Shown: in pieces, positions 1-64,000 of the stretch
How the letters are laid out: the number at the start of each line of letters is the position of its first letter
Numbering within the stretch: the first letter of the stretch is position 1
Origin: Caulobacter sp. SL161
GTDB taxonomy: Bacteria > Pseudomonadota > Alphaproteobacteria > Caulobacterales > Caulobacteraceae
Assembly: GCF_026672375.1 (NCBI RefSeq)
Contig: NZ_JAPPRA010000001.1
Coordinates: 2,728,001 to 2,792,000 of the forward strand
Reading direction: 5' to 3'
DNA: 64,000 nt
Notes under the pieces: generated by a model
What the model saw: the letters and a program-made list of their open reading frames with translations, nothing else
The model's database searches: none
Told to the model about the DNA's origin: nothing
Translations under genes and position numbers: made by a program

Positions 1-1079
1 GGCGCGTCGATATAGCGATAGCCGGTCACCGCCTGCGAGAACGGCGAAAACGGGCTGCCCGCCGGCAAGGTGAACTGCACCCCCGGAAGGCCCAACAGCG
101 CCTGGCTTTTGGTGTCTTCGAGATTGCCGCTGATCGTCAGCTGGGTGGTCTTGTTCAGATCACGGCTGATCGAGCCACGCAGGGTGGCGCGCTCTGACTT
201 GGAGATCAGGGACCGGCTCGCGGTCAGGTCGTCGGTGTTATAGCGGCCCGCCAGGGGCGAGAAGGCCGAAAGCCCGACCCTTCCGGCCTGGGCGGCGTCT
301 GGAACGCCCGCGATCTTGACCAATCCGCCGCTGGCGGCGGAAAGCGCGGGATCAATCTCCCCTCCGTTCAGGCCACTGATGTTACCGACCAGATCATAGG
401 GCTGGCCGTCTGGGGCGCGCACGATGTTGCGGTCGTTCTCCATCAGGTACGGGTCCCGCTGAACCTGCAGATCGAGGTTCCAGCGCTTGTCACCGTCGAT
501 ACGCACCCGATTACCGCCGCCGCTCAGCGTGGTGCGGCCGCCATCGGTGGCCACTGTCGCGGACGCCTGAGCCGTGGTGGCGTTGTAGTTCTTCTTCAGG
601 ATGATGTTCACGACCCGTTGGTCGGCCTTGTAGCCGTAGCTCAACGCGACCTCTTCGGGCAGCACCTGGAAGCGCTCGATCGCTTCGGGCGGGACGCCCT
701 GGATCTCCTGGAAGCCCGAGATACGGCGGCCGTTGATCAACAGCACCGGACCGCCACCGCCGCCATCGCGCCCTCGGGTGCTGGCGGTCTGCGGGGTCAG
801 AAGCGTCAGGAGCTCACCGATGCTGTTGGCGCCGAAGCTCTTGATCTCCTCCTCGTTCAGCTCGATCTCGGGCTCGATATTGCCTTCGACCTTGCCCCGG
901 GGATCGGCCTGGATGGTCAGACCTTCGACCTCATTGGGGCCTTCGTCCTTGACCTTTGCTGTCTTCTGGTCGCCTTCCGCGATCACCACCGGCGGCTCAG
1001 CAGGCGTCGTCGCCGAGGTCGCGGCAGGATCGAGCGAGACGGCGGCCAGCCCGTAGAGCAGCACGGTCGAAAGGGTCAT
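1..1079 (-). CDS. TonB-dependent receptor, N-terminal part (cut by window edge)
   Basis: The minus-strand frame opens with ATG at 1079 and stays open to the left edge, about 359 residues. It starts with a short hydrophobic signal-like segment (MTLSTVLLYGLAAVSL). A plug-like domain follows, with LLINGRRISGFQEIQGVPPEAIERF-type text at about residues 112-140 (split here: LLINGRRISGF, then GVPPEAIERF), a hallmark of plug domains. The start of a beta-barrel follows (alternating short strands, R-x-L-x-G-S segments). Such outer-membrane receptors import siderophores, oligosaccharides or other large ligands using TonB energy. The plug resembles the family annotated as 'TonB-dependent receptor' with a long acidic N-terminus rather than a classic FecA signalling receptor. 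The ligand cannot be inferred; the C-terminal barrel lies outside the window. Confidence 0.85.
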   Translation of the reverse strand, partial: MTLSTVLLYGLAAVSLDPAATSATTPAEPPVVIAEGDQKTAKVKDEGPNEVEGLTIQADPRGKVEGNIEPEIELNEEEIKSFGANSIGELLTLLTPQTASTRGRDGGGGGPVLLINGRRISGFQEIQGVPPEAIERFQVLPEEVALSYGYKADQRVVNIILKKNYNATTAQASATVATDGGRTTLSGGGNRVRIDGDKRWNLDLQVQRDPYLMENDRNIVRAPDGQPYDLVGNISGLNGGEIDPALSAASGGLVKIAGVPDAAQAGRVGLSAFSPLAGRYNTDDLTASRSLISKSERATLRGSISRDLNKTTQLTISGNLEDTKSQALLGLPGVQFTLPAGSPFSPFSQAVTGYRYIDA

Positions 1080-1469
1080 TCAGCCCACAGAAGCATGAGT
1101 TGCAAAGGACGCCGACGCAGACGGCGCCAACGCTGGGTTGTCGCTCCTTACGGCTCGGCGGAGACCACCGCAACAGCCTTGGGGAGCAAGCACAGCTATT
1201 GCAGCAGAAAGCACACAGGGGTGTGTCCCAATCCGCGCCAAATGCGGCCTAGGCTTTGAAAAATAGACATATTCGACATGTGCGAGTGTGCGGCGCGACA
1301 CGATGTTTCGGGCGAGAAACAAACTCAGCCTTCGGGACCTGAACGCGCGCTTTGTAAACGCTGCAAGACCGCATCTGACGCCCGCTTCATAGGTCAGATC
1401 ACAATCTTTGCGCGCAAAGCCAAGCGGCCGCTCCGGCTCGCGCGACACGTCGTGTTTCAAAACAGAAGG
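1080..1469. other. Intergenic region upstream of the TonB-dependent receptor
   Basis: These 390 bases lie between the receptor start and the stop of the S41-like gene. Open frames here have no homology I can recognise and are probably chance GC-rich frames. A word of the form GCGCGACACG followed by GTTTC within a few bases occurs twice (about 1305 and 1438) and could be regulatory, but I cannot assign it. No other convincing feature is visible. Confidence 0.4.
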
Positions 1470-2859
1470 TCAGCGTGTGACGCCCGGCGCGGCGCCCTCG
1501 CGGATTGCCGCGAACAGCCTGGACAAGGCCTTAGCGTGACCTCCCATCAGGTCGCTATCTGGAAACACCGCCATTGGAACGGTCGGCGCCAGTCCGCGCC
1601 CTTCCAGATCCAGGCCGTCCGCCGTGCGATAGAGCTCCGCCGGCAGGGCCAGAGCCCAACCATTGGGCAGGGGCTTGGGCAGCTGGTCGGAGAACGCCCC
1701 ACGCGTCGTCCCACCCACCAGGGTCACGTTCGGCAACGCCGTCATCATCAGGGCGAAAGTCTCGCCCGCACTGACCGTGATGTCACTGGTGACCACATAG
1801 ACCGGACCGGTAAAGCCAACCGCACCGGACGGCTCGACCTTGATCACCTGCGGCGGGGCCTTCGCGCCCACCGGAACCTTGGCATAGGCCACACGGGGTT
1901 GAGCGGTGAATCGCGCCGCGATCCTTCGGCTGATGATGTCGTATCCGCCCCGATTGTTGCTGACATCGACCACCACCGCCTTGACGCCGCCGAAGGCGCT
2001 GAGGGCTTCATCGAGGACAGCGTCCAGCGGTCGCGGATCGTCCGGCGCGGCGTTGCGGGCGAACGCGCCCATGGTCAGGACATTGAGGTAGCCGACGTCG
2101 TCGACCCGCCCCCAGAGGATCCGATTGTTGGCGGCCTGACGCCCCTTGCCCTGCAGCAGGCCCGTCAGGATGCCTTCACGGTAGGCCTGGAGCCAGACCC
2201 GCTCGTCGCCGGACGGGTCTGCAGCCCGGACGCGCATCAGCGTGGGCGACTCGCCCGGCTCAAGATCGCGGCGGGCGCCCTGAACCATCCCATGCAGTTC
2301 GACATGCGGGTCATCCAGGCCGCTGAGCAGCCCCGCCATCGCCAGCCAAAGCTGATCGTCGGTGGCGTTCGGCCCCAACTTGAGTCAGCGCCTTGGCCTT
2401 GCGCGCAGGCCAATCCAGCTTGCGCTCCGCCGTGCGCGGATAGAGTTCGGCGAAGGTGTCCGCCGCGAAGGCGACGATGCGGTCGGGTGTCCAGCCTCCT
2501 GCTGAGATACAGTCCGTCGGCAGGTTCGGCAGGCGGTCAAACTGATAGCGCGTACCCTCAGGATCGCCCGTCAGGGTTATCACGCCTGGACCTTCAGCTC
2601 GCCAAAGGCTCAAGACTCCGTCGGGATCCGGCTCGCGGCGTGGATCGGGATAGCAGCCGCCGCCGGCGGTATGAAACAGTTGAGGGCCATCGGGTCCGAA
2701 CTGGACGATCCAGCCATAGCCTCGGGACTTCCAGGCACCGCGCAGCTCGGCGGCCACGGGCCCGTTCTTGGCTTGCACCGGCCAGAACGGACTTTCCGCC
2801 AAGGCCGGAGAAGCCAGCAGGAACGCGCCCGTGGCCGCGAGAAGACTCAAACGTTTCAT
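1470..2859 (-). pseudogene. S41-type (C-terminal processing/tail-specific) peptidase-like secreted protein, frameshifted
   Basis: ATG at 2859 starts a signal peptide (MKRLSLLAATGAFLLASPALA) and about 160 residues in one frame, up to ...KALTQVG near 2375. The rest (PNATDDQLWLAM... to the stop at 1470) lies in another frame. Removing one G from the G4 run (plus-strand C at 2373-2376) joins them into about 463 residues reading ALTQVGPNATDDQLW. The C-terminal half has S41 features: GYLNVLTMGAFA, VVVDVSNNRGGYD, then the nucleophile-like segment TSDITVSAGETFALMM (Ser of SAGE) and VGGTTRGAFSD. The family cuts C-terminal peptides in the periplasm or extracellularly; I see no PDZ domain. The single-base defect is either a sequence error or a real inactivating mutation. 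The downstream part could only start alone from a weak TTG at 2378. Confidence 0.75.
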
Positions 2860-2906
2860 AGGCGCGACGGTGGAGGCGTCTCCCCCGTCGCGCCAGTGAA
2901 AACGCG

Positions 2907-4757
<1,851 letters not shown>

Positions 4758-4827
4758 TCAAGCTTCCAAGGAGACCCGGACGTGCGTGCTTGAGTCGGTC
4801 TTACGGACGAGACAAACGCTGTCGTCC

Positions 4828-4922
4828 GCGTTCCCTCCCTTCGCCGGCATGACCCGGATCAGGTTCTACGGGTCAGGGCGTGAGCCCAATCTCAGCCGCG
4901 CGAGCGGCCCCCCGGTGAACAG
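4828..4922 (-). promoter_or_regulatory. TPP (THI-box) riboswitch upstream of thiC
   Basis: Read on the minus strand, the leader contains the two invariant THI-box blocks. GGCTGAGATTGGG (about 4884-4896) is the pyrimidine-sensing CTGAGA segment. ACCTGATCCGGGTCATGCC (about 4844-4862), followed by GGCGAAGGGA, is the pyrophosphate-sensing segment. Closing-stem bases GTTC (4917-4920) and GAAC (4830-4833) can pair as P1. About 80 bases separate it from the thiC ATG at 4745, so control may be at translation initiation or by termination; I did not find an obvious U-run terminator. Confidence 0.95.
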
Positions 4923-4976
4923 ACGTCGGACACTAGGGACACTGACGCACAGGTCAAGGCGCAATGCCCCCAGGCG

Positions 4977-5375
4977 CTACTCCTTGGGCTCGCTAGCCGG
5001 CCGGATCGCCCGCATCCGGGCGTTACCCTCCTCGAGGGCCGCCTGGGTCAGCCGTTCAAGGCGCTCCATGGAAGCGTTGAACTCTGCGTCGCTCAGCGTT
5101 GCGTCCCCGGTCACAGGCGGCGGCGCGATGTCTTTCAGAACAACAGGACCCGTTGTCAGCGCCGCGTTCAGATCGCGAAGAGTGACCTGGGTTTGCGCGC
5201 GCTCGAGCGCACTGGAGGCTGCGATCTGACTCTGCAGAACATCGCGACGCGCGTCTTCGAGGGCGTGGGCGACGGCGTTTCGCGCTTGGATTTCACGCAG
5301 GTCTTGCGCATGCGCGGCTCCGCCCCCGAGCAACACAGCAAGACCTGCGGAAAGAAGATGCGCCGCTCGATTCAC
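4977..5375 (-). CDS. Small secreted protein of unknown function
   Basis: I chose GTG at 5375 because AAGGAG lies 8 bases upstream and the protein then begins with a clean signal peptide (MNRAAHLLSAGLAVLLGGG, cleavage after AHA). An upstream GTG at 5405 would add ten residues ahead of the signal. The mature part (about 110 residues) is helical and charged: AxxARRDVLQSQIAASSALERAQTQV, then a proline stretch IAPPPVTGD, then LSDAEFNASMERLERLTQAALEE (runs quoted in part). It resembles a small periplasmic helical protein. I recognise no family. The next gene upstream (5417) is also secreted and reads the same way across a 41-base gap, so they may be co-transcribed. Confidence 0.6.
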   Translation of the reverse strand: MNRAAHLLSAGLAVLLGGGAAHAQDLREIQARNAVAHALEDARRDVLQSQIAASSALERAQTQVTLRDLNAALTTGPVVLKDIAPPPVTGDATLSDAEFNASMERLERLTQAALEEGNARMRAIRPASEPKE

Positions 5376-5416
5376 CGACTTGGCTCCTTGGATCGCAGAG
5401 CGCACGCCAGAAGAAT

Positions 5417-5971
5417 TCAGGGGCGCTTCACCGAGAAACGCGTGAGTTCAAGCTTCGGCGCCGGCCAATCGGGATTGAGTTCAGCGGCTCGCGAATAGTC
5501 GCGGAACGCCGCCTTCAGATCTCCCAGTCCTTCGTTGGCCAGGCCGCGGTTGAACCAGGCCTTTTCGGGCTCCTTCACACCCAAGGCCAATCCCTTGTCG
5601 ATCTGCTCTACGCCTTCGCGATAGCGCTCCTCGCCGACATAGGCCGCGCCTCGGTTCACAAAAACCTCGCCCAGATTGGGATCGATCGCGCCCGCTGAGT
5701 CGAAATCGGAGCGCGCCGCGCCGAAATCCCGTTGCCGCATCTGGAGCACGCCGCGATTCACATAGGTGCGGGCGCGGTCACGAAAGTTCAGGTTCTCCAA
5801 CTCCAAGGCGCTGGTGCAGGCCAACACCGAGCGCTTGTCCGAGCGCCCTTTCAGGGCGGCGTCGGAGCATTCCTTTGCGGCCCCGCCGCCGATGACCATC
5901 GTGGAAGCCTGTGCAGCGCCAGCGGTCGCCAACGCGGCAACGGCCAAGGCAAAGAGAACTATGCGGGTCAT
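5417..5971 (-). CDS. Secreted tetratricopeptide-repeat protein
   Basis: ATG at 5971 is preceded by GGGAGGA six bases upstream and starts a signal peptide (MTRIVLFALAVAALATAGAAQA), giving 184 residues. The open frame continues upstream to 6154 but that part is atypical. At least three TPR units are visible: RARTYVNRGVLQMRQRDFGAA, then GEVFVNRGAAYVGEERYREG, then AWFNRGLANEGLGDLKAAF, followed by a fourth helix pair ending in AAELNPDW (first repeat quoted as 20 residues at most from RARTYVN). TPR repeats are protein-protein interaction scaffolds. The export signal puts it in the periplasm. The partner is unknown. Confidence 0.8.
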   Translation of the reverse strand: MTRIVLFALAVAALATAGAAQASTMVIGGGAAKECSDAALKGRSDKRSVLACTSALELENLNFRDRARTYVNRGVLQMRQRDFGAARSDFDSAGAIDPNLGEVFVNRGAAYVGEERYREGVEQIDKGLALGVKEPEKAWFNRGLANEGLGDLKAAFRDYSRAAELNPDWPAPKLELTRFSVKRP

Positions 5972-6194
5972 GTCTTCCTCCCTGGGATCGGGTCTGTCTC
6001 GCGCCGACCTTCTGGATTCATTATAGCACCGCTCGCGCCGGAGCCTAAGCGCCAGGCGCCCCGTAGAGCAAAGCCGAGGCCGGGACCTAGGGACTGCAGT
6101 TCCACCGCTAGCCCGCACTGGGCGAGGAGCGTCCGGTCCAGCACGGCGGCGCACGCCGTGCTAACAGATGGCGAGTCTCTCAGGATCTGCGCCC

Positions 6195-7196
6195 ATGCAT
6201 CTCGCTCGCTTTCCTCGCGCCCGCTTCGCCCACCTGCCCACGCCCCTGGAGCCGCTGCCGCGCCTCGGCGCGGAGCTGGGGATCGACCTCTGGGTCAAGC
6301 GCGATGACTGCACCGGCCTGGCCGGCGGCGGCAACAAGACCCGCAAGCTGGAGTTCCTCCTGGGCGAGGCCCTGGCCCAGGGCGCCGACACCCTGGTCAC
6401 CCAGGGCGCGGTTCAGTCCAATCACGTGCGCCAGACCATCGCCGCCGGCGCGCGCTTTGGCCTCAAGACCGAGGTGATCCTCGAAGAGCGCACCGGCTCC
6501 AAGGCCAGCGACTACATGGGCAACGGCAACGTCCTGCTCGACAAGCTGATGGGCGCGTCGCTGCGCTATGTGCCGGGCGGCACGGACATGGTCGCCGAGC
6601 TCGACATCACTGCGGAGAGCGTTCGTCAGCGTGGGGGTAAGCCCTACGTGATTCCCGGCGGCGGCTCGAATACGGTGGGCGCGCTCGGCTATGTCGATTG
6701 CGCGCGCGAGCTCGTCGTCCATGCCGACCAGATGGACTTGAAGATCGACCGTCTGGTCACGGCGACGGGCAGCGCCGGCACGCACGCCGGCCTGGTCGCC
6801 GGCTTCGCGGCGCTGTCCGTCGATATCCCGATCCTGGGCTTCGGCGTCCGCGCCCCCAAGCTCAAGCAGGAAGAGAACGTCTATAACCTCGCCGTCGCCA
6901 CGGCCGAGACGATCGGCGCTGGTGGCCGAGTCAGGCGCGAAGCGGTCGTCGCCGACTGCGACTATGTCGGCGAGGGCTACGGCCTCGTGGACCAAGGCGT
7001 TATCGACGCGCTGGCCCTGGCCGCCCGCACCGAAGGTCTGCTGCTGGATCCCGTCTATTCGGGCAAGGCGATGAAGGGGCTGATCGACCAGGCCCGCAAA
7101 GGCGCCTTCAAGGGCGAGCGGGTCGTCTTCCTGCACACCGGCGGCGCCCAGGGCCTGTTCGGCTATCAGACGGTGCTTGAGCCGGCGCTGGGATAA
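6195..7196 (+). CDS. D-cysteine desulfhydrase / ACC-deaminase-family PLP enzyme
   Basis: A PLP fold-type II enzyme of 333 residues from ATG at 6195. An ATG at 6168 would add nine residues; the 6195 start gives [19 protein letters not shown], the usual N-terminus of this family. The PLP-lysine motif [13 protein letters not shown] is at about residues 45-57, and [13 protein letters not shown] binds the cofactor/substrate. [13 protein letters not shown] is the phosphate-binding glycine loop, and the C-terminus [11 protein letters not shown] is conserved. The family includes D-cysteine desulfhydrase (D-Cys to pyruvate, H2S and NH3), L-cysteate sulfo-lyase and ACC deaminase; sequence reading alone cannot separate these. 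An aspartate-racemase-family gene follows after 11 bases, which favours a D-amino-acid role. Confidence 0.85.
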
Positions 7197-7207
7197 GGGT
7201 CTCGTCG

Positions 7208-7876
7208 ATGAGCAAGGTTCTTGGCGTCCTGGGCGGCATGGGCCCCGCCGCCACGCTGGACTTTCTGGCCAAACTGCAAGCCGCGACGCCAGTGACCCGC
7301 GAGCAGGACCATTTGCGGGTGTTGGTGGACATCAACCCCAAGGTTCCCGATCGCAACGTCGAAGACTCAGACCCCGGTCCGGTGCTGGCGGCGATGGCGG
7401 CGGGCCTTCGGGACTCCGGCGCCCAGGTGCTGGCGATCGCGTGCAATACCGCGCACGCCTATGCCGAGGATGTGCGCACCTCGGGCCTGCCGCTGATCGA
7501 TATGCTGGAGACAGCCGGTCTGGCCGCTCGCGCCCAAGGAGCCAGTGTCGTCGGCGTGCTGGGCACCAGTCTGGCGCTTGGGCTCTATCGCGACCGCTTT
7601 ACGGCTTTGGGGCTGGAGGTCGTGACGCTGGACGATCACGAGCAGGTGGAGTTCATGGCCCTGCTCTATCGGATCAAGCGGGGCGACGTTGGACGAGCGT
7701 CGCAGGACGCCATGGCCGCCCTCGCCCGCCGTCTGATCGACAAGGGCGCGCAAGCCGTCGTGGCGGGATGCACCGAGGTCCCCCTCGTACTATCACGCGA
7801 CGACCTCTCAGCGCCGTTCCTGGACGCCACCCAAACCCTGGCGGCCCGCTGTGTCGAGGTTTGCCTAGCCGGCTAG
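7208..7876 (+). CDS. Aspartate/glutamate racemase family protein
   Basis: A 222-residue cofactor-independent racemase. It opens with the typical MSKVLGVLGGMGPAATLDF. The two catalytic cysteines are visible in IACNTAH (about residue 81) and AGCTEVPL (about residue 192). The family interconverts L- and D-aspartate or glutamate, or related amino acids. It lies 11 bases after the D-cysteine-desulfhydrase-like gene on the same strand, so the two probably form an operon for D-amino-acid turnover. Substrate choice cannot be read from the sequence. Confidence 0.88.
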   Translation: MSKVLGVLGGMGPAATLDFLAKLQAATPVTREQDHLRVLVDINPKVPDRNVEDSDPGPVLAAMAAGLRDSGAQVLAIACNTAHAYAEDVRTSGLPLIDMLETAGLAARAQGASVVGVLGTSLALGLYRDRFTALGLEVVTLDDHEQVEFMALLYRIKRGDVGRASQDAMAALARRLIDKGAQAVVAGCTEVPLVLSRDDLSAPFLDATQTLAARCVEVCLAG

Positions 7877-7987
7877 CGGATCGAGCCCATCTGGTCCAGA
7901 GCCTTCCAAACCAGGTGAAAAATATTTGAGATCAGATATTTAGATTTCAATCGGGCGGGTTAGCCGCGTCCACTCGAACCTAGCGCT

Positions 7988-8170
7988 CTAGCCGCGAACG
8001 ACTGGCGGCGCCTCATCGTTACCGGCCTCGAAAAGACCCAGCAGAGCGGCAGCGCCTCGCGAGGCTTGCGCCATGCGCAGCAAGGCGGCGCGAGCATGCG
8101 CGTTGTCAGCGATCTCGGCCTGTCGCTCCAGACGCTCGGCTTCGCCCAGGTGCTCGTTACGTGTCCCCAT
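7988..8170 (-). CDS. Small hypothetical protein (60 aa)
   Basis: A short frame beginning MGTRNEHLGEAERLERQ. The sequence is almost entirely helical and charged (AEIADNAHARAALLRMAQAS), typical of the small 'RELEAERLERQA' alphaproteobacterial proteins of unknown role. Codon use resembles neighbouring genes. No signal peptide or domain is seen. It stands alone between the racemase gene (opposite strand) and the structured region at 8.3 kb. Confidence 0.5.
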   Translation of the reverse strand: MGTRNEHLGEAERLERQAEIADNAHARAALLRMAQASRGAAALLGLFEAGNDEAPPVVRG

Positions 8171-8276
8171 GGGCCAAAGGTTTACAAGATATGAACACTA
8201 GGCCGCCATGCGACCGCTGGACGCAGAGTGATCATTGTTCTGCAACGCTACGGCGATGACCCGGTCGCAGTCGCGT

Positions 8277-8466
8277 GAAAACGCCCCCGGACCCTTACGA
8301 TCCGGGGGCGTCGTCCTGTTCCCCAACAGGACGGCGTCGGCCAAGCTGCTCCGAGCGCGCCGTCGCCTCAAAAATGAACGCCGGGAAACTCGCCGAACAC
8401 ACCCCCCCTAGGCAACGCGTCCGCCTGTCGCAGGCGCTCAGCGACGCGCGGAACCGGGCGTGGCGA
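8277..8466 (-). ncRNA. Candidate small RNA with three hairpins, ending in an intrinsic terminator
   Basis: No plausible gene lies between 8171 and 8624. On the minus strand the stretch contains CGCCTG-N3-CAGGCG (8421-8435), then CGTCCTGTT-GGGG-AACAGGACG (8312-8333). It ends in CGCCCCCGGA-N9-TCCGGGGGCG (8282-8310) followed by TTTTC. A weak promoter-like pair, TTGACC (8498-8503) and GCCTAAGC (8472-8479), lies just upstream, giving a transcript of about 190 bases. Because no coding gene upstream on this strand would need that terminator, a non-coding transcript is the simplest reading. The start is inferred, not seen. Confidence 0.4.
8282..8310 (-). terminator. Intrinsic terminator hairpin
   Basis: A perfect 10-bp stem CGCCCCCGGA / TCCGGGGGCG with a 9-base loop. 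On the minus strand it is followed directly by TTTT, which sets the direction. On the plus strand no T-run follows. Confidence 0.7.
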
Positions 8467-8507
8467 TAGACGCTTAGGCATTCGCGAAAAGGGGGTGGTC
8501 AAAATCA

Positions 8508-8521
8508 TGACACCGGTAGCA
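8508..8521. promoter_or_regulatory. Candidate LacI-family operator upstream of the pectate lyase gene
   Basis: TGACACCGGTAGCA is an imperfect 14-bp palindrome centred on the CG step, with ACCGGT at its core and TG/CA ends. LacI/GalR-family operators typically have this size and a central CG. It lies about 104 bases before the pectate lyase ATG. The candidate small-RNA promoter overlaps it. No LacI-type gene is adjacent. Confidence 0.35.
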
Positions 8522-8624
8522 TAGTATACCCAACGTCACTTCCAAGATGACGGAGCCGTCGCTGGCCAGGGAGGTTCGCTCGCCTATCCATCGATGTAAG
8601 CTCCGCGCCGTTCGGAGTTTATGG

Positions 8625-10256
8625 ATGCCCCTCAGCCCGCTCTCCCGCCGTCGTCTCATGGCCACCTCGGCGGCCGCCTTCGCTGCAGCGGGCGCTCTGA
8701 CGCCGCTGCGCGCCTTCGCCGCGCCCACCCGTGACGCCGCGCTGGAGACGATGAAGAAGGCGACGCGCTTCATGGTCGACAAGGTCGCCTACAAGGGCGG
8801 CTATGTGTGGAGCTACCTGCCCGACTTCTCGCGCCGCTGGGGCGAGATGGAAGCCTACCCCACCATGATCTGGGTGCAGCCGCCGGGCACGGCGACGATG
8901 GGCCATGTGTTCCTGGACGCCTATCACGCCACCGGCGACGAGGCCTATTACGACGCCGCCTGCAAGGCCGCCGAGGCCCTGATCGCGATCCAGCATCCCG
9001 CCGGCGGCTGGAACTATCTCGGCGATCTGGCCGGCGAGGCGTCGATCCGCAAATGGTACGACACCATCGGCAAGAACGGCTGGCGGCTGGAGGAATTCCA
9101 GCACTACTACGGCAACGCCACCTTCGATGACGCGGGCACGGCCGAGAGCTCGCAGTTCCTGCTGCGCCTCTACGTCGAAAAGCAGGACAAGCGCTTCAAG
9201 CCGGCCTTGGACAAGGCTCTGCAGTTCGTGCTCGACAGCCAGTATCCGAACGGCGGCTGGCCCCAGCGCTTCCCGCTGAAGACCGAATTCCAGAACCATG
9301 GCCGCCCCGACTATACGGGCTACATCACCTTCAACGACGATGTGGCCGGGGAGAACATCAAGTTCCTGATCATGATCTGGCAGACCCTGGGCGATCCGCG
9401 CGCCCTGCCCGCCATCAAGAAGGCGATGGACTGCTTCGTGATCTGCCAGCAGCCCCAGCCGCAGCCAGCTTGGGGCCTGCAGCACCATGTCGATACGCTG
9501 AAGCCCGCCGCAGCCCGGAGCTACGAACCCGAAGCCTTGGCGTCCCACACAACGGGCGCGAACATCGCGTCTTGCATGGATTTCTACGAACTGACCGGCG
9601 ATCCGAAGTATCTTGCGCGCCTGGGCGAGGCGCTGGACTGGCTGGACAGCATCAAACTGCCGCAGGAAATCCAGAAGGGACGCCCCTACCCGACCTTTAT
9701 CGAAGTTGGCACGGGCAAGCCGCTCTATGTGCACCGCCGCGGCAGCAACGTCGTCAATGGCGAATACTACACCGACCAGAACCCGCACGGGACGGTGATC
9801 CACTACTCCTCGTTCCGCGCGGTGAACGTCGACGGCCTGCGCAAGCGGCTGGCTAAGCTCAAGGCCACGCCGCCCGAAGTCGCCAGCAAGGACTCGCCGC
9901 TCAAGGGCGGTCGCAAGGCGCTGCCGAGATTCTTCACCACCGGCGACATCTCGGTCTCCGACCTGAACGTCGACACCTTGAAGGCCGACGCCGGCCAGAC
10001 CTCGCCGGACAAGGTCGCCAGTCTGATCGCGTCGCTGAACGCCGAGGGCTGGTGGCCCACGGAGCTGCGGGCCACCAGCAACCCATATATCGGCGACGGG
10101 TCGTCCACTCCCGCGCCCGGCGACTTCAGCCAGACCCGCGTGGGGGATGCGACGGACACCTCGCCCTACATCACCGACACGCCGAAAATCGGCATTTCGA
10201 CCGGAACCTACATCGAGAACATGGCGGCGCTGATCAAGTATGTGACGGCCAGCTAG
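8625..10256 (+). CDS. Pectate lyase, PL10-type, Tat-exported
   Basis: ATG at 8625 (GGAG 9-12 bases upstream) starts a 543-residue protein with a twin-arginine signal (LSRRRLMATSAAAFAAAGAL, cleavage near AFA). The remainder has the alpha/alpha-toroid sequence of family 10 pectate lyases: MIWVQPPGTATMGHVFLDAY, GGWNYLGD, SQYPNGGWPQRFPL, YTGYITFNDDVAGENI and the C-terminal RRGSNVVNGEYYTDQNPHG block (quoted in part). These enzymes cleave polygalacturonate by beta-elimination with calcium. Export through Tat implies periplasmic or extracellular action. The presence of pectate lyase fits a plant-debris lifestyle. The upstream palindrome at 8508 may mediate sugar-responsive control. Confidence 0.88.
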   Translation: MPLSPLSRRRLMATSAAAFAAAGALTPLRAFAAPTRDAALETMKKATRFMVDKVAYKGGYVWSYLPDFSRRWGEMEAYPTMIWVQPPGTATMGHVFLDAYHATGDEAYYDAACKAAEALIAIQHPAGGWNYLGDLAGEASIRKWYDTIGKNGWRLEEFQHYYGNATFDDAGTAESSQFLLRLYVEKQDKRFKPALDKALQFVLDSQYPNGGWPQRFPLKTEFQNHGRPDYTGYITFNDDVAGENIKFLIMIWQTLGDPRALPAIKKAMDCFVICQQPQPQPAWGLQHHVDTLKPAAARSYEPEALASHTTGANIASCMDFYELTGDPKYLARLGEALDWLDSIKLPQEIQKGRPYPTFIEVGTGKPLYVHRRGSNVVNGEYYTDQNPHGTVIHYSSFRAVNVDGLRKRLAKLKATPPEVASKDSPLKGGRKALPRFFTTGDISVSDLNVDTLKADAGQTSPDKVASLIASLNAEGWWPTELRATSNPYIGDGSSTPAPGDFSQTRVGDATDTSPYITDTPKIGISTGTYIENMAALIKYVTAS

Positions 10257-10271
10257 CGCAGGTGTCGTTTA

Positions 10272-10350
10272 GATGAAGCCATCCAAGCAGATGAGCAGGC
10301 TTCAGGATCAGTTATCCCGAGCTCATTTGACCACTTTGGATGGTTTCATC
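10272..10350. repeat. 79-bp nested inverted repeat between convergent genes
   Basis: The arms GATGAAGCCATCCAA (10272-10286) and TTGGATGGTTTCATC (10336-10350) pair at 14 of 15 positions. Inside them, GATGAGC and GCTCATT can form a second stem. It sits between the convergent pectate lyase and sulfotransferase genes, so it can act as a bidirectional terminator or be a dispersed palindromic element. Confidence 0.7.
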
Positions 10351-10383
10351 TCGATCTGAAGGACTCCAGACCGCCACCCGCCC

Positions 10384-11133
10384 TTAAGCGACCAGACGTG
10401 AGGGCTCGTGCGTTACCTGGGCGATCAGTCGTTCCAGGGCGTACTGGTAGAGCACGATGTCCCTCTCGTTCTGCAAGATGAGCTGACGGCACGCCCGCGC
10501 GCTGAGCCCCGCCTCGGACGCACCGCCCGTCCGGGTGATGTTCAGCCTCGGGATCTCAGGAAGCGCGCGGCAGAAGGCCTCCTCCGCCCACGCCAGGGAC
10601 TCGTGAGGATGTTCGCAGACATAGAACCAGACCATCTGGTTGATGAGCCGTCTCGCGGCGGAGAGGTCCTGATCATTGACCATAGACCAACCCGATCCCG
10701 TCAGTTGGCGGAAATGGTGATCATGGGTGTGGAGCTGCACCGCCGGATCGTCGCAGGTGACAAAATCATCCATGCACAGCGTCTTGGCGAGGCGAACCGC
10801 CCTGAAGCGCGGATCCCTGACCTGAGAATCAGACAATTCGACGACGTGATGGAAGTAGCGATAGACGGATACGATCCGGTCAATCGGCCAGCGAAAATTC
10901 GTGGCCGCCGCCATGCCTGAACCCACGGCCTGATAGATATCGAAGCCATAGTGGCCGGCGTAGAAGTCGTAACCGCGAAAACCGGCGTAGCGCCCCGCCC
11001 TCTGGGCGTGTTCAGTCGCGTCGTTCTCGATCCTGGGGCAACACCGCTCGTCAGGGAACAAGCTCCGAAGAGCGTCCTCGACCGAGGTTCCGCCAGCCTT
11101 GGGATTGTGAAAGAAAAACAGGGAATCGGCCAT
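10384..11133 (-). CDS. Sulfotransferase family protein
   Basis: The start at 11133 (GGAGG five bases upstream) gives 249 residues beginning MADSLFFFHNPKAGGTSVED. The HNPKAGGTS segment is the 5'-phosphosulfate-binding loop of carbohydrate sulfotransferases, and FRWPIDRIVSVYRYF matches the 3'-phosphate-binding R-P-x-x-R-x-x-S-x-Y pattern. These enzymes transfer sulfate from PAPS to sugars or other acceptors. The frame stays open upstream to 11268 without domain-like sequence. No polysaccharide cluster flanks it, so the acceptor is unknown. Confidence 0.75.
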   Translation of the reverse strand: MADSLFFFHNPKAGGTSVEDALRSLFPDERCCPRIENDATEHAQRAGRYAGFRGYDFYAGHYGFDIYQAVGSGMAAATNFRWPIDRIVSVYRYFHHVVELSDSQVRDPRFRAVRLAKTLCMDDFVTCDDPAVQLHTHDHHFRQLTGSGWSMVNDQDLSAARRLINQMVWFYVCEHPHESLAWAEEAFCRALPEIPRLNITRTGGASEAGLSARACRQLILQNERDIVLYQYALERLIAQVTHEPSRLVA

Positions 11134-11295
11134 GCCCGCCTCCGCTCGTGGGCGGTCGACGCCGCCCTTCCGTGCATTCAACGAACGTGCAGAAATATTC
11201 CGTCGCGCATTCAATCGCGACAACTGGAAAAATACAGATGACCCTTGTTTGATCCTAAAGTGCGACATTAGGTCGCGCGAAAAACGATCGCCTTA

Positions 11296-11883
11296 TTACT
11301 CGCAGAGGCGCTTTAGATTCATCAGCACCTTGGGCGTATCTTTCCGGAGAGCCTCACGGATCAGCGCCTTTGGGACAGGCCAGTCGACGGCCAGGCGATT
11401 GTCGTAGAGCACCCGGGTCCGTCGGCCGCCATCCAAGGCCTGCAGCTTCCATTCGCCCTGCTCGACCTTCAGATCGCCGCCGACCAGTCTGAACTTGATG
11501 CGGCTGTAGGGTTCGTAGTCGGACCGGAAGACGATCCGCAGACCGGGAAACACGAGATTGCGTCGGGTCACATGCTCACGGATGTCCCACCCGCGGGCCA
11601 TGTCGCCCTCGACGATGCGGCAGACCGCGAGCGTGGTGATCATCACCTTGGCGGCCGCGCAGTCGGTCATGATGCGCCAGACCTTCTGAGGCGGCGCATC
11701 GATATCCACCACACCCTTCACATGCCCTGAGATGCCGTCAGGGTCGGGAAACACTTCGGCATAGGCCTCCCCCTTGGCGAGCGCCGCCTTGGCCTTGGCG
11801 GAGAGATCAAAGGACCAGGCCTGGCCCGCGACCAAGAGTGAAAACGCCACGATGGCCAGAGCGACGGGATTTCGAACGCGCAT
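11296..11883 (-). CDS. Secreted SRPBCC (START/polyketide-cyclase-like) protein
   Basis: From ATG at 11883 (AGGAG nine bases upstream; a GTG at 11892 is less likely) the protein is 195 residues. It has a signal peptide (MRVRNPVALAIVAFSLLVA...). The SRPBCC fold is suggested by GVVDIDAPPQKVWRIMTDC, then CRIVEGDMARGWDIREHV, FRSDYEPYSRIKFRL, and the last long helix VPKALIREALRKDTPKVLMN. Such domains bind hydrophobic ligands in a deep cavity. Its ligand is unknown. A 93-base gap separates it from the downstream end of the helicase gene on the same strand. Confidence 0.7.
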   Translation of the reverse strand: MRVRNPVALAIVAFSLLVAGQAWSFDLSAKAKAALAKGEAYAEVFPDPDGISGHVKGVVDIDAPPQKVWRIMTDCAAAKVMITTLAVCRIVEGDMARGWDIREHVTRRNLVFPGLRIVFRSDYEPYSRIKFRLVGGDLKVEQGEWKLQALDGGRRTRVLYDNRLAVDWPVPKALIREALRKDTPKVLMNLKRLCE

Positions 11884-11975
11884 GCACAGCACTCCTCGTG
11901 ACGGGGTCGTTACGGCTCCAGAGGCGAACCGGACGCATCATGCGATCATTGTTCGGCGTGTCGGCGGCGCGGAGC

Positions 11976-14796
11976 TCAGGCCTCTTTCCTGGCCAGGAAA
12001 GCGCCGGTCGCTTCGATGGCCTCGACCAAGCTGACCCGCTCCAACGTGACACCCTCGGGAAGGCTCGAGAACAGCCGCGTGGGCGCGGCCGCATCCAGCA
12101 TCACGAACACACCCCGGTCGTCGGCCCGCCGGATCAGGCGACCGAAGGCCTGGCTGATCCGCGCGCGGGCCACCGCGTCGTCATAGCCCTTACCCCCAAA
12201 CCGCAAACGTCGCGCCTTGTGCAGCACGTCGGGGCGCGGCCAGGGCACGCGATCAAACACCAGCAGCCGCAGCGAGCGGCCGGGCACATCCACGCCGTCG
12301 CGGATCGCGTCAGTGCCCAGCAGGCAGGCGTCCTCCTCGGCCCGGAAGATGTCCACCAAAGCCCCGACCTCCAGTGGATCGACGTGCTGGGCGTAGAGCG
12401 CCAGGCCCTGATCGGCCAGCGGCGCGGCGATGCGCTCATGCACAGCCTTGAGTCGACGGATGGCGGTGAAGAGACCAAGCCCCCCGCCCCCGGCCGCCAG
12501 GAACAGCTCGCGCATCGCCGCCGAGACCTGGCGCGGATCTTCCTTGTTCACGTCGGTGACGACAAAGGCCTTGGCGTTGTTCTCATAGTCAAAAGGCGAC
12601 ACAAGCCGCAGCACCTTGGGCGCGGTCGGCAGGCGCGCCGCGCCTGTGCGCATCTCGGCCAGGGCGAATGGGTCCTCCAGCGCGGGATCAACCAGGGTGG
12701 CGCTGGTCACCAGGACACCGTGCGCGGGCGACAGCACCGCCGCCCGCAACGGTTCGGTCGGGTCCACCCAGTGCCGGCGGCAAGCGGCGTCCACCACACG
12801 CCCGTACAGGAAGGTCGCCTCGAACCAGTCGACGAAGTCCGGATCGCTGTCGCTGGGCTCAACGTCGTCGTCCTCGATGGCTTTGAGGATCGAGCGCCAG
12901 GCCGGCAGCGTCATGCGCGCGCGGCGGTCCAGGCCGCGCAACGCCCCTCGATCCTGGCCCGCTCCGACGCGCCAAGGTGCTCGGCATCCTCGTCCAGCAC
13001 GTCTTCGAGCGCCCGGGCCAGGGCCAGCAGCGGGGCCTCGATCGCCGCGAGCGCCTTGGCCGCTTCGGGCGCGCGCTCGCGGACCAGATCGGTCGCCGGG
13101 CGCGCGTCGCATTGCAGGCCAAGATCGGCCCCGCCCCGGTCGCCGCTGCGGGCCCGCAGCTGCTCGATGACGGCGACGAGGAAGTTCTCGATCGGACCGA
13201 TCGGATTGATCTGCCCGTCGGGCGGCGCAACCCGGCCTGACCAGCCCTCGCCCGGCAGGGCGGCTGCGGCCTGAATAGCTTGGCTCATCGCACCGCGCGC
13301 GCCTTCGCGGTCACCCAGAATGTCCAGCAGACGTGCTTCAAGGCCGCGCCCGCGGCGACCACGCCCTTCGGGTCCCCGATCCAGCGCCGCAGCTCCGCCG
13401 CCTCCGCGCCCGACAGGGCGGCCGAGAAGGCGCTGTCGGCGGCCTCGAACAGATGGTGGCCCTCGTCGAAGACAATGCGTTTGAGGCTGGTGGTCTCGTT
13501 GTCGCCCTTCAGCCCCCGCGCCGTGCGCGCGCCGTCGAAGGCCGCCTGGGTCAGGACCAGCGCGTGGTTGGCGATGACGAGGTCGGCGCGCTTGGACGCC
13601 CGCACCGCCTTCTCGATGAAGCAGATGCGATAGTGCTGACAGCCCGCGTGGATACACTCGCCCCGACGGTCCACCAGATTGGCGGGACTGGCCTGGACCG
13701 AGGGCGGCACGGCCGCCAGGGTTGGCAGCCAGGCGGGAAAGTCGCCGCCGGTCATGTCGCCGTCGCGCGTGGCGCGGGCCCAGCGCGCCGTCAGAGCCAG
13801 ACCGATCAGATCGCCGTTACCCAGCTGAGCGCCATTGATCTGCTCCTGAAAATTCAACAGGCACAGATAGTTCTCGCGGCCTTTTCGTACGACCGCCTTG
13901 CGGGCCCGCTCCTTGGGATCGGGATAGATCGACCGGCTCTCGCGCTCGATCTGCCGCTGCAGGGCGCGGGTATAGGTGCTGACCCAGACCGACGGGCCGT
14001 TCGCTTCGGCCCACAGCGACGCCGGCGCCAGATAGCCGAGCGTCTTGCCGACGCCCGTACCCGCCTCGGCCAGCATCATGCGCGGCTCGCCCTCCCGCTC
14101 GCGCGGCTGGAAGGCGAAGGTGGCTTCCCTGGCGAAAGTCGCCTGGGCTTCGCGGACCTCCTCCAGGCCCGATCGCTGAAGCAGTTCGGTCAGACGCTCG
14201 CCGGCGCGCTCGGGATCAATGGGGCGCGACCCCGCTTCGCCGGGCGGCGCCTGGTCTTCCCACTCTACAAGCCGCGCCCAGACATCGAGGCCCGAACCGC
14301 GGAACTGGTTGCCGACGGGAACCGAGCGCAGCGCGCCGATCACCGCCGCTCCCCACGACCAGCCGCCCTTGGCCAGGGTCTCGGCGATCGCCAGGGCCTC
14401 TTCGCGGGACGGGACCGGCGTCAGCGCCAGCTCTCGAAGCAGGGCGTCGGCGGCCTCGCGCAGGGTCTGGGCCTGTTCGGCCGCGCCGTGCGGTTCGCGC
14501 AGACCCAGCGCTGTCGCCAGGCCCACCGCCGAGGGGGCGCAGAACGCCGCCGGACGCACAAAGGCGTGCAGCTCAAGCACGTCGAACAAGCGCGGCGAGC
14601 GCGACGGCGGCGACAGGTTCAGGCGACGGGCGGTCATGGCTGCATGGGCCACCAGCACCGGCCCATGCTCGAAGAGATCGCGGGCGTCCGGCGCGCGGAG
14701 CATGCGGGCCGCGCCGCCATCGGCCAGGCCGGCGCGCGGTCCGGGCAGGACGACCAGGGCCGGAGCCAGGTCCAGAGTCGGCGGCGAAGCAGTCAC
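11976..14796 (-). pseudogene. DinG-like (XPD/Rad3-type) ATP-dependent DNA helicase, broken by two frameshifts
   Basis: GTG at 14796 opens a frame running to about 13340, with Walker A LAEAGTGVGKTLGYLAP, a DEGH box (RIVFDEGHHLFEAA) and cysteines in the Fe-S region (YLCLLNF, GECIHAGCQHYRICF). The protein then continues in a second frame (LEARLLDILGDREGARG...) to about 12945. It finishes in a third frame (ALRGLDRRARMTLPAWRS... to the stop at 11976), which carries helicase motifs GVLVTSATLVDP, GTDAIRDGVDVPG and QAFGRLIRRADDRGVFVMLD. Adding one G near 13342-13350 and one in the G4 run at 12944-12947 restores about 940 residues, the expected length. The family unwinds 5'-tailed DNA, R-loops and damaged forks. 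Both breaks are single missing Gs, so sequence error is a serious possibility. Confidence 0.8.
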
Positions 14797-14852
14797 CCGC
14801 GTTGGTTATCAGAAGCCGGCTCGAAACAGAATGGGAACGGCCGCAGCGCGGC

Positions 14853-15818
14853 CTAACCCACCGGGTCCTCGTCATCCTCGGCCAAGCCGAGCAGCCGGTC
14901 GATCGCTCTTTGCGCCTTCTCGCGGACGGCGGGCTGGTCGCTGTCAGCCGCTCGACGATACATCTGAAGCGCCAGCTCCCGATCAGACTTCACGCCGCGA
15001 CCCGTCTCGCACATCACGCCCAGGGCGAACCAGGCGTCGTAGTCGCCCCGATCCGCCGCCAACTGGAACCAGCGCATCGCCACAACATAGTTTCTGTCCG
15101 TCAGCTGCCCATTGTAGTGGGCCGCGCCCAGTCGATACATCGCATCCGGCAGCTCGTTCCGCGCCGCGGCGCGGTAGAAGTAGAGCGCCTTGTCGGAGTC
15201 CGAGGCCACCCCCATCCCCTCGGCGTGAAGGCGACCTAGCTCGTTCATGGCCTCGGCCGAGCCCATCTCGATGGCGCGGCGCAGCCAAAGAACGCCCCGT
15301 CTGGCGTCCGAGCGCCCGCCATACCCCTCCATCAGGGCGACGCCCGCGCCGAACGCCCCGGCGGCCGATCCGGCCTCACCCGACCGCAGATACCAGGCGC
15401 GGGCCAGACGCGGGTTCTCGGGTAATCCGTATCCGCCCCGGTGCATCACGGCCATGTTGAACATGGCGTTCGGATCGCCCAGACGCGCCGCCCGCGCGTA
15501 GAGCTTCACGGCGCCGGAGGCGTCAATCGCCAGCCCTTCCGCGCCGAAGAGGTAGAGATTGCCGAGCTCGACCATCGCGTCGGTCTCGCCGAGCGCCACA
15601 GCCTTTCGAAGCCAGACCAGCCCCTTAGCGACATCCGGCTCGCGCCCCTCGCCCCGAATGTGACAGATCGCCAGATCGACATAGAATGACGTGTCGCCGC
15701 CCTCCGCCGCCCGCTCGACGGCAGTGCAGTCGGTCTGGGAGCGCCAGTCCTGGGCGCGCGCCGAGTCATCGGGCCAAAGGCCCGCGACGATCAGCGCGAT
15801 CAACCAACCCAAACGCAT
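14853..15818 (-). CDS. Secreted Sel1-repeat protein
   Basis: A protein of 321 residues from ATG at 15818 with a signal peptide (MRLGWLIALIVAGLWPDDSA...). It has about seven Sel1-like repeats of roughly 36 residues, for example KGLVWLRKAVALGETDAMVE, then LYARAARLGDPNAMFNMAVM, LWLRRAIEMGSAEAMNELGR and YRAAARNELPDAMYRLG. The C-terminus is acidic (LAEDDEDPVG). Sel1 repeats are TPR-like scaffolds, often periplasmic and linked to envelope or polarity functions. The partner is unknown. The helicase gene follows 56 bases downstream on the same strand. Confidence 0.85.
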   Translation of the reverse strand: MRLGWLIALIVAGLWPDDSARAQDWRSQTDCTAVERAAEGGDTSFYVDLAICHIRGEGREPDVAKGLVWLRKAVALGETDAMVELGNLYLFGAEGLAIDASGAVKLYARAARLGDPNAMFNMAVMHRGGYGLPENPRLARAWYLRSGEAGSAAGAFGAGVALMEGYGGRSDARRGVLWLRRAIEMGSAEAMNELGRLHAEGMGVASDSDKALYFYRAAARNELPDAMYRLGAAHYNGQLTDRNYVVAMRWFQLAADRGDYDAWFALGVMCETGRGVKSDRELALQMYRRAADSDQPAVREKAQRAIDRLLGLAEDDEDPVG

Positions 15819-15963
15819 CAATGCCTCACACCGCCGAAGCGTCACGACAGCGCCCCCAGCGTCAAGCCAGACAACCGCAAGCTATGGCCGATGCAACCGA
15901 ACTCGCGCAGGGCGCGCGCAAAAGCAGGGTGAAACAGAAAGGGAACATGCTATATCGCCAGCA

Positions 15964-18525
15964 ATGCTCGCGGCGAACGCCCTTCCTCCTCAGTTCCAGG
16001 CCTGGTTCGCCAAACGCGGGTGGACCCCGCGCGACCATCAACTGGCGATGCTGGAAAAGGCGCGGGCCGGTCGCGGGGCCTTGCTGATCGCCCCGACCGG
16101 CGGCGGCAAAACTCTGGCGGGCTTCCTGCCCAGCCTGATCGAACTGGCCGAGCGTCCCCCGCGCAACACTCCGGCCGGCGTCCACACCCTCTATATCTCG
16201 CCCCTGAAGGCGCTGGCAGTGGACGTCGAGCGCAACCTGCTCACCCCCATTCGCGAGATAGGCCTGCCGATCGTCGCCGAGAGCCGCACCGGTGACACCG
16301 GCGAGAGCCGCAAGGCCCGCCAGAAGGTCCGCCCGCCCGACATCCTGCTGACCACCCCCGAGCAACTGGCGCTGTTCTGCGCCTGGGAAGGCGCGCGCGA
16401 GTACTTTTCCGACCTGCGCTGCGTCATCATCGATGAGGCCCATGCGATCTGGCCCAGCAAGCGCGGCGACCTCCTGGCGCTGGGCCTGTCGCGCCTGCAG
16501 CAGTTCGCGCCCGGTATGCGCCGGGTGGGGCTTTCGGCGACGGTGGATGATCCAGACTTGGTGCGGAAGTGGCTGGGCGTGAACAAAAACCCTCCCCCTA
16601 GCGGGGGAGGTGTCGGCGCAGCCGACGGAGGGGGAAGTTCTGCTGACCTTGCCCCTTCCCCCTCCGGCGCTTCGCGCCACCTCCCCCCTGAGGGGGAGGA
16701 TTTCTCCATCGACCTCGTGCTCGGCGCGGGCGGCGCCCAGCCTGTCGTCGAGGTCCTGGTCTCCGGCGGCCGCGTGCCGTGGGCCGGCCACACGGCCGAG
16801 CACGCCATGGCCGAGGTCTACGACATCATCAAAGCGGCCAAGACGGCCCTCGTTTTCGTCAATACCCGCTTCCAGGCCGAGTTCGCGTTCCAGCGCCTTT
16901 GGGAGCTGAACGACGAGGGCCTGCCGATCGCCCTGCACCATGGCAGCCTGTCGGCCGAACAGCGCCGCAAGGTCGAGGCGGCGATGGCGCGGGGCGAACT
17001 GCGCGCGGTGGTCTGCACCTCGACCCTGGACATGGGCATCGACTGGGGCGACGTTGATCTCGTCATCCAGCTGGCCGCCCCCAAGGGCGCCTCGCGGATG
17101 GTCCAGCGCATCGGTCGCGCCAATCACCGTCTGGACGAGCCCAGCCGCGCCCTGTTCGTGCCCGCCAGCCGCTTCGAGATGCTGGAGTGCCGCGCGGCCG
17201 CCGACGCCATTCTGGAGAACCACCTGGACGGCGAACCGCCCCGTATCGGCGGCCTGGACGTTCTGGCGCAGCATATCATGGGCTGTGCGTGCTCGGAGCC
17301 GTTCAAGCTGACCGACCTCTATGACGAGGTCCGCTCGGCGGGGCCTTACGCCGAGCTGACCTGGGAGGATTTCGAGGCCGTGGTCGACTTCGTCTCGACC
17401 GGCGGCTACGCGCTTCGCACCTACGACAAGTTTCGGCGGATCGTGCAGACCGCCGACGGCCTCTGGACTGCGCGCAACGCCCAGGCCCGCCAGCAGCACC
17501 GCATGAATGTCGGAGCCATCATCTCCCCGGCGATGATCAACATTCGGGTTGGCGGCGGGCGGAGGCCCGTGGGAGGACGCAAGATCGGCGAGGCCGAGGA
17601 AGGCTATTTCGAGCAGCTGACGCCGGGCGACACCTTCGTCTTCGCCGGCCAGGTCTGGCGCTACAACAGCCTCGTCGGGGCCGACGCCTTTGTCTCGCCC
17701 GCGCCCAACGATGATCCGAAGATGCCGAGTTGGGGCGGCTCGAAATTCCCGCTGTCGACCTATCTGGCCGGTCGCGTGCGGCAGATGATGCATGACGAGC
17801 GCGAGTGGAGCGCCCTGCCCGGCGACGTGCAGGAGTGGCTGTCTTGGCAGAAGATCCGCTCGGCCATTCCGGCGGAGGGCGAGATGCTGCTGGAGACCTT
17901 CCCGCGCGGGAAGCGGTTCCACATGGTCTGCTATCCGTTCGACGGGCGCCTTGCCCACACCACCCTGGCCATGCTGCTGACCCGCCGGCTGGACCGGCTG
18001 GGCGTCGGCCCGCTGGGCTTTGTGTGCAACGACTACGCGCTGAACCTGTGGTCGCTGCGCCCCATGGACGATCTGGATCTGGACGAGCTTTTCGCCCAGG
18101 ACATGCTGGGCGACGACCTTGAGGCTTGGCTGGACGAGAGCTTCATGATGAAGCGCTCGTTCAAGCACTGCGCTCTGATCGCGGGTCTGATCGAGCGCCG
18201 CCACCCTGGCGCCGAGAAGTCCGGGCGGCAGGTGACCTTCTCGACGGACCTGATCTACGACGTGCTGCGCAAACACCAACCCGACCACCTGATGCTGCGC
18301 TGCGCGCGGCTCGACGCGGCCACGGGCCTGCTGGACATCGCGCGCCTGGGCGACATGCTGACCCGTGTCAGCGGGCGCATCCGGCACGTGGCGCTGGATC
18401 GCGTCTCGCCCTTCGCTGTCCCGATGATGCTGGAGATCGGCCGCGAACGGGCTCCGGGCGACGCCGCCGGCGAGATGATCCTGGCCGAGGCCGAAGCGGA
18501 CCTGATCGCCGAGGCGCGGCCGTGA
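15964..18525 (+). CDS. Ligase-associated DNA-damage-response DEXH-box helicase (Lhr-like)
   Basis: From ATG at 15964 the protein has 853 residues. It shows Walker A LLIAPTGGGKTLAGFLPSLI, the DEXH box VIIDEAHAIWPSKRGD (DEAH), motif III GLSATVDDPD, motif IV/V FVNTRFQAE and CTSTLDMGIDWGDVD, and motif VI QRIGRANHRLDEPSRA. These are followed by the winged-helix and core domain of the Lhr subfamily. The family acts with the phosphoesterase PdeM, an exonuclease and an ATP-dependent ligase; here only PdeM is adjacent, overlapping by four bases. About 38 residues at roughly 210-247 are encoded by an inverted C/G-rich repeat (16591-16699). The start is the first ATG in frame ahead of the helicase domain and lacks a strong ribosome site. 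Confidence 0.9.
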   Translation: MLAANALPPQFQAWFAKRGWTPRDHQLAMLEKARAGRGALLIAPTGGGKTLAGFLPSLIELAERPPRNTPAGVHTLYISPLKALAVDVERNLLTPIREIGLPIVAESRTGDTGESRKARQKVRPPDILLTTPEQLALFCAWEGAREYFSDLRCVIIDEAHAIWPSKRGDLLALGLSRLQQFAPGMRRVGLSATVDDPDLVRKWLGVNKNPPPSGGGVGAADGGGSSADLAPSPSGASRHLPPEGEDFSIDLVLGAGGAQPVVEVLVSGGRVPWAGHTAEHAMAEVYDIIKAAKTALVFVNTRFQAEFAFQRLWELNDEGLPIALHHGSLSAEQRRKVEAAMARGELRAVVCTSTLDMGIDWGDVDLVIQLAAPKGASRMVQRIGRANHRLDEPSRALFVPASRFEMLECRAAADAILENHLDGEPPRIGGLDVLAQHIMGCACSEPFKLTDLYDEVRSAGPYAELTWEDFEAVVDFVSTGGYALRTYDKFRRIVQTADGLWTARNAQARQQHRMNVGAIISPAMINIRVGGGRRPVGGRKIGEAEEGYFEQLTPGDTFVFAGQVWRYNSLVGADAFVSPAPNDDPKMPSWGGSKFPLSTYLAGRVRQMMHDEREWSALPGDVQEWLSWQKIRSAIPAEGEMLLETFPRGKRFHMVCYPFDGRLAHTTLAMLLTRRLDRLGVGPLGFVCNDYALNLWSLRPMDDLDLDELFAQDMLGDDLEAWLDESFMMKRSFKHCALIAGLIERRHPGAEKSGRQVTFSTDLIYDVLRKHQPDHLMLRCARLDAATGLLDIARLGDMLTRVSGRIRHVALDRVSPFAVPMMLEIGRERAPGDAAGEMILAEAEADLIAEARP
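16591..16699. repeat. C/G-rich inverted-repeat element inside the helicase reading frame
   Basis: The left copy begins CCTCCCCCTAGCGGGGGAGG and ends CGGAGGGGGAAG. The right copy is the same unit in reverse orientation (CTTCCCCCTCCGG ... CTGAGGGGGAGG). A short spacer (TTCTGCTGACC) separates them. Each copy holds its own small stem (GGCGCAGCCGAC region; GGCGCTTCGCGCC). The encoded peptide is Pro/Gly/Ser-rich, unlike its surroundings. Related C-run units occur in intergenic DNA at 47.8 and 53.4 kb. Confidence 0.85.
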
Positions 18526-19229
18526 CACGGTTCCAATCCTCACCCTGCGGCGGCCTTCGCGTTGCGCTCGCCAATGTCGAGGTGATGCTGAGGTGGTCCG
18601 GCGCACTGTGGCTAGAGCGCGAGCGCACGCTGATCGTGGCCGACCTGCACTTCGAGAAGGGCAGCAGCTACGCCGCGCGCTTTGGGCAGATGCTGCCGCC
18701 GTATGACACGCGTGAAACCCTGGATCGGCTCGATCGCGAGATCACCCAGCTGGCGCCCCGGCGGCTGATCTTTCTGGGCGACAGCTTTCACGACGCCGCC
18801 GGCGAGGCCCGGCTGGCCAGTGACGACTACAGTCGGTTGGCAGGTCTGGCTTCGGGACGAGAACTGGTCTGGGCGGTGGGCAACCATGACGCCGATGGCC
18901 CAAGAGCCCTGCCGGGTGACGTGATCGACGAGGCCAGCCTCGCGGGTCTCACGCTTCGGCATGAGCCCTTGCCCGGCGCGCAACCCGGCGAGGTGGCGGG
19001 GCACCTTCATCCCGCAGCCAAGGTGTCCAGCGGGCGCGCCACGGTCCGCCGCCGCTGCTTCGTCACCGACGGGGCGCGTCTGGTTCTGCCCGCCTTTGGC
19101 GCCTATGCGGGCGGCCTGAACATTCTCGACGAAGCCTTTTCCGGTCTATTCGATGGCCCGGTCCTGGCGGGAGCGCTGGGCCCCCAGCGGGTCCACGCGG
19201 TGGGCCTCAAATCCCTTCGACCGGACTAG
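18522..19229 (+). CDS. pdeM: Ligase-associated DNA-damage-response endonuclease PdeM
   Basis: GTG at 18522 overlaps the helicase stop (GTGA), giving 235 residues. The metallophosphoesterase motifs are in order: VADLHFEKGS (D-x-H), LIFLGDSFHD (GDxxHD type), AVGNHD (GNHD) and AGHLHP (GHxHP), which bind two metal ions. PdeM proteins belong to the same DNA-repair gene set as the upstream Lhr-like helicase, and overlapping genes imply coupled translation. The TAG stop at 19227-19229 is the first triplet of a 114-bp palindromic element, so the C-terminus (KSLRPD) may have been set by that insertion. Confidence 0.88.
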   Translation: MTRFQSSPCGGLRVALANVEVMLRWSGALWLERERTLIVADLHFEKGSSYAARFGQMLPPYDTRETLDRLDREITQLAPRRLIFLGDSFHDAAGEARLASDDYSRLAGLASGRELVWAVGNHDADGPRALPGDVIDEASLAGLTLRHEPLPGAQPGEVAGHLHPAAKVSSGRATVRRRCFVTDGARLVLPAFGAYAGGLNILDEAFSGLFDGPVLAGALGPQRVHAVGLKSLRPD

Positions 19230-19340
19230 AGCGCGTTAGGTTTGAGTGTGAGCGGCCAAACCGCTCGAACGCGCTCTAAGTCTATGAATTAGAGCCTGTC
19301 TATCTGGTTTGGAGGACGCCATCTAAACCAGACAGGCTCT
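19227..19340. repeat. Double-palindrome element, copy A (114 bp)
   Basis: Two 50-bp palindromes are joined by a 13-base spacer (AAGTCTATGAATT). The first has arms AGAGCGCGTT (19228-19237) and AACGCGCTCT (19268-19277). The second has arms AGAGCCTGTCT and GACAGGCTCT (19291-19340) with an inner CTGGTTT/AAACCAG pair. It begins with the pdeM stop codon. A second copy with identical architecture is at 58214-58327. Confidence 0.85.
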
Positions 19341-19351
19341 GGCGCCGGCGC

Positions 19352-19813
19352 TTACATATGCAGGGCCTGCTCCAGCGCGAACGCCAGAGAGATGGCCGCG
19401 CCGGCGGTCATCAGGGTGCGCATCCGGGGGCGCCAACTCGGCCCCTCGTGATCGGTGACATCCCAGACCCACTGCAGCAGGAACACCAGCAGAAAACCCG
19501 ATAGCTGCCAGGCCGCTTCGAACTTCAGGCCGCCCAGCAACAGGCCAAATCCGGCCAGCGGGAAAAGAAGAGAGATCCCCAGGACCGACCATCGCGGACT
19601 GGGGTTCTCGATCTCAAGACCGGTACGGACCCCGCCGAAATAGGAAACCATCGCGGCCGAGTAAGCCAGAAGTCCCAGCAAGGCGGACTTCCGGATGGCC
19701 ACGGGGCCATAACAGAACAAGCCCGACGCGATAAAGAATGGGATCAGGGTCGATAGACCAAAGACCCACGCCGCCGGTGGAACCGGCGTCCGCCCGCCCG
19801 CGGACTCGTTCAT
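19352..19813 (-). CDS. DUF3429-type membrane protein
   Basis: A 153-residue integral membrane protein with about five hydrophobic segments. The family signature LLAYSAAMVSYFGGVRTGLE (about residues 48-67) is the DUF3429 core. Further helices follow: ISLLFPLAGFGLLLGG, LSGFLLVFLLQWVWDV and MTAGAAISLAFALEQALHM. The biochemical role of DUF3429 is not known. It is convergent with pdeM; its stop lies 11 bases past repeat copy A. Confidence 0.85.
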   Translation of the reverse strand: MNESAGGRTPVPPAAWVFGLSTLIPFFIASGLFCYGPVAIRKSALLGLLAYSAAMVSYFGGVRTGLEIENPSPRWSVLGISLLFPLAGFGLLLGGLKFEAAWQLSGFLLVFLLQWVWDVTDHEGPSWRPRMRTLMTAGAAISLAFALEQALHM

Positions 19814-20056
19814 GCCACAACTCCTTCGGAAGGCGACCTTGGTCGCCCGCCCCTGCCCCTAACGCGACTATTACCGACCGCACGCGATAGGTCCACGGAC
19901 GATCGTCAGCGCGCGAAGCCCTGGCTCATGACCTGAATTGGCCCAGGAAGGTGTTTGAATGCAATGGAGTTTATCCCGAACAGGCGCCAGGGCGAGCGAG
20001 AACGGGCCATGACAAACGCGGCCCTCTTCCCGGCAAAGCGCGAGGTCGCGAGGCGT
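19814..20056. other. Intergenic region between DUF3429 gene and podJ end
   Basis: This 243-base stretch should contain the DUF3429 gene promoter is not applicable to podJ; podJ ends into it from the other side on the same strand. I see no clear terminator hairpin, operator or small gene here. Confidence 0.3.
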
Positions 20057-22981
20057 TTAGCGCGCGTACACCGACAGGCGATTGAGGGTCTCGCCGTCCA
20101 CCGATCCGGTGGAGGGCAGACCCTGATCACGCTGATAGGCCGCGATCGCCATGCGCAGGGCGGGCGACGAAACACCGTCGCGCGGCCCCTGGTAATAGCC
20201 CAGCTGCGACAGGACACGCTGAGCAAGGCCAAGGTTGGCGTTTGCGGCGGTCGGCGCAGCGGAGGACAGACTGGCGGTCTGGACCTGAGTCTGCGGACGG
20301 AAGGCCAGGGCTGAGCGGTCAGCGGTCTGCTGGGCCTCTGCGGTCAGCTGCGAGCGCAGCGCCGTAGCGCGGCCCCGCGCGGTCGAATCCCCAGCCCGGC
20401 CGGCGATCACATACCATTTGTAGGCCTCGGCCGGATTCTGGCTGACGCCCAGTCCGCTTTCGTAGAGCTGAGCCAGGTTGAACTGGCTATCGACCAGGCC
20501 CAAATCGGCGGCCTTGCGGAACCAGCTGGCGGCCGTCGTCGAATTGCGCGGACCGCCCTCGCCCTTGAAGTAGTAGAGGGCTAGGTTGTGCATGGCGCGC
20601 GGATCGCCACCGTTGGCGGCGCGCTCGCTCCAGCGGCGCGCTTCGGCCATATCGACCTTGACGCCGTTCTTGCCGCCCTCGTACATCTTCGAGAGGTAGA
20701 ACTGCGCGGCCGGGTAGCCGCCATTGGCTGCGCGCTTCAGCAGTTCGCCGCCCGAGCGGTCGCCCGACTCGATCTTACGGACCGCATCCTCGAACAGGGC
20801 TTTGGCTTCGTTGGTCGGCGGGGCGGCGGGGGCCTCGACCTCGGCCGGGACGACCTTGCCCGTCGTCAGCGCGACGGCGGCGCGCGGCGCGCCGGGGGTC
20901 GTGTCAGCCTCGGGACCATTCACCTCGACATCGGCCTTGCGACCAGCGATCGCCTGGGCGACGCGGCTGGGCGAGTTGTTGCCGTCGTCGGTGTTCAGCA
21001 GCAGCAGGCCGCCCACGCAGGCCCCGAGCGCGCCGGCGGCGGCGAAGACAACGAGGGCCGTCGTCACGGTCGCGCCCAAGCGCGCCTTCGACTTCTTGGT
21101 CGAGAAACCGCCAAAGCCGCCGAACAGCGAGCCGCTGGCCTTGGAAGCCTTTTCCTTCTTCGCCGACTTGGCCTTGCCACCCTTGCCTTCCGAGGCGGCG
21201 GCGGCGCGCGCGGCGGCGCGGGCCTGCTCGATGATGTCGCGGGTCGACATCGGACGCGACGGCTCGGCGGGCGCGAAGTCGGAGATCTCAGGCTCGACTT
21301 CGTAGCGCGGGCTCTCCGGCTCGAAGCCATCGGCGATCGCGTAGTCATCGTGTGCGAAGGCCGGCTCTTCCGGCTCCGCAGCCGGGAACTCCGCCACCTC
21401 GAAGCTACGCGCCGGCGCAGGCGGCGCATCAAACGCGTCGACCTCATCCTCAGCCGTGCTGAACGAAGCGGCCTGGCTGAAATAGTTATCGTCGAAGGGC
21501 GATGCCGCCGGCGGAACCGGACGCTGGGCGGTCGCGACCGGCGCCGGAGCCTGCGCGGGCGGCGGCGACGGCGGCGCGGCTTCCAGCTTCCGCTGCGCCT
21601 CGGACAGACGGCTGTCGATCTTCTCGCGCGCTTCTTCCAGCATGCGGAGCGTGCGCTCTTCGCTCTGGCGGATGCGGTCGACCAGTTCCTGGCTGGAACG
21701 TTCGTGGCGTTGGTTCAGACGCTCTGTGACGCGGGCGACCTGTTCGCCGACATCGTCGATGGCCAGGGCGTTGCGTCGCTCGGCGCTGCCGATCCGCTCG
21801 GCCAGCTTCTCGGTGATCCGGGCGATCTCGCCGCCCAGCTTCTCGAGGGCCTGGGCCTGAACGCTGTCGGCGCGATTGAGCTTGTGCTCGACGCTGGCGG
21901 CGATCCGCGCCACCTCGCCACCGACCTGCTCGATAGCGCTGGCGTTGCGGCTCTCGGCGGCGTGGACGCGGCGATTGAACGCGTCAGCGACACCGACAAT
22001 CTCGCGGCCCATACGCTCAATAGCCTGGGCCGAGCGCTGTTCGGCCGCCTGCACGTGGGCCGCCATCTCGCCGAGCTTGCGCTCCATGCGGTCGAAACGT
22101 CCGTCGGCGCTTTCGCGAAGCTTGGCCGCCATTTCCAGGCGTGCGGCTTCCATCTTCTGCGTGAGGGTGGCGGCCAGGCTGTCCAGGCGCTCCTGAACGC
22201 CCGTAGCGGGATTGGCGGTCTCGACGGCGCCCAAGCGCTGATCCAGCGCCTGGAACGACGCGCCCAGTTCGCGCAGCGCCTCGCTGGTGCGGGTTTCGGC
22301 GGCTTCCAGGCGTTCGCCCAGTCGCGCGACGACAGCCTCGACCAGCGCGCTGGGATCGCCCGAGCTCTGCTGGTTCAGCTTGGCTTCCAGCGTCGCGATC
22401 GCCTCGCGCGTCCGCGCCTCGCCTTCGTAAAGGTGTCCGGCGACCTTGCCCAAGGCGCCTTCCAGCGCGCGCAGCGCCTCGGCCGAGCGCGGACCGGCCG
22501 CCTCGCTCTCGATCCGGCGCAGACGTTCGGTGGCCCGAGCCTGCTCGGTCTTCAGTTCGTCGACGGCCCCCTCGAACCGGGCGGCGACGGCGATCTGCTC
22601 ACGTTCGGATGCGCCCAGACGCGTCAGGGCGTCGCGGACGGAGTGATCGATGCCGGTGATGGCGGCGGCGTTGCGCCCTTCGGCGGCTTCGATGCGTTGG
22701 GTCAGGCGATCCAGCGCCAGCGCGACGCGACCAACCTCGTCGGCCGGATGCTGGGCGATCTCGATGCGCGGCGGCGCATCTTCTTTGACAATCTCAAGAT
22801 AGGCGCGGTTGGGGGCGTCGTCCCCCGCGAGACGCGGGTCAGCGGTCTGACCATCGCCTTCGATGATCATTCGGTTCAGCCATTCACCCAGAGTCATGCC
22901 GGAGCGACGCGCGAGGTCTTTCGCGACCTCCCGTGCCTTGGGGTCAATCCCCTTAACGCTCCATGGCGAAGCCGCCGTCAT
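20057..22981 (-). CDS. podJ: Polar organelle development/localisation factor PodJ
   Basis: A 974-residue protein, the length of Caulobacter PodJ-L. It has a short conserved N-terminal box (KAREVAKDLARRSGMTLGEW), then about 400 residues of coiled coil rich in A-E-x-R repeats (TLEAKLNQQ, AAEQRSAQAIERMGREI). A proline-rich linker (PPSPPPAQAPAPV) and an acidic disordered stretch follow. One membrane span is near residue 650 (TTALVVFAAAGALGACVGGL), followed by periplasmic Sel1 repeats (RRWSERAANGGDPRAMHN; AASWFRKAADLGLVDSQFN) and a C-terminal peptidoglycan-binding domain (LSQLGYYQGPRDG). PodJ is a polar scaffold that localises the histidine kinase PleC and is needed for holdfast and pili. It is processed in the periplasm to a short form in Caulobacter. 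Confidence 0.95.
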   Translation of the reverse strand: MTAASPWSVKGIDPKAREVAKDLARRSGMTLGEWLNRMIIEGDGQTADPRLAGDDAPNRAYLEIVKEDAPPRIEIAQHPADEVGRVALALDRLTQRIEAAEGRNAAAITGIDHSVRDALTRLGASEREQIAVAARFEGAVDELKTEQARATERLRRIESEAAGPRSAEALRALEGALGKVAGHLYEGEARTREAIATLEAKLNQQSSGDPSALVEAVVARLGERLEAAETRTSEALRELGASFQALDQRLGAVETANPATGVQERLDSLAATLTQKMEAARLEMAAKLRESADGRFDRMERKLGEMAAHVQAAEQRSAQAIERMGREIVGVADAFNRRVHAAESRNASAIEQVGGEVARIAASVEHKLNRADSVQAQALEKLGGEIARITEKLAERIGSAERRNALAIDDVGEQVARVTERLNQRHERSSQELVDRIRQSEERTLRMLEEAREKIDSRLSEAQRKLEAAPPSPPPAQAPAPVATAQRPVPPAASPFDDNYFSQAASFSTAEDEVDAFDAPPAPARSFEVAEFPAAEPEEPAFAHDDYAIADGFEPESPRYEVEPEISDFAPAEPSRPMSTRDIIEQARAAARAAAASEGKGGKAKSAKKEKASKASGSLFGGFGGFSTKKSKARLGATVTTALVVFAAAGALGACVGGLLLLNTDDGNNSPSRVAQAIAGRKADVEVNGPEADTTPGAPRAAVALTTGKVVPAEVEAPAAPPTNEAKALFEDAVRKIESGDRSGGELLKRAANGGYPAAQFYLSKMYEGGKNGVKVDMAEARRWSERAANGGDPRAMHNLALYYFKGEGGPRNSTTAASWFRKAADLGLVDSQFNLAQLYESGLGVSQNPAEAYKWYVIAGRAGDSTARGRATALRSQLTAEAQQTADRSALAFRPQTQVQTASLSSAAPTAANANLGLAQRVLSQLGYYQGPRDGVSSPALRMAIAAYQRDQGLPSTGSVDGETLNRLSVYAR

Positions 22982-22983
22982 GC

Positions 22984-23101
22984 GAATCGATCTCCCCGCA
23001 CCTGGGGAAAACGCTAGTCACCGATTCCTGGGGTGTAAACGCGACGAAAACGCCAGATGTAGTGGCTGCGCGATTCACTGTGGAGGAATCAGGACAGAGT
23101 C
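22984..23101. promoter_or_regulatory. Cluster of five CcrM (GANTC) methylation sites at the podJ promoter/start
   Basis: GAATC 22984-22988, GATTC 23023-23027, GATTC 23072-23076, GAATC 23086-23090 and GAGTC 23097-23101. In GC-rich DNA one such site is expected about every 300 bases, so five in 118 bases is a clear enrichment. CcrM methylation state is read by GcrA at cell-cycle promoters. Confidence 0.7.
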
Positions 23102-23136
23102 CCATCACTTTGTAGCGCGGTTCAAAAGCAAGAGGG

Positions 23137-23150
23137 TTAACACTGGTTAA
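23137..23150. promoter_or_regulatory. CtrA-like TTAA box pair
   Basis: GTTAACACTGGTTAACCAT contains TTAA (23137-23140) and TTAA (23147-23150), six bases apart; the CtrA consensus spacing is seven. It lies between divergent podJ and the small membrane protein gene, about 40 bases before the latter, so either could be the target. Confidence 0.45.
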
Positions 23151-23189
23151 CCATTTGCCAGGCGGATTGTCGCAGGCCTAGAAGCGCGC

Positions 23190-23405
23190 ATGGACCTACC
23201 CGTCACCGCCGCCGCCGCGATCCTGTTCCTGATGCTCGCCGTGCTCTTCGGTTGGCTGGGCGCGCGTCCGATCAATATTCTCAAGGGTCCGCGGCTGATC
23301 CCTTGGCGGCCGATGATGATGATCTGCGTGGTCGGACTTATGCTGATGCTGGTGCATCTGGTGAACCTGCTCGGCGTCCAGACGGGTAACCAGACGCGCT
23401 ACTAG
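23190..23405 (+). CDS. Small two-span membrane protein (71 aa)
   Basis: A short frame MDLPVTAAAAILFLMLAVLF... with two membrane helices (residues about 6-25 and 41-62: MMMICVVGLMLMLVHLVNLL) separated by a loop GARPINILKGPRLIPWRP. No named family is recognised, but the sequence looks like the short conserved inner-membrane proteins of Caulobacterales. Its stop overlaps the stop of the convergent MprF-like gene (ACTAGG serves both strands). Confidence 0.6.
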   Translation: MDLPVTAAAAILFLMLAVLFGWLGARPINILKGPRLIPWRPMMMICVVGLMLMLVHLVNLLGVQTGNQTRY

Positions 23406-25063
23406 GTCGCGGCCTTCTCCGGGAGCTTCTTGGGTCGTTTCGCCAGGCCCGAGACGCCACCGGACGACAGCAGCCCGATATCGGCGAGCAGGAACGGGAT
23501 CGCCCACTTCTGAGGCGCGGCAATGTAGCGCGGCTGCCAGACCGGGTCGTACTTGTCCTTGTAGCGACGCACGCCCTGGAAGTTATAGATCTCCTCGCCG
23601 CGCTCGTAGAGCAGCCGGCCGACGCGCGACATGATCGGGGCCAGAGGGCGATCCTGCAGACCCGCCAGCGGCGCGACCCCGAACTCGAAGGCGCTGTACC
23701 CCTCGTCCTTGCCCCACTGCAGCAGCTCGACGAACAGATAGTCCATGACGTTCTTGGGCGCTTCGTCAGAGTAGCGCATCAGGTCCATGGAGAACGCCGT
23801 CTTGGCGGCCGTCGTCCACAGCGTGGCGAAGGCGACGATCTTGCCTTCGCTGCGAACAACCGCGACGGGGAACTCGGCCACATAGCGTGGGTCAAAGCCC
23901 CCCATCGAGAAGCTCTTTTCGCCGCCCGCGTGATGCGAGAGCCAGGAGTCCGAGATGGACTTCAGCTCGTCCATCATGGCCGGCGCCGCGCCCACAGGCA
24001 GGACCTCGAACGCCGCGCCGCCTTCGCCGGCCTTGCGCCAGTTCCGGCGCAGCACCTCGCGACGCCGCCCAACCAGACTGAACGCCTCAAGCGGCACCGC
24101 CGCGCTCTCCCCGGTCTTCTGGATGGCCAGACCCAGATCCACTGTGTCGGGAAGATCGTCGGGTCCGAGACCATAGAAGCCCGCACGCGCGGCGTGGGCG
24201 TCGGCCAGTTCGCGGAAGCGCCAGAACAGCTCCATGCGCTCTTCGCGCTTGCCGACGGGCGGACCGAGCGCGATCCACGACCGGCCGCGGACCCCGAACA
24301 TCAGGAAGGTCTCGCCTGACGCCGAGAACAGAAACCGCTTGTCGCCCAGCAGCGCGAGGTTGGCGCTGGGCTCGGCCCCTTCGGCCTTGGCGAGAATGGC
24401 GCGCACCCGATCAAACTCAGGGTCAGTGTCGTCGACCACCGGCGGGGTCGCAGCCGTCGCAATCAGGCGCCAGACGCCGACGGCCAGCAAGACAATAGCC
24501 GCGGCGACCGACGAGCGGATGGCCCGGGCCGCCTCGTCGTGATCCTGCAGGATCCTGATCCAGGACTTGTCGGCGAACTCTGTGTGGTTGAACGACCACC
24601 AGCCCAGGACCGACGCTCCGACGATGGCCGCAGCCGCTGAGAGCAGCCACCCCGGCGTGATCTCCATCTTGGTGAGCGCGGCCTTCCGGGGAAACGCGTC
24701 GTGGAACGGCAGGATCACGAAGAAGCAGACCAGCAGCATGGCGGTCTCTTCCCAGTTCAGGCCTTTGAAAATGGCGAGAACGGCCGAGGCCCCCAGCACG
24801 ATCAGAGCGGCCCACCAGGCCGCGCCGAGCCGCGCACGCAGGCCAAAGGCCAGCAGCAGCAGCACGAGACCCAAAATTGAGGAGAAGAAGTGGCTGATCT
24901 CGATCAGCAGGTCCGGCGCGAAGGCGAGCAGCAGCAGGAAGCGGGTCGGCTCGGACGGCGTCGCCCCGGAGGCCAACAGCATGACACCCGCCGACGCAGC
25001 CAGGATCGCCGCCACGGTGGGGGCGATCGCATGGGCCGCGGGCCTGAAAACTGTCGAGGACAT
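23402..25063 (-). CDS. MprF-type protein with C-terminal DUF2156 (aminoacyl-phosphatidylglycerol synthase-like) domain
   Basis: A 553-residue protein. Residues 1-220 hold about six hydrophobic helices. The rest is the DUF2156 acyltransferase fold of lysyl/alanyl-phosphatidylglycerol synthases: FSASGETFLMFGVRGRSWIA, ALGPPVGKREER, ARAGFYGLGPDDLPD, KSFSMGGFDPRYV, SMDLMRYSDEAPKNVMDYLF and EIYNFQGVRRYKDKYDPVWQ. Full MprF proteins (about 850 residues) have a larger flippase part; this one has a reduced membrane domain. Such enzymes add amino acids from aminoacyl-tRNA to phosphatidylglycerol and reduce the negative charge of the membrane. The substrate amino acid is not evident. Confidence 0.8.
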   Translation of the reverse strand: MSSTVFRPAAHAIAPTVAAILAASAGVMLLASGATPSEPTRFLLLLAFAPDLLIEISHFFSSILGLVLLLLAFGLRARLGAAWWAALIVLGASAVLAIFKGLNWEETAMLLVCFFVILPFHDAFPRKAALTKMEITPGWLLSAAAAIVGASVLGWWSFNHTEFADKSWIRILQDHDEAARAIRSSVAAAIVLLAVGVWRLIATAATPPVVDDTDPEFDRVRAILAKAEGAEPSANLALLGDKRFLFSASGETFLMFGVRGRSWIALGPPVGKREERMELFWRFRELADAHAARAGFYGLGPDDLPDTVDLGLAIQKTGESAAVPLEAFSLVGRRREVLRRNWRKAGEGGAAFEVLPVGAAPAMMDELKSISDSWLSHHAGGEKSFSMGGFDPRYVAEFPVAVVRSEGKIVAFATLWTTAAKTAFSMDLMRYSDEAPKNVMDYLFVELLQWGKDEGYSAFEFGVAPLAGLQDRPLAPIMSRVGRLLYERGEEIYNFQGVRRYKDKYDPVWQPRYIAAPQKWAIPFLLADIGLLSSGGVSGLAKRPKKLPEKAAT

Positions 25064-25237
25064 CCAGATCCCGAAATCGCGAATCCCCGAGGGATCCAGG
25101 AGCAGGTGGTTCTATATCGCGTAATGCCCGGCGTGGTCCCGCGCCAAGATGCGAACAATTGTTTGAATCAGCTTGCCGCCGCCGTCGCGAGGGGTAGTGT
25201 GTCGACCAAACACCGGTCTGCTTAGGGAGATGAGACC

Positions 25238-26443
25238 ATGGCCGATTTCGGGGGAACCGATCTCGACGCCTTCCGCGCCGACACCCGCGCCTGGCTCGAA
25301 GCCAACTATCCAAAGTCCCTGAACGCGCCGATGGGCGAGGACGAGGCCCCGTGGGGCGGCCGCAAGATGGTGTGGAAGAACCCCGACGCCAAGCTGTGGC
25401 TCGACCGCATGGCCGAACGCGGCTGGACCGCCCCGATGTGGCCCAAGGAGTACGGCGGCGGCGGCCTGTCCAAGGCTCAGAACAAGGTGCTGGAACAGGA
25501 ACTGCGTCGCCTCAAGGCTCGCCCGGCCCTGATGAGCTTCGGCGTCTGGATGCTGGGTCCGGTACTGCTGGAATACGCCACCGAGGAACAGAAGCAGCGC
25601 TTCCTGCCCGCGATCGTGCGCGGCGAAACCCGCTGGTGCCAGGGCTATAGCGAGCCCGGCGCGGGTTCGGACTTGGCCTCGCTGCAGACCAAGTGCGAGG
25701 ATCAGGGCGACCACTACCTGATCAACGGCCAAAAGGTCTGGACCAGCTACGCCGACCAGGCCGACTGGATCTTCTGCCTGGTGCGCACCGACACCAGCAA
25801 GAAGCACGAGGGCATCTCGTTCGTGCTGTTCGACATGACCTCGCCCGGCGTCGAGGCCCGTCCGATCAAGCTGATCAGCGGCTCCTCGCCCTTCTGCGAG
25901 ACCTTCTTCGACAATGTGAAGGTCCCCACGGAACAGCTGGTCGGCAAGCTGAACGGCGGCTGGGACATCGCCAAGCGCCTGCTGCAATACGAGCGCCAAA
26001 ACATCAGCGCCTCGGGCTTTGGCGGCGGCGGCGGCTTGTCGGTTGTCGAAGCGGCCAAGAAGGAGCTCGGCGTCGACAGCGAGGGCCGGATCGCCGACGG
26101 CGATTTCCGTGCGCGACTGGCGGCTCACTCGATGGACGCCCACGCCTTCATGCTGACCGTGCGCCGCGCCGAGGCGGAGTCCAAGCAGGGCTCGGGCCCC
26201 AGCGCCGCCGTCTCGATCATCAAGTACGCCGCCGCCAAGATGAACCAGGAGCGCACCGAGCTGCTGGTCGAGGCCCTGGGACTTCAGGGCCTGGGCTGGT
26301 CGGGCGAAGACTTCAGCGCCGAGGAGCTGGCCGCGCCGCGCGCCATGCTGCGCGCCAAGGGCAACTCGATCGAGGGCGGCACCAGCGAGGTGAACCTCAA
26401 CGTCATCGCCAAGCGGGTCCTGGGTCTGCTGGACCACCAGTAG
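25238..26443 (+). CDS. Acyl-CoA dehydrogenase family protein (larger subunit of a pair)
   Basis: A 401-residue flavoprotein dehydrogenase. GGGAG lies nine bases before ATG 25238. Family motifs are CQGYSEPGAGSDLASLQTKC (FAD/substrate), KVWTSYADQADW, and a C-terminal KGNSIEGGTSEVNLNVIAKRV block with RG-type ends. It resembles the longer partner of heterodimeric pimeloyl-CoA- or cholesterol-type acyl-CoA dehydrogenases. The next gene, 48 bases downstream, encodes the shorter partner, so both likely form one enzyme. The acyl substrate is not evident. Confidence 0.88.
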   Translation: MADFGGTDLDAFRADTRAWLEANYPKSLNAPMGEDEAPWGGRKMVWKNPDAKLWLDRMAERGWTAPMWPKEYGGGGLSKAQNKVLEQELRRLKARPALMSFGVWMLGPVLLEYATEEQKQRFLPAIVRGETRWCQGYSEPGAGSDLASLQTKCEDQGDHYLINGQKVWTSYADQADWIFCLVRTDTSKKHEGISFVLFDMTSPGVEARPIKLISGSSPFCETFFDNVKVPTEQLVGKLNGGWDIAKRLLQYERQNISASGFGGGGGLSVVEAAKKELGVDSEGRIADGDFRARLAAHSMDAHAFMLTVRRAEAESKQGSGPSAAVSIIKYAAAKMNQERTELLVEALGLQGLGWSGEDFSAEELAAPRAMLRAKGNSIEGGTSEVNLNVIAKRVLGLLDHQ

Positions 26444-26491
26444 TTCCCTCCAACCCGCCGCCAAGACCAAGACTTTTCAAGGAGCCTGAAC

Positions 26492-27625
26492 ATGGCCGTC
26501 CTGACCGAAGAACAGACGATGCTGCGCGACGCCGCCAAGGGCTGGGCCAGCGAAAGCGCGCCCGTCGGCGCCCTGCGCAGGCTGCGCGACAGCAAGAGCA
26601 AGCAGACCTTCGACCCCGCCGCCTGGGCCGAGATGGGCCAGATGGGCTGGGCCGGCGTGATCGTACCCGAGGCCTATGACGGCTCGGCCTTCGGCTATCT
26701 GGGCCTGGGCCTGATCCTGGAGGAGACCGGCCGCACCCTGGCCGCCTCCCCGCTCCTCTCCACCGCCATGATCGCCGCCTCGGCGCTGCAGCTGGGCGGC
26801 TCGGACGCTCAAAAGCAGGCGTGGCTGCCCAGGATCGCCACCGGCGAGGCCGTGGCGACGCTGGCGATCGACGAAGGCGCTCACCACGCCCCTGCCCGCA
26901 GCGCCCTTTCGGCAACCAAGAGCGGCGCCGGCTATGTGCTGAACGGGACCAAGACCCTGGTGCTGGACGGTGAGGCCGCCGACCTGCTGATCGTGGCGGC
27001 CCGCACCAGCGGCCAGCCGGGCGACACCGCCGGCCTGACCCTGTTCCTCGTCGCGGGCGATGCGGCCGGCGTGACCCGCTCGCACCTGTCGCTGATCGAC
27101 TCGCGCGGCGCGGCCAAGATCGCCTTTGACGGCGTCGAGGTCAGCGCGGACGCGGTGCTGGGCGAGGCCGACAAGGGCTGGGCCATCCTGGAGCCGACCC
27201 TGGACCGCGCCTATGCGGGCCTCGCCGCCGAGATGCTGGGCAGCGCCAGCGCCGCCTTCGACATCACCCTGGATTACTTGAAGACCCGCACCCAGTTCGG
27301 CCAGGTCATCGGCACGTTCCAGGCCCTGCAGCACCGCGCGGCCAAGTGGTTCACCGACCTGGAGACCACCCGCTCGTGCGTCGAAGCCGCGCTCGAGGCG
27401 CTGGACGCCGGCGCCGACAGCCGCGCGCTGGCCTCTCTTGCCAAGGCCAAGGCCAGCGAGCTGGTGCACCTGGCGTCGAACGAGATGGTGCAGATGCACG
27501 GCGGCATCGGCATGACCGACGCCCACGACGCCGGTCTCTACATGAAGCGCGCACGCGTCACCGAGGCCCTGTTCGGCGGGGCCAGCTTCCACCGCGACCG
27601 CTACGCCCGCCTGATGGGCTTCTGA
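26492..27625 (+). CDS. Acyl-CoA dehydrogenase family protein (smaller subunit of a pair)
   Basis: A 377-residue protein of the same fold as the preceding gene. The N-terminus is diverged (AVLTEEQTMLRDAAKGWASE). YLGLGLILEETGRTLAASPL and GYVLNGTKTLVLDGEAADL are typical. The C-terminal dehydrogenase helix pair contains TRTQFGQVIGTFQALQHRAA-type text (in part) and ends MVQMHGGIGMTDAHDAG. It follows 48 bases after the larger subunit with AAGGAG in front. The usual catalytic glutamate segment is not obvious here, as in the non-catalytic chains of heterotetrameric enzymes. Confidence 0.85.
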   Translation: MAVLTEEQTMLRDAAKGWASESAPVGALRRLRDSKSKQTFDPAAWAEMGQMGWAGVIVPEAYDGSAFGYLGLGLILEETGRTLAASPLLSTAMIAASALQLGGSDAQKQAWLPRIATGEAVATLAIDEGAHHAPARSALSATKSGAGYVLNGTKTLVLDGEAADLLIVAARTSGQPGDTAGLTLFLVAGDAAGVTRSHLSLIDSRGAAKIAFDGVEVSADAVLGEADKGWAILEPTLDRAYAGLAAEMLGSASAAFDITLDYLKTRTQFGQVIGTFQALQHRAAKWFTDLETTRSCVEAALEALDAGADSRALASLAKAKASELVHLASNEMVQMHGGIGMTDAHDAGLYMKRARVTEALFGGASFHRDRYARLMGF

Positions 27626-27643
27626 GCGCGCCTCTCATCAAAA

Positions 27644-27673
27644 ACGGGGGCCGGTCATCCGAACGGCCCCCGT
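27644..27673. terminator. Bidirectional terminator hairpin
   Basis: A perfect 10-bp stem ACGGGGGCCG / CGGCCCCCGT with a 10-base loop lies between convergent acyl-CoA dehydrogenase and pyruvate kinase genes. AAAA precedes it, so a U-run follows when read on the minus strand. Confidence 0.75.
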
Positions 27674-27688
27674 CTAAACCCGACAGAA

Positions 27689-29119
27689 TTAGCGCCGGCG
27701 CGCCGGCGCGGGCGCATGCGCCAGACGCAGAAGGTTCGCTGCGCCCGGAGCCCCGAAGGGTGTGCCCGCGACGACCAGCAGTCGCTCACCGGGCGCTACC
27801 AGCCCAAGTTCCAGCGCCTTGCTCGACGCGTCCGTCGTGACGACCTCAAGGCTGTCAGGCTGCGCGCTGACGCGCGGCTCCACACCCCAGACCAGGCACA
27901 TACGACGCACGGCGCTGATCTCGGGCGACAGGGCCAGCACCGGCTGCAAGGGGCGCTCCCGCGACAGGCGACGCGCGGTCGAGCCCGTGGTGGTGAACGC
28001 CACGAGGCACTTGGTCGACCCCGCCTTGGCCGCGCCGGCGGCGGCGACCACCAGAACATCGGCGTCCACATCGTCGTGGCTCTGCTCGGCGTACATCAGC
28101 TCAGGCCACTTCGGGTCACGCTCAACGCGTTCGATGATGCGGTTCATCATCGAGACCGACTCTTCGGGATAGTCCCCCGCCGCCGACTCCGCCGATAGCA
28201 TCACCGCGTCCGCGCCCTCATAGACGGCGTTGGCGACGTCCGACGCCTCAGCCCGTGTGGGGGTCGGCGAGCTGGTCATCGACTCCAGCATCTGGGTGGC
28301 GACGATCACGGGAATGCCCCGCTCACGCGCCGCACGCAGGATTTCCTTCTGGGCGACCGGCACCTCCTCGGGCGCCATTTCGACGCCGAGGTCGCCGCGC
28401 GCCACCATGACGCCGTCGCAGAGATCCAGAATCGGGCCCAGCACCTTCAGCGCCTGCGGCTTCTCGATCTTGGCCAGCACAGCGGCGCGGCCTTCGACGA
28501 TCCGGCGCAGCTCGGCCATGTCCTCGGGGGCCTGCACGAACGACAGCGCCACCCAGTCCACGCCCAGGCGCAGCGCAAAGGCCAGGTCCTCACGATCCTT
28601 GGCGGTCAGCGGCGACATCGGGATGACGACGTCCGGCACCGCCACGCCCTTGCGTTCGGACAGCTTGCCGCCGTTCACGACCTTGGTGTTGGCGTAGCCC
28701 GGGCCCGCATCCGTCACGGTCATCCGCAGCTTGCCGTCGTCCAGCAGCAGGGTCGCGCCCGGCCGCATGGCGGTCAGGATCTCGGGATGCGGCAGATGCA
28801 CGCGCGTTTCGTCGCCCGGGGTCGGGTCGTTGTCGAAGCGGAACGGCTGGCCGGCCTTCAGCATCACCGGGCCATCGGCGAACTTGCCGACGCGCAGCTT
28901 GGGTCCCTGCAGGTCGGCCAGCACGCCCAGCGGGCGATTGACGACCTTCTCCGCCTCGCGAATGGCCGCATAGACGGCCGCGTGGGTCTCGTGCGCCCCG
29001 TGGCTGAAGTTCAGGCGAAAGACGTCAGCCCCGGCCTTGGCCAGGGTGACGATCATCTCGGGAGAGCTCGACGCCGGACCGATGGTGGCGACGATGCGGG
29101 AGCGACGGGCGCGGATCAT
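27689..29119 (-). CDS. pyk: Pyruvate kinase
   Basis: A 476-residue glycolytic enzyme converting phosphoenolpyruvate and ADP to pyruvate and ATP. Core motifs are RIVATIGPASSSPEM, FRLNFSHGAHETH (N-F-S-H), IEKPQALKVLGPILDLCDG, VMVARGDLGVEMAPEEVPV and PVIVATQMLESM; the regulatory C-terminal domain carries TTTGSTARRLSRERP. Length is normal. Together with the Entner-Doudoroff operon 4-9 kb away it forms the lower part of sugar breakdown. It is followed by the GH3 gene upstream on the same strand, 19 bases away. Confidence 0.97.
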   Translation of the reverse strand: MIRARRSRIVATIGPASSSPEMIVTLAKAGADVFRLNFSHGAHETHAAVYAAIREAEKVVNRPLGVLADLQGPKLRVGKFADGPVMLKAGQPFRFDNDPTPGDETRVHLPHPEILTAMRPGATLLLDDGKLRMTVTDAGPGYANTKVVNGGKLSERKGVAVPDVVIPMSPLTAKDREDLAFALRLGVDWVALSFVQAPEDMAELRRIVEGRAAVLAKIEKPQALKVLGPILDLCDGVMVARGDLGVEMAPEEVPVAQKEILRAARERGIPVIVATQMLESMTSSPTPTRAEASDVANAVYEGADAVMLSAESAAGDYPEESVSMMNRIIERVERDPKWPELMYAEQSHDDVDADVLVVAAAGAAKAGSTKCLVAFTTTGSTARRLSRERPLQPVLALSPEISAVRRMCLVWGVEPRVSAQPDSLEVVTTDASSKALELGLVAPGERLLVVAGTPFGAPGAANLLRLAHAPAPARRR

Positions 29120-29138
29120 GCCGTCGCTCCTTCATGGA

Positions 29139-31604
29139 TTAGTTTGGACAGGTGGCGTCGCCCTCGTTCGAGGCGAGCCGGATTTCCGTGAACGAAAGCG
29201 TCAGCGCCCCCGCGGTCGTCAGCGCAAACGGAGACGAAATTTGCGTCATATCCGCGCCTTTGGCGAGGAAGCAGGAAAGTTTGATCTTCGCCGTACGCCA
29301 TTCGCCCGTTTTCGCACCTGACAAGGTTGACGTTACGTCTACCGTTGCGCGACAGGATTCGCCACAGGTTACGCTCATTGACACCGGTTTCGTCGGGGCG
29401 GCTTCGACGCGGTATCGCAGCATTACGGCCATATCACCGGTGGTCTGCCGCGAAAGATCGACCGGCGATCCCATGACCCCGACCACGCCCAGCCCTTCGC
29501 CGCTCCAGATGGCCTGACGGGCGTTTTCCTGCGCGCCGGCGTCCACCGTCTTGAGCGACGCCGCGCCGGAGGCGTTCATCATCCAGGGCGGAGGCGTGCG
29601 GCCGTCGACGAAGTAGCGATCGACATTGGCGGCGGCGGACGCGACGCCTGGGTCTTCCGACAGCTTGGCCACCTTGCCGGGCTTGGCGTAGCTCAGGCCA
29701 TAGCCATAGGCGAAGAGCGGGTCATAGCCCGGGTCGCCGATATTGATCGGCTCCTGGTCGGCGCGCTTGGGCCAGGAGAAGGACAGCTTGCCCTGGAAGT
29801 CGTGACGAGGCTTGCCCGCCTTGTCGCCGACCAGAACGTCGGCCACGCCGCCGCCCTCAGAGCCCGGCAGCCACGCCGCGACAAAGGCGTCGGACGCGTT
29901 GAGTTCGGGGTTGGTCCACAGGGGCCGGCCGCTCAAGAACACCGACACCACCGGAATGCCCGCAGCCTTGAGCTTCTTCAGCAGCGCGAGGTCACGCTTG
30001 TCGCCAGCCTGATACTCGATGCTGGTGATATCGCCCTGGAACTCGGCGTAGGGGTTCTCGCCGAACACGACGATCGCCACGTCCGGCTTCTGCTTGAAAT
30101 CGCCCGAAACCGACAATTCCGCGCTGCCGCCGCCGGCTTTCACGGCCTCTGCGACGCCTGCATAGATCGACTGGCCATGCGGGAAGTCGCTGTTCTTGTT
30201 GCCGGTGCCCTGCCAGGTCAGGGTCCACCCGCCCGAGGCCTTGCCGATGTCGTCGGCGCCGTCCCCGGCGACCAGCACACGAGCCGAGCTCTTCAGCGGC
30301 AGCACGCCTTCGTTCTTCAGCAGCACCAGCGACTTGCGCACCGCCTCGCGCGCCACGGCCCGGTGCTCGGGCGCGCCGAGGAGCTCCAGCTTGCCCTCCA
30401 AAGGCCGCTTGTCCGCGAACAGGCCGGCCTTGACCTTGACCCGCAGGATGCGGCGAACAGCGTCGTCGATGCGCGCCATGGGGATCTGCCCGGCCTTCAC
30501 CTGCGCCAGGGTGTTGTCATAGAGGCCCTTCCAGCTGTCGGGAGCCATCATCATGTCCATGCCGGCGTTGTAGGCCTGGGCGCAGCTGGTGTTGCTGCAG
30601 CCCTCGACCTGGCCGTGGGCGTTCCAGTCGCCGACGACGAAGCCCTCGAAGCCCATGCGCTCCTTCAGCACGTCGGTCAGCAGACTCTTGTTGCCGGTGT
30701 GCTTGACGCCGTTCCAGCTGGAGAACGAGACCATCACCGACAGGATCCCGGCCTCGATCGCGGGCGGGTAGCCGGCGTTGTGCAGACGCACCAGATCGGC
30801 CTCGGAGATCTTCGCGTCGCCCTGGTCACGGCCATTCTCGGTGCCGCCATCGGCGAGGAAGTGCTTGGCCGAGCCCGCCACGCGGCCGGCCGCCAGCGGC
30901 TTGCTGGCTTCCAGCGCCCCCTGCAGCCCCAGGGTCATCGGGCCTGAATAGGCCTTCACGATCTCCGGATCCTCGCCATAGCCCTCATAGGCGCGACCCC
31001 AGCGTGAATCGCGGGGCACGGCGACCGTCGGACCAAAGGTCCAGTCCGCGCCGGTGGCGGCCATTTCCTTGGCGGTGACCTCGCCGATACGACGGATCAG
31101 GTCGGGGTCGTGGGCAGCGCCCAGGCCGACATTGTGCGGGAAGATCGTAGCGCCCACGACGTTGTTGTGACCGTGCACGGCGTCGACGCCGAAGATGATC
31201 GGGATTTCCTGCCGGTCGCCGCGCTTGTCCAGCGCAGCGGCGCGGAAGGCGCGGATCCATTCGATCCAGCGCTGCGGGCTGGCGCGATCATTGCCGTCCG
31301 GCGCTGAGTTGCCGCCGACCAGCACCGACCCCAACCGGTACTTCTTCAGCTCCTCGGGCGTGATCGACGCGCCGTCGGCCTGGATGGTCTGGGCGACCTT
31401 CTCCTCGACGGTCATCCGGCTCATCAGCTGGGTGATAAAGGCCTCGGTCTTGGCGTCGGTGATCGCCGCTGGACTGGCGGACTTCGGCCACACAGCGGGG
31501 TTTGCAGTGGCGTTCGGCGGCGTCTGGGCCAGGACCACGCCGGCCGATCCACAGGCGATCGTCAGGGCCAGGGCGGAAGCGAAGGCGAAACGGCGCGGCA
31601 GCAT
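29139..31604 (-). CDS. Glycoside hydrolase family 3 beta-glucosidase, exported
   Basis: An 821-residue protein with a signal peptide (MLPRRFAFASALALTIACGS, AAGGA eight bases ahead of ATG 31604). The GH3 catalytic domain spans residues about 70-400: PIIFGVDAVHGHNNVVGATI, GSAKHFLADGGTENGRDQGD, and the nucleophile segment GFEGFVVGDWNAHGQ (Asp of GDW). The GH3 C-terminal domain follows (LVLLKNEGVLPLKSSARVLV, PVVSVFLSGRPLWTNPELNA), and then about 180 residues of a beta-sandwich accessory domain typical of ExoP-type exo-glucosidases. It is likely active in the periplasm or outer membrane on beta-1,3/1,4 glucans. A LacI-like operator lies 242 bases upstream, downstream of the regulator gene. Confidence 0.93.
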   Translation of the reverse strand: MLPRRFAFASALALTIACGSAGVVLAQTPPNATANPAVWPKSASPAAITDAKTEAFITQLMSRMTVEEKVAQTIQADGASITPEELKKYRLGSVLVGGNSAPDGNDRASPQRWIEWIRAFRAAALDKRGDRQEIPIIFGVDAVHGHNNVVGATIFPHNVGLGAAHDPDLIRRIGEVTAKEMAATGADWTFGPTVAVPRDSRWGRAYEGYGEDPEIVKAYSGPMTLGLQGALEASKPLAAGRVAGSAKHFLADGGTENGRDQGDAKISEADLVRLHNAGYPPAIEAGILSVMVSFSSWNGVKHTGNKSLLTDVLKERMGFEGFVVGDWNAHGQVEGCSNTSCAQAYNAGMDMMMAPDSWKGLYDNTLAQVKAGQIPMARIDDAVRRILRVKVKAGLFADKRPLEGKLELLGAPEHRAVAREAVRKSLVLLKNEGVLPLKSSARVLVAGDGADDIGKASGGWTLTWQGTGNKNSDFPHGQSIYAGVAEAVKAGGGSAELSVSGDFKQKPDVAIVVFGENPYAEFQGDITSIEYQAGDKRDLALLKKLKAAGIPVVSVFLSGRPLWTNPELNASDAFVAAWLPGSEGGGVADVLVGDKAGKPRHDFQGKLSFSWPKRADQEPINIGDPGYDPLFAYGYGLSYAKPGKVAKLSEDPGVASAAANVDRYFVDGRTPPPWMMNASGAASLKTVDAGAQENARQAIWSGEGLGVVGVMGSPVDLSRQTTGDMAVMLRYRVEAAPTKPVSMSVTCGESCRATVDVTSTLSGAKTGEWRTAKIKLSCFLAKGADMTQISSPFALTTAGALTLSFTEIRLASNEGDATCPN

Positions 31605-31901
31605 GGGCGATCCTTGAAGGGGCGTCCGTCGGGCGGAGCGGTGTTTAAAGGAAAGGCGCTCGGCGCGGCGCTTGCGAAGTGTCCGCGCCGAGCGAAGAGA
31701 AGCGGCTTCAGGTCCGCTTGGAGGGGAGTGATCGTGCGCACAGGGCGCGACAGCCGCTGGACTGGCCAGGCGAGGTCATGGCGTTTCCTCCTGACGCCGC
31801 CTTTTCGTGGCGACTGTCTTGATCAATGCGATCTCACGTGGATTGGACAGCGCTGTCAAGGGGAATATGATTGCGGTACCACCTTACCAATCGCGCGCTC
31901 G
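31605..31901. other. Promoter region of the GH3 gene
   Basis: About 300 bases between the lacI stop and the GH3 start. The only clear element is the palindrome at 31846-31857. No gene is convincing here. Confidence 0.5.
31846..31857. promoter_or_regulatory. Candidate LacI-family operator for the GH3 gene
   Basis: GACAGCGCTGTC is a perfect 12-bp palindrome with a central CG. In the minus orientation it extends to TTGACAGCGCTGTCCAA, close to the TGACA-N4-TGTCA layout of the zwf and lacI sites. Confidence 0.5.
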
Positions 31902-32972
31902 TCAGTGCGACGCTGGTCCGGTGGACTCCCGCATGACGAGTTCGAAGTCCAGGAGCCGCGATGGCGGGGGCGCGCCCTCCTCCCGCTCGACGCCTTGCAT
32001 CAGCATGTCTGCGGCCGCTCCAGCCATGGCGTGGATCGGTTGGCGAACCGTGGTGAGCTGAGGCCAGGTGATCTTCGCCCCCGGCGTGTCGTCGAAGCCG
32101 GCGACTGACAGTTGGGTGGGAACGTCAAGCCGCAAGCGATTGGCGACCGCCATGACGCCCAGCGCCATGTCATCGTTCGAGGCGAAAATCGCCGTCGGTC
32201 GATCCGCGCCGCCCAGCAGCTTCTCGGCCGCCTCGAAGCCCGAGCGAAACGAAAACCAGCCCTGCGCCACACGATCATCACGAACACGCAGGCCGCTGTC
32301 GCGCATCGCATCCAGGAACCCCTGATGACGCCGGTGCGAAGCGCCGTGGTCGGGGTGCCCTATAATGAAGGCGATGTCCTTGTGGCCCAGGCCGACCAGA
32401 TGCTTGGTCATCTCGTAGGCGGCCAGCCGATCATCCATGCTGACCCACGGCGCACGGTCGAAATCGTCGCCTGGCGCGATGCGGACATAGGCCACCCCTT
32501 CCCGCTCAAGCGCCGCCAGAACGACCGGATGATCGCTGAGCGGCGGTGTCAGGATCACGCCGTCCATGCGCAGCGTCGCCAGCATCGGTGCGACCTGATC
32601 CTCGACATCGGCGGTCGAGTCGATCGGCTCGACGATCAGATGGAACCCTTCCTGCCGGCAACGGGCGATGGCGCCGAGCTGCACATCGGTGACGTAGCCG
32701 GGGCTGGGGTTGTCGAAGAAAACGCCGATCAGATAGGCTTTCGCCCCCGCCAGGCTACGGGCAGAGATATTGGGGCGATAGTGCAGCGCGGCCACCGCGG
32801 CCTGCACGCGATCACGGGTGTCAGCCTTGACGTTGGGCTCGCGATTCAGGACACGCGAGACGGTCTTGATCGAGACTCCGCTCTCGCGGGCCACGTCGTG
32901 GATCGTGACTTTGGCGCTCAATTTCCGTCCCTCGCCGGTCCGATTCGCTCGGTTCGGCGCGTACTTAGCCAT
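31902..32972 (-). CDS. LacI/GalR-family transcription regulator of the Entner-Doudoroff operon (inferred)
   Basis: A 356-residue repressor from ATG at 32972. The helix-turn-helix and hinge are classical: KVTIHDVARESGVSIKTVSR, then RVLNREPNVKADTRDRVQAA and ALHYRPNISARSLAG. A periplasmic-binding-type effector domain follows (IGVFFDNPSPGYVTDVQLGA, AIFASNDDMALGVMAVANRL, QLSVAGFDDTPGAKITWPQL). It lies 34 bases after glk, so it may be the last gene of the zwf-pgl-edd-glk operon. A 20-bp palindrome covers its own start codon, which suggests autorepression. A TTG near 32921 is an alternative start ahead of the HTH. The inducer is unknown; a glucose/gluconate-pathway intermediate would fit. Confidence 0.9.
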   Translation of the reverse strand: MAKYAPNRANRTGEGRKLSAKVTIHDVARESGVSIKTVSRVLNREPNVKADTRDRVQAAVAALHYRPNISARSLAGAKAYLIGVFFDNPSPGYVTDVQLGAIARCRQEGFHLIVEPIDSTADVEDQVAPMLATLRMDGVILTPPLSDHPVVLAALEREGVAYVRIAPGDDFDRAPWVSMDDRLAAYEMTKHLVGLGHKDIAFIIGHPDHGASHRRHQGFLDAMRDSGLRVRDDRVAQGWFSFRSGFEAAEKLLGGADRPTAIFASNDDMALGVMAVANRLRLDVPTQLSVAGFDDTPGAKITWPQLTTVRQPIHAMAGAAADMLMQGVEREEGAPPPSRLLDFELVMRESTGPASH

Positions 32973-32988
32973 GACAAGGCTGTCATGG
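32969..32988. promoter_or_regulatory. Candidate operator over the lacI start codon
   Basis: CCATGACA-AGGC-TGTCATGG: two perfect 8-base arms around a 4-base centre. The ATG at 32972 (minus) lies in one arm. Its core ATGACA-N4-TGTCAT is the same as the site upstream of zwf at 38010. Confidence 0.7.
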
Positions 32989-33006
32989 CGAGCCCCAAGA
33001 AAATGA

Positions 33007-34002
33007 CTACGACACCGCCGCGCGGCCCTCCGGCGTGAGCGCCACCGCCGCACCGATCAGGGCGGTGTGCGGATGCAGGATCACGTGCGTCGGGATCGAA
33101 CGGGTGAAGCCGGACAGACGCCCCTTGCTGTCGAAGCGCTCGCGGAACGGGCTCTTCTCCAGGATGTCGATGATCCGCGGCGCGATGCCGCCGGCGATGA
33201 AAACACCGCCGCGCGCGCCCAAGGTCAGAGCGATGTCGCCCGCCGTTGAGCCCAGGATCGCGCAGAAACGGTTAACCGTCGCCAGGCTGTCGGCGCAGCC
33301 CTCTACGGCCCGCTCGGTGATCTGCTTGGCGGTCAGCGCCTCGACAATGCGTCCTTCAGCGGCCGCCAGATCCACATGGAGGTCCTCCATGCCGGGACCA
33401 GACAGGATCCGCTCGACCGACACCCGACCGCCGTCCAGGCGCCGGGTCAGGGCGCGGAGCACCTCGATCTCGACGTCATCGACCGGCGCGAAGGCGACGT
33501 GACCACCCTCGGTGGCCAGCGGGATCTCCTGGCCATGGCGACGGACAAGGCCTGCGACGCCAAAGCCCGTGCCCGGACCCAGGATCGCCAGATCGCCCTC
33601 CCCCGAGGTCGGCAGTTCACCGATCTGACGCAGGTCCTTGGGACCAACGCGCGGCGCGGCCAGCGCCTGGGCGGTGAAGTCGTTGATCAGCTTGGCGTTC
33701 CGAAAACCGCCTGCGCGGCGCAGGCCGTCCTCGGAGATCCGCCAGTCCAGATTGGTCATATGAACCTGGCCGTGGTCGATCGGCCCGGCCACAGCGACGA
33801 CCGCCTGATCAGGATGCTTGACACCGACCTTGCGGAGATACTCCTCGATGGCGTCCTCGGCCGTGCCGTAGTCCTCGCCCTTGAAGGCCGTCGGCTCGAT
33901 CAGGCGCGGGTCCTGACCGTCGAACTCGACCAGGGCGAAGCGGGCGTTCGTACCGCCGATGTCGCCGACGAGGCCAAGCCCGCCGCTGTGATTGCCGTCC
34001 AT
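33007..34002 (-). CDS. glk: Glucokinase
   Basis: From ATG at 34002 the protein has 331 residues. The start is preceded by GAGGAAG, which overlaps the edd stop codon. The ATP phosphate-binding loop GLVGDIGGTNARFALVE and the sugar motif LINDFTAQALAAP are present, with the second glycine motif GPGTGFGVAGLV and EGGHVAFAP. It phosphorylates glucose to glucose-6-phosphate, feeding zwf. It is the fourth gene of zwf-pgl-edd-glk, 14 bases after edd. Confidence 0.96.
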   Translation of the reverse strand: MDGNHSGGLGLVGDIGGTNARFALVEFDGQDPRLIEPTAFKGEDYGTAEDAIEEYLRKVGVKHPDQAVVAVAGPIDHGQVHMTNLDWRISEDGLRRAGGFRNAKLINDFTAQALAAPRVGPKDLRQIGELPTSGEGDLAILGPGTGFGVAGLVRRHGQEIPLATEGGHVAFAPVDDVEIEVLRALTRRLDGGRVSVERILSGPGMEDLHVDLAAAEGRIVEALTAKQITERAVEGCADSLATVNRFCAILGSTAGDIALTLGARGGVFIAGGIAPRIIDILEKSPFRERFDSKGRLSGFTRSIPTHVILHPHTALIGAAVALTPEGRAAVS

Positions 34003-34016
34003 GACGTAGCGCTTCC

Positions 34017-35825
34017 TCAAGCAAAGACGGAGGCGCCGGCGTCGGCCGCGCCGACCCCCGACCGCATCCATCCAAACAGTTCCCTACCAAAGCCCGGCTT
34101 GGACGCCGGGACGTTCGCCGGCGTGCGAGCGAGCAAGGTCGCCTCGTCCACCATGATCTTCAGTTCGCCGGTCTCTGCGTTGACGCGGATCACATCGCCG
34201 TCCTGGACGTAGGCCAAAGGTCCGCCCTTGGCCGCTTCGGGCGTCACATGGATGGCGGCGGGCGTCTTGCCAGAGGCGCCCGACATGCGCCCGTCGGTCA
34301 CCAGGGCGACCTTGTGGCCGCGATCCAGCAGCACCGAGATCGAAGGCGATAGATTGTGCAGCTCGGGCATACCGTTGGCCGACGGTCCCTGGAAGCGGAC
34401 GACGACCACCACATCGCGGTCCAGCTCGCCGCGCTTGAAGGCGGCGATGAAGTCTTCCTGTTCCTGGAACACCGCGCAGGGCGCTTCGATCACATGGTGT
34501 TCGGGCTTGACGGCCGAGATCTTCATCACGCCACGGCCCAGATTGCCGGCCATCAGGCGAAGACCGCCTTCCTTACTGAAGGGATCGGAGACCGGGCGGA
34601 CAATGGCGGTGTCCAGGCTTTCATGGGCCCCGTCGCGCCAGGTCAGCACGCCGTCCTCGAGAACAGGCTCCTGGGCGTAAAGCGAAAGGCCCGCGCCGGC
34701 GATGGTCTGAACATCCTCGTGGACGAGGCCGGCCTTCAGCAGCTCGCGGATCACGAAGGCCATGCCGCCGGCGGCCTGGAAGTGGTTCACGTCGGCCGAA
34801 CCGTTCGGATAGACGCGCGCCAGAAGCGGCGTGGCCCGCGAGATGTCGTCCAGATCTTCCAGGGTCAGTTGCACGCCCCCAGCGGCGGCCATGGCGATGA
34901 TGTGCAGCGCCAGGTTGGTCGAGCCGCCCGTGGCCATCAGACCGACCACGCCGTTGACGAACGACTTCTCGTCGATCATCCGGCCGACTGGGATGAATTC
35001 ATTGCCCTTGTTGGTCACCGCAGCCACGCGGCGGGCGGATTCCTTGACCAGCGCCTCGCGCAGCGGCGTGTTGGGGTGGACGAAGGCCGAGCCGGGCAGA
35101 TGGAAGCCCATCAGCTCCATCAGCATCTGGTTGGTGTTGGCCGTGCCGTAGAAGGTGCAGGTGCCTGGGCCGTGATAGCTGGCGCTCTCGGCCGCCAGCA
35201 GTTCCTCACGACCAACCTTGCCCTCGGCGTAGAGCGCGCGGATGCGGGCCTTCTCGCTGTTGGGCAGGCCCGAGGTCATCGGGCCGGCGGGCACGAACAG
35301 AGCGGGCAGATGGCTGAAGGTCATGGCGCCGATCACCAAGCCCGGCACGATCTTGTCGCAGACGCCCAGATACAGCGCCGAGTCGAAGGCGTCATGGGTC
35401 AGGGCCACGGCGGTGGCCATGGCGATCACGTCGCGCGAGAACAGCGACAGCTCCATGCCGGGACGGCCCTGGGTGACACCGTCGCACATGGCCGGCACCC
35501 CGCCGGCGAACTGGGCGGTCGCGCCCACTTCACGCGCCGCGTCCTTGATCAGCGCCGGATAGGCTTCCAGCGGCTGGTGGGCCGAGAGCATGTCGTTATA
35601 GGCCGAGACGATGCCGATGTTCGGCGCGTTCGGATCCAGGGCGCGCAGCTTGTCAACGCCCGGCGAGGCGGCGAAGGCGTGGGCCCAGTTGGCGCAGGAC
35701 AGCTTGGCGCGCCCCGGCTGATTGGCGATCGCCTGCTCCATGTTGGCGAGATAGGCCGCGCGGCTATCACGGCTGCGCGCCACGATCCGGGCGGTGACGT
35801 CGGCGATGACGGGATTGAGGCTCAT
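34017..35825 (-). CDS. edd: 6-Phosphogluconate dehydratase
   Basis: A 602-residue Fe-S dehydratase of the IlvD/Edd family. It removes water from 6-phosphogluconate to give KDPG, the key step of the Entner-Doudoroff pathway. Motifs include [40 protein letters not shown] (cluster cysteine), [40 protein letters not shown] and [20 protein letters not shown]. The start lies six bases from the pgl stop, so the genes are translationally close. The aldolase partner eda is not in this window. Confidence 0.97.
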
Positions 35826-35831
35826 GGCGAT

Positions 35832-36530
35832 CTACTCCGCCCAGAGGATGCGGACCTTGGCGCGGTCCTGTTTCAGAATGGCGGCGACCGGCAGGGCCGG
35901 ATCAACGTCGCCATCCAACAAGGCTTTCTTGGCCGCGCCGGTGACCAGCAGCACGATCAGATCGGTGCGGGTCAGGGCGGCCAGGGTCAAGCTCAGGCGT
36001 GGGAGGTCCGGCGCGGGATCGCTGGGCGGCACGGCCAGCACCGAACGGTCGGTGGCCAGGTCCAGACCCTGATCCAGCATCGGATTGCCCGGAAACAGCG
36101 AAGCGAAATGCCCATCCGGCCCCACGCCCAGGAGAACGACGCCGAACGGGGTGGCGGCATTGACGCCCGCCTCGGCCTTGCGCGCGCTCTCCTCGTGGCT
36201 CACGCCGTCGAAGAACAGCGGCGCGAACGAGGCCTTAGCCGCCTCGCCCACGAGCAGGTGGCGGCGCACCAGACCCTCATTGCTGCTGGCGTCGGTAGCG
36301 GGAACAAAGCGCTCGTCGGTGAGCGTGACCGTGACCTTGTCCCAGGGGGCGGTCATGGTCGCCATGCGGTCATAGACCGGCGCCGGCGTCGTGCCGCCGG
36401 TGGCGGCGAAGCCGACCCGGCCGTGACGAGCGACCGCCGTCGTCAAAGCGCCGACCAGAACCGAAGCGGCCGCGTCATAGAGGTCCTCGCGCGACCCAAA
36501 TACTTCGAGCTTTATAGGCGTGAAGGGCAT
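35832..36530 (-). CDS. pgl: 6-Phosphogluconolactonase
   Basis: A 232-residue protein from ATG at 36530, two bases after the zwf stop. It hydrolyses 6-phosphogluconolactone between the zwf and edd reactions. Family motifs are FAATGGTTPAPVYDRM, VTVTLTDERFVPATDASSNE and VVLLGVGPDGHFASLFPGNP. The gene sits in the tight zwf-pgl-edd-glk run. The frame remains open upstream to 36593 inside zwf. Confidence 0.95.
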   Translation of the reverse strand: MPFTPIKLEVFGSREDLYDAAASVLVGALTTAVARHGRVGFAATGGTTPAPVYDRMATMTAPWDKVTVTLTDERFVPATDASSNEGLVRRHLLVGEAAKASFAPLFFDGVSHEESARKAEAGVNAATPFGVVLLGVGPDGHFASLFPGNPMLDQGLDLATDRSVLAVPPSDPAPDLPRLSLTLAALTRTDLIVLLVTGAAKKALLDGDVDPALPVAAILKQDRAKVRILWAE

Positions 36531-36532
36531 GC

Positions 36533-37996
36533 TCAGGCCTTCCAGGCTCGGCCGCCGGGCGAGATCAGGCCCTGGGCCGACTGCGGTCCCCAAGTGCCCG
36601 CCGCATAGTGCGCCGGTTCGATATTGGCCTCTTCCCAGGCCGCCGAGACGCCGTCGATGAAACGCCAGGCCTGCTCGACCTCATCGCGACGCACGAACAG
36701 CGTACGGTCGCCGCGGAAGGCGTCGACGAACAGCTTTTCGTAGGCGATGCGACGACGCCCGCCGGTCTGGCCAAACGACAGCGATAGCGGCAGCGACTGC
36801 AGTCGCATGCCCTCGTCCGAGAGGCCCGGACGCTTGTTCATGATCGTCAGCGAGATGTCTTCATCCGGCTGCAGGTCGATGACCAGGCGGTTGGCGCACA
36901 ACTCGCCGTCGGTCGCCGGACCGAAGATGTTGTGCGGCAAAGGCTTGAACTGCACGACGATCTGGGTGCGGCGGTCCGGCAGGTTCTTGCCGGTGCGCAG
37001 GAAGAACGGCACGCCGTCCCAACGCCAGTTGTCGATCGCCACCTTCATGGCCACGAAGGTCTCGGTCTTGCTCGGTTTGCCGACCTCGTCGACATAGCTC
37101 GCCCGGGCGCCGCCCTCGACCACACCGGCGACGTACTGGCCACGCACGGTGTCGTGGGCCACGGTCTCCTTGGTGAAGGGCCTCAGGGAGCGCAGCACCT
37201 TGACCTTCTCGTCGCGCACCGCATCGGGATCGAAGCCCGAGGGCGCTTCCATGGCGACCAGGCACAGCAGTTGCAGCATATGGTTCTGCACCATGTCCCG
37301 CAGCGCCCCGTATTCGTCGTAATAGGGCCAGCGGTCGCCGACCTTCTCGGTCTCGGCGATGGTGATCTGCACGTGGTCGATCGTGTTGCGATCCCACAGA
37401 GGCTCGAACAGCACATTGGCGAAGCGCAGGGCCGTAAGGTTCTGGACGGTTTCCTTGCCCAGATAGTGGTCGATGCGGAACACTTGGCTCTCATCGACCA
37501 CAGCGGCGACGGCGGCATTGGTGGCCTTGGAGCTTTCCAGGTCACGACCGAGCGGCTTCTCGAGAATCAGGCGCGTGCTGGGGCCCGTCAGGCCGGCCAC
37601 CTGCAAAGCCTGGCAAGCCGGGCCGTAGAGGCTGGGCGACAGCGAGAAGAAGATGACTAGCGCGCCATGCGCGCCGATCCGTTCGGCGAGCTTCTTGGTG
37701 TCTTCCTCACTCGTGATGTTCGCAGGCACGTAGTCGAGGCGTGCAGCGAGGCGATTCCAGACCGCCTCCTCCACTGTCGCGCGCTTGCCCAGTTGCTCGC
37801 GGACCAGCGCCTTGTAGCTGGCCGCGTCATGGTCGGCCCGGGCGACGGCAATGATCCGCAAATCGTGCGGCAGCAGTCGGTCGAGTTCCAGGAAATACAG
37901 AGAAGGCAGCAGCATCCGGAGGGCCAAATCGCCCGCTCCGCCCAGCAGCACCAAGACTTCGCGGCCGTTCTCGCCGACGTCGTTGTTCTTAGCCAA
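36533..37996 (-). CDS. zwf: Glucose-6-phosphate 1-dehydrogenase
   Basis: A 487-residue NADP-dependent dehydrogenase and the first gene of the Entner-Doudoroff operon. Motifs are VLLGGAGDLALRMLLPSLYF (nucleotide-binding GAxGDL), LEKPLGRDLESSK and FRIDHYLGKETVQNLTALRF (substrate-binding RIDHYLGK). The C-terminal domain carries FFLRTGKNLPDRRTQIVVQF. The promoter region contains a perfect 16-bp palindrome 14 bases upstream of the start codon, matching the site at the lacI start. Confidence 0.97.
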   Translation of the reverse strand: MAKNNDVGENGREVLVLLGGAGDLALRMLLPSLYFLELDRLLPHDLRIIAVARADHDAASYKALVREQLGKRATVEEAVWNRLAARLDYVPANITSEEDTKKLAERIGAHGALVIFFSLSPSLYGPACQALQVAGLTGPSTRLILEKPLGRDLESSKATNAAVAAVVDESQVFRIDHYLGKETVQNLTALRFANVLFEPLWDRNTIDHVQITIAETEKVGDRWPYYDEYGALRDMVQNHMLQLLCLVAMEAPSGFDPDAVRDEKVKVLRSLRPFTKETVAHDTVRGQYVAGVVEGGARASYVDEVGKPSKTETFVAMKVAIDNWRWDGVPFFLRTGKNLPDRRTQIVVQFKPLPHNIFGPATDGELCANRLVIDLQPDEDISLTIMNKRPGLSDEGMRLQSLPLSLSFGQTGGRRRIAYEKLFVDAFRGDRTLFVRRDEVEQAWRFIDGVSAAWEEANIEPAHYAAGTWGPQSAQGLISPGGRAWKA

Positions 37997-38009
37997 TGTC
38001 GTCCACCCT

Positions 38010-38025
38010 ATGACAACGTTGTCAT
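38010..38025. promoter_or_regulatory. Operator-like palindrome upstream of zwf
   Basis: ATGACAACGTTGTCAT is a perfect 16-bp palindrome with a central CG, 14 bases before the zwf ATG. The outer six bases on each side match those of the palindrome at the lacI start (32971-32986). It is placed to block transcription of the whole operon. Confidence 0.75.
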
Positions 38026-38277
38026 GACATGCCTGCGCGGGAAAGGCAAGCGGCCGCGCTTCGCCGCCCTCGGATCGGCGCGCGGCGGGGCTCTAACTAG
38101 GCCAAACGCCTGGCGCCCGCCATAAGACCAATCCGGTTTCATGGGGAATGTTTGACGGATTCCCGGGCCCATTCGGAAACGCCCTGCCTTCCATAACGCC
38201 TCTTGAGCGCGCTTTCAGGCGAACCTTGCCCTGCCACTCTTCCCACGCGCGCGAGCCTGCGATCACCGCCGCGAGCG

Positions 38278-41154
38278 CTAGCCGCCCGCGCGGGCGGGTG
38301 ACCCGGCCGGTTGTCCTGTCCGGAAACGTTCCTTGAGGCGACCGATCCAGCCATTGAAGGCCTCGTTGTCGGCGGAAACCCGTCCAAAATCGGACGCGGA
38401 CACCGCGCCCATCGACATGCCCTGCAGCGCCACGCGAAGGCCTTCAGGGTTGCTGGCGGTGTCGATGAAGCCGGACCAGCGGGCGCGCAGGCGACCGAGC
38501 GCCGCGTCGTCATCGGCGAGACTGTAGGCCACAGAGGCGCGCAGCAACCTCGCCTCCTCGGCCGCGCTGAGCGCCCCGCCCGTCCTGAATCGGTCGCCCA
38601 GGGAACGCTCATAGAGCGCGCCGGCGGCTGGCCAGGCGCGTTGCTTCCAAGCGATCTCGCCCCGGATCTCCTGCCCGTCACGGCTGGTGTCGGTTTCGAC
38701 CAGATCCAGCGCCGCGTCATAGCGTCCCAGACCCATCAGGGCGCGGGCGGTAGCCAGACGACGCTCGGCGTTCAGGGCGGGCGGCAGGATCGTCGTGCGG
38801 GTCGCGTTGATGGTGTTCAGCGCGTCCTCGGGCTTCTTATCCATCAGGTAGATCCAGGCCAGATCGGTCGCGACCTGGGCCTTGGGAACGCCGTTGAGAC
38901 GGTTCTCGACCTGATACTTCAACAGCTTGGCCGCATCGCCGAGCAGGTCGACGTCGACCAGGCGGCGAACCAGATTGCGGACCATCTGATCGCCGTCAGC
39001 GCCGATCGGCGTCAGATCCTGGAAGTCGTAGAACAGGCCGACCGCCTGGATCGGCTGCATGCCGTCGGCCAAGCCTTGCAGGAACAGCTGACGGAAAGCT
39101 TCGGAGAGGTCGTTCTGCAACGCGACGGCCTCGGGACGATCCGAGAGGCGACGTCCGGCGGATCGCAGAACCTCCAGCGCCTCGCGGTACCGACCCTGGT
39201 CGATGTAGAGCTTGCCGAGCGCGCGGATAACCTCCAGCTCCACGCCATCACCACGCCAGCGATAGCGCAACTGGTTCAGCGTCTCGGCGGCCTTGGTCGC
39301 GTTGATCTGGCCACGCGCATACTGCAGCTGGGTCGCGCGCAGCGTGGCGGGCGCGGCGATCCGATCGATGGGCGCCGCAGCAATGGCGGTGTACATGCGC
39401 TGCGCGCGCGCCTTCTCACCCTTGGCCTCGAAAATGCGCGCCTGGACCAGGCGAATATCCAGCTGGTCCTCGACGGGAATCTTGGGTTGGGCCAGAGCCT
39501 TCGTCACGGCCTGCATGGCGCCTGGCAGGTCCCCCACGCCTAGGGCGGCGTCGGCCTGGGCTTTGAGGAAGCGCGCACGCCAGATCGGCGGGAACAGATC
39601 CAGCGCCCGGGTCCCGTTGGCGAACTGGGTTCGCGCATCGAGCCATTGACCGTTCCTGGCGGAGATATAGCCGCGCCACAGCGCGCTTGAGGGCTCATCA
39701 GCCAGCACGGGCGACGAGAAGTCCGCGTCGGCTTCCGAAAGACGCCCGGCCAGCACCCGCGCCACGCCGCGCAGGCCGCGGAACTCGGGGTTGCCCATCA
39801 GCGTCTGGTGCTTGCGGGCGCCCGCATTGAGAACCCCAATGGCCTCGAACGACATCTGGGAGCCAACCAGGAACCGCGCCAGGGCCAGGCGTGCGGCGAT
39901 ATCGGCCTCATCCTCGCTCGCGGCCGACACCGCGCCCTGCAGCGCGTTGTAGCGCGCCAGGAACCCGCCAGAGCCCGTCTTGGGCCAGGCCTCCAGATCG
40001 ATCAGGGCGGGCATCGACAGCGGCTGCGGCGCGCCGGCGGTGGCTTCTTCCGGCGGGGCGGCGGCCGAGGCCGGCGACAGGGCCAGGCCCTTGGGGCGGC
40101 CGATGCGCACCTGATCGGCTTGCGCCTGGACCATCAGGTCGGCGGCGTAGGCCTCGGCGGCCAGACCTTGAGCCGACTGCAGCAGCGCGAACTCGACATA
40201 CTCGCGCCGCGACGGCAGCCCCTTGGCCGGGGCCAGGGCCGGCGCGACGATGATGCGATCGCCAACGGCCGGATCATCGACCCAGATCGCCCGCGTGACG
40301 CCGGCAACGGCTGCGGACAGTGCGGCCGAAGGTGACTGCTCGGCGCGGGTGACCTGGATGATGTCCGGGCTCTGCTGCGGCCCTGCGCCGAAGCTGACGC
40401 GCCAGGACGGCCCCGAACCGACCGCCACATAGGGCTCGCCGGGCGGTGCGACGACGCGCAGCGCCACGTAGTCCGCCCCGCGATAGACCTGCAGCTTGGA
40501 ATAGCGCGGCGTCGTGCCCGGCAGCTTGGAGATATCGAGCCGCGCGGGGGTGTCGAAGACGATCCAGACCGCCTCGCCCCGCCGGAAGACCGCCGCGCCC
40601 GCCGGCGCAGCCCAGTCGAACGACAGGGTGACCTGCCCATCCCGTCGATCGATCCCCGCGCGAACCACGCCATCGCGCGGCATGGGATTGGGACGACCGA
40701 CCGGCGCAGGCGCCGTCGCCGGCGAGGCCGCCGCCGCCGCAGACGCAATGGCGCCGGCCTTAGGGTAGATATTGACGAAGTCGACGCCGTCCGCCGTGCC
40801 CAGCTTGGCGTCGGCGTCATCGGTCAGGGTGAGAACGATCTCCAGCACGCCGTTGACGCGGCGGGCGTCCGCCGACTTGATCCAGCGCGGCGGCGCGATC
40901 TTCAGCGCGGAAAGATTGGGATTGGCGTCACGACTGAACCGCAGGACCAGCGTCTGACCCTGCCGCACCGGCGTCATTCGCGCGCCGCCGGCCCAGTGGA
41001 ACTCGACCCGGGAGAACTCCGCCGCCTGCGCGACGCGCACGTCCAGCGCCCCGCGCGCCACCATCGGCTGGGGCGCGGCGTAGCCGGTCGGCGCCAGCGT
41101 GCCCGCGATGCACGCGGCGGCGACGCTGGAACGCAGGAGCTGGCGAAGGGTCAT
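38278..41154 (-). CDS. Large secreted TPR protein of the fliL operon (function unknown)
   Basis: A 958-residue protein with a signal peptide (MTLRQLLRSSVAAACIAGTL). An N-terminal AMIN-like beta-sandwich region (FSRVEFHWAGGARMTPVRQG; TLVLRFSRDANPNLSALKI) spans residues about 40-150, and a second related one about 170-290 (GQVTLSFDWAAPAGAAVFRR; AVWIVFDTPARLDISKLPG). A long helical part with TPR-like repeats covers about 380-920 (ARFLKAQADAALGVGDLPGA; ALDKVQRYREALEVLRSAGR-type text in part). AMIN domains usually bind peptidoglycan or localise envelope proteins. It is the last gene of fliL-fliM-pflI-motE-like-TPR, nine bases after the MotE-like gene, which suggests a periplasmic motor function. 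No known name is assigned. Confidence 0.75.
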   Translation of the reverse strand: MTLRQLLRSSVAAACIAGTLAPTGYAAPQPMVARGALDVRVAQAAEFSRVEFHWAGGARMTPVRQGQTLVLRFSRDANPNLSALKIAPPRWIKSADARRVNGVLEIVLTLTDDADAKLGTADGVDFVNIYPKAGAIASAAAAASPATAPAPVGRPNPMPRDGVVRAGIDRRDGQVTLSFDWAAPAGAAVFRRGEAVWIVFDTPARLDISKLPGTTPRYSKLQVYRGADYVALRVVAPPGEPYVAVGSGPSWRVSFGAGPQQSPDIIQVTRAEQSPSAALSAAVAGVTRAIWVDDPAVGDRIIVAPALAPAKGLPSRREYVEFALLQSAQGLAAEAYAADLMVQAQADQVRIGRPKGLALSPASAAAPPEEATAGAPQPLSMPALIDLEAWPKTGSGGFLARYNALQGAVSAASEDEADIAARLALARFLVGSQMSFEAIGVLNAGARKHQTLMGNPEFRGLRGVARVLAGRLSEADADFSSPVLADEPSSALWRGYISARNGQWLDARTQFANGTRALDLFPPIWRARFLKAQADAALGVGDLPGAMQAVTKALAQPKIPVEDQLDIRLVQARIFEAKGEKARAQRMYTAIAAAPIDRIAAPATLRATQLQYARGQINATKAAETLNQLRYRWRGDGVELEVIRALGKLYIDQGRYREALEVLRSAGRRLSDRPEAVALQNDLSEAFRQLFLQGLADGMQPIQAVGLFYDFQDLTPIGADGDQMVRNLVRRLVDVDLLGDAAKLLKYQVENRLNGVPKAQVATDLAWIYLMDKKPEDALNTINATRTTILPPALNAERRLATARALMGLGRYDAALDLVETDTSRDGQEIRGEIAWKQRAWPAAGALYERSLGDRFRTGGALSAAEEARLLRASVAYSLADDDAALGRLRARWSGFIDTASNPEGLRVALQGMSMGAVSASDFGRVSADNEAFNGWIGRLKERFRTGQPAGSPARAGG

Positions 41155-41163
41155 GGGCCTCCC

Positions 41164-41958
41164 TTAACCGGCCTGGTTGGCGGGCGGCCTGGCGGCGGCG
41201 GGCGCTGCGCCCGCCAGAGGACCGGCGGCGCGCTGGCCGGGCGCAGCGCCCGGCGCGGCGTTCTCTGCGACCGCCGCCTTGCCCTTGTCCACAGCGGGGT
41301 TGGCCAGGCGCGAAGCCAGGCGCTCGGTCAGGATCTTGGCGTCGCCCGGAGCCATGTTGGCCAGGATCATCGCCAGGGTCTTTTCCTTCATCTTGGCCGC
41401 GATCGGCAGGCGAACCTCATCCGACAGCAGCGTCATCCGCGCTGCGGCGTCCTTGGGCTTCATGCCCTGATAGACCACCACCAAGCGGTCGACCTCGGCC
41501 TGCTTCTGGGCGTCAACCTGGCCCAGCAGCCCCTGGATATCGCCCTTCAGGCCCGTCAGGGCCTTCATCTTGGCGTCGAGCTTGGCCTCGGCGGCGGCCA
41601 GAAGCTGTAGTTGGACATCGATGTCCTGCTCGCGCTGGTCCAGTTGCCCGCGGCGCGCGCCCAGGCTTTGCAGGACGCGCAGCTCAGCCGGCGAGAGGCC
41701 CGCCTCCCGCGCCAGGGCGTCGGCTGACGGGGCGCAGACCCGTGGCGGCGGCGCCTTGGCGGCGGCGGGCTGCCCTGCGCTCTCCGCCGAGGGAGCCCCC
41801 TCGCCTTCCGAACCTTCAGGCTTGGCGGCGCCCTCGGCGAAGGCCTTGGCCCCGCTGACCAGGTCGGGCAGCGACTTGGCGCCCGACAGGGCGTTGATGG
41901 CCAGCACACCGCCTGCGGCGACACCGATCAGGGGCAGGATGCGCGGAATGTTCTTCAT
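41164..41958 (-). CDS. MotE-like motility protein (MgtE-N-like domain)
   Basis: A 264-residue protein with one N-terminal hydrophobic segment (LPLIGVAAGGVLAINALSGA) and an Ala/Pro-rich linker. A coiled coil (ELRVLQSLGARRGQLDQREQ; QLQLLAAAEAKLDAKMKAL) follows, and a C-terminal MgtE-N-like block (YQGMKPKDAAARMTLLSDEV, AMILANMAPGDAKILTERLA). This layout matches MotE of alphaproteobacteria, a chaperone for the periplasmic motor protein MotC in Sinorhizobium. It overlaps pflI by four bases (ATGA) and lies nine bases before the large TPR gene, its probable client or partner. Confidence 0.75.
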   Translation of the reverse strand: MKNIPRILPLIGVAAGGVLAINALSGAKSLPDLVSGAKAFAEGAAKPEGSEGEGAPSAESAGQPAAAKAPPPRVCAPSADALAREAGLSPAELRVLQSLGARRGQLDQREQDIDVQLQLLAAAEAKLDAKMKALTGLKGDIQGLLGQVDAQKQAEVDRLVVVYQGMKPKDAAARMTLLSDEVRLPIAAKMKEKTLAMILANMAPGDAKILTERLASRLANPAVDKGKAAVAENAAPGAAPGQRAAGPLAGAAPAAARPPANQAG

Positions 41959-42539
41959 CGGCGAGGAACTCGTGGATTGCTGGTCGGGCGCGGGGGATCA
42001 GCCGGCCCATCGAACAGGTCATCATCAACCCGCGCCCGTGAACGCGGGGTTTCTTGGCCCAGATTTGGACGCGGCGCGGGTCGAGGCGCCGGTTCGCCGC
42101 GAGCGGCCCGCTCGACCCGATCCTCGCGCTCGAGAAGGCGCTCGAAATCGGCCGCCGAAAGGCGACGCTCGCCAAGGGGCGAGACCGGCGGAGCCTCGAT
42201 CGCACGCGACGGAGGTGGCGGAGCCTCGCGCTCCGGCGCCGCCTGAGCCTTGGGCGGCGCAGGCCGGTTGACCCGATCTTCCAGCTGAGCTGCAAGGGCC
42301 TGGGCGCGCTCGATCCGGACGGCCAGGGTTTCAGCGGCCTCGTCGGTCGCCGCGCGGAGATCGGCGAGCCCCTGCTCGGCCCGCGCGGCGGCCTGGTCGA
42401 GATCGGCGACCGCCTTGGCGAAGCCTTCGTGACTGTCGCGCAGCGCCTTCAGCCGGCGCTCCAGACGCCAGCCGAAGATCAGCGCCGCGATCAGCAGCAC
42501 CGCCAGGAACCCGTTCATGGCCAGGGCGACGACGCTCAT
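41955..42539 (-). CDS. pflI: Flagellar positioning protein PflI (proline-rich, bitopic)
   Basis: A 194-residue protein with one N-terminal membrane span (VVALAMNGFLAVLLIAALIF), then a coiled coil (KAVADLDQAAARAEQGLADL) and a proline-rich C-terminus (PPPSRAIEAPPVSPLGERR; PAPRPAPRPNLG). In Caulobacter a bitopic proline-rich protein at this position, PflI, is needed for correct placement of the flagellum at the pole. The gene overlaps fliM upstream and the MotE-like gene downstream by four bases on each side, so translation is coupled. Confidence 0.8.
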   Translation of the reverse strand: MSVVALAMNGFLAVLLIAALIFGWRLERRLKALRDSHEGFAKAVADLDQAAARAEQGLADLRAATDEAAETLAVRIERAQALAAQLEDRVNRPAPPKAQAAPEREAPPPPSRAIEAPPVSPLGERRLSAADFERLLEREDRVERAARGEPAPRPAPRPNLGQETPRSRARVDDDLFDGPADPPRPTSNPRVPRR

Positions 42540-43660
42540 TTCAGTTTCTGCACGGCCTTCTTAGCCGCCGGCGTCAGCGGGGCCTCGGCGCGGACGGCGA
42601 TCGAATGGTTGCGGCGCCCCATGCGGCCGCGCGTCAGCGGAATGGCGCCGGCGCGCAGCTCCACCAGGCTGTCGGGCGTGGCGTTCAGCATCAGAGTGTC
42701 GCCGACCTGCATGTTCAGCACGCGCGACAACGGAACCTGCTGCTCGTCGAGAACGGCGCGGACCTCCATCTGCGTGGTCCACAGCTCGGTGGCCAAGTGG
42801 CCTTCCCAGATGTTGTCGCGACCGAACTTCTCACCCATGAACTGCTGCAGCAGCATCTTCCGGATGGGCTCCAGCGTCGCGTAGGGCAGCAAGAGCTCGA
42901 TACGGCCGCCGCGATCCTCCATGTCGATCCGCAGCTTCACCAGGATGGCGGCGTTAGCCGGACGGGCGATGGCGGCGAAGCGCGGGTTGGTCTCCAGGCG
43001 ATCCAGCGAGAAGCTGACCGGATGCAGCGGCTCGAACGCGCTCTTCAGGTCGTGCAGCACGACCTCGATCATCCGCTGGACCAGCACCCGCTCGATCGTC
43101 GTGTAGGGCCGACCTTCGATGCGCATCGCCGCCGTGCCGCGACGCCCGCCCAAGAGCACGTCGACGATCGAATAGATCAGGTTCGAGTCGACCGTCAGCA
43201 GGCCGTAGTTGTCGAGCTCCTCGGCCCGGAACACCGCCAGGATGGCCGGCAGCGGGATCGAGTTCAGATAGTCGCCGAAGCGGATCGAACTGATGTTGTC
43301 GAGACTGACCTCGACGTTGTCGGAGGTGAAGTTCCGCAAGCTGGTGGTCATCAACCGCACCAGGCGGTCGAAGACGATTTCCAGCATTGGCAGGCGCTCG
43401 TACGAGACGAGCGCCGAGTTGATGATGGCGCGGATGCCCGTGCGGTCGTCGGAGCCGTCGCCCGAGAGATCGAAGCCCAGCAGGCTGTCGATCTCGTCCT
43501 GGTTCAGAATCCGCTCGGAGGCGCCGTCGCCGCCGCCGTCATCCCAGCCGCCCATGCCGCCGGAAAAATCGCCGAACTCATTCACGCCCTCTCCGCCTCC
43601 GGGAGGGTTTTCCGAGGCCCACTGGGCCATCGCCGCCTGATCGTCGAGTTCGTCCGCCAT
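42536..43660 (-). CDS. fliM: Flagellar motor switch protein FliM
   Basis: A 374-residue C-ring protein. The switch-binding motif ILNQDEIDSLLGF is at about residue 50 rather than at the extreme N-terminus, after a Gly/Asp-rich lead (GGGEGVNEFGDFSGGMGG). The middle domain carries MLEIVFDRLVRLMTTSLRNF and GRPYTTIERVLVQRMIEVVL; the C-terminal FliN-like domain includes VPLSRVLNMQVGDTLMLNA. It binds phosphorylated CheY and FliG. It overlaps pflI by four bases and follows fliL after 27 bases. An internal ATG could give a shorter N-terminus, but no clear ribosome site favours one. Confidence 0.95.
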   Translation of the reverse strand: MADELDDQAAMAQWASENPPGGGEGVNEFGDFSGGMGGWDDGGGDGASERILNQDEIDSLLGFDLSGDGSDDRTGIRAIINSALVSYERLPMLEIVFDRLVRLMTTSLRNFTSDNVEVSLDNISSIRFGDYLNSIPLPAILAVFRAEELDNYGLLTVDSNLIYSIVDVLLGGRRGTAAMRIEGRPYTTIERVLVQRMIEVVLHDLKSAFEPLHPVSFSLDRLETNPRFAAIARPANAAILVKLRIDMEDRGGRIELLLPYATLEPIRKMLLQQFMGEKFGRDNIWEGHLATELWTTQMEVRAVLDEQQVPLSRVLNMQVGDTLMLNATPDSLVELRAGAIPLTRGRMGRRNHSIAVRAEAPLTPAAKKAVQKLK

Positions 43661-43687
43661 GATCGTTCGCTCAACCCGCCCTGAGGA

Positions 43688-44305
43688 CTAGTTGATCAGC
43701 ATCTCCTCGATGAGGACGGCGTTCACCTTGGCCGGCGCAGCGACCAGGTTGACCCGGCGCAACAGTTCGACGCGCAGCTGGTACGTGCCCTGGCTGCCGT
43801 TCAGGTCCTCGGGACGCAGCTCGCGAAGGAAGGTCTGGAACATGTCCTGCAACCTGGGGAGATTCGGCGTCAGCTCATCGGCCGTTTCCTCGTCGGGCAG
43901 CTCGAAGGTCAGCTTCAGCTTCAGGAAGGTCGATTTGCCGTCCGCCGTCTGCATATTCACGACGATGTCCGGCAGCGTGTAGAAGACGACGCCGTCGGGG
44001 CCCTCCTTGATCACCGGAGTCCCAGCCGCGCCCTCGGCGCCCTTCTCAGCGTCCTTCTTGTCGCCCTTCTCTTCCTTCTTCTTTTCCTTCTTCTTTTCCT
44101 CTTTTTTCTCGCCGTGCTCGCCCGCTTCAGCGGCCGGCTTCGGCTTCAGGAGGAAAAAGGCCGCAGCGCCGCCGCCGCCCAGAACAAGCACGCCCGCAGC
44201 GATCGCGATGATCAGGATTGGCGGCTTCTTCTTCGCCGGAGCTTCGCCCTCAGCGCCCTCTTCGCCTTCGGGAGCGGGAGCTTCCTTTTCGGGTTTCTTG
44301 GCCAC
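43688..44305 (-). CDS. fliL: Flagellar basal-body protein FliL
   Basis: A 205-residue protein. It has an acidic/lysine-rich N-terminus (KPEKEAPAPEGEEG), one membrane span (ILIIAIAAGVLVLGGGGAAA), an unusually charged K/E linker (KKEEKKKEKKKEEKGDKKDA) and a periplasmic domain (FYTLPDIVVNMQTADGKSTF; MFQTFLRELRPEDLNGSQG). FliL sits around the stator and is required for motility in Caulobacter. It is the first gene of fliL-fliM-pflI-motE-like-TPR. Its upstream region holds a TTAACCAT-like CtrA half site and an FlbD-type box. Confidence 0.94.
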   Translation of the reverse strand: MAKKPEKEAPAPEGEEGAEGEAPAKKKPPILIIAIAAGVLVLGGGGAAAFFLLKPKPAAEAGEHGEKKEEKKKEKKKEEKGDKKDAEKGAEGAAGTPVIKEGPDGVVFYTLPDIVVNMQTADGKSTFLKLKLTFELPDEETADELTPNLPRLQDMFQTFLRELRPEDLNGSQGTYQLRVELLRRVNLVAAPAKVNAVLIEEMLIN

Positions 44306-44350
44306 GCGCGCGGTTCCTTGGAATCTATACCCGTACTCATGCGCGAAGCA

Positions 44351-44358
44351 TGGTTAAC
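44351..44358 (-). promoter_or_regulatory. Candidate CtrA half-site upstream of fliL
   Basis: On the minus strand CGTTAACCATGC contains the TTAACCAT word of class II flagellar promoters, about 47 bases before the fliL start. A second box at the consensus spacing is not clear. Confidence 0.45.
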
Positions 44359-44367
44359 GATGTGTTT

Positions 44368-44410
44368 TGCCGGGCAATTGGTCGCAGGCTGAATCTGCCC
44401 GGCAGAGTCC
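44368..44410. promoter_or_regulatory. Inverted pair of FlbD (ftr-like) boxes between fliL and flgF
   Basis: TGCCGGGCA (44368-44376) and TGCCCGGCA (44396-44404) are exact reverse complements. Read outward, the left one gives GCCCGGCAAAACACATCG towards fliL and the right one GCCCGGCAGAGTCCGACC towards flgF. Both resemble the ftr element bound by the sigma54 activator/repressor FlbD. Confidence 0.65.
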
Positions 44411-44466
44411 GACCAGCACGTCCACGTTAACCTTCCTATTTGTTGATTTTAATGACCTTTTAGCGC

Positions 44467-44481
44467 TGGCACGAAGATTGC
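44467..44481 (+). promoter_or_regulatory. Sigma54 promoter of flgFGAH
   Basis: TGGCAC-N5-TTGC with the -24 GG at 44468-44469 and the -12 GC at 44480-44481. The predicted start is near 44493, about 40 bases before flgF. The FlbD box at 44396 lies about 70 bases upstream, a usual enhancer distance. Confidence 0.85.
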
Positions 44482-44531
44482 TTCTGGGGTTGCGACGCAT
44501 TTGTCGCGTCAGCCGCCCGAGTTAACTCGCC

Positions 44532-45269
44532 ATGGACAACGCGCTTTATGTCGGCCTCTCGCGTCAGATGACGCTGCGCCGCGAGCTCGACATCGTGGCC
44601 AACAACATCGCCAACGCCAACACCACGGGCTTCAAGGTCGAGGACCTGATGGTCCGCACCGAACAGGCCAAACCCGCCAAGACGCTCGACGGCTCCTCAC
44701 CGGTCAAGTTCGTGCTGGACACGGGCGTGGCCCGCAATTTCACCCAGGGCCCGATGACCAAGACGGGCGGCGACTACGACCTGGCCATCAACGGCATGGG
44801 CTTCTTCAAGGTCCAGGCCAATGGCGGTGAGCGCTACACGCGGGACGGCCGTTTCACCACCAATCCGGAAGGCATCCTCGTCACCCAGGCCGGCGCCCCG
44901 GTGCTGGACGAAGGCGGCGGCCAGATCACGATCGATCCGCGCCTAGGGCCCGTGACCATCGGCAAGGACGGCATCGTCAGCCAAGGCGCCTTGCGGGCCG
45001 GCCGCATCGCGATCGTGCGCCCGGACGACCTGTCCACCTTCGCCAAGGATGGCGACAACCTCTACCGCAACACCACCAACACCGCCCCGCAGCCCGTCAC
45101 GGACGCCCAGATCCATCAGGGCATGCTGGAAGCCTCGAACGTCCAACCCGTCATCGAGATCACCAAGCTGATCGAGATCCAGCGCGCCTACGAGAGCGTC
45201 GCCAAGATGATGGACAACACCGCCGAACTCTCGCGCAGCGCCGTCGAGCGTCTGGGCAAGATCAACTAG
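44532..45269 (+). CDS. flgF: Flagellar basal-body rod protein FlgF
   Basis: A 245-residue proximal rod protein. The N-terminal rod motif is LDIVANNIANANTTGFKVED and the C-terminal one is EASNVQPVIEITKLIEIQRA, then YESVAKMMDN. It is exported by the flagellar type III system, so it lacks a Sec signal. It is the first gene of flgF-flgG-flgA-flgH, starting 51 bases after the sigma54 element. Confidence 0.97.
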   Translation: MDNALYVGLSRQMTLRRELDIVANNIANANTTGFKVEDLMVRTEQAKPAKTLDGSSPVKFVLDTGVARNFTQGPMTKTGGDYDLAINGMGFFKVQANGGERYTRDGRFTTNPEGILVTQAGAPVLDEGGGQITIDPRLGPVTIGKDGIVSQGALRAGRIAIVRPDDLSTFAKDGDNLYRNTTNTAPQPVTDAQIHQGMLEASNVQPVIEITKLIEIQRAYESVAKMMDNTAELSRSAVERLGKIN

Positions 45270-45282
45270 GGAACGCTAGCCG

Positions 45283-46071
45283 ATGCAAGCTCTCCGCACC
45301 GCCGCTTCGGGCATGGCTGCTCAGCAGCTGAACGTCGAAGTCATCTCGAACAACATCGCCAACATGAACACCGTTGGCTTCAAGCGCCAACGGGCCGAGT
45401 TCCAGGACCTGCTGTATCAGACCATCGAGCGCGCCGGCTCGCAGTCGTCCAGCGACGGCAACATCGTGCCGACGGGCGTGCAGGTCGGCGGCGGCGTCAA
45501 GGCCGGCTCGGTCTATCGCATCACCGAGCAAGGCACCCCCACCCTGACCGACAGCCCCTTGGACCTGGCGATCCAGGGTAAGGGCTACATGCCGATCCTG
45601 TTGCCGTCAGGTGAAACCGCCTACACGCGGGCCGGTAACTTCTCGACCAACGACCAGGGCCAGATCGTCACCGAGGACGGCTATCTGGTTCAGCCGGGTA
45701 TCACGATCCCGCAGAACGCCACCGACATCACGATCAGCAAGACGGGCCTCGTGCAGGTGAAGCTGGACGGGCAGCCCCAACCCCAGACCGTCGGCCAGAT
45801 CCAGCTGGCCAACTTCCTGAACGAAGGCGGCCTGGAAGCCATCGGCGACAACCTGTTCCTGGAAACCGCCGCCTCGGGCGCGGCGACCCTGGCCGCGCCG
45901 GGCGAACCGGGCTTTGGCATGCTGCTGCAGCACTACACCGAGGCCTCGAACGTCGATGCGGTTTCGGAAATCACCGCCCTGATCACCGCCCAGCGCGCCT
46001 ACGAGATGAACTCGAAGGTGATCTCGACGGCGGACCAGATGCTGCAAGCCACCTCGCAGATGCGGTCGTAA
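45283..46071 (+). CDS. flgG: Flagellar distal-rod protein FlgG
   Basis: A 262-residue rod protein starting MQALRTAASGMAAQQLNVEV, 13 bases after flgF. The usual rod motifs are ISNNIANMNTVGFKRQRAEF and, at the C-terminus, YTEASNVDAVSEITALITAQ and RAYEMNSKVISTADQMLQAT. FlgG lacks a Sec signal and forms the long distal rod through which flagellin subunits pass. Confidence 0.98.
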   Translation: MQALRTAASGMAAQQLNVEVISNNIANMNTVGFKRQRAEFQDLLYQTIERAGSQSSSDGNIVPTGVQVGGGVKAGSVYRITEQGTPTLTDSPLDLAIQGKGYMPILLPSGETAYTRAGNFSTNDQGQIVTEDGYLVQPGITIPQNATDITISKTGLVQVKLDGQPQPQTVGQIQLANFLNEGGLEAIGDNLFLETAASGAATLAAPGEPGFGMLLQHYTEASNVDAVSEITALITAQRAYEMNSKVISTADQMLQATSQMRS

Positions 46072-46075
46072 GCTC

Positions 46076-46879
46076 GTGAAGGCCTTCCTCCTCGCCGCCG
46101 CCACCACCCTGGCGATCACCGCCCTGTCGGCGCCCGCCTTCGCCGGAACGCCCGTGACCCTGCGGATGGACACCACCGACGCCGACGGCCGCATCACGCT
46201 GGGCGACCTCTTCGACGGCGTCAGCGGCCCCGCCGCCAACGTCGTGGTCGCCGCACGCATGGGCGCCACCGCCGTGCTCGAAGCCGGTCAGGTGCAGATG
46301 TCGGCCCGCCGCGCAGGCTACGACTGGACCAACGCCAACGGCGTGCGCCGGATCATCGTTCGCGAGGGCGTCGACAATGGCGGCGTCTCGTCGACCGCGA
46401 CCGCCGGCGCTCAGCTGGCCGGCGCCCGTCTGGCCGGCGCCCCGCGCGCCAATGTGGAAGTTCTTGCCTACGCCCGCAGCCTGTCGGCCGGCGAAATCGT
46501 CCAGCCGCAGGATCTCATCTGGGTGAAGATGGCCGGCGCCCCGGCCGATGCGCCGCGCGACGCCGACGCCGTGATCGGCCTCGCCGCCAAGCGTCCCTTG
46601 CGGGAAGGCGCTCCCGTCGGGATGAAGGATGTGGCCGCCGCCCAGGTCATCAAGAGCGGCGACCTGATCACCATCACCTATGAAGACGGCGGAATCTCCC
46701 TGTCACTGCAGGGCAAGGCCATGGCCGGCGCCGCCGCCGGTGATGTGTTCGCCGTTCAGAACACGCTGTCGAAGAAGATCATCCAGGCTGTGGCCGTCGG
46801 CCCCGGCGCCGCCGCTGTCGGCCCGCAGGCCCAGAGCTTGCAAGCCCGTTCGCAACCCCTCCGTTTCGCTGCTCGCTAA
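46076..46879 (+). CDS. flgA: Flagellar P-ring assembly chaperone FlgA
   Basis: GTG at 46076, four bases after the flgG stop, starts a 267-residue periplasmic protein with a Sec signal (MKAFLLAAATTLAITALSAP). The SAF-like beta-clip fold is seen in AYARSLSAGEIVQPQDLIWV, then GLAAKRPLREGAPVGMKDVA and VIKSGDLITITYEDGGISLS. FlgA helps FlgI assemble into the P ring. The P-ring gene itself is not in this window. Confidence 0.93.
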   Translation: MKAFLLAAATTLAITALSAPAFAGTPVTLRMDTTDADGRITLGDLFDGVSGPAANVVVAARMGATAVLEAGQVQMSARRAGYDWTNANGVRRIIVREGVDNGGVSSTATAGAQLAGARLAGAPRANVEVLAYARSLSAGEIVQPQDLIWVKMAGAPADAPRDADAVIGLAAKRPLREGAPVGMKDVAAAQVIKSGDLITITYEDGGISLSLQGKAMAGAAAGDVFAVQNTLSKKIIQAVAVGPGAAAVGPQAQSLQARSQPLRFAAR

Positions 46880-46892
46880 GAGGCTAAAGACC

Positions 46893-47627
46893 ATGCGTCG
46901 TCCCGCCATCCTCGCCGCCGCCGTCCTCCTGGCCCCGCTGGCCGCCTGCTCCACCGTCAAGGAAGCCGTAAAGGGCCCGGACCTGGCTCCGGTCGGCTAT
47001 CCGGCCCCGCTGGCGCCCATGCACCAACAATATGTCTCGGCCCGCGAACCCGCCCCGCAGGCGGCTTCGGCCAACTCGTTGTGGCGCGTCGGCGCCCGCG
47101 CCTTCTTCAACGACCAGCGCGCCAGCCGCGTCGGCGACATCGTCACCGTGATGATCGACATCGACGACAGCGCCAGCACCAAGAACGCCACCAACAGCTC
47201 GCGCACCTCGACCGGCAAGGCGGGGGTCAGCAACTTCCTCGGCTTGGAGTCCAGCCTGGGCAAGGTTCTGCCGGGCGGCTTCGACCCCTCCACGGCGGTG
47301 GACACCAACTCGGCCTTCACCAACGCCGGCTCGGGCGGGGTCAGCCGGTCGGAAAAGATCAGCCTGACAATCGCCGCCGTGGTCAGCCAGGTCCTGCCGA
47401 ACGGCAACATGGTCATCCAGGGCACCCAGGAAGTGCGCACCAACGCCGAGCTGCGTCAGCTGACCGTCGCCGGCATCGTGCGTCCGGAAGACATCTCCTC
47501 GGCCAACACCATCCGCCACACCCAGATCGCCGAAGCCCGCATCAGCTACGGCGGCCGCGGCGACATCAGCCGCGTGCAGAAGACCCCGGCCGGCCAGTCG
47601 CTGGTCGAGAAGTTCTCGCCGTTCTAA
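46893..47627 (+). CDS. flgH: Flagellar L-ring lipoprotein FlgH
   Basis: A 244-residue outer-membrane lipoprotein. The lipobox AVLLAPLAACS ends at Cys near residue 17. Ring motifs are SLWRVGARAFFNDQRASRVG, DIVTVMIDIDDSASTKNATN and VLPNGNMVIQGTQEVRTNAE. It follows flgA after 13 bases. The start at 46893 is chosen because it gives the signal sequence directly; the frame is open further upstream inside flgA. Confidence 0.96.
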   Translation: MRRPAILAAAVLLAPLAACSTVKEAVKGPDLAPVGYPAPLAPMHQQYVSAREPAPQAASANSLWRVGARAFFNDQRASRVGDIVTVMIDIDDSASTKNATNSSRTSTGKAGVSNFLGLESSLGKVLPGGFDPSTAVDTNSAFTNAGSGGVSRSEKISLTIAAVVSQVLPNGNMVIQGTQEVRTNAELRQLTVAGIVRPEDISSANTIRHTQIAEARISYGGRGDISRVQKTPAGQSLVEKFSPF

Positions 47628-48017
47628 GGGGCGACAGCGCCGGAACGTACTGCGGGCGCGGCGGCCGAGAGGCTTCCCGCGCCCCGATGTGTTTCAGGAG
47701 CGGAGCTCAAATCTAGAAAGCTCGTCTTCCCGCGCGGAATGACGACCAAATGGAGTTCCGAAACGGGTGGATGGCGGCCATGCTCCCTCTCCCACAGGGA
47801 GAGGGTTGGGGAGAGGGGTTACAGTGCCAGACGGAGCGCCGGCACACCGTCAAACCTCGTAGCCCCTCTCCCTCCCACCGCTTCGCGGCGGGCCCCTCCC
47901 TCTCCCTTTGGAAGAGGGATTTACGTCCGCCCAGGGTCGTGAGCAGCCTTGGGCCTCGCTCCAGAAACCCGACCTTCCTACTACCCGCCGGAACGCCGTT
48001 CGCGCGTGCAGGAAAGC
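47628..48017. other. Intergenic region between convergent flgH and dxs
   Basis: These 390 bases hold the C/G-rich repeat at 47783-47922 and otherwise no recognisable gene. A terminator for flgH is not obvious outside the repeat. Confidence 0.6.
47783..47922. repeat. C/G-rich inverted-repeat element, intergenic
   Basis: The left unit has the hairpin CCCTCTCCC-ACA-GGGAGAGGG (47785-47805) followed by TTGGGGAGAGGGG. The right unit is the reverse (CCCCTCTCCC..., CCGCTTCGCGGCGGG hairpin, CCCTCTCCC...). The layout (two inverted copies, each with a C-run stem) matches the elements at 16591 and 53373. Confidence 0.7.
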
Positions 48018-49940
48018 CTAGGCCCGACGCCCCGCGCCTGCGGCGCTGACATTGTCCATGCCCAGGGCCGACAGCGCGCCGCGCAGGATGCCTTCGGCGT
48101 CGAGGCCCGCCTGGGCGTACATCGCGTCCGGTTTGTCCTGGTCCTGGAAGAGGTCGGGCAAGCACAGGGTGCGAATCTTCAGGCCGCGATCCAGGGCGCC
48201 ATGCTGGGCCAGGGCCTGCAGCACGAAGGCGCCGAAGCCGCCCATGGCGCCCTCTTCCACCGTGACGATAGCCTCGTGCTCGCGCGCCAGGCGCAGCAAC
48301 AGATCCAGGTCCAGCGGCTTGGCGAAGCGGGCGTCGCAGACCGTTGCGGAAAGCCCGCGCGCGGCCAGCAGGTCGGCGGCCTTCAGGCTTTCTGTCAGGC
48401 GCGTGCCGAACGAGACGATGGCGACGCTGGTCCCCTCGCGGACGATGCGGCCCTTGCCGATCTCGAGCGGCTCGGCGACGGCGGGGATGTCCAGGCCCAG
48501 GCCCTCGCCGCGCGGATAGCGGAAGGCGCTGGGGCGGTCGTCAATCTCGGCGGCGGTGGCGACCATGCGGGCCAGCTCCACCTCGTCAGCGGCGGCCATC
48601 AGCACCATACCGGGCAGAGCGCCCATGAAGCCGATGTCGAAGCTGCCGGCGTGGGTAGGACCATCGGCGCCCACCAGACCCGCGCGGTCCATAGCGAAGC
48701 GCACCGGCAGGCCCTGGATGGCGACGTCGTGGACCACCTGATCGTAGCCGCGCTGCAGGAAGGTCGAATAGATCGCCGCGAACGGCTTCATGCCGTCGGC
48801 CGCCATGCCCGCGGCGAAGGTCACCGCGTGCTGCTCGGCGATGCCGACGTCGAAGGTGCGCTCGGGGAAAGCCTTGCCGAAGAGATCAAGGCCCGTGCCG
48901 GAGGGCATGGCGGCGGTGATCGCGACGATCTTGTCGTCCTTCTCGGCCTGCTTGATCAATTCCTGAGCGAAGACCTTGGTGTAGCTGGGCGGGCCGCCGG
49001 CCGCCTTCTGCTGCTGGCCTGTGACCACGTCGAACTTGACCACCGCGTGCAGCTTGTCGGCCGCACCCTCGGCCGGGGCGTAGCCCTTGCCCTTCTGGGT
49101 GACGCAGTGGACCAGAACGGGCTTGTCGCCGAACGCCTTGGCGTTTTTCAGCACGCTGACCAGGGCGTCCATGTCGTGGCCGTCGATCGGGCCGACATAG
49201 TGGAAGCCGAGCTCCTCGAAGAAGGTGCCGCCGGTGACCATGCCCCGGGCGTATTCCTCGGCCTTGCGGGCCGCTTCGCGCATCGGGGTCGGCAGCTTCT
49301 CGACGACGGTCTTGCCCAGCTTGCGCACCGAGCGATAGGCGCCGCCCGAGACGAGGTTGGCGAGATACGCGCTCATGCCGCCCACCGGCGGGGCGATCGA
49401 CATGTCGTTGTCGTTGAGGATGACGATCAGACGCTTGGTCGTATCGGTCGCCGCGTTCATCGCCTCATAGGCCATGCCCGCGCCCAGCGAACCGTCGCCG
49501 ATCACGGCGATGACGCTGTTGTCCTCGCCCTTGGCGTCGCGCGCGGCGCAGAAGCCCAGCGCCGCCGAGATCGAGGTGGCCGCGTGGGCCGCGCCGAACG
49601 GGTCGTACTCGCTCTCGGCCCGCTTGGTGAAGCCCGACAGGCCGCCGCCCTGGCGCAGGGTGCGGATGCGGTCGCGTCGCCCGGTGAGGATCTTGTGCGG
49701 ATAGGCCTGGTGGCCGACGTCCCAGATGACGATGTCCTTGGGCGTCTCGAACACGTGGTGCAGGGCCACCGTCAGCTCGACCACGCCCAGGCCCGCACCC
49801 AGGTGCCCCCCCGTCACCGACACGGCGTCGATCGTCTCGGCGCGTACCTCCGCCGCCAGCTGCTTCAGCTCGGCGAGAGAGAGCCCCCGCGTGTCGGCGG
49901 GCGAGGCGATGGTGTCGAGGAGAGGCGTTTTGGAAGACAT
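48018..49940 (-). CDS. dxs: 1-Deoxy-D-xylulose-5-phosphate synthase
   Basis: A 640-residue thiamine-dependent enzyme that joins pyruvate and glyceraldehyde-3-phosphate, the first step of the non-mevalonate isoprenoid route. The TPP motif [20 protein letters not shown] and Mg-binding ILNDNDMSI are present, as are [19 protein letters not shown] and [20 protein letters not shown]. The synthesised isoprenoid units feed the adjacent prenyl diphosphate synthase gene, 17 bases away. Its cofactor is the product of the pathway that starts with thiC elsewhere in the window. Confidence 0.98.
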
Positions 49941-49957
49941 ATCTGTTAAAAGCGCGG

Positions 49958-50842
49958 TCAGTTGCGGCGGTCCAGCACGAAATCAACGCTCGCGCGGAGA
50001 TGTTCGGCCCGTTCGCCAAAGATTTCGAGATGGGAACGCGTCTGCTCGGCCAAAAGGGTCACGCGCCCCTTGGCCGCATCCAGCCCCAACAAAGTGACGT
50101 AGTTGGCCTTGCCCTTGGCGGCGTCCTTGCCGCCGGCGGCCTTGCCCAGGGTCTCCTCATCGCCCTCGGCGTCGAGGATGTCGTCGACGATCTGATAGGC
50201 CAGACCCAGGTCCTGGGCGAAGGCCATCAGGGCCGAGCGCTCGGACTCCTTGGCCCGGGCGATGATCAGCGGGATCTCGAAGGCGAAGGCGATCAAGGCG
50301 CCGGTCTTCAGGCGCTGCATGCGCGCCACTGCGCCGAGATCGTCGCGCACGCCCAGGAGGTCGATCATCTGGCCGCCGCACATGCCGCGCGCGCCCGAGG
50401 CGATGGCGAGCTTGCGCACCAGCTCCGAGCGGACATGACCGTCGTCGTGGGTGTCGGGGTGGGCCATGATCTCGAAGGCGGCCGTCTGCAGGGCGTCGCC
50501 CGCCAGAATGGCCGTGGCCTCGTCGTATTGCTTGTGCACGGTCGGACGGCCGCGACGCACGTCGTCGTCGTCCATCGCCGGCAGGTCGTCATGCACCAGG
50601 CTGTAGGCGTGGATGCACTCCAGCGCGCAGGCCGCGCGCAGCACTGGCCGCTCGGGCAGATCGAACATCTTGCCCGTTTCGAGGGCGAAGAACGGACGCA
50701 GGCGCTTGCCCGGCCCCAGGGCCGCGTACCGCATGGCCTCGGTCAGGCGGCTCTCGGGACCGTCGGCGCGCGGCAACAGCTCGTCCAGCGCCACGGTGAC
50801 GATGTCGGCGGCCTGGACGATCCGCTTGGCAAGGTCGTTCAT
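49958..50842 (-). CDS. Polyprenyl (farnesyl/geranylgeranyl-type) diphosphate synthase
   Basis: From ATG at 50842 (GGGAG seven bases before) the protein has 294 residues. The first aspartate-rich motif is [18 protein letters not shown] and the second is [20 protein letters not shown], which bind Mg-diphosphate. It condenses IPP with allylic diphosphates. The frame remains open to 50860. dxs follows downstream and xseB precedes it, the common alphaproteobacterial order for ispA. Chain length cannot be read with certainty. Confidence 0.9.
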
Positions 50843-50879
50843 GAGGGGCTCCCCTCGCACGCCGGGCGCTCGCCGGGCA

Positions 50880-51134
50880 TCAGTTGAACTCGGCCGGTTC
50901 CGCGGCCACCGCGCCGCCCTGCCCCAGCACGATCTTCTCGACCTTCAAACGCGCGGCTTCGAGCTTCTTCTCGCAGTGCGCCTTCAGGGCCGCGCCGCGC
51001 TCATACATGTCGATCGAGCGCTCAAGGGCGGCCTGACCGGACTCCAGCTCCTGCACGATGCGCTCCAGCTGCGACAGCGCTTCCTCGAAGCTGAGGGCGG
51101 AGATGTCAGCGGGCGTGTTCGCGGCGTCGGTCAT
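50880..51134 (-). CDS. xseB: Exodeoxyribonuclease VII small subunit
   Basis: An 84-residue protein from ATG 51134. [20 protein letters not shown] and [19 protein letters not shown] are the XseB helical signature. It assembles with several copies around XseA to form the single-strand exonuclease. It lies 37 bases before the prenyl synthase start and probably belongs to the same operon. Confidence 0.95.
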
Positions 51135-51231
51135 TTCAACTCTCAGGTGAACAGCCGTCAGCCTAGTGGCGACGAGCGGCGCGGGCAACGGCCTAGAGCC
51201 AAGGCGTGGTTAAGGGAAGAGGCTTTGCAGA

Positions 51232-51846
51232 CTAAGCGCGGCGGAAGCGCTTGATGCTCCAGTAGGCGTGACCTTGATCAACGATTTTCGCCCATCCCCG
51301 CGCCTTGAGCGCATCGGCGATCATCCAGTTGAAGAAGCCGTGGGCCAGAACCAGCACGTCCTGACCGTTCTCGGCCAGTTCGACCAGGAGGTCGGCCGCC
51401 TGGCCGGCGCGGGCCTCAGCCTGTTTGCGGGTCTCCTGGCCGCCGTGGTTGTCGAAGAACCACCACCAGAACCGCGCGAAGAACCCCAGATGCTTGGGCG
51501 ACATCCGCAGCCACAGCGGCCAGGGCGGCGGCGGCAGCGGCGCCTCGATGAAGGTCGGATCGGTGGCGAAGGCGCGCTCGCCGACGACGGCCCTGGCGGT
51601 CTCGATCGAGCGCAGGCGGGTCGAGGCGATGATGGCGCCGGCGTCGCGCGCAATCTCCACCAAGGTGGTCGGCGGAACCTGGCCCGCCTTCAGCCCGCCC
51701 TCCTCGTAACGCGCCCACCACTCTCCATACTGAGGCGCATTGAGAGTCACCTTGCGCGACAGCGCAGGCTCACCGTGGCGGGCCAGGGTGATGACGCCCG
51801 GTCGCGCGGGCGGGGACTTGTGGTCGGCGATGGTGGCGGCAGCCAT
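51232..51846 (-). CDS. Histidine phosphatase family protein
   Basis: A 204-residue protein from ATG at 51846. The catalytic RHG motif is in VITLARHGEPALS, the second histidine in VLVLAHGFFNWMI, and IIASTRLRSIETARAV is the conserved arginine helix. It belongs to the phosphoglycerate-mutase-like phosphatases. The substrate is unknown. The open frame upstream to 51891 touches the end of the deacetylase gene, so the two may be co-transcribed. Confidence 0.82.
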   Translation of the reverse strand: MAAATIADHKSPPARPGVITLARHGEPALSRKVTLNAPQYGEWWARYEEGGLKAGQVPPTTLVEIARDAGAIIASTRLRSIETARAVVGERAFATDPTFIEAPLPPPPWPLWLRMSPKHLGFFARFWWWFFDNHGGQETRKQAEARAGQAADLLVELAENGQDVLVLAHGFFNWMIADALKARGWAKIVDQGHAYWSIKRFRRA

Positions 51847-51887
51847 GTTGAAGAGAAGCCCGATGGCCCGAAGGCCGCGCCGTCCTC

Positions 51888-52808
51888 TCATTCCTCCTGA
51901 AGAGCGCGTACATGCGCGGCGGCGGAACGCCCTAGCGCCTGCAGGTCGTAACCGCCCTCGAGCGAGGACACAACCCGGCCTTTGGCGCGAGCCCTGGCCA
52001 CCGACAGGATCGCGCGGGTCGCCCAGGCGAAGTCGTCCTCCTCCAGGCTTTGCGCCGACAGGGGATCGCGCGCATGGGCGTCGAAACCGGCCGAAACGAT
52101 CACCAGTTCGGGGGCGAAGGCGTCGACCTTGTCCATAAGGCCCTCGAATCGCGACCGCCAGGTCTCGCGAGACGCATGGGCGGGCACCGTGGCGTTGGCG
52201 ATGTTGCCAAGACCCGTCTCGCTCGGATCACCGGTGCCCGGATAGAGCGGCGACTGGTGGATCGAGGCCACGAACACGGTCGGATCGTGCTCGAACACCG
52301 CCTGGGTGCCGTTGGCGTGATGAACGTCGAAGTCGACGATCGCCACGCGCTGCAGGCCCGCAGCCTGCGCGGCCCGCGCGGCGACGGCGACGCTGGAGAA
52401 GACGCAGAAGCCCATGGCCACGCCCGGCTCGGCGTGGTGGCCCGGAGGCCGCACGGCGCAGAAGGCGCGCTCGCTCATGCCCTCCGCCACGGCGCGCACC
52501 GCCGCCACGCTGGCGCCCGCAGCCCGGCGCGCAGCGGCGAGGCTGCCCGCCGACAGCACCGTGTCCGGATCCAGGGCCACGCGTCCCGTCGAAGGCGCGG
52601 CGGCGAAGACGGCGTCGACATAGGCCTTGGGATGGACGCGAAGCAGATCCTCGATCTCGACCAGCGGCGCGTCCATCGGATCGAGCGCCAGATTCGAATC
52701 GTCGTTCAGCGCGTCGAGCACCGCCCGCAGACGTTCCGGGCGCTCGACATGCCGGTCGCCCGGCCGGTGGTCGAGCATGTCCGAATGCGTATAAAGCGCG
52801 AGAGCCAT
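51888..52808 (-). CDS. Histone-deacetylase-family hydrolase
   Basis: A 306-residue zinc hydrolase of the HDAC/AcuC/HdaH family. The start at 52808 follows AGGAG. The motif set is RPPGHHAEPGVAMGFCVFSS (tandem His), IVDFDVHHANGTQAVFEHDP (zinc Asp/His), SIHQSPLYPGTGDPSETGLG and SAGFDAHARDP, with the final GGYDLQALG tyrosine loop. Bacterial members deacetylate polyamines, small molecules or acetyl-lysine. It is divergent from the GNAT gene 16 bases away, so an acetyl-group theme is possible but unproven. Confidence 0.88.
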   Translation of the reverse strand: MALALYTHSDMLDHRPGDRHVERPERLRAVLDALNDDSNLALDPMDAPLVEIEDLLRVHPKAYVDAVFAAAPSTGRVALDPDTVLSAGSLAAARRAAGASVAAVRAVAEGMSERAFCAVRPPGHHAEPGVAMGFCVFSSVAVAARAAQAAGLQRVAIVDFDVHHANGTQAVFEHDPTVFVASIHQSPLYPGTGDPSETGLGNIANATVPAHASRETWRSRFEGLMDKVDAFAPELVIVSAGFDAHARDPLSAQSLEEDDFAWATRAILSVARARAKGRVVSSLEGGYDLQALGRSAAAHVRALQEE

Positions 52809-52824
52809 GGGAGACTCCTAGACC

Positions 52825-53362
52825 GTGAACGCTGATCCGACCACCGCCTCGTACACCATTCGTCGGGCCACGATCGACGACGCCGAACACGGTGTCGAGC
52901 CTGGGCGCACGCACCTTCAGCGAGACCTTCGCTCACCTTTATCCGCCCGAGGATCTGGAGACGTTCCTCGCCTACGCCTATGGCCTTGAGCGGACCCGCA
53001 ACGATCTGGCCCATCCGGACAAGGCCACCTGGCTGATGGAGGACGCGGACGGCGAGGCCGTTGGCTACGCCCTGGCCGGTCCCTGCGACCTGCCGCACGA
53101 CGAGGTCTCGCCCGAAGACGGTGAACTCAAGCGCATCTATCTGTTGAAAGCCCACCAGGGCGGTGGGCGCGGGTCTCGCCTGCTGAACACGGCGCTGGAC
53201 TGGCTGGAGGCCGCCGGCCCGCGTCGGCTGTGGATCGGGGTATGGTCGGAGAACTTTGGCGCGCAGCGGCTCTACGGTCGCCTGGGGTTCGAGAAGGTCG
53301 GCGAGTACTTCTTCCCGGTGGGCGAGACGAACGATCTGGAGTTCATCCTGCGGCGGGGATGA
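52825..53362 (+). pseudogene. GNAT-family N-acetyltransferase, frameshifted near its N-terminus
   Basis: GTG at 52825 reads MNADPTTASYTIRRATIDDAEH, the usual N-terminal strand of GNAT enzymes, then loses frame at 52891. The protein resumes in another frame (VSSLGARTFSETFAHLYPPE, then ELKRIYLLKAHQGGGRGSRL) to 53362. Deleting one G of GG at 52891-52892 joins them as DDAEHVSSLGARTF, about 178 residues in all. The acetyl-CoA loop QGGGRGSRLLNTALDWL and GRLGFEKVGEYFFPVGET are intact. The acceptor is unknown. An internal GTG at 52892 might start a truncated protein, but it would lack the first strand. The single-G defect resembles those in two other genes of the window. Confidence 0.75.
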
Positions 53363-53372
53363 CGGAGCGACT

Positions 53373-53502
53373 ATCTTCCGCCCCCTCCGGCGGCGGACGA
53401 CCGCGCATAGCGCGGTCAGGTGGGGGCAAGTAGGATGACCTCACCCAAAGCTCGCCCCCTCCGCGTCTTCGGCGCTCCTCCCCCGGAGGGGGAAGAAGGT
53501 CG
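53373..53502. repeat. C/G-rich palindromic element, intergenic
   Basis: Between the GNAT and VWA genes two C-run units lie close together: CCCCCTCCGGCGGCGG, the stem GACCGCGCATAGCGCGGTC and AGGTGGGGGC; then CCCCCTCCGCG ... CCCCCGGAGGGGGAAG. These match the words of the elements at 16591 and 47783. The last gives a perfect CCCCCGGAGGGGG-type stem. Confidence 0.65.
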
Positions 53503-53562
53503 CGCATTGCGTCGGCCGCCGGAACACAGCACAATCCGAACAACCGTTCGAAAGTCGCGCCG

Positions 53563-54741
53563 ATGTTCCTCCGCTTCTTCTCAGAGCTCCGTCAGGCCAA
53601 GGTGCCGGTCAGCCTCCGCGAGTACCTCCTCTTGATGGAGGCGCTGGACAAGGACGTCATCGACCGCTCGGTGGAGGACTTCTATTTCCTCTCGCGCGCC
53701 AGCCTGGTGAAGGACGAGAAGAACCTCGACAAGTTCGACCGCGTCTTCAGCCACGTGTTCAAAGGGCTGGAGACGGTCAATGACGGCCTGGCCGCCGACA
53801 TTCCCGAGGAATGGCTCAAGGCTCTCACCGAGAAGTTCCTCACCGACGAGGAAAAGGCCCAGATCGAGGCCATGGGCGGCTTCGAGAAGCTGATGGAGAC
53901 CCTGCAGGAGCGCCTGCGAGAGCAGAAGAAGCGCCACGAGGGCGGCAACAAGATGATCGGCTCGGGCGGCACCAGCCCGTTCGGCAACAACGGCTACAAT
54001 CCCGAAGGCGTGCGCATCGGCCAGGACAAGAGCCGCCATGGCCGCGCGGTGAAGGTCTGGGACAAGCGCGAGTACAAGAACCTCGACGACAGCGTCGAAC
54101 TGGGCACCCGCAACATCAAGGTCGCCCTGCGCCGCCTGCGCAAGTTCGCCCGAACCGGCGCGGCCGAGGAACTGGACCTGCCCGGCACCATCAAGGGCAC
54201 CGCCGAGAAGGGCTATCTCGACATCCAGCTACGGCCTGAGCGCCGTAACGCCATCAAGGTGCTATTGTTCTTCGACATCGGCGGCTCGATGGACAGCCAC
54301 ATCAAGCTCTGCGAGGAGCTGTTCAGCGCCGCGCGCACCGAGTTCAAGAACCTGGAGTTCTACTACTTCCACAACTGCCTCTATGAGGCCGTCTGGAAGG
54401 ACAACCGCCGCCGCCAGACCGAGAAGATCCCGACCTTCGACGTGCTCCACAAGTTCCCCGCCGACTACAAGGTGATCTTCGTCGGCGACGCGACGATGAG
54501 CCCCTACGAAATCACCTATCCGGGCGGCAGCGTCGAGCACTGGAACGAAGAGCCGGGCGCCATCTGGATGCAGCGGGTCACCGACATCTATCAGAGCTGC
54601 ATCTGGCTGAACCCGACCCCCGAGCGCCACTGGGACTACACCCAGTCGATCGGCGTGATGCGCCAGATCATGGCCGACCGGATGTTCCCGCTGACCATCG
54701 AGGGCCTGGACAAGGCGATGCGGGAGTTGGTGCGGGGTTAG
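53563..54741 (+). CDS. VWA-domain (CoxE-like) protein
   Basis: A 392-residue protein. The N-terminal helical region (LREYLLLMEALDKDVIDRS) and a conserved SRHGRAVKVWDKREYKNLDD segment precede the VWA fold with MIDAS-like LLFFDIGGSMDSHIKLCEEL (DxGxSxD variant), then YYFHNCLYEAVWKD and the C-terminal GVMRQIMADRMFPLTIEGLD. Such proteins usually work with a MoxR-type AAA ATPase in metal-cofactor or complex assembly. No MoxR gene is adjacent here. No signal peptide, so it is cytoplasmic. Confidence 0.85.
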   Translation: MFLRFFSELRQAKVPVSLREYLLLMEALDKDVIDRSVEDFYFLSRASLVKDEKNLDKFDRVFSHVFKGLETVNDGLAADIPEEWLKALTEKFLTDEEKAQIEAMGGFEKLMETLQERLREQKKRHEGGNKMIGSGGTSPFGNNGYNPEGVRIGQDKSRHGRAVKVWDKREYKNLDDSVELGTRNIKVALRRLRKFARTGAAEELDLPGTIKGTAEKGYLDIQLRPERRNAIKVLLFFDIGGSMDSHIKLCEELFSAARTEFKNLEFYYFHNCLYEAVWKDNRRRQTEKIPTFDVLHKFPADYKVIFVGDATMSPYEITYPGGSVEHWNEEPGAIWMQRVTDIYQSCIWLNPTPERHWDYTQSIGVMRQIMADRMFPLTIEGLDKAMRELVRG

Positions 54742-54755
54742 GGGACCCGAACCGC

Positions 54756-56192
54756 TCAGCCGCGCGGCGCAGGCTCGCCCACGGGCCCCAAATCAACGCC
54801 CGCCTGGCCTACCAGCGAGACCTTGTCCACCGGCGCGGCGGCGTGATCGTTGGCGATCGTCATGCCGACATGGAAGCTGGTCGGCGCCGCGCCGCCCAGC
54901 AGGATGAAGACATCTTCCTGCCCATCGCCATTGATGTCGAAGCCGACGCGCGCGCCCGCGACCGGCGGGCCGACCTCCGCCAGGACGGCGATGTTGCTCT
55001 CGCCCAACGTCGCGCCCTGGGCGGCCAGGACGTCGGCGACCGCCGTTGAACTGACGACCGTCATCTCGCCCTTGCTCTGAACCTCAAGCTGGTCGCCGCG
55101 GGCCACAGAGAAATCGAGCACGACGCCCAGCAGACCCTCGGCCTTGTCGGTCGGCGGCTGGGCTGAGACCAGGAACGTATCGGCCCCGGCGCCGCCGCTG
55201 GCGACGACGCGCGCGCCCATGACGATCTGGTCGTCGCCGTCCCCGCCGTCGAGCCGATCGACCTGTCCCGCGCCCGCGCCGCGGCCATCGACATAGTCAT
55301 CGCCGCCGCCGGCGTGGATGGTGTCGCCCCCGGACGAGCCGCCCAGAACATCAGCGCCGGGCGTGCCGTGCGTCAGCGACTTGCCGGTCCCGAACCCTTC
55401 GCCCGACACCTCGACATCGCCTGGCGTGTCGCCGGACGTGTCGCCGGACGTGTCGCCGGGCGACGGCGAAGCGCCGGTCTGGCCGGACGACGCATGCGCC
55501 GCTGACGGCGGCGCGCCCAGCGCGCTCGTGGGCTTGAACGCGCCCAGGCTCGGCGACTCGGCATTGGCGGCCTGCACGGCGATGGCGGACCCCTGCACCG
55601 CCTTGAACGGGGTTTGCGGGCCCAGCTCGCGGGCGACGGCGGCGGCGACGACCGCCTCGGCCTCGCTCTTACCGGCGTCCAGGTTCAGCGCGGCGATGAG
55701 TTTCGAGGTCAGCGCCTGCATCGACAGGTCACCGGCGCGCGGCCCGCTGTCGAAGTCCAGGCGCCCCGTCTGGCCGAACTCGACGCCGCGAAGCTCCAGA
55801 TAGAGGCCGAAGGCGACCACTAGAGACAGGAACGACTGCGCCTCGCGGCTGGTCGGGTTGAACGCGACCACGACCCCCGTCGGTTCCTCCGGCGCGCCGG
55901 TGGTCAGCACCTGACGCAGCGCGCCCCAAAGACTGCCGACTTGGTGAAACATGTCGACGGCCGCGTCGTGCACGACGAACCGCCCGTCGATCCGCGCGAT
56001 ATGGACGAGCACCTCCTGGTTGGCGTCGGTCACGACATACCAGGGATCCCCAGAGTCGGTCTGGCCAAACACGCCGTCGACCTCGCCATAGCTGGCGGTC
56101 AGTTGCTGGGTGAGCAGCAGCAGCAGGCCCCGCTCGTTGGCGGACCAGTCGGTGGCCGGGGGCCGGGGACTGAAGGCTAGGACCTCACCCAT
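54756..56192 (-). CDS. RTX-like secreted protein with unique N-terminal domain
   Basis: A 478-residue protein without a Sec signal. Residues 1-230 are unfamiliar (WSANERGLLLLLTQQLTASY; DPWYVVTDANQEVLVHIAR). A short P/S/G/D-rich linker (SPGDTSGDTSGDTPGDVEVS) leads to an RTX region with GGD-x-D units (GSSGGDTIHAGGGDDYVDGR; LDGGDGDDQIVMG) and a beta-rich C-terminus (FDINGDGQEDVFILLGGAAP, including a D-x-N-x-D calcium-type loop). This suggests a calcium-binding protein released by a type I exporter. An XRE-type gene, 11 bases upstream on the same strand, is a likely partner. I do not recognise a named family. Confidence 0.65.
   Translation of the reverse strand: MGEVLAFSPRPPATDWSANERGLLLLLTQQLTASYGEVDGVFGQTDSGDPWYVVTDANQEVLVHIARIDGRFVVHDAAVDMFHQVGSLWGALRQVLTTGAPEEPTGVVVAFNPTSREAQSFLSLVVAFGLYLELRGVEFGQTGRLDFDSGPRAGDLSMQALTSKLIAALNLDAGKSEAEAVVAAAVARELGPQTPFKAVQGSAIAVQAANAESPSLGAFKPTSALGAPPSAAHASSGQTGASPSPGDTSGDTSGDTPGDVEVSGEGFGTGKSLTHGTPGADVLGGSSGGDTIHAGGGDDYVDGRGAGAGQVDRLDGGDGDDQIVMGARVVASGGAGADTFLVSAQPPTDKAEGLLGVVLDFSVARGDQLEVQSKGEMTVVSSTAVADVLAAQGATLGESNIAVLAEVGPPVAGARVGFDINGDGQEDVFILLGGAAPTSFHVGMTIANDHAAAPVDKVSLVGQAGVDLGPVGEPAPRG
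55426..55461. repeat. Tandem 12-bp repeat in the linker of the RTX-like gene
   Basis: Three copies of GTGTCGCCGGAC (55426-55437, 55438-55449, 55450-55461; the last ends GGGC). It encodes the GDTS(P) tetrapeptides, so copy-number slips keep frame. Confidence 0.8.
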
Positions 56193-56203
56193 GGCGGCGC
56201 GCG

Positions 56204-56551
56204 TCAGGCCTGCGCCGCCTGGTCGGCGACAAAGGGCTCGACCTCTTCGGCGGGGCCGTCGAACAACAGCCGATAGAGCTCAGGCTCGTAATAGCGCAGC
56301 AGCGTGCGCGCGAACTGGGTGGGGTCCAGGCCAAGGCTCTGCGCCCAGACCGCCTGCGCCTCGATCGGCACGCGCCCCAGGCCGTTCTCCACCTGCGAGA
56401 CGAAGGTGTAGTAGCGAAGCCCCGTCTTCTCGGCCAACTCGGCCTGGGTGAGCCCTGCCGCTTCGCGGGCCGCCTTCAGCCACCGGCCGGCCTCGCGCCG
56501 CAAACTCTTGGTCAAGGCCGCCTTGGCGGGATTCATCGCCGTTCGTGACAT
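56204..56551 (-). CDS. XRE-family helix-turn-helix regulator
   Basis: A 115-residue protein. The HTH is WLKAAREAAGLTQAELAEKT, then GLRYYTFVSQVENGLGRVP. A C-terminal extension follows (FARTLLRYYEPELYRLLFDG) and ends with an acidic tail. It lies 11 bases ahead of the RTX-like gene on the same strand, so it probably regulates that gene and itself. The frame is open to 56551; a later start at the second methionine would also preserve the HTH. Confidence 0.82.
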   Translation of the reverse strand: MSRTAMNPAKAALTKSLRREAGRWLKAAREAAGLTQAELAEKTGLRYYTFVSQVENGLGRVPIEAQAVWAQSLGLDPTQFARTLLRYYEPELYRLLFDGPAEEVEPFVADQAAQA

Positions 56552-56708
56552 CGCAACGCTGCTCGCACGCCCAACCGCAGGCGTTTCCCCTAGTTGTTAC
56601 ACATTGCATAAAAACGCAACATCCGTCGTTCAGATCGATCGAAGGCCTTGCAAGCCGGTCGCTCGCCACATACAGTTTTAAAGCAACTATTTTGAACGAA
56701 GCGTCGCC

Positions 56709-57665
56709 ATGTACCTCCCCCTCGATCCCATCGCCTCAGGATCCGCCGCCGCGACGACGCGGCCCCGGCTGTCGCTGGTCATGGTCGTCTACATGACCGG
56801 TCCGGCGCTGATGGAGAGCATCCGTCATGCGCTGGACGAGCCTCGGGTCGACGAGTTCGTCATCGTCGACAATGGCTCCTCGCTCGCCGACGCCGCCTGG
56901 CTTCGCGACCTGGCGCGCCGGGAACCGCGCGTGCGGCTGCTGCAGGGCCTGGGCAATATCGGCTTCGCCCGCGCCGCCAATCTCGGCGCGACGGCGGCGA
57001 AGGGGGACGAGCTGGTCTTCCTCAATCCCGACGCCTTCCTGACCCCCGGCGCGATCGCCGCCCTGCGAGAGGCCGCGCGGGATCGCCCCTCGCCCTGTGT
57101 GGTGGGCGCGCGGGTGTTCAACACCGACGGCACCGAACAGCGGGGCGGCCGGCGTGGCGAGATCACGCCGGTGACCACCCTGCTCAGCCTCTCGAAGCTT
57201 AGCGCCACCCTGCCCCCGTTGCGCCGCTTCGAGATCCACCGGGAAGGTGAGCCCATCCCGCCCTTCCCGGTGGACACCCCGACGATCTCGGGCGCCTGCT
57301 TTTATGTGAGCGCCCGAGATTTCCAGCGCCTCGGCGGGTTCGACGAAGGCTACTTCCTGCATGTCGAGGATATCGACCTGTGCTGGCGCGCCCGTCGCCA
57401 GGGCGGATGTGTGCTGTTCCAGCCGCACGCCCGGGTCGTGCATGTCGGCTCCACCAGCCGTGAAAGCCCGCTGGTCATCGAGTGGCACAAGGGAAAGGGC
57501 TTGGTGCGCTACTTCCTCAAGCGGGCCGACAGCAAGCGCCGCAAGGCCCTGGCCTTGCTGCTGGCGCCGCTGATCCTGAGCGCGGCCTTCGCCCGCCCGC
57601 TGCTGCGGATGGCGCGCCGGCAAACCGAGCGCTCGCCCCCGCGCCTGGCGCCGATCACGCCTTGA
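56709..57665 (+). CDS. Family 2 (rhamnosyltransferase-like) glycosyltransferase
   Basis: A 318-residue GT-A enzyme. Motifs are LVMVVYMTGPALMESIRHAL, FVIVDNGSSLADAAWL (nucleotide-sugar-binding DNGS), ANLGATAAKGDELVFLNPDA (DxD-like NPD), VVGARVFNTDGTEQRGGRRG and FHVEDIDLCWRARRQGG-type text (YFLHVEDIDLCWRARR) of the acceptor region. WbbL-like enzymes add rhamnose or similar sugars to surface polysaccharides. A C-terminal hydrophobic helix (ALALLLAPLILSAAFARPLL) may anchor it to the membrane. No surface-polysaccharide cluster is adjacent. Confidence 0.85.
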   Translation: MYLPLDPIASGSAAATTRPRLSLVMVVYMTGPALMESIRHALDEPRVDEFVIVDNGSSLADAAWLRDLARREPRVRLLQGLGNIGFARAANLGATAAKGDELVFLNPDAFLTPGAIAALREAARDRPSPCVVGARVFNTDGTEQRGGRRGEITPVTTLLSLSKLSATLPPLRRFEIHREGEPIPPFPVDTPTISGACFYVSARDFQRLGGFDEGYFLHVEDIDLCWRARRQGGCVLFQPHARVVHVGSTSRESPLVIEWHKGKGLVRYFLKRADSKRRKALALLLAPLILSAAFARPLLRMARRQTERSPPRLAPITP

Positions 57666-57721
57666 CGCCTTTTCGACGAACCTCGTTACCGCTATCACGG
57701 ACGGAAACGTTGGAACGCGCG

Positions 57722-58216
57722 ATGCTTCGGCTTGTCCCCCTCGCCCTAGGCTTGATCACGGTCGTCGCCGGGCAACCCGCCCTGGCGGCGTCCCGCGACA
57801 GCTGGGGCAAGGCCGGAACCTCGTTCCTGCAGTACCGGACCGACGCGGTCGAATGCGCCTACGAGGCGCAAACCAAGGCGCCGGTGTCGATTCCGTTGGT
57901 GGACCTGACCTACATGACCGACGCCGCGCAGCCGGACGGTCTGGCGCAGCAGGACGCGACGCAGCCCAACATGGACGTCAACACCCTGGTCGACCACGCC
58001 GCGCGGGCGCAGCTGCATATGAACAAGACTTGGCGCGAGGTCGCTCGGCAACTCGAGCCTGCGCTGGAAGCCTGCCTCCGCGGCCGGGGCTATCGTCCGT
58101 TCCGTCTGGCCAAGAGCCAAATCGAGCAGCTCAAGCGCCTGCCCACCGGTTCGCGGGCGCGGCAGGTCTATCTCTGGAACCTTTCCCTGAAGGGGGCGGC
58201 AGACCCGCGACGCTAG
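57722..58216 (+). CDS. Secreted protein of unknown function
   Basis: From ATG at 57722 the protein has 164 residues with a signal peptide (MLRLVPLALGLITVVAGQPA, cleavage near ALA). The mature part carries a conserved-looking GKAGTSFLQYRTDAVECAYE, then a long helical pair (HMNKTWREVARQLEPALEAC; LRGRGYRPFRLAKSQIEQLK) with two cysteines that could pair. I recognise no family. Its stop TAG (58214-58216) is the first triplet of repeat copy B. Confidence 0.7.
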   Translation: MLRLVPLALGLITVVAGQPALAASRDSWGKAGTSFLQYRTDAVECAYEAQTKAPVSIPLVDLTYMTDAAQPDGLAQQDATQPNMDVNTLVDHAARAQLHMNKTWREVARQLEPALEACLRGRGYRPFRLAKSQIEQLKRLPTGSRARQVYLWNLSLKGAADPRR

Positions 58217-58327
58217 AGCGTGACGCCGAAAGTGGGAACCGGTTTCGGCGCGAGTCACGCTCTAAGTGTTTGGTTGAGAGCCTCGTTATCGCTTCAAAAC
58301 GATTCCATTTTGACGCGCGAGGCTCTA
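58214..58327. repeat. Double-palindrome element, copy B (114 bp)
   Basis: It has the same design as copy A: a 49-bp palindrome (AGAGCGTGA ... TCACGCTCT, inner CGCCGAAA/TTTCGGCG), a 13-base spacer (AAGTGTTTGGTTG) and a 50-bp palindrome (AGAGCCTCG ... CGAGGCTCT). It contains one GANTC site (GATTC 58301-58305). Its two ends are exactly the stop codons of the convergent flanking genes. Confidence 0.85.
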
Positions 58328-58834
58328 GGCCGCAGCGTCCGGGCGCATGCACGCGGCGTCCACCACGGTCTCTGCAAAAGCGCCCGCGTCGGGCCTGGTC
58401 CAGTCGTTCTCATCGAACTTGAAGGCCACCGGCTCGCCGCCGAGGTTGTTTTCCGGATAGCGATAGACCGCCAAGCTTCGGAACGCGCGCGTCTTGCAGT
58501 CGACGTCCTGGGCCAGGCGTTCGGAACGGAACGTCAGGCCCGCCTCCGTCTGGGGCAGCCGGAACTCGTGGCGAACCCAGACCCGCTGGTAGTCCGCGCC
58601 CGAGGGCGTCTTGCCCGTCTTGGCGAACATCATGACGGACTTGTCCTCGCCAACTCCCATGAACGGCCAGCCGATCCCCTCGATCCTGCGCGACCAGGGC
58701 GGCATGGCGGCCGGCTTCTTTTCGGCGGCGGTAATCGTAACCGCGTCCACCTTGGCTGTGTCGTCCTTGACCGCAGGCGCTGGCGTACCGGCCTGCCCCG
58801 CCAGCAGCAGAATGGCCGTCAGCATGCCGATCAT
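58325..58834 (-). CDS. Secreted protein of unknown function
   Basis: A 169-residue protein with a signal sequence (MIGMLTAILLLAGQAGTPAP). The body has no familiar motif: WSRRIEGIGWPFMGVGEDKS, VWVRHEFRLPQTEAGLTFR and LAQDVDCKTRAFRSLAVYRY; two cysteines may form a disulphide. It is convergent with the 57722 gene across repeat copy B. I cannot assign a function. Confidence 0.65.
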   Translation of the reverse strand: MIGMLTAILLLAGQAGTPAPAVKDDTAKVDAVTITAAEKKPAAMPPWSRRIEGIGWPFMGVGEDKSVMMFAKTGKTPSGADYQRVWVRHEFRLPQTEAGLTFRSERLAQDVDCKTRAFRSLAVYRYPENNLGGEPVAFKFDENDWTRPDAGAFAETVVDAACMRPDAAA

Positions 58835-58965
58835 CTTCTCGCCCCCACGCGCTTTACGGGAAAAGCCTAAACGCGAACGCCGCTACGCGCTACAGGGACG
58901 ATCTTGACGCTTGCGCCAAATTCGAACGCCCGTAAGACTTCCGTGCGGGTAAAGGGGAATCTGTA

Positions 58966-59634
58966 GTGAGTCCGACGACCGACGCCGCCGCTTCGCATGA
59001 GGTCGACGCGAGCGAGAGCGAAGCCGCCACCAAGAACCTGGTGTTCGTCGCCGCCGAACGCCTGTTCGCGCTGCATGGCTTTCAGAACGTTTCGGTGCGC
59101 GACATCACGGCCGCTGCGGGCGTGAATCTGGCCTCGGTGAACTATCACTTCGGCTCGAAGGACGCGCTGCTGTTCGAGATCTTCAAGCGGCGCACGGCCG
59201 AGCTCAATCGCGAGCGCGCCAAGATGCTGCATGAGGCCAACGACCGGAACGTCGGGAGCCCGCCCCTGCGCGAGATCCTGGCGGCCCTGCTGACCCCGCC
59301 GCTGCGCTGGCTGGCGCCCGATCACGAGCGCCGCATTTCGCTACAGTTCCTGATCCGCGCCCGCAGCGAAGGCACCGACGAGATTCGCCAGGTGCTGAAG
59401 ACCGACGTGTCTCACCTGCGTCGCTTCTCGGACGCCCTGCTGCGCGCCCGCCCTGACCTGTCGCCCGAAGAGGTCTACTGGCGGCTGCACTTCACGCTGG
59501 GCATGCTGCACAACAACCGCTTCGCCGAGTTCGACCGGCTGAACGTGCTGTCCGAAGGGCAGACCAGCGAAGCCGATGTCGTGGCCTTGCTGGACCGCAT
59601 GCTGAGCTTCGCCGAGGCCGGCTTCAGCGCCTGA
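58966..59634 (+). CDS. TetR/AcrR-family transcription regulator
   Basis: GTG at 58966 starts a 222-residue repressor. The HTH is FQNVSVRDITAAAGVNLASV, then NYHFGSKDALLFEIFK, a classic TetR pattern. The C-terminal ligand domain includes LREILAALLTPPLRWLAPDH, typical of a DUF1956-like group. The target is unknown; 339 bases without a gene follow. Confidence 0.88.
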   Translation: MSPTTDAAASHEVDASESEAATKNLVFVAAERLFALHGFQNVSVRDITAAAGVNLASVNYHFGSKDALLFEIFKRRTAELNRERAKMLHEANDRNVGSPPLREILAALLTPPLRWLAPDHERRISLQFLIRARSEGTDEIRQVLKTDVSHLRRFSDALLRARPDLSPEEVYWRLHFTLGMLHNNRFAEFDRLNVLSEGQTSEADVVALLDRMLSFAEAGFSA

Positions 59635-59973
59635 TCGCGCCGAACGGTGAACAGGCGCCGGAGCTGAGGCGACGTCGCCCCCTGCGGCACGTCCGCCTGT
59701 CGTCCGCCGCTCCCAGTACGGCAGCGCGAATCAGGGTCAGGACAGGGGCCTGTGTGTCCTCAAGGCTGCGCGGAAGCCACGGCAGGGCGCGAATCCGGCG
59801 GCGGAATACGCGCCTGCGAAGGCGATACGCCGTTTCGAATAGCGTCCCGCGCCACTGAGGCGCCCGTTTAGGCGCGTCAAGTCAGCGCAGGGTTCAACTC
59901 TCGCGCTAGAAGCCTGTACAGCCCTTCCCGCCCCCCTTAACCTTAGCGACAGGGAATGGGGGAGTTGACGAGC
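59635..59973. other. Intergenic region downstream of the TetR gene
   Basis: These 339 bases include no recognisable gene and only small palindromes such as AGGACA...TGTCCT near 59740. A TetR operator or a terminator may be hidden here, but nothing stands out. Confidence 0.4.
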
Positions 59974-60816
59974 ATGCGACGTGTCGCGCTCGGATGTCTG
60001 TTGACTGTAGCGGGCCTCGCGGTCGTTGGGACCGCGACGGCATTGTCGACTCATGTTCCTGAAGAATTCAATCGGACCCTGACCCTGGCGGGGGGCCCTA
60101 AGGACGGCGCAAGCGTGGACGACCCCGACGCGCCGATCGCCACGGCGCGCTATGGCGGCGAGCGGGCGCGCGCGGTTGCGGCGGAGGTCGCCGCGACGCC
60201 AGCGGCGGCGACCGTCGCCCTGGCGGGTGGTCCCGCAGAAACGGGCCTGGCGGGCGCAACGCCCGTGCGACCCGAGCCCGCTCCCCGCGTCCAGACCCTG
60301 GCCCAAGCCGAAGCGCCCAAGGCCCGTCCCACCGCCCGGATCCTCACCGAGGCCGCGCCGAGCCACCCCCGCCCCGTTCTCGCGCTCACCCACACCAAGA
60401 CCTACCGACCCTATGGCAAGGTCCTCAAGGCGGAGGTCGGCAAGGAGCCCCTGCCCTTCACGCCGCTGGGCATGCAGCCCAGCCTGGTCAAGCGTCTGTC
60501 GCTGAACGCGTCGAATCTGGTCTCGAAGGCGGGCGCGTCGGCCGAAGATCTGCGGCGCGGGCGCTGGATGCTGTTCGCCGCCAGCTCGGGCAAGGCCTAC
60601 AGCCTGAACCTGGTGCGCGACACCATCGACGGCTGGCGCAACGCCGGCTTCAGTGAAGACAAGCTGGCGCGCTTCGGCAGTCGCCAGGTCGGCATCGGCT
60701 ATCGCAAGAACAACAATCAGGTGTCGCTGTCGGCGACGCGGCGAAAGCTGAACTCGATCGACTATTCCAACAAGGACACGGTCGTCGGCGTCACGGTCTC
60801 GGTCCAAGGCCGTTAA
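59974..60816 (+). CDS. Exported or membrane-anchored protein of unknown function
   Basis: I favour ATG at 59974 because GGGGGAG sits nine bases ahead; the ATG at 59956 would add six residues in front of the hydrophobic segment MRRVALGCLLTVAGLAVVGT. The protein is then 280 residues. An Ala/Pro/Glu-rich central part (RPEPAPRVQTLAQAEAPKAR) is followed by a more structured C-terminus with lysines (RWMLFAASSGKAYSLNLVRD; RKLNSIDYSNKDTVVGVTV). No family is recognised. Confidence 0.65.
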   Translation: MRRVALGCLLTVAGLAVVGTATALSTHVPEEFNRTLTLAGGPKDGASVDDPDAPIATARYGGERARAVAAEVAATPAAATVALAGGPAETGLAGATPVRPEPAPRVQTLAQAEAPKARPTARILTEAAPSHPRPVLALTHTKTYRPYGKVLKAEVGKEPLPFTPLGMQPSLVKRLSLNASNLVSKAGASAEDLRRGRWMLFAASSGKAYSLNLVRDTIDGWRNAGFSEDKLARFGSRQVGIGYRKNNNQVSLSATRRKLNSIDYSNKDTVVGVTVSVQGR

Positions 60817-60879
60817 ACCCAACCCCAGCAGAGGCGCCACGGTCTCCCCATCAGCCGGAGAGACCGCCAGGCTTCAGCC

Positions 60880-61941
60880 TCAGCCCCTCGCGGCGGCGAT
60901 GCGGGCGCGCGCGATCTCGTCAGCGACGAGGTTGGCCGGACGCTTCTCGCTGATCGACTGATCGATCACTTCCGCCAGGGTCTGGGCCAGGCGATCAAGC
61001 TTGCTCGCCACCCAGCCGCCGTCGAACGCGCCGCCGGCTTCCAGGGCGCGGATCTCGGCCGCCACATTGATGATGCCGCCACCGTTGATGACGTAGTCCG
61101 GGGCGTAGAGGATGCCGCGATCGAACACGGTCTGGCCGATCATGGCGTCAGCCAACTGGTTGTTGGCGCCGCCGGCGATCACCTTGACCTTCAGACGCGG
61201 CAGGGTCGCGTTCGAGATCGCGCCGCCCAGGGCGCAGGGGGCGAAGACATCGGCCTCGACGTCGAAGATCGCGTCGGTCGGCACGATCGTGGCGCCGGTC
61301 TTGGCGGCCACCTCGGCCAGGGCCACCTGGTTCACGTCGGCGATGATCAGCTCCGCGCCGGCCGCGTGCAGCTTCTCGGCCAGATAGGCGCCGACGTGGC
61401 CGACGCCCTGGATGGCGACGCGAACGCCCTTCAGGTCGCGGTTCAGAGCGCGCTCGACGCAGAGGCGCACGCCGCGGAACACGCCCTCGGCGGTCACCGG
61501 CGACGGATCGCCCGAGGCGGCCGCGTGGCCTTCTAGGCCAGCGACGAAGCGGGTGGTCTTGCGGGTGCTTTCCAGGTCCGACGGCGAGACCCCGACGTCC
61601 TCGGCGGTCCAGTACTGGCCACCCAGGCTGTCGACGGCGCGACCGAAGGCTTCGAACAGTTCCGGCGTCTTCTGGCTGCGGCTGTCGCCGATGATCACGG
61701 CCTTGCCGCCGCCGAAGTCGAGGTCGGCCATGGCGTTCTTGTACGACATGCCGCGCGACAGCCGCAGCGCGTCCGTCAGGGCGGCATCGGCGCTGGAATA
61801 GTCCCACATGCGGCAGCCGCCGGCGGCCGGCCCGCGCGCGGTCGAATGGACCGCGATGATCGACTTCAGACCAGTTTTTTCGTCGAAGAAAGCGTGAACG
61901 CCTTCGTGTCCCTCGAAATCGGGGGAATCGAACAAGGTCAT
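60880..61941 (-). CDS. Leucine dehydrogenase (Glu/Leu/Phe/Val dehydrogenase family)
   Basis: A 353-residue NAD-dependent amino-acid dehydrogenase. Motifs are SIIAVHSTARGPAAGGCRMW, then RLSRGMSYKNAMADLDFGGG (catalytic Lys), KAVIIGDSRSQKTPELFEAF and the Rossmann loop GVRVAIQGVGHVGAYLAEKL. It oxidatively deaminates branched-chain amino acids such as leucine. A 62-base gap separates it from the lipase-like gene. Confidence 0.92.
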   Translation of the reverse strand: MTLFDSPDFEGHEGVHAFFDEKTGLKSIIAVHSTARGPAAGGCRMWDYSSADAALTDALRLSRGMSYKNAMADLDFGGGKAVIIGDSRSQKTPELFEAFGRAVDSLGGQYWTAEDVGVSPSDLESTRKTTRFVAGLEGHAAASGDPSPVTAEGVFRGVRLCVERALNRDLKGVRVAIQGVGHVGAYLAEKLHAAGAELIIADVNQVALAEVAAKTGATIVPTDAIFDVEADVFAPCALGGAISNATLPRLKVKVIAGGANNQLADAMIGQTVFDRGILYAPDYVINGGGIINVAAEIRALEAGGAFDGGWVASKLDRLAQTLAEVIDQSISEKRPANLVADEIARARIAAARG

Positions 61942-62003
61942 GCTGCCGGTCTCGCCTCAGCCAGAATGAAGTTGGCGGGCGGTGTACGCTGGCTTTCCCC
62001 GGC

Positions 62004-63062
62004 TCACAAGCCCGAAGGCTGACCTTGCGACAAGCTGCGTTTGGCCGCCCTGGGCGGATCCAACGCTGTCATCGCCGCGAGACTGGAGGGAATGGCCGGA
62101 ACACCCGACGGCGGCCAGGCCCCCGGCGCGTCACGCAGGAACGCCTCGGCGTCCCGCCAGACCGCTTCGGCCTGCAGATCGACGAGCAGAAGGTGATAGC
62201 CCTTGGGATAGTAGGCCGTAAGCGCGCCGGACTTGAGGCGGCTCACCGCTTCGACCGTCGGCGCGCGGGGAATGACGTGGTCGTTGGCGCCATAGAACCA
62301 GGCGACCGGGGTCGATATCGCGCCCGGCGACCTCCAGGCGCGCTCCATGAGTCCGACCAGGCCATAGAGGGTGTCGGAGCGCGCGCCCCAGATCATCAGT
62401 GGATCACGACCCATGCGGCGCAGTTCGTCGATGTTGTCGGAAGGCATGACGTTGCGCACCAGCCACTCGGGAGGCTTGACCACCCAGTCGCCCTTCGCAT
62501 GGGCGGTGATCCACAGGCTGAGCTTGTTGGGCAACGGCTGGTTCGACCAACCCCAGACCGCCGGCGCGAACAGCATCAGTTTGTCGACGCGGGGCGGGTC
62601 GGGCGTGGCCATGGCGCTGATCGCCAGACCGCCGCCCATGCTGATTCCGGCCAGGGCGATCTTGGCGCGCGGATGGCGCTCGCGCACGGCCTCGACCAGC
62701 AGGCGGGCATCCTCGATGACAAGCTCCGGCTGCGCCCAGACGCCGCGCTCGGGCGAGCGACCGAACCCGCGCACATCCAGCGCGTAGGTGGCGATCCCCC
62801 TGCCCGCCCACCAGGCGGCGGCCAGGTGATAGGCGTTGGCGTAGTCGTTCATGCCGTGCAGGCCGACCACGACCCAGTCAGGCTCGCCGGCGGGCAGCCA
62901 GCGCATCAGACCAAGGTGCGCGCCATCAAAACTGATGAAAGCCTCATCCGTCAGGCGCGGCCCCCGAAAGCCCAGCGCCGCCAGTTCCGGCCGCTGGCGC
63001 AGCGGCGCGCACGCCGACAGCGCGGCGGCGCAGGCTGACAAGATCAGGGCGCGGCGATTCAT
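62004..63062 (-). CDS. Alpha/beta-hydrolase lipoprotein (monoglyceride-lipase-like)
   Basis: A 352-residue hydrolase. The N-terminus MNRRALILSACAAALSACAP carries a lipobox (ALSAC). VVVGLHGMNDYANAYHLAAA (oxyanion region), IALAGISMGGGLAISAMATP (nucleophile elbow G-x-S-x-G) and the final ANDHVIPRAPTVEAVSRLK with its Asp/His are seen. It likely cleaves lipids or esters at the envelope. Its start overlaps the stop of the uracil-glycosylase-family gene by four bases (ATGA). Confidence 0.85.
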   Translation of the reverse strand: MNRRALILSACAAALSACAPLRQRPELAALGFRGPRLTDEAFISFDGAHLGLMRWLPAGEPDWVVVGLHGMNDYANAYHLAAAWWAGRGIATYALDVRGFGRSPERGVWAQPELVIEDARLLVEAVRERHPRAKIALAGISMGGGLAISAMATPDPPRVDKLMLFAPAVWGWSNQPLPNKLSLWITAHAKGDWVVKPPEWLVRNVMPSDNIDELRRMGRDPLMIWGARSDTLYGLVGLMERAWRSPGAISTPVAWFYGANDHVIPRAPTVEAVSRLKSGALTAYYPKGYHLLLVDLQAEAVWRDAEAFLRDAPGAWPPSGVPAIPSSLAAMTALDPPRAAKRSLSQGQPSGL

Positions 63063-63643
63063 GACCGTAGAATGTCTGCGACACGCCGGCGAAGATAAGG
63101 CGTGACCTCAGCCTCGAACCACGGATTGCGCTTGAGCCAGGCGGTGTTGCGCCAGGACGGATGCGGCAGCGGCAGAACGTTCGGTCCGAGTTCCCGCCAG
63201 CGTTCGATGGTCTCGGTCATGGTCTTGCCCGTTCGACCGCCCAGCGCCCACTCCTGCGCGTAGCGGCCGACCAGCAGGGTCAGTTCGACATTGGGCAAGG
63301 CCGCCAGCAACTGCGATCGCCACAGCTTCGCGCAGCGCGGCGGTGGCGGATAGTCCCCGCCCTTGGGATTGGTCCCCGGAAAACAGAAGGCCATGGCCGC
63401 CACGCCGATCTCGGATCGGCCATAGAAAGTCTCACGGTCGATCCCCATCCACTGCCGCAGACGGACGCCCGAGGGGTCGTTGAAGGGCAGGCCCGTCTCA
63501 TGGACGATCCGGCCCGGGGCCTGGCCAGCGATCAGCAGTCGCGTCGCCGTGCTGACGCGCGTGACCGGCCGCGGCGTGTGCGGCAGGTACGGCGCGCAGG
63601 CCCGGCAGGCCGAGATTTCGGAGAGAAGGGTCTCGAGGGGCAT
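63059..63643 (-). CDS. Uracil-DNA glycosylase superfamily protein
   Basis: A 194-residue protein. An N-terminal C-x-x-C (SACRACAPYLPHTPRP) and later cysteines (AFCFPG, PPRCAKLW) could bind an Fe-S cluster, as in family 4/5 enzymes. The active-site region is LLIAGQAPGRIVHETGLPFN and the C-terminal DNA-binding motif NVLPLPHPSWRNTAWLKRN. It is short, and which glycosylase family it belongs to is uncertain. Translation of the downstream lipoprotein gene is coupled by an ATGA overlap. Confidence 0.78.
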   Translation of the reverse strand: MPLETLLSEISACRACAPYLPHTPRPVTRVSTATRLLIAGQAPGRIVHETGLPFNDPSGVRLRQWMGIDRETFYGRSEIGVAAMAFCFPGTNPKGGDYPPPPRCAKLWRSQLLAALPNVELTLLVGRYAQEWALGGRTGKTMTETIERWRELGPNVLPLPHPSWRNTAWLKRNPWFEAEVTPYLRRRVADILRS

Positions 63644-63686
63644 GGACGGGATTTAGGCGATCCCGTCCACCGCCCCAAGGGCGGCT

Positions 63687-64000
63687 CTACGCCCCCAGCA
63701 TCCGACGTTCGCGCTTGATGAGGCCCTCGAACGACGGCCGGGCCAGGATGGCGTCGGCATAGGCTTTGGACTTGGGCCACTTGGCGAAATCGAAACCGGC
63801 GTGTTCCAGGTTCACGAACGGACTGGCCACGGCGATGTCGGCCAGGGTGAAACGATCCTCGACGAGGAAGCCGCTGGCCGGGATTGTGCGCTCCAGATAG
63901 TCGAGCACCGGCGGCATCGCGACGTTGATCCCCTTGTCGATCGCCGCCTGATCGGGCTCTGCGCCCATGAAACGCGGCCCCACCACGCGGTTGAAGAAGA
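63687..64000 (-). CDS. Glutathione S-transferase, C-terminal part (cut by window edge)
   Basis: The minus-strand frame is open to the right edge, and FFNRVVGPRFM can be read there. The visible part is the all-helical GST C-terminal domain: INVAMPPVLDYLERTIPASG, then LVEDRFTLADIAVASPFVNL (the N-capping S/T-x-x-D box) and KAYADAILARPSFEGLIKRE. The glutathione-binding thioredoxin-like domain lies outside the window. Confidence 0.82.
   Translation of the reverse strand, partial: FFNRVVGPRFMGAEPDQAAIDKGINVAMPPVLDYLERTIPASGFLVEDRFTLADIAVASPFVNLEHAGFDFAKWPKSKAYADAILARPSFEGLIKRERRMLGA

Follow-up and report, generated by a model that had tools for sequence, protein, structure and literature searches.

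The helicase gene within the window, the 64,000-nucleotide stretch of Caulobacter sp. SL161 DNA analysed here, raises a double question: can a conserved protein carry a palindromic repeat within its reading frame, and how did the repeat come to lie there? The source genome (4,015,769 bases in two contigs) is labelled G000 and one of its contigs C1; other G-numbers denote genomes, and L-numbers fetched loci or rows. The gene and its neighbour are as follows.

15964..18525, + strand: lhr-like gene, ligase-associated DNA damage response DEXH helicase (TIGR04121 match)
18609..19229, + strand: pdeM-like phosphoesterase, 3' of the helicase (TIGR04123, 202.3 bits against a cut-off of 150)

The ATG start at 15964 was inferred from the open reading frame, and the profile searches ran on 15970-18525. 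This frame belongs to TIGR04121 (1060.1 bits; curated cut-off 850), and its DEAD, Helicase_C, WH_Lhr and DEAD_assoc domains all score above their own cut-offs. Going by its family name, the phosphoesterase is the helicase's partner. The helicase frame stays open across the whole of a palindromic element made up of these parts:

16587..16703, no strand: whole palindromic doublet, an in-frame insert of ~38 extra residues; two inverted units of ~47 nt each
16591..16610, no strand: left arm palindrome CCTCCCCC-TAGC-GGGGGAGG, exact
16612..16626, + strand: left side hairpin GTCGGC-GCA-GCCGAC (RNA fold; helix covarying between copies)
16627..16637, + strand: central stem, left strand GGAGGGGGAAG (inverted-repeat search, RNA fold)
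16655..16665, + strand: central stem, right strand CTTCCCCCTCC (inverted-repeat search, RNA fold)
16666..16678, + strand: right side hairpin GGCGC-TTC-GCGCC (RNA fold)
16680..16699, no strand: right arm palindrome CCTCCCCC-CTGA-GGGGGAGG, exact

The doublet contains an outer inverted pair (16587-16615 and 16675-16703; 29 nt, 83% complementary) and an inner one (16623-16637 and 16655-16669; 15 nt, 93% complementary). Its predicted RNA fold is a cloverleaf of the outer stem, the two side hairpins and the central stem, with an energy of -84.1 kcal/mol (z -7.8); the DNA fold reaches z -7.0, and for neither molecule was any of 200 dinucleotide shuffles equally stable. In the Lhr alignment the insert follows the SATVDDPDLVRKWL stretch and precedes IDLVLG, a loop that, going by such helicases generally, we take to lie close to where RecA domains 1 and 2 meet. 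A known structured RNA was considered and rejected: the 19 Rfam matches up to E 1, comprising 18 microRNA models and one snoRNA, all stayed below the gathering score, and we take them as chance matches of a GC-rich hairpin.

The element is highly repeated. When searched as CCTCCCCCN{1,8}GGGGGAGG, the arm pattern occurred at 155 places in its own genome and at 232 in G005, and the control, the same pattern read backwards, at 0 and none, respectively. Among 199 genomes sampled from Caulobacteraceae, 167 contained the pattern; the control matched between 0 and 2 times in each. Together with the inverted units, the open frame and the fold, these counts bear out the claim of an earlier note on this DNA that a palindromic element lies in frame within the Lhr-like helicase. 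The fetched own-genome loci included 51 doublets, with arms of 8 bp and a 4-nt loop in the first arm of 44; AAAT formed 72 of their 102 outer ends. Among the candidates scored (40 of 140), the closest match to the lhr element was another copy from its own genome (95%). The note had also placed the same family at two further positions in the window:

53375..53500, no strand: degenerate relative of the lhr element (similar fold, z -6.4; blastn E 0.006)
47782..47912, no strand: similarly folding stretch of different sequence (z -7.7; blastn E 2.9)

Both indeed fold alike, but kinship in sequence held up only in part, the 53.4-kb copy being a weak relative and the 47.8-kb stretch giving no significant match.

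The side hairpin varies in a concerted manner between copies. In 23 units of one length, 28 cells had changed on both sides of this helix versus 9.3 in shuffles, and the covariation score was 0.243 versus 0.076, values that 0 of 500 shuffles equalled; 99.7% of cells were paired, and slid versions of the helix dropped off. Two other counts were unexceptional, those of pairs with changes on both sides (4 versus 3.1 shuffled; 83/500 as high) and of further pair types (7 versus 6.0; 140/500 as high), and the arm helix is uninformative on covariation because it was fixed by how the units were chosen. We take the fold to be kept either by selection or by the element's own way of copying. The doublets also contain few stops: on average 4.68 of 6 frames were open in 40 doublets versus 4.20 after shuffling (highest mean in 50 rounds, 4.55), and 25 of the 40 were open in 5 or 6 frames. 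The lhr segment is probably a copy of a REPIN-like palindromic element of Caulobacteraceae that is non-autonomous and present in high numbers.

We then have to ask what the helicase looks like without it. From 37 genomes of the genus, 33 Lhr proteins were counted, leaving out two partial ones (G004, G015), one with N in the loop (G006) and one split over contigs (G025). The loop had at most 12 residues, namely 5-7, in seven of the 33, which represent the empty state; it had 13-24 residues in five, and at least 25 in 21, of which 18 counted as palindromic (fold z at or below -4, or a perfect stem of at least 8). The remaining three long loops fell below this criterion (G012, z -3.2; G016, z -3.9; G035, z -0.4). 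In Lhr proteins from other families of the order (n = 15), 13 loops were short, one had 13 residues and one (G049) carried an element. The named Caulobacteraceae rows (n = 29, two of them duplicating genus rows) comprised 14 short, 3 intermediate and 12 long loops, 9 of the latter palindromic. Outside Caulobacteraceae, the loop measured 2-11 residues in 45 of 45 rows counted. These counts exclude the named rows L105 (13 residues), L106 (5), L112 (partial), L113 (16), L116 (2) and L123 (begins past the loop); the fetched loci were the 30 best matches per protein search plus 20 Lhr regions, and one locus-confirmation list comprised the best 80 of 488 confirmed.

The gap expected by the earlier note upon alignment with orthologues is present, both in the seven genus relatives and in the 45 outside rows counted, and its view that the helicase absorbed ~38 extra residues fits the empty state. 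Among the rows seen, no distant orthologue had the same residues in the absence of a DNA palindrome; the long loop of G035 (42 residues, no palindrome signal) differs in sequence. What the earlier reading missed is that the site is shared: the loop holds an element, often from a different family, in most of the genus relatives counted, and the same pattern recurs in two more genes. Two Brevundimonas Lhr rows bear another family. The stretch preceding the element varies in length between species. Remnants consisting of a single palindrome occupy the loop in G008, G013, G024, L098 and L100.

Every extracted Lhr loop was open in frame, and no broken lhr was found among the complete genus genomes searched. 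Among non-intragenic doublets, by contrast, a length that is a multiple of three is the exception (9 of 40). This difference points to selection on the reading frame. From these observations we infer that the helicase is made and under selection, with the palindromic segment translated as a flexible linker.

Does the element share the history of its host gene? A tree of 98 Lhr proteins was built without the loop, by a quick method and with no bootstrap. Over 87 of its rows, excluding 10 remnants and one masked row, presence or absence of the element required a minimum of 15 changes; with the remnants scored as absent or present, the figure was 18 or 16, respectively. Element families were labelled by hand after automatic typing had left many rows untyped, and the long loops of L087, L108 and G035 remain so. 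Among the 30 typed carriers, family changed 15 times versus a shuffled mean of 17.2 (101 of 1000 shuffles gave 15 or fewer). The family thus tracks the helicase tree weakly if at all, which is compatible with some vertical inheritance. Tree sisters with differing families include G003/G031 and G020/G022.

Between G000 and G001, the flanking DNA is 93-94% identical and the element 79% (86% without gap columns), and identity also falls to 80% in the 60-nt window directly left of the element. Between G001 and G003, the flanks are 85-90% identical and the element 96%. With 40 candidates scored per genome, the G001 lhr element matched at E 1e-20 only itself in G001 and 37 rows (both strands) in G003. 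The history of the element thus differs from that of the host lhr gene. The corresponding elements in the other two host genes, which are described below, are 93% (imuB-like) and 92% (midA-like) alike between G000 and its close relatives, and these look inherited.

Copies inside genes proved few against those outside. In G000, 3 of 87 loci examined were intragenic, lying in lhr, an ImuB-like gene and a MidA-like gene; in G005 it was 1 of 84 within the first 1.9 Mb, again in the MidA-like gene, with an element of another family. The G000 census rests on pattern places listed up to 2.96 Mb of C1 plus part of the remainder, that of G005 on 100 listed places up to ~1.91 Mb, leaving out 1605015 and 1611909. 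The codon model flagged the copies in lhr and the MidA-like gene, and the ImuB-like copy, 28 codons from the start, was recognised by eye; the census may therefore miss copies near gene ends. Two candidates were rejected. The element of L002, 5' of a Polysacc_deac_1 gene (387-aa frame), is in frame but precedes the likely start codon, and L281 of G005, flagged once by the codon model, was unflagged in the final census and by eye lies at a gene end.

One of the two additional hosts matches Pfam Methyltransf_28 (197.6 bits versus 23.3), and we take it to be MidA-like; the other matches Pfam IMS, the impB/mucB/samB family (33.6 bits versus 23.2), and is presumably ImuB-like. Palindromic inserts of at least 25 residues occupied the ImuB-like loop in 24 of 29 rows examined (L209 was excluded, its N-terminus being unaligned) and the MidA-like loop in 17 of 30. 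In all three genes, including lhr, different elements occur at the same loop in other species. Reading phase, taken in the two additional genes at the first CCTCCCC, was 0 in 2, 1 in 17 and 2 in 3 of 22 imuB-like copies, and 0 in 15 and 2 in 3 of 18 midA-like copies. This variation within each gene is most simply explained by more than one event per gene. In two genomes (L223, L231) the ImuB-like loop contains in frame another palindrome, CGCTCATCCC..GGGACCCAGG plus its inverse, which in our judgement resembles the CGTC-type REPs of alpha-Proteobacteria.

Taken together, these data make it probable that a REPIN-like element lies in frame in the Lhr loop as a translated linker, and that one loop each in Lhr, ImuB-like and MidA-like proteins serves as a landing pad at which elements settle, dwindle and give way to others. 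The high-copy element would provide the supply of inserts. One copy would have entered the Lhr loop in frame, to be read as a Pro/Gly/Ser-rich linker. One loop in each of the three proteins would tolerate ~40 extra residues and thereby act as a landing pad, this tolerance at the protein level presumably being the filter. Elements, once gained, would shrink to single-palindrome remnants or be lost, and at an occupied site another family might replace the resident by re-insertion or by recombination between the shared terminal arms; as to which of these two routes, the evidence is mixed. The in-frame position, copy number, short-loop orthologues, shared sites, family differences and side-hairpin covariation are direct observations.

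More tentatively, these few fixed loops may be standing docking sites, in which families are swapped across Caulobacteraceae faster than the host genes diverge, with no linked transposase, making them safe havens for a selfish repeat. If true, the repeat uses the same protein loops as havens in many species. The findings make the old question of why palindromic repeats enter proteins testable in a laboratory model genus: the sites are known beforehand, each offers short loops, remnants and several families, and assays can compare host proteins that have the insert with ones that lack it.

In Lhr, 25 of 27 rows, drawn from several element families, have phase 0 at the start of the element, whereas the imuB-like gene favours phase 1. 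Such constancy may mean a single old insertion followed by recombination rather than repeated insertion. Under this alternative, one ancestral insertion into the lhr loop of Caulobacteraceae descended vertically, the apparent families are products of gene conversion, with intergenic copies as donors acting via the terminal arms they share, and the empty loops are deletions. The single-palindrome remnants, which show decay, and the fact that discordance is greatest in and beside the element speak in its favour. It is at odds with G049, which belongs to another family of the order and bears an element although its close tree kin G045 and L131 do not, with the other element family in the two Brevundimonas rows, with the variable length of the sequence before the element, and with the varying phases in the imuB-like and midA-like genes. 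We regard a single insertion as possible but somewhat doubtful.

A second alternative, that the inserts are retained for use, a strong mRNA hairpin or flexible linker regulating DNA-damage genes such as lhr and the imuB-like gene, seems to us unlikely. Two of the three G000 hosts fall in DNA-damage families (TIGR04121; impB/mucB/samB), and a further doublet (L005:1501-1607, G000:C1:18780-18890) separates the imuB-like gene from a putative error-prone DNA polymerase gene; the best match of the latter's fetched, cut-off fragment is PRK05672, at 609.8 bits and thus below the cut-off of 939. Moreover, many REP-bearing genes reported by Di Nocera 2013 (PMC3733652) act in DNA synthesis or repair, including dnaE2 and recB. 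Against such a use stand the patchy presence of the element among close relatives and the Lhr loop alignment, in which we saw by eye no common peptide beyond the element's own translation; there are also just three host genes, and MidA-like (Methyltransf_28) is not a known repair family. The two repair-related hosts are suggestive of an enrichment, which we do not claim given so few hosts.

Finally, it is highly improbable that the insert stems from faulty assembly or annotation, or that it has disabled the gene: the element is repetitive and G-rich, the G006 loop reads N, and the G004 gene lies on two contigs, its N-terminal piece containing one TAG, yet many separate assemblies show the same in-frame arrangement and the helicase domains score above their cut-offs. 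The N in the lhr loop of the G006 assembly (L058) suggests that short-read assemblies may break at such elements.

A RAYT was considered as the mover of the element and rejected: the source genome has a single Y1_Tnp match, which lacks flanking copies of the element, and no link emerged from the survey of the genus. Y1_Tnp was found in 14 of 41 genus genomes; G005 had none at E 0.001 despite its 232 arm palindromes, and no arm palindromes occurred near Y1_Tnp in 20 loci (fetched stretches of 2.1-3.3 kb). The mover may act in trans or be a diverged RAYT. No target site duplication was apparent, the longest repeat near the flanks averaging 2.29 versus 2.09 with swapped flanks (highest of 200, 2.53), although old copies could have lost such marks. 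At L031:1447-2127 (G000:C1:2115631), a Y1_Tnp transposase gene is flanked by GTGCACTGTCACCGTAATT-type repeats that by eye are unrelated to the element.

How does the element compare with known systems? The earlier note likened it to the palindromic elements of Rickettsia, and rightly so in that both are in-frame palindromic inserts in conserved proteins, absent from some relatives; we liken them by description. According to a review (PMC2229807), the RPE of Ogata and co-workers are fused in frame into conserved proteins and also occur between genes. A difference is that in the two Caulobacter genomes sampled intragenic copies are rare (3/87 and 1/84) and sit in loops where elements from other families occur in other species. 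With REPINs, as portrayed by Bertels and Rainey 2011 (PMC3116915), the element shares the inverted REP doublet, the hairpin or clover fold, the high copy number and single units as remnants, but our genus survey found no associated RAYT. It resembles the CIR of Caulobacter (Chen and Shapiro 2003, as outlined in PMC2229807) in its ~110 bp, two arms plus linker, and abundance. CIRs, as reported there, have stops in all frames and are not inside genes; by description our element differs, with GANTC, the methylation site expected of CIRs, in just 2 of 51 doublets and the 25 of 40 doublets open in 5 or 6 frames. Palindromes also lie within functional coding genes in Nematomorpha mitochondria (PMC6649704); the arms there encode conserved residues, whereas the Caulobacter element adds a loop that orthologues lack.

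The closest comparison is with the REPs of the GTAG and CGTC superfamilies. According to Di Nocera 2013 (PMC3733652), REPs and their dimers occur in frame in DNA repair genes, and different REPs occupy about the same recB site in two Xanthomonas species, which is the nearest precedent in that source for a shared site such as the Lhr loop. CGTC REPs are described there as the main type in alpha-Proteobacteria, mostly inverted dimers, often with 8-bp stems and 4-nt loops and without a dedicated transposase. On that description the Caulobacter element is alike in its 8-bp arms, 4-nt loop (criterion: stem 8-9 bp, loop 4-5 nt), inverted dimers and lack of a transposase link. CGTC stems have, in the same account, almost invariable A-T pairs in the first and second positions. 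Unlike them, the Caulobacter arm stems, if the arm palindrome is taken as the stem, begin CC..GG, which the search pattern itself imposes. REPs of the two superfamilies bear an unpaired GTAG or CGTC motif at one end, and the account admits TGTC and CCTC as variants. GTAG or CGTC was found within 6 nt outside the arms in 0 of 51 doublets. CGTC or GACG occurred inside 49 of the 51, and 54 of 97 units had it at the base of the side hairpin; five doublets contained GTAG or CTAC. The element may be a distant relative of the CGTC superfamily.

In-frame palindromes (RPE), REPs in repair genes and the lack of a transposase in CGTC REPs are already in print (PMC2229807, PMC3733652); the main text of the latter does not name Caulobacter, Phenylobacterium or Brevundimonas. 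Within the literature in our reach, which excluded most subscription papers, we found no description of this repeat family or of the lhr site. New are the repeat family, set apart from CIR and RPE by description, its use of loops that several species have in common, and the swapping of one family for another inside these loops. Alongside the transposase-less repeats of alpha-Proteobacteria described by Di Nocera 2013, ours is a further case, with evidence for replacement at occupied sites.

Some minor observations concern related sequences. At places on C1 of the own genome such as 244846, 339282, 695049 and 2670712, arm palindromes have 7-nt loops like CCTCCCCCGTTTCACGGGGGAGG and are often solitary; these are possibly a second family. 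Lhr itself has a second site of in-frame insertion near query residue 532, where L063, L066, L067 and L058, from four genomes, share a 26-residue insert of closely similar DNA whose hairpin signal is weak (z -1.6 to -3.0). At this second site, G053 (L081) carries a longer insert with a palindromic unit (z -5.0).
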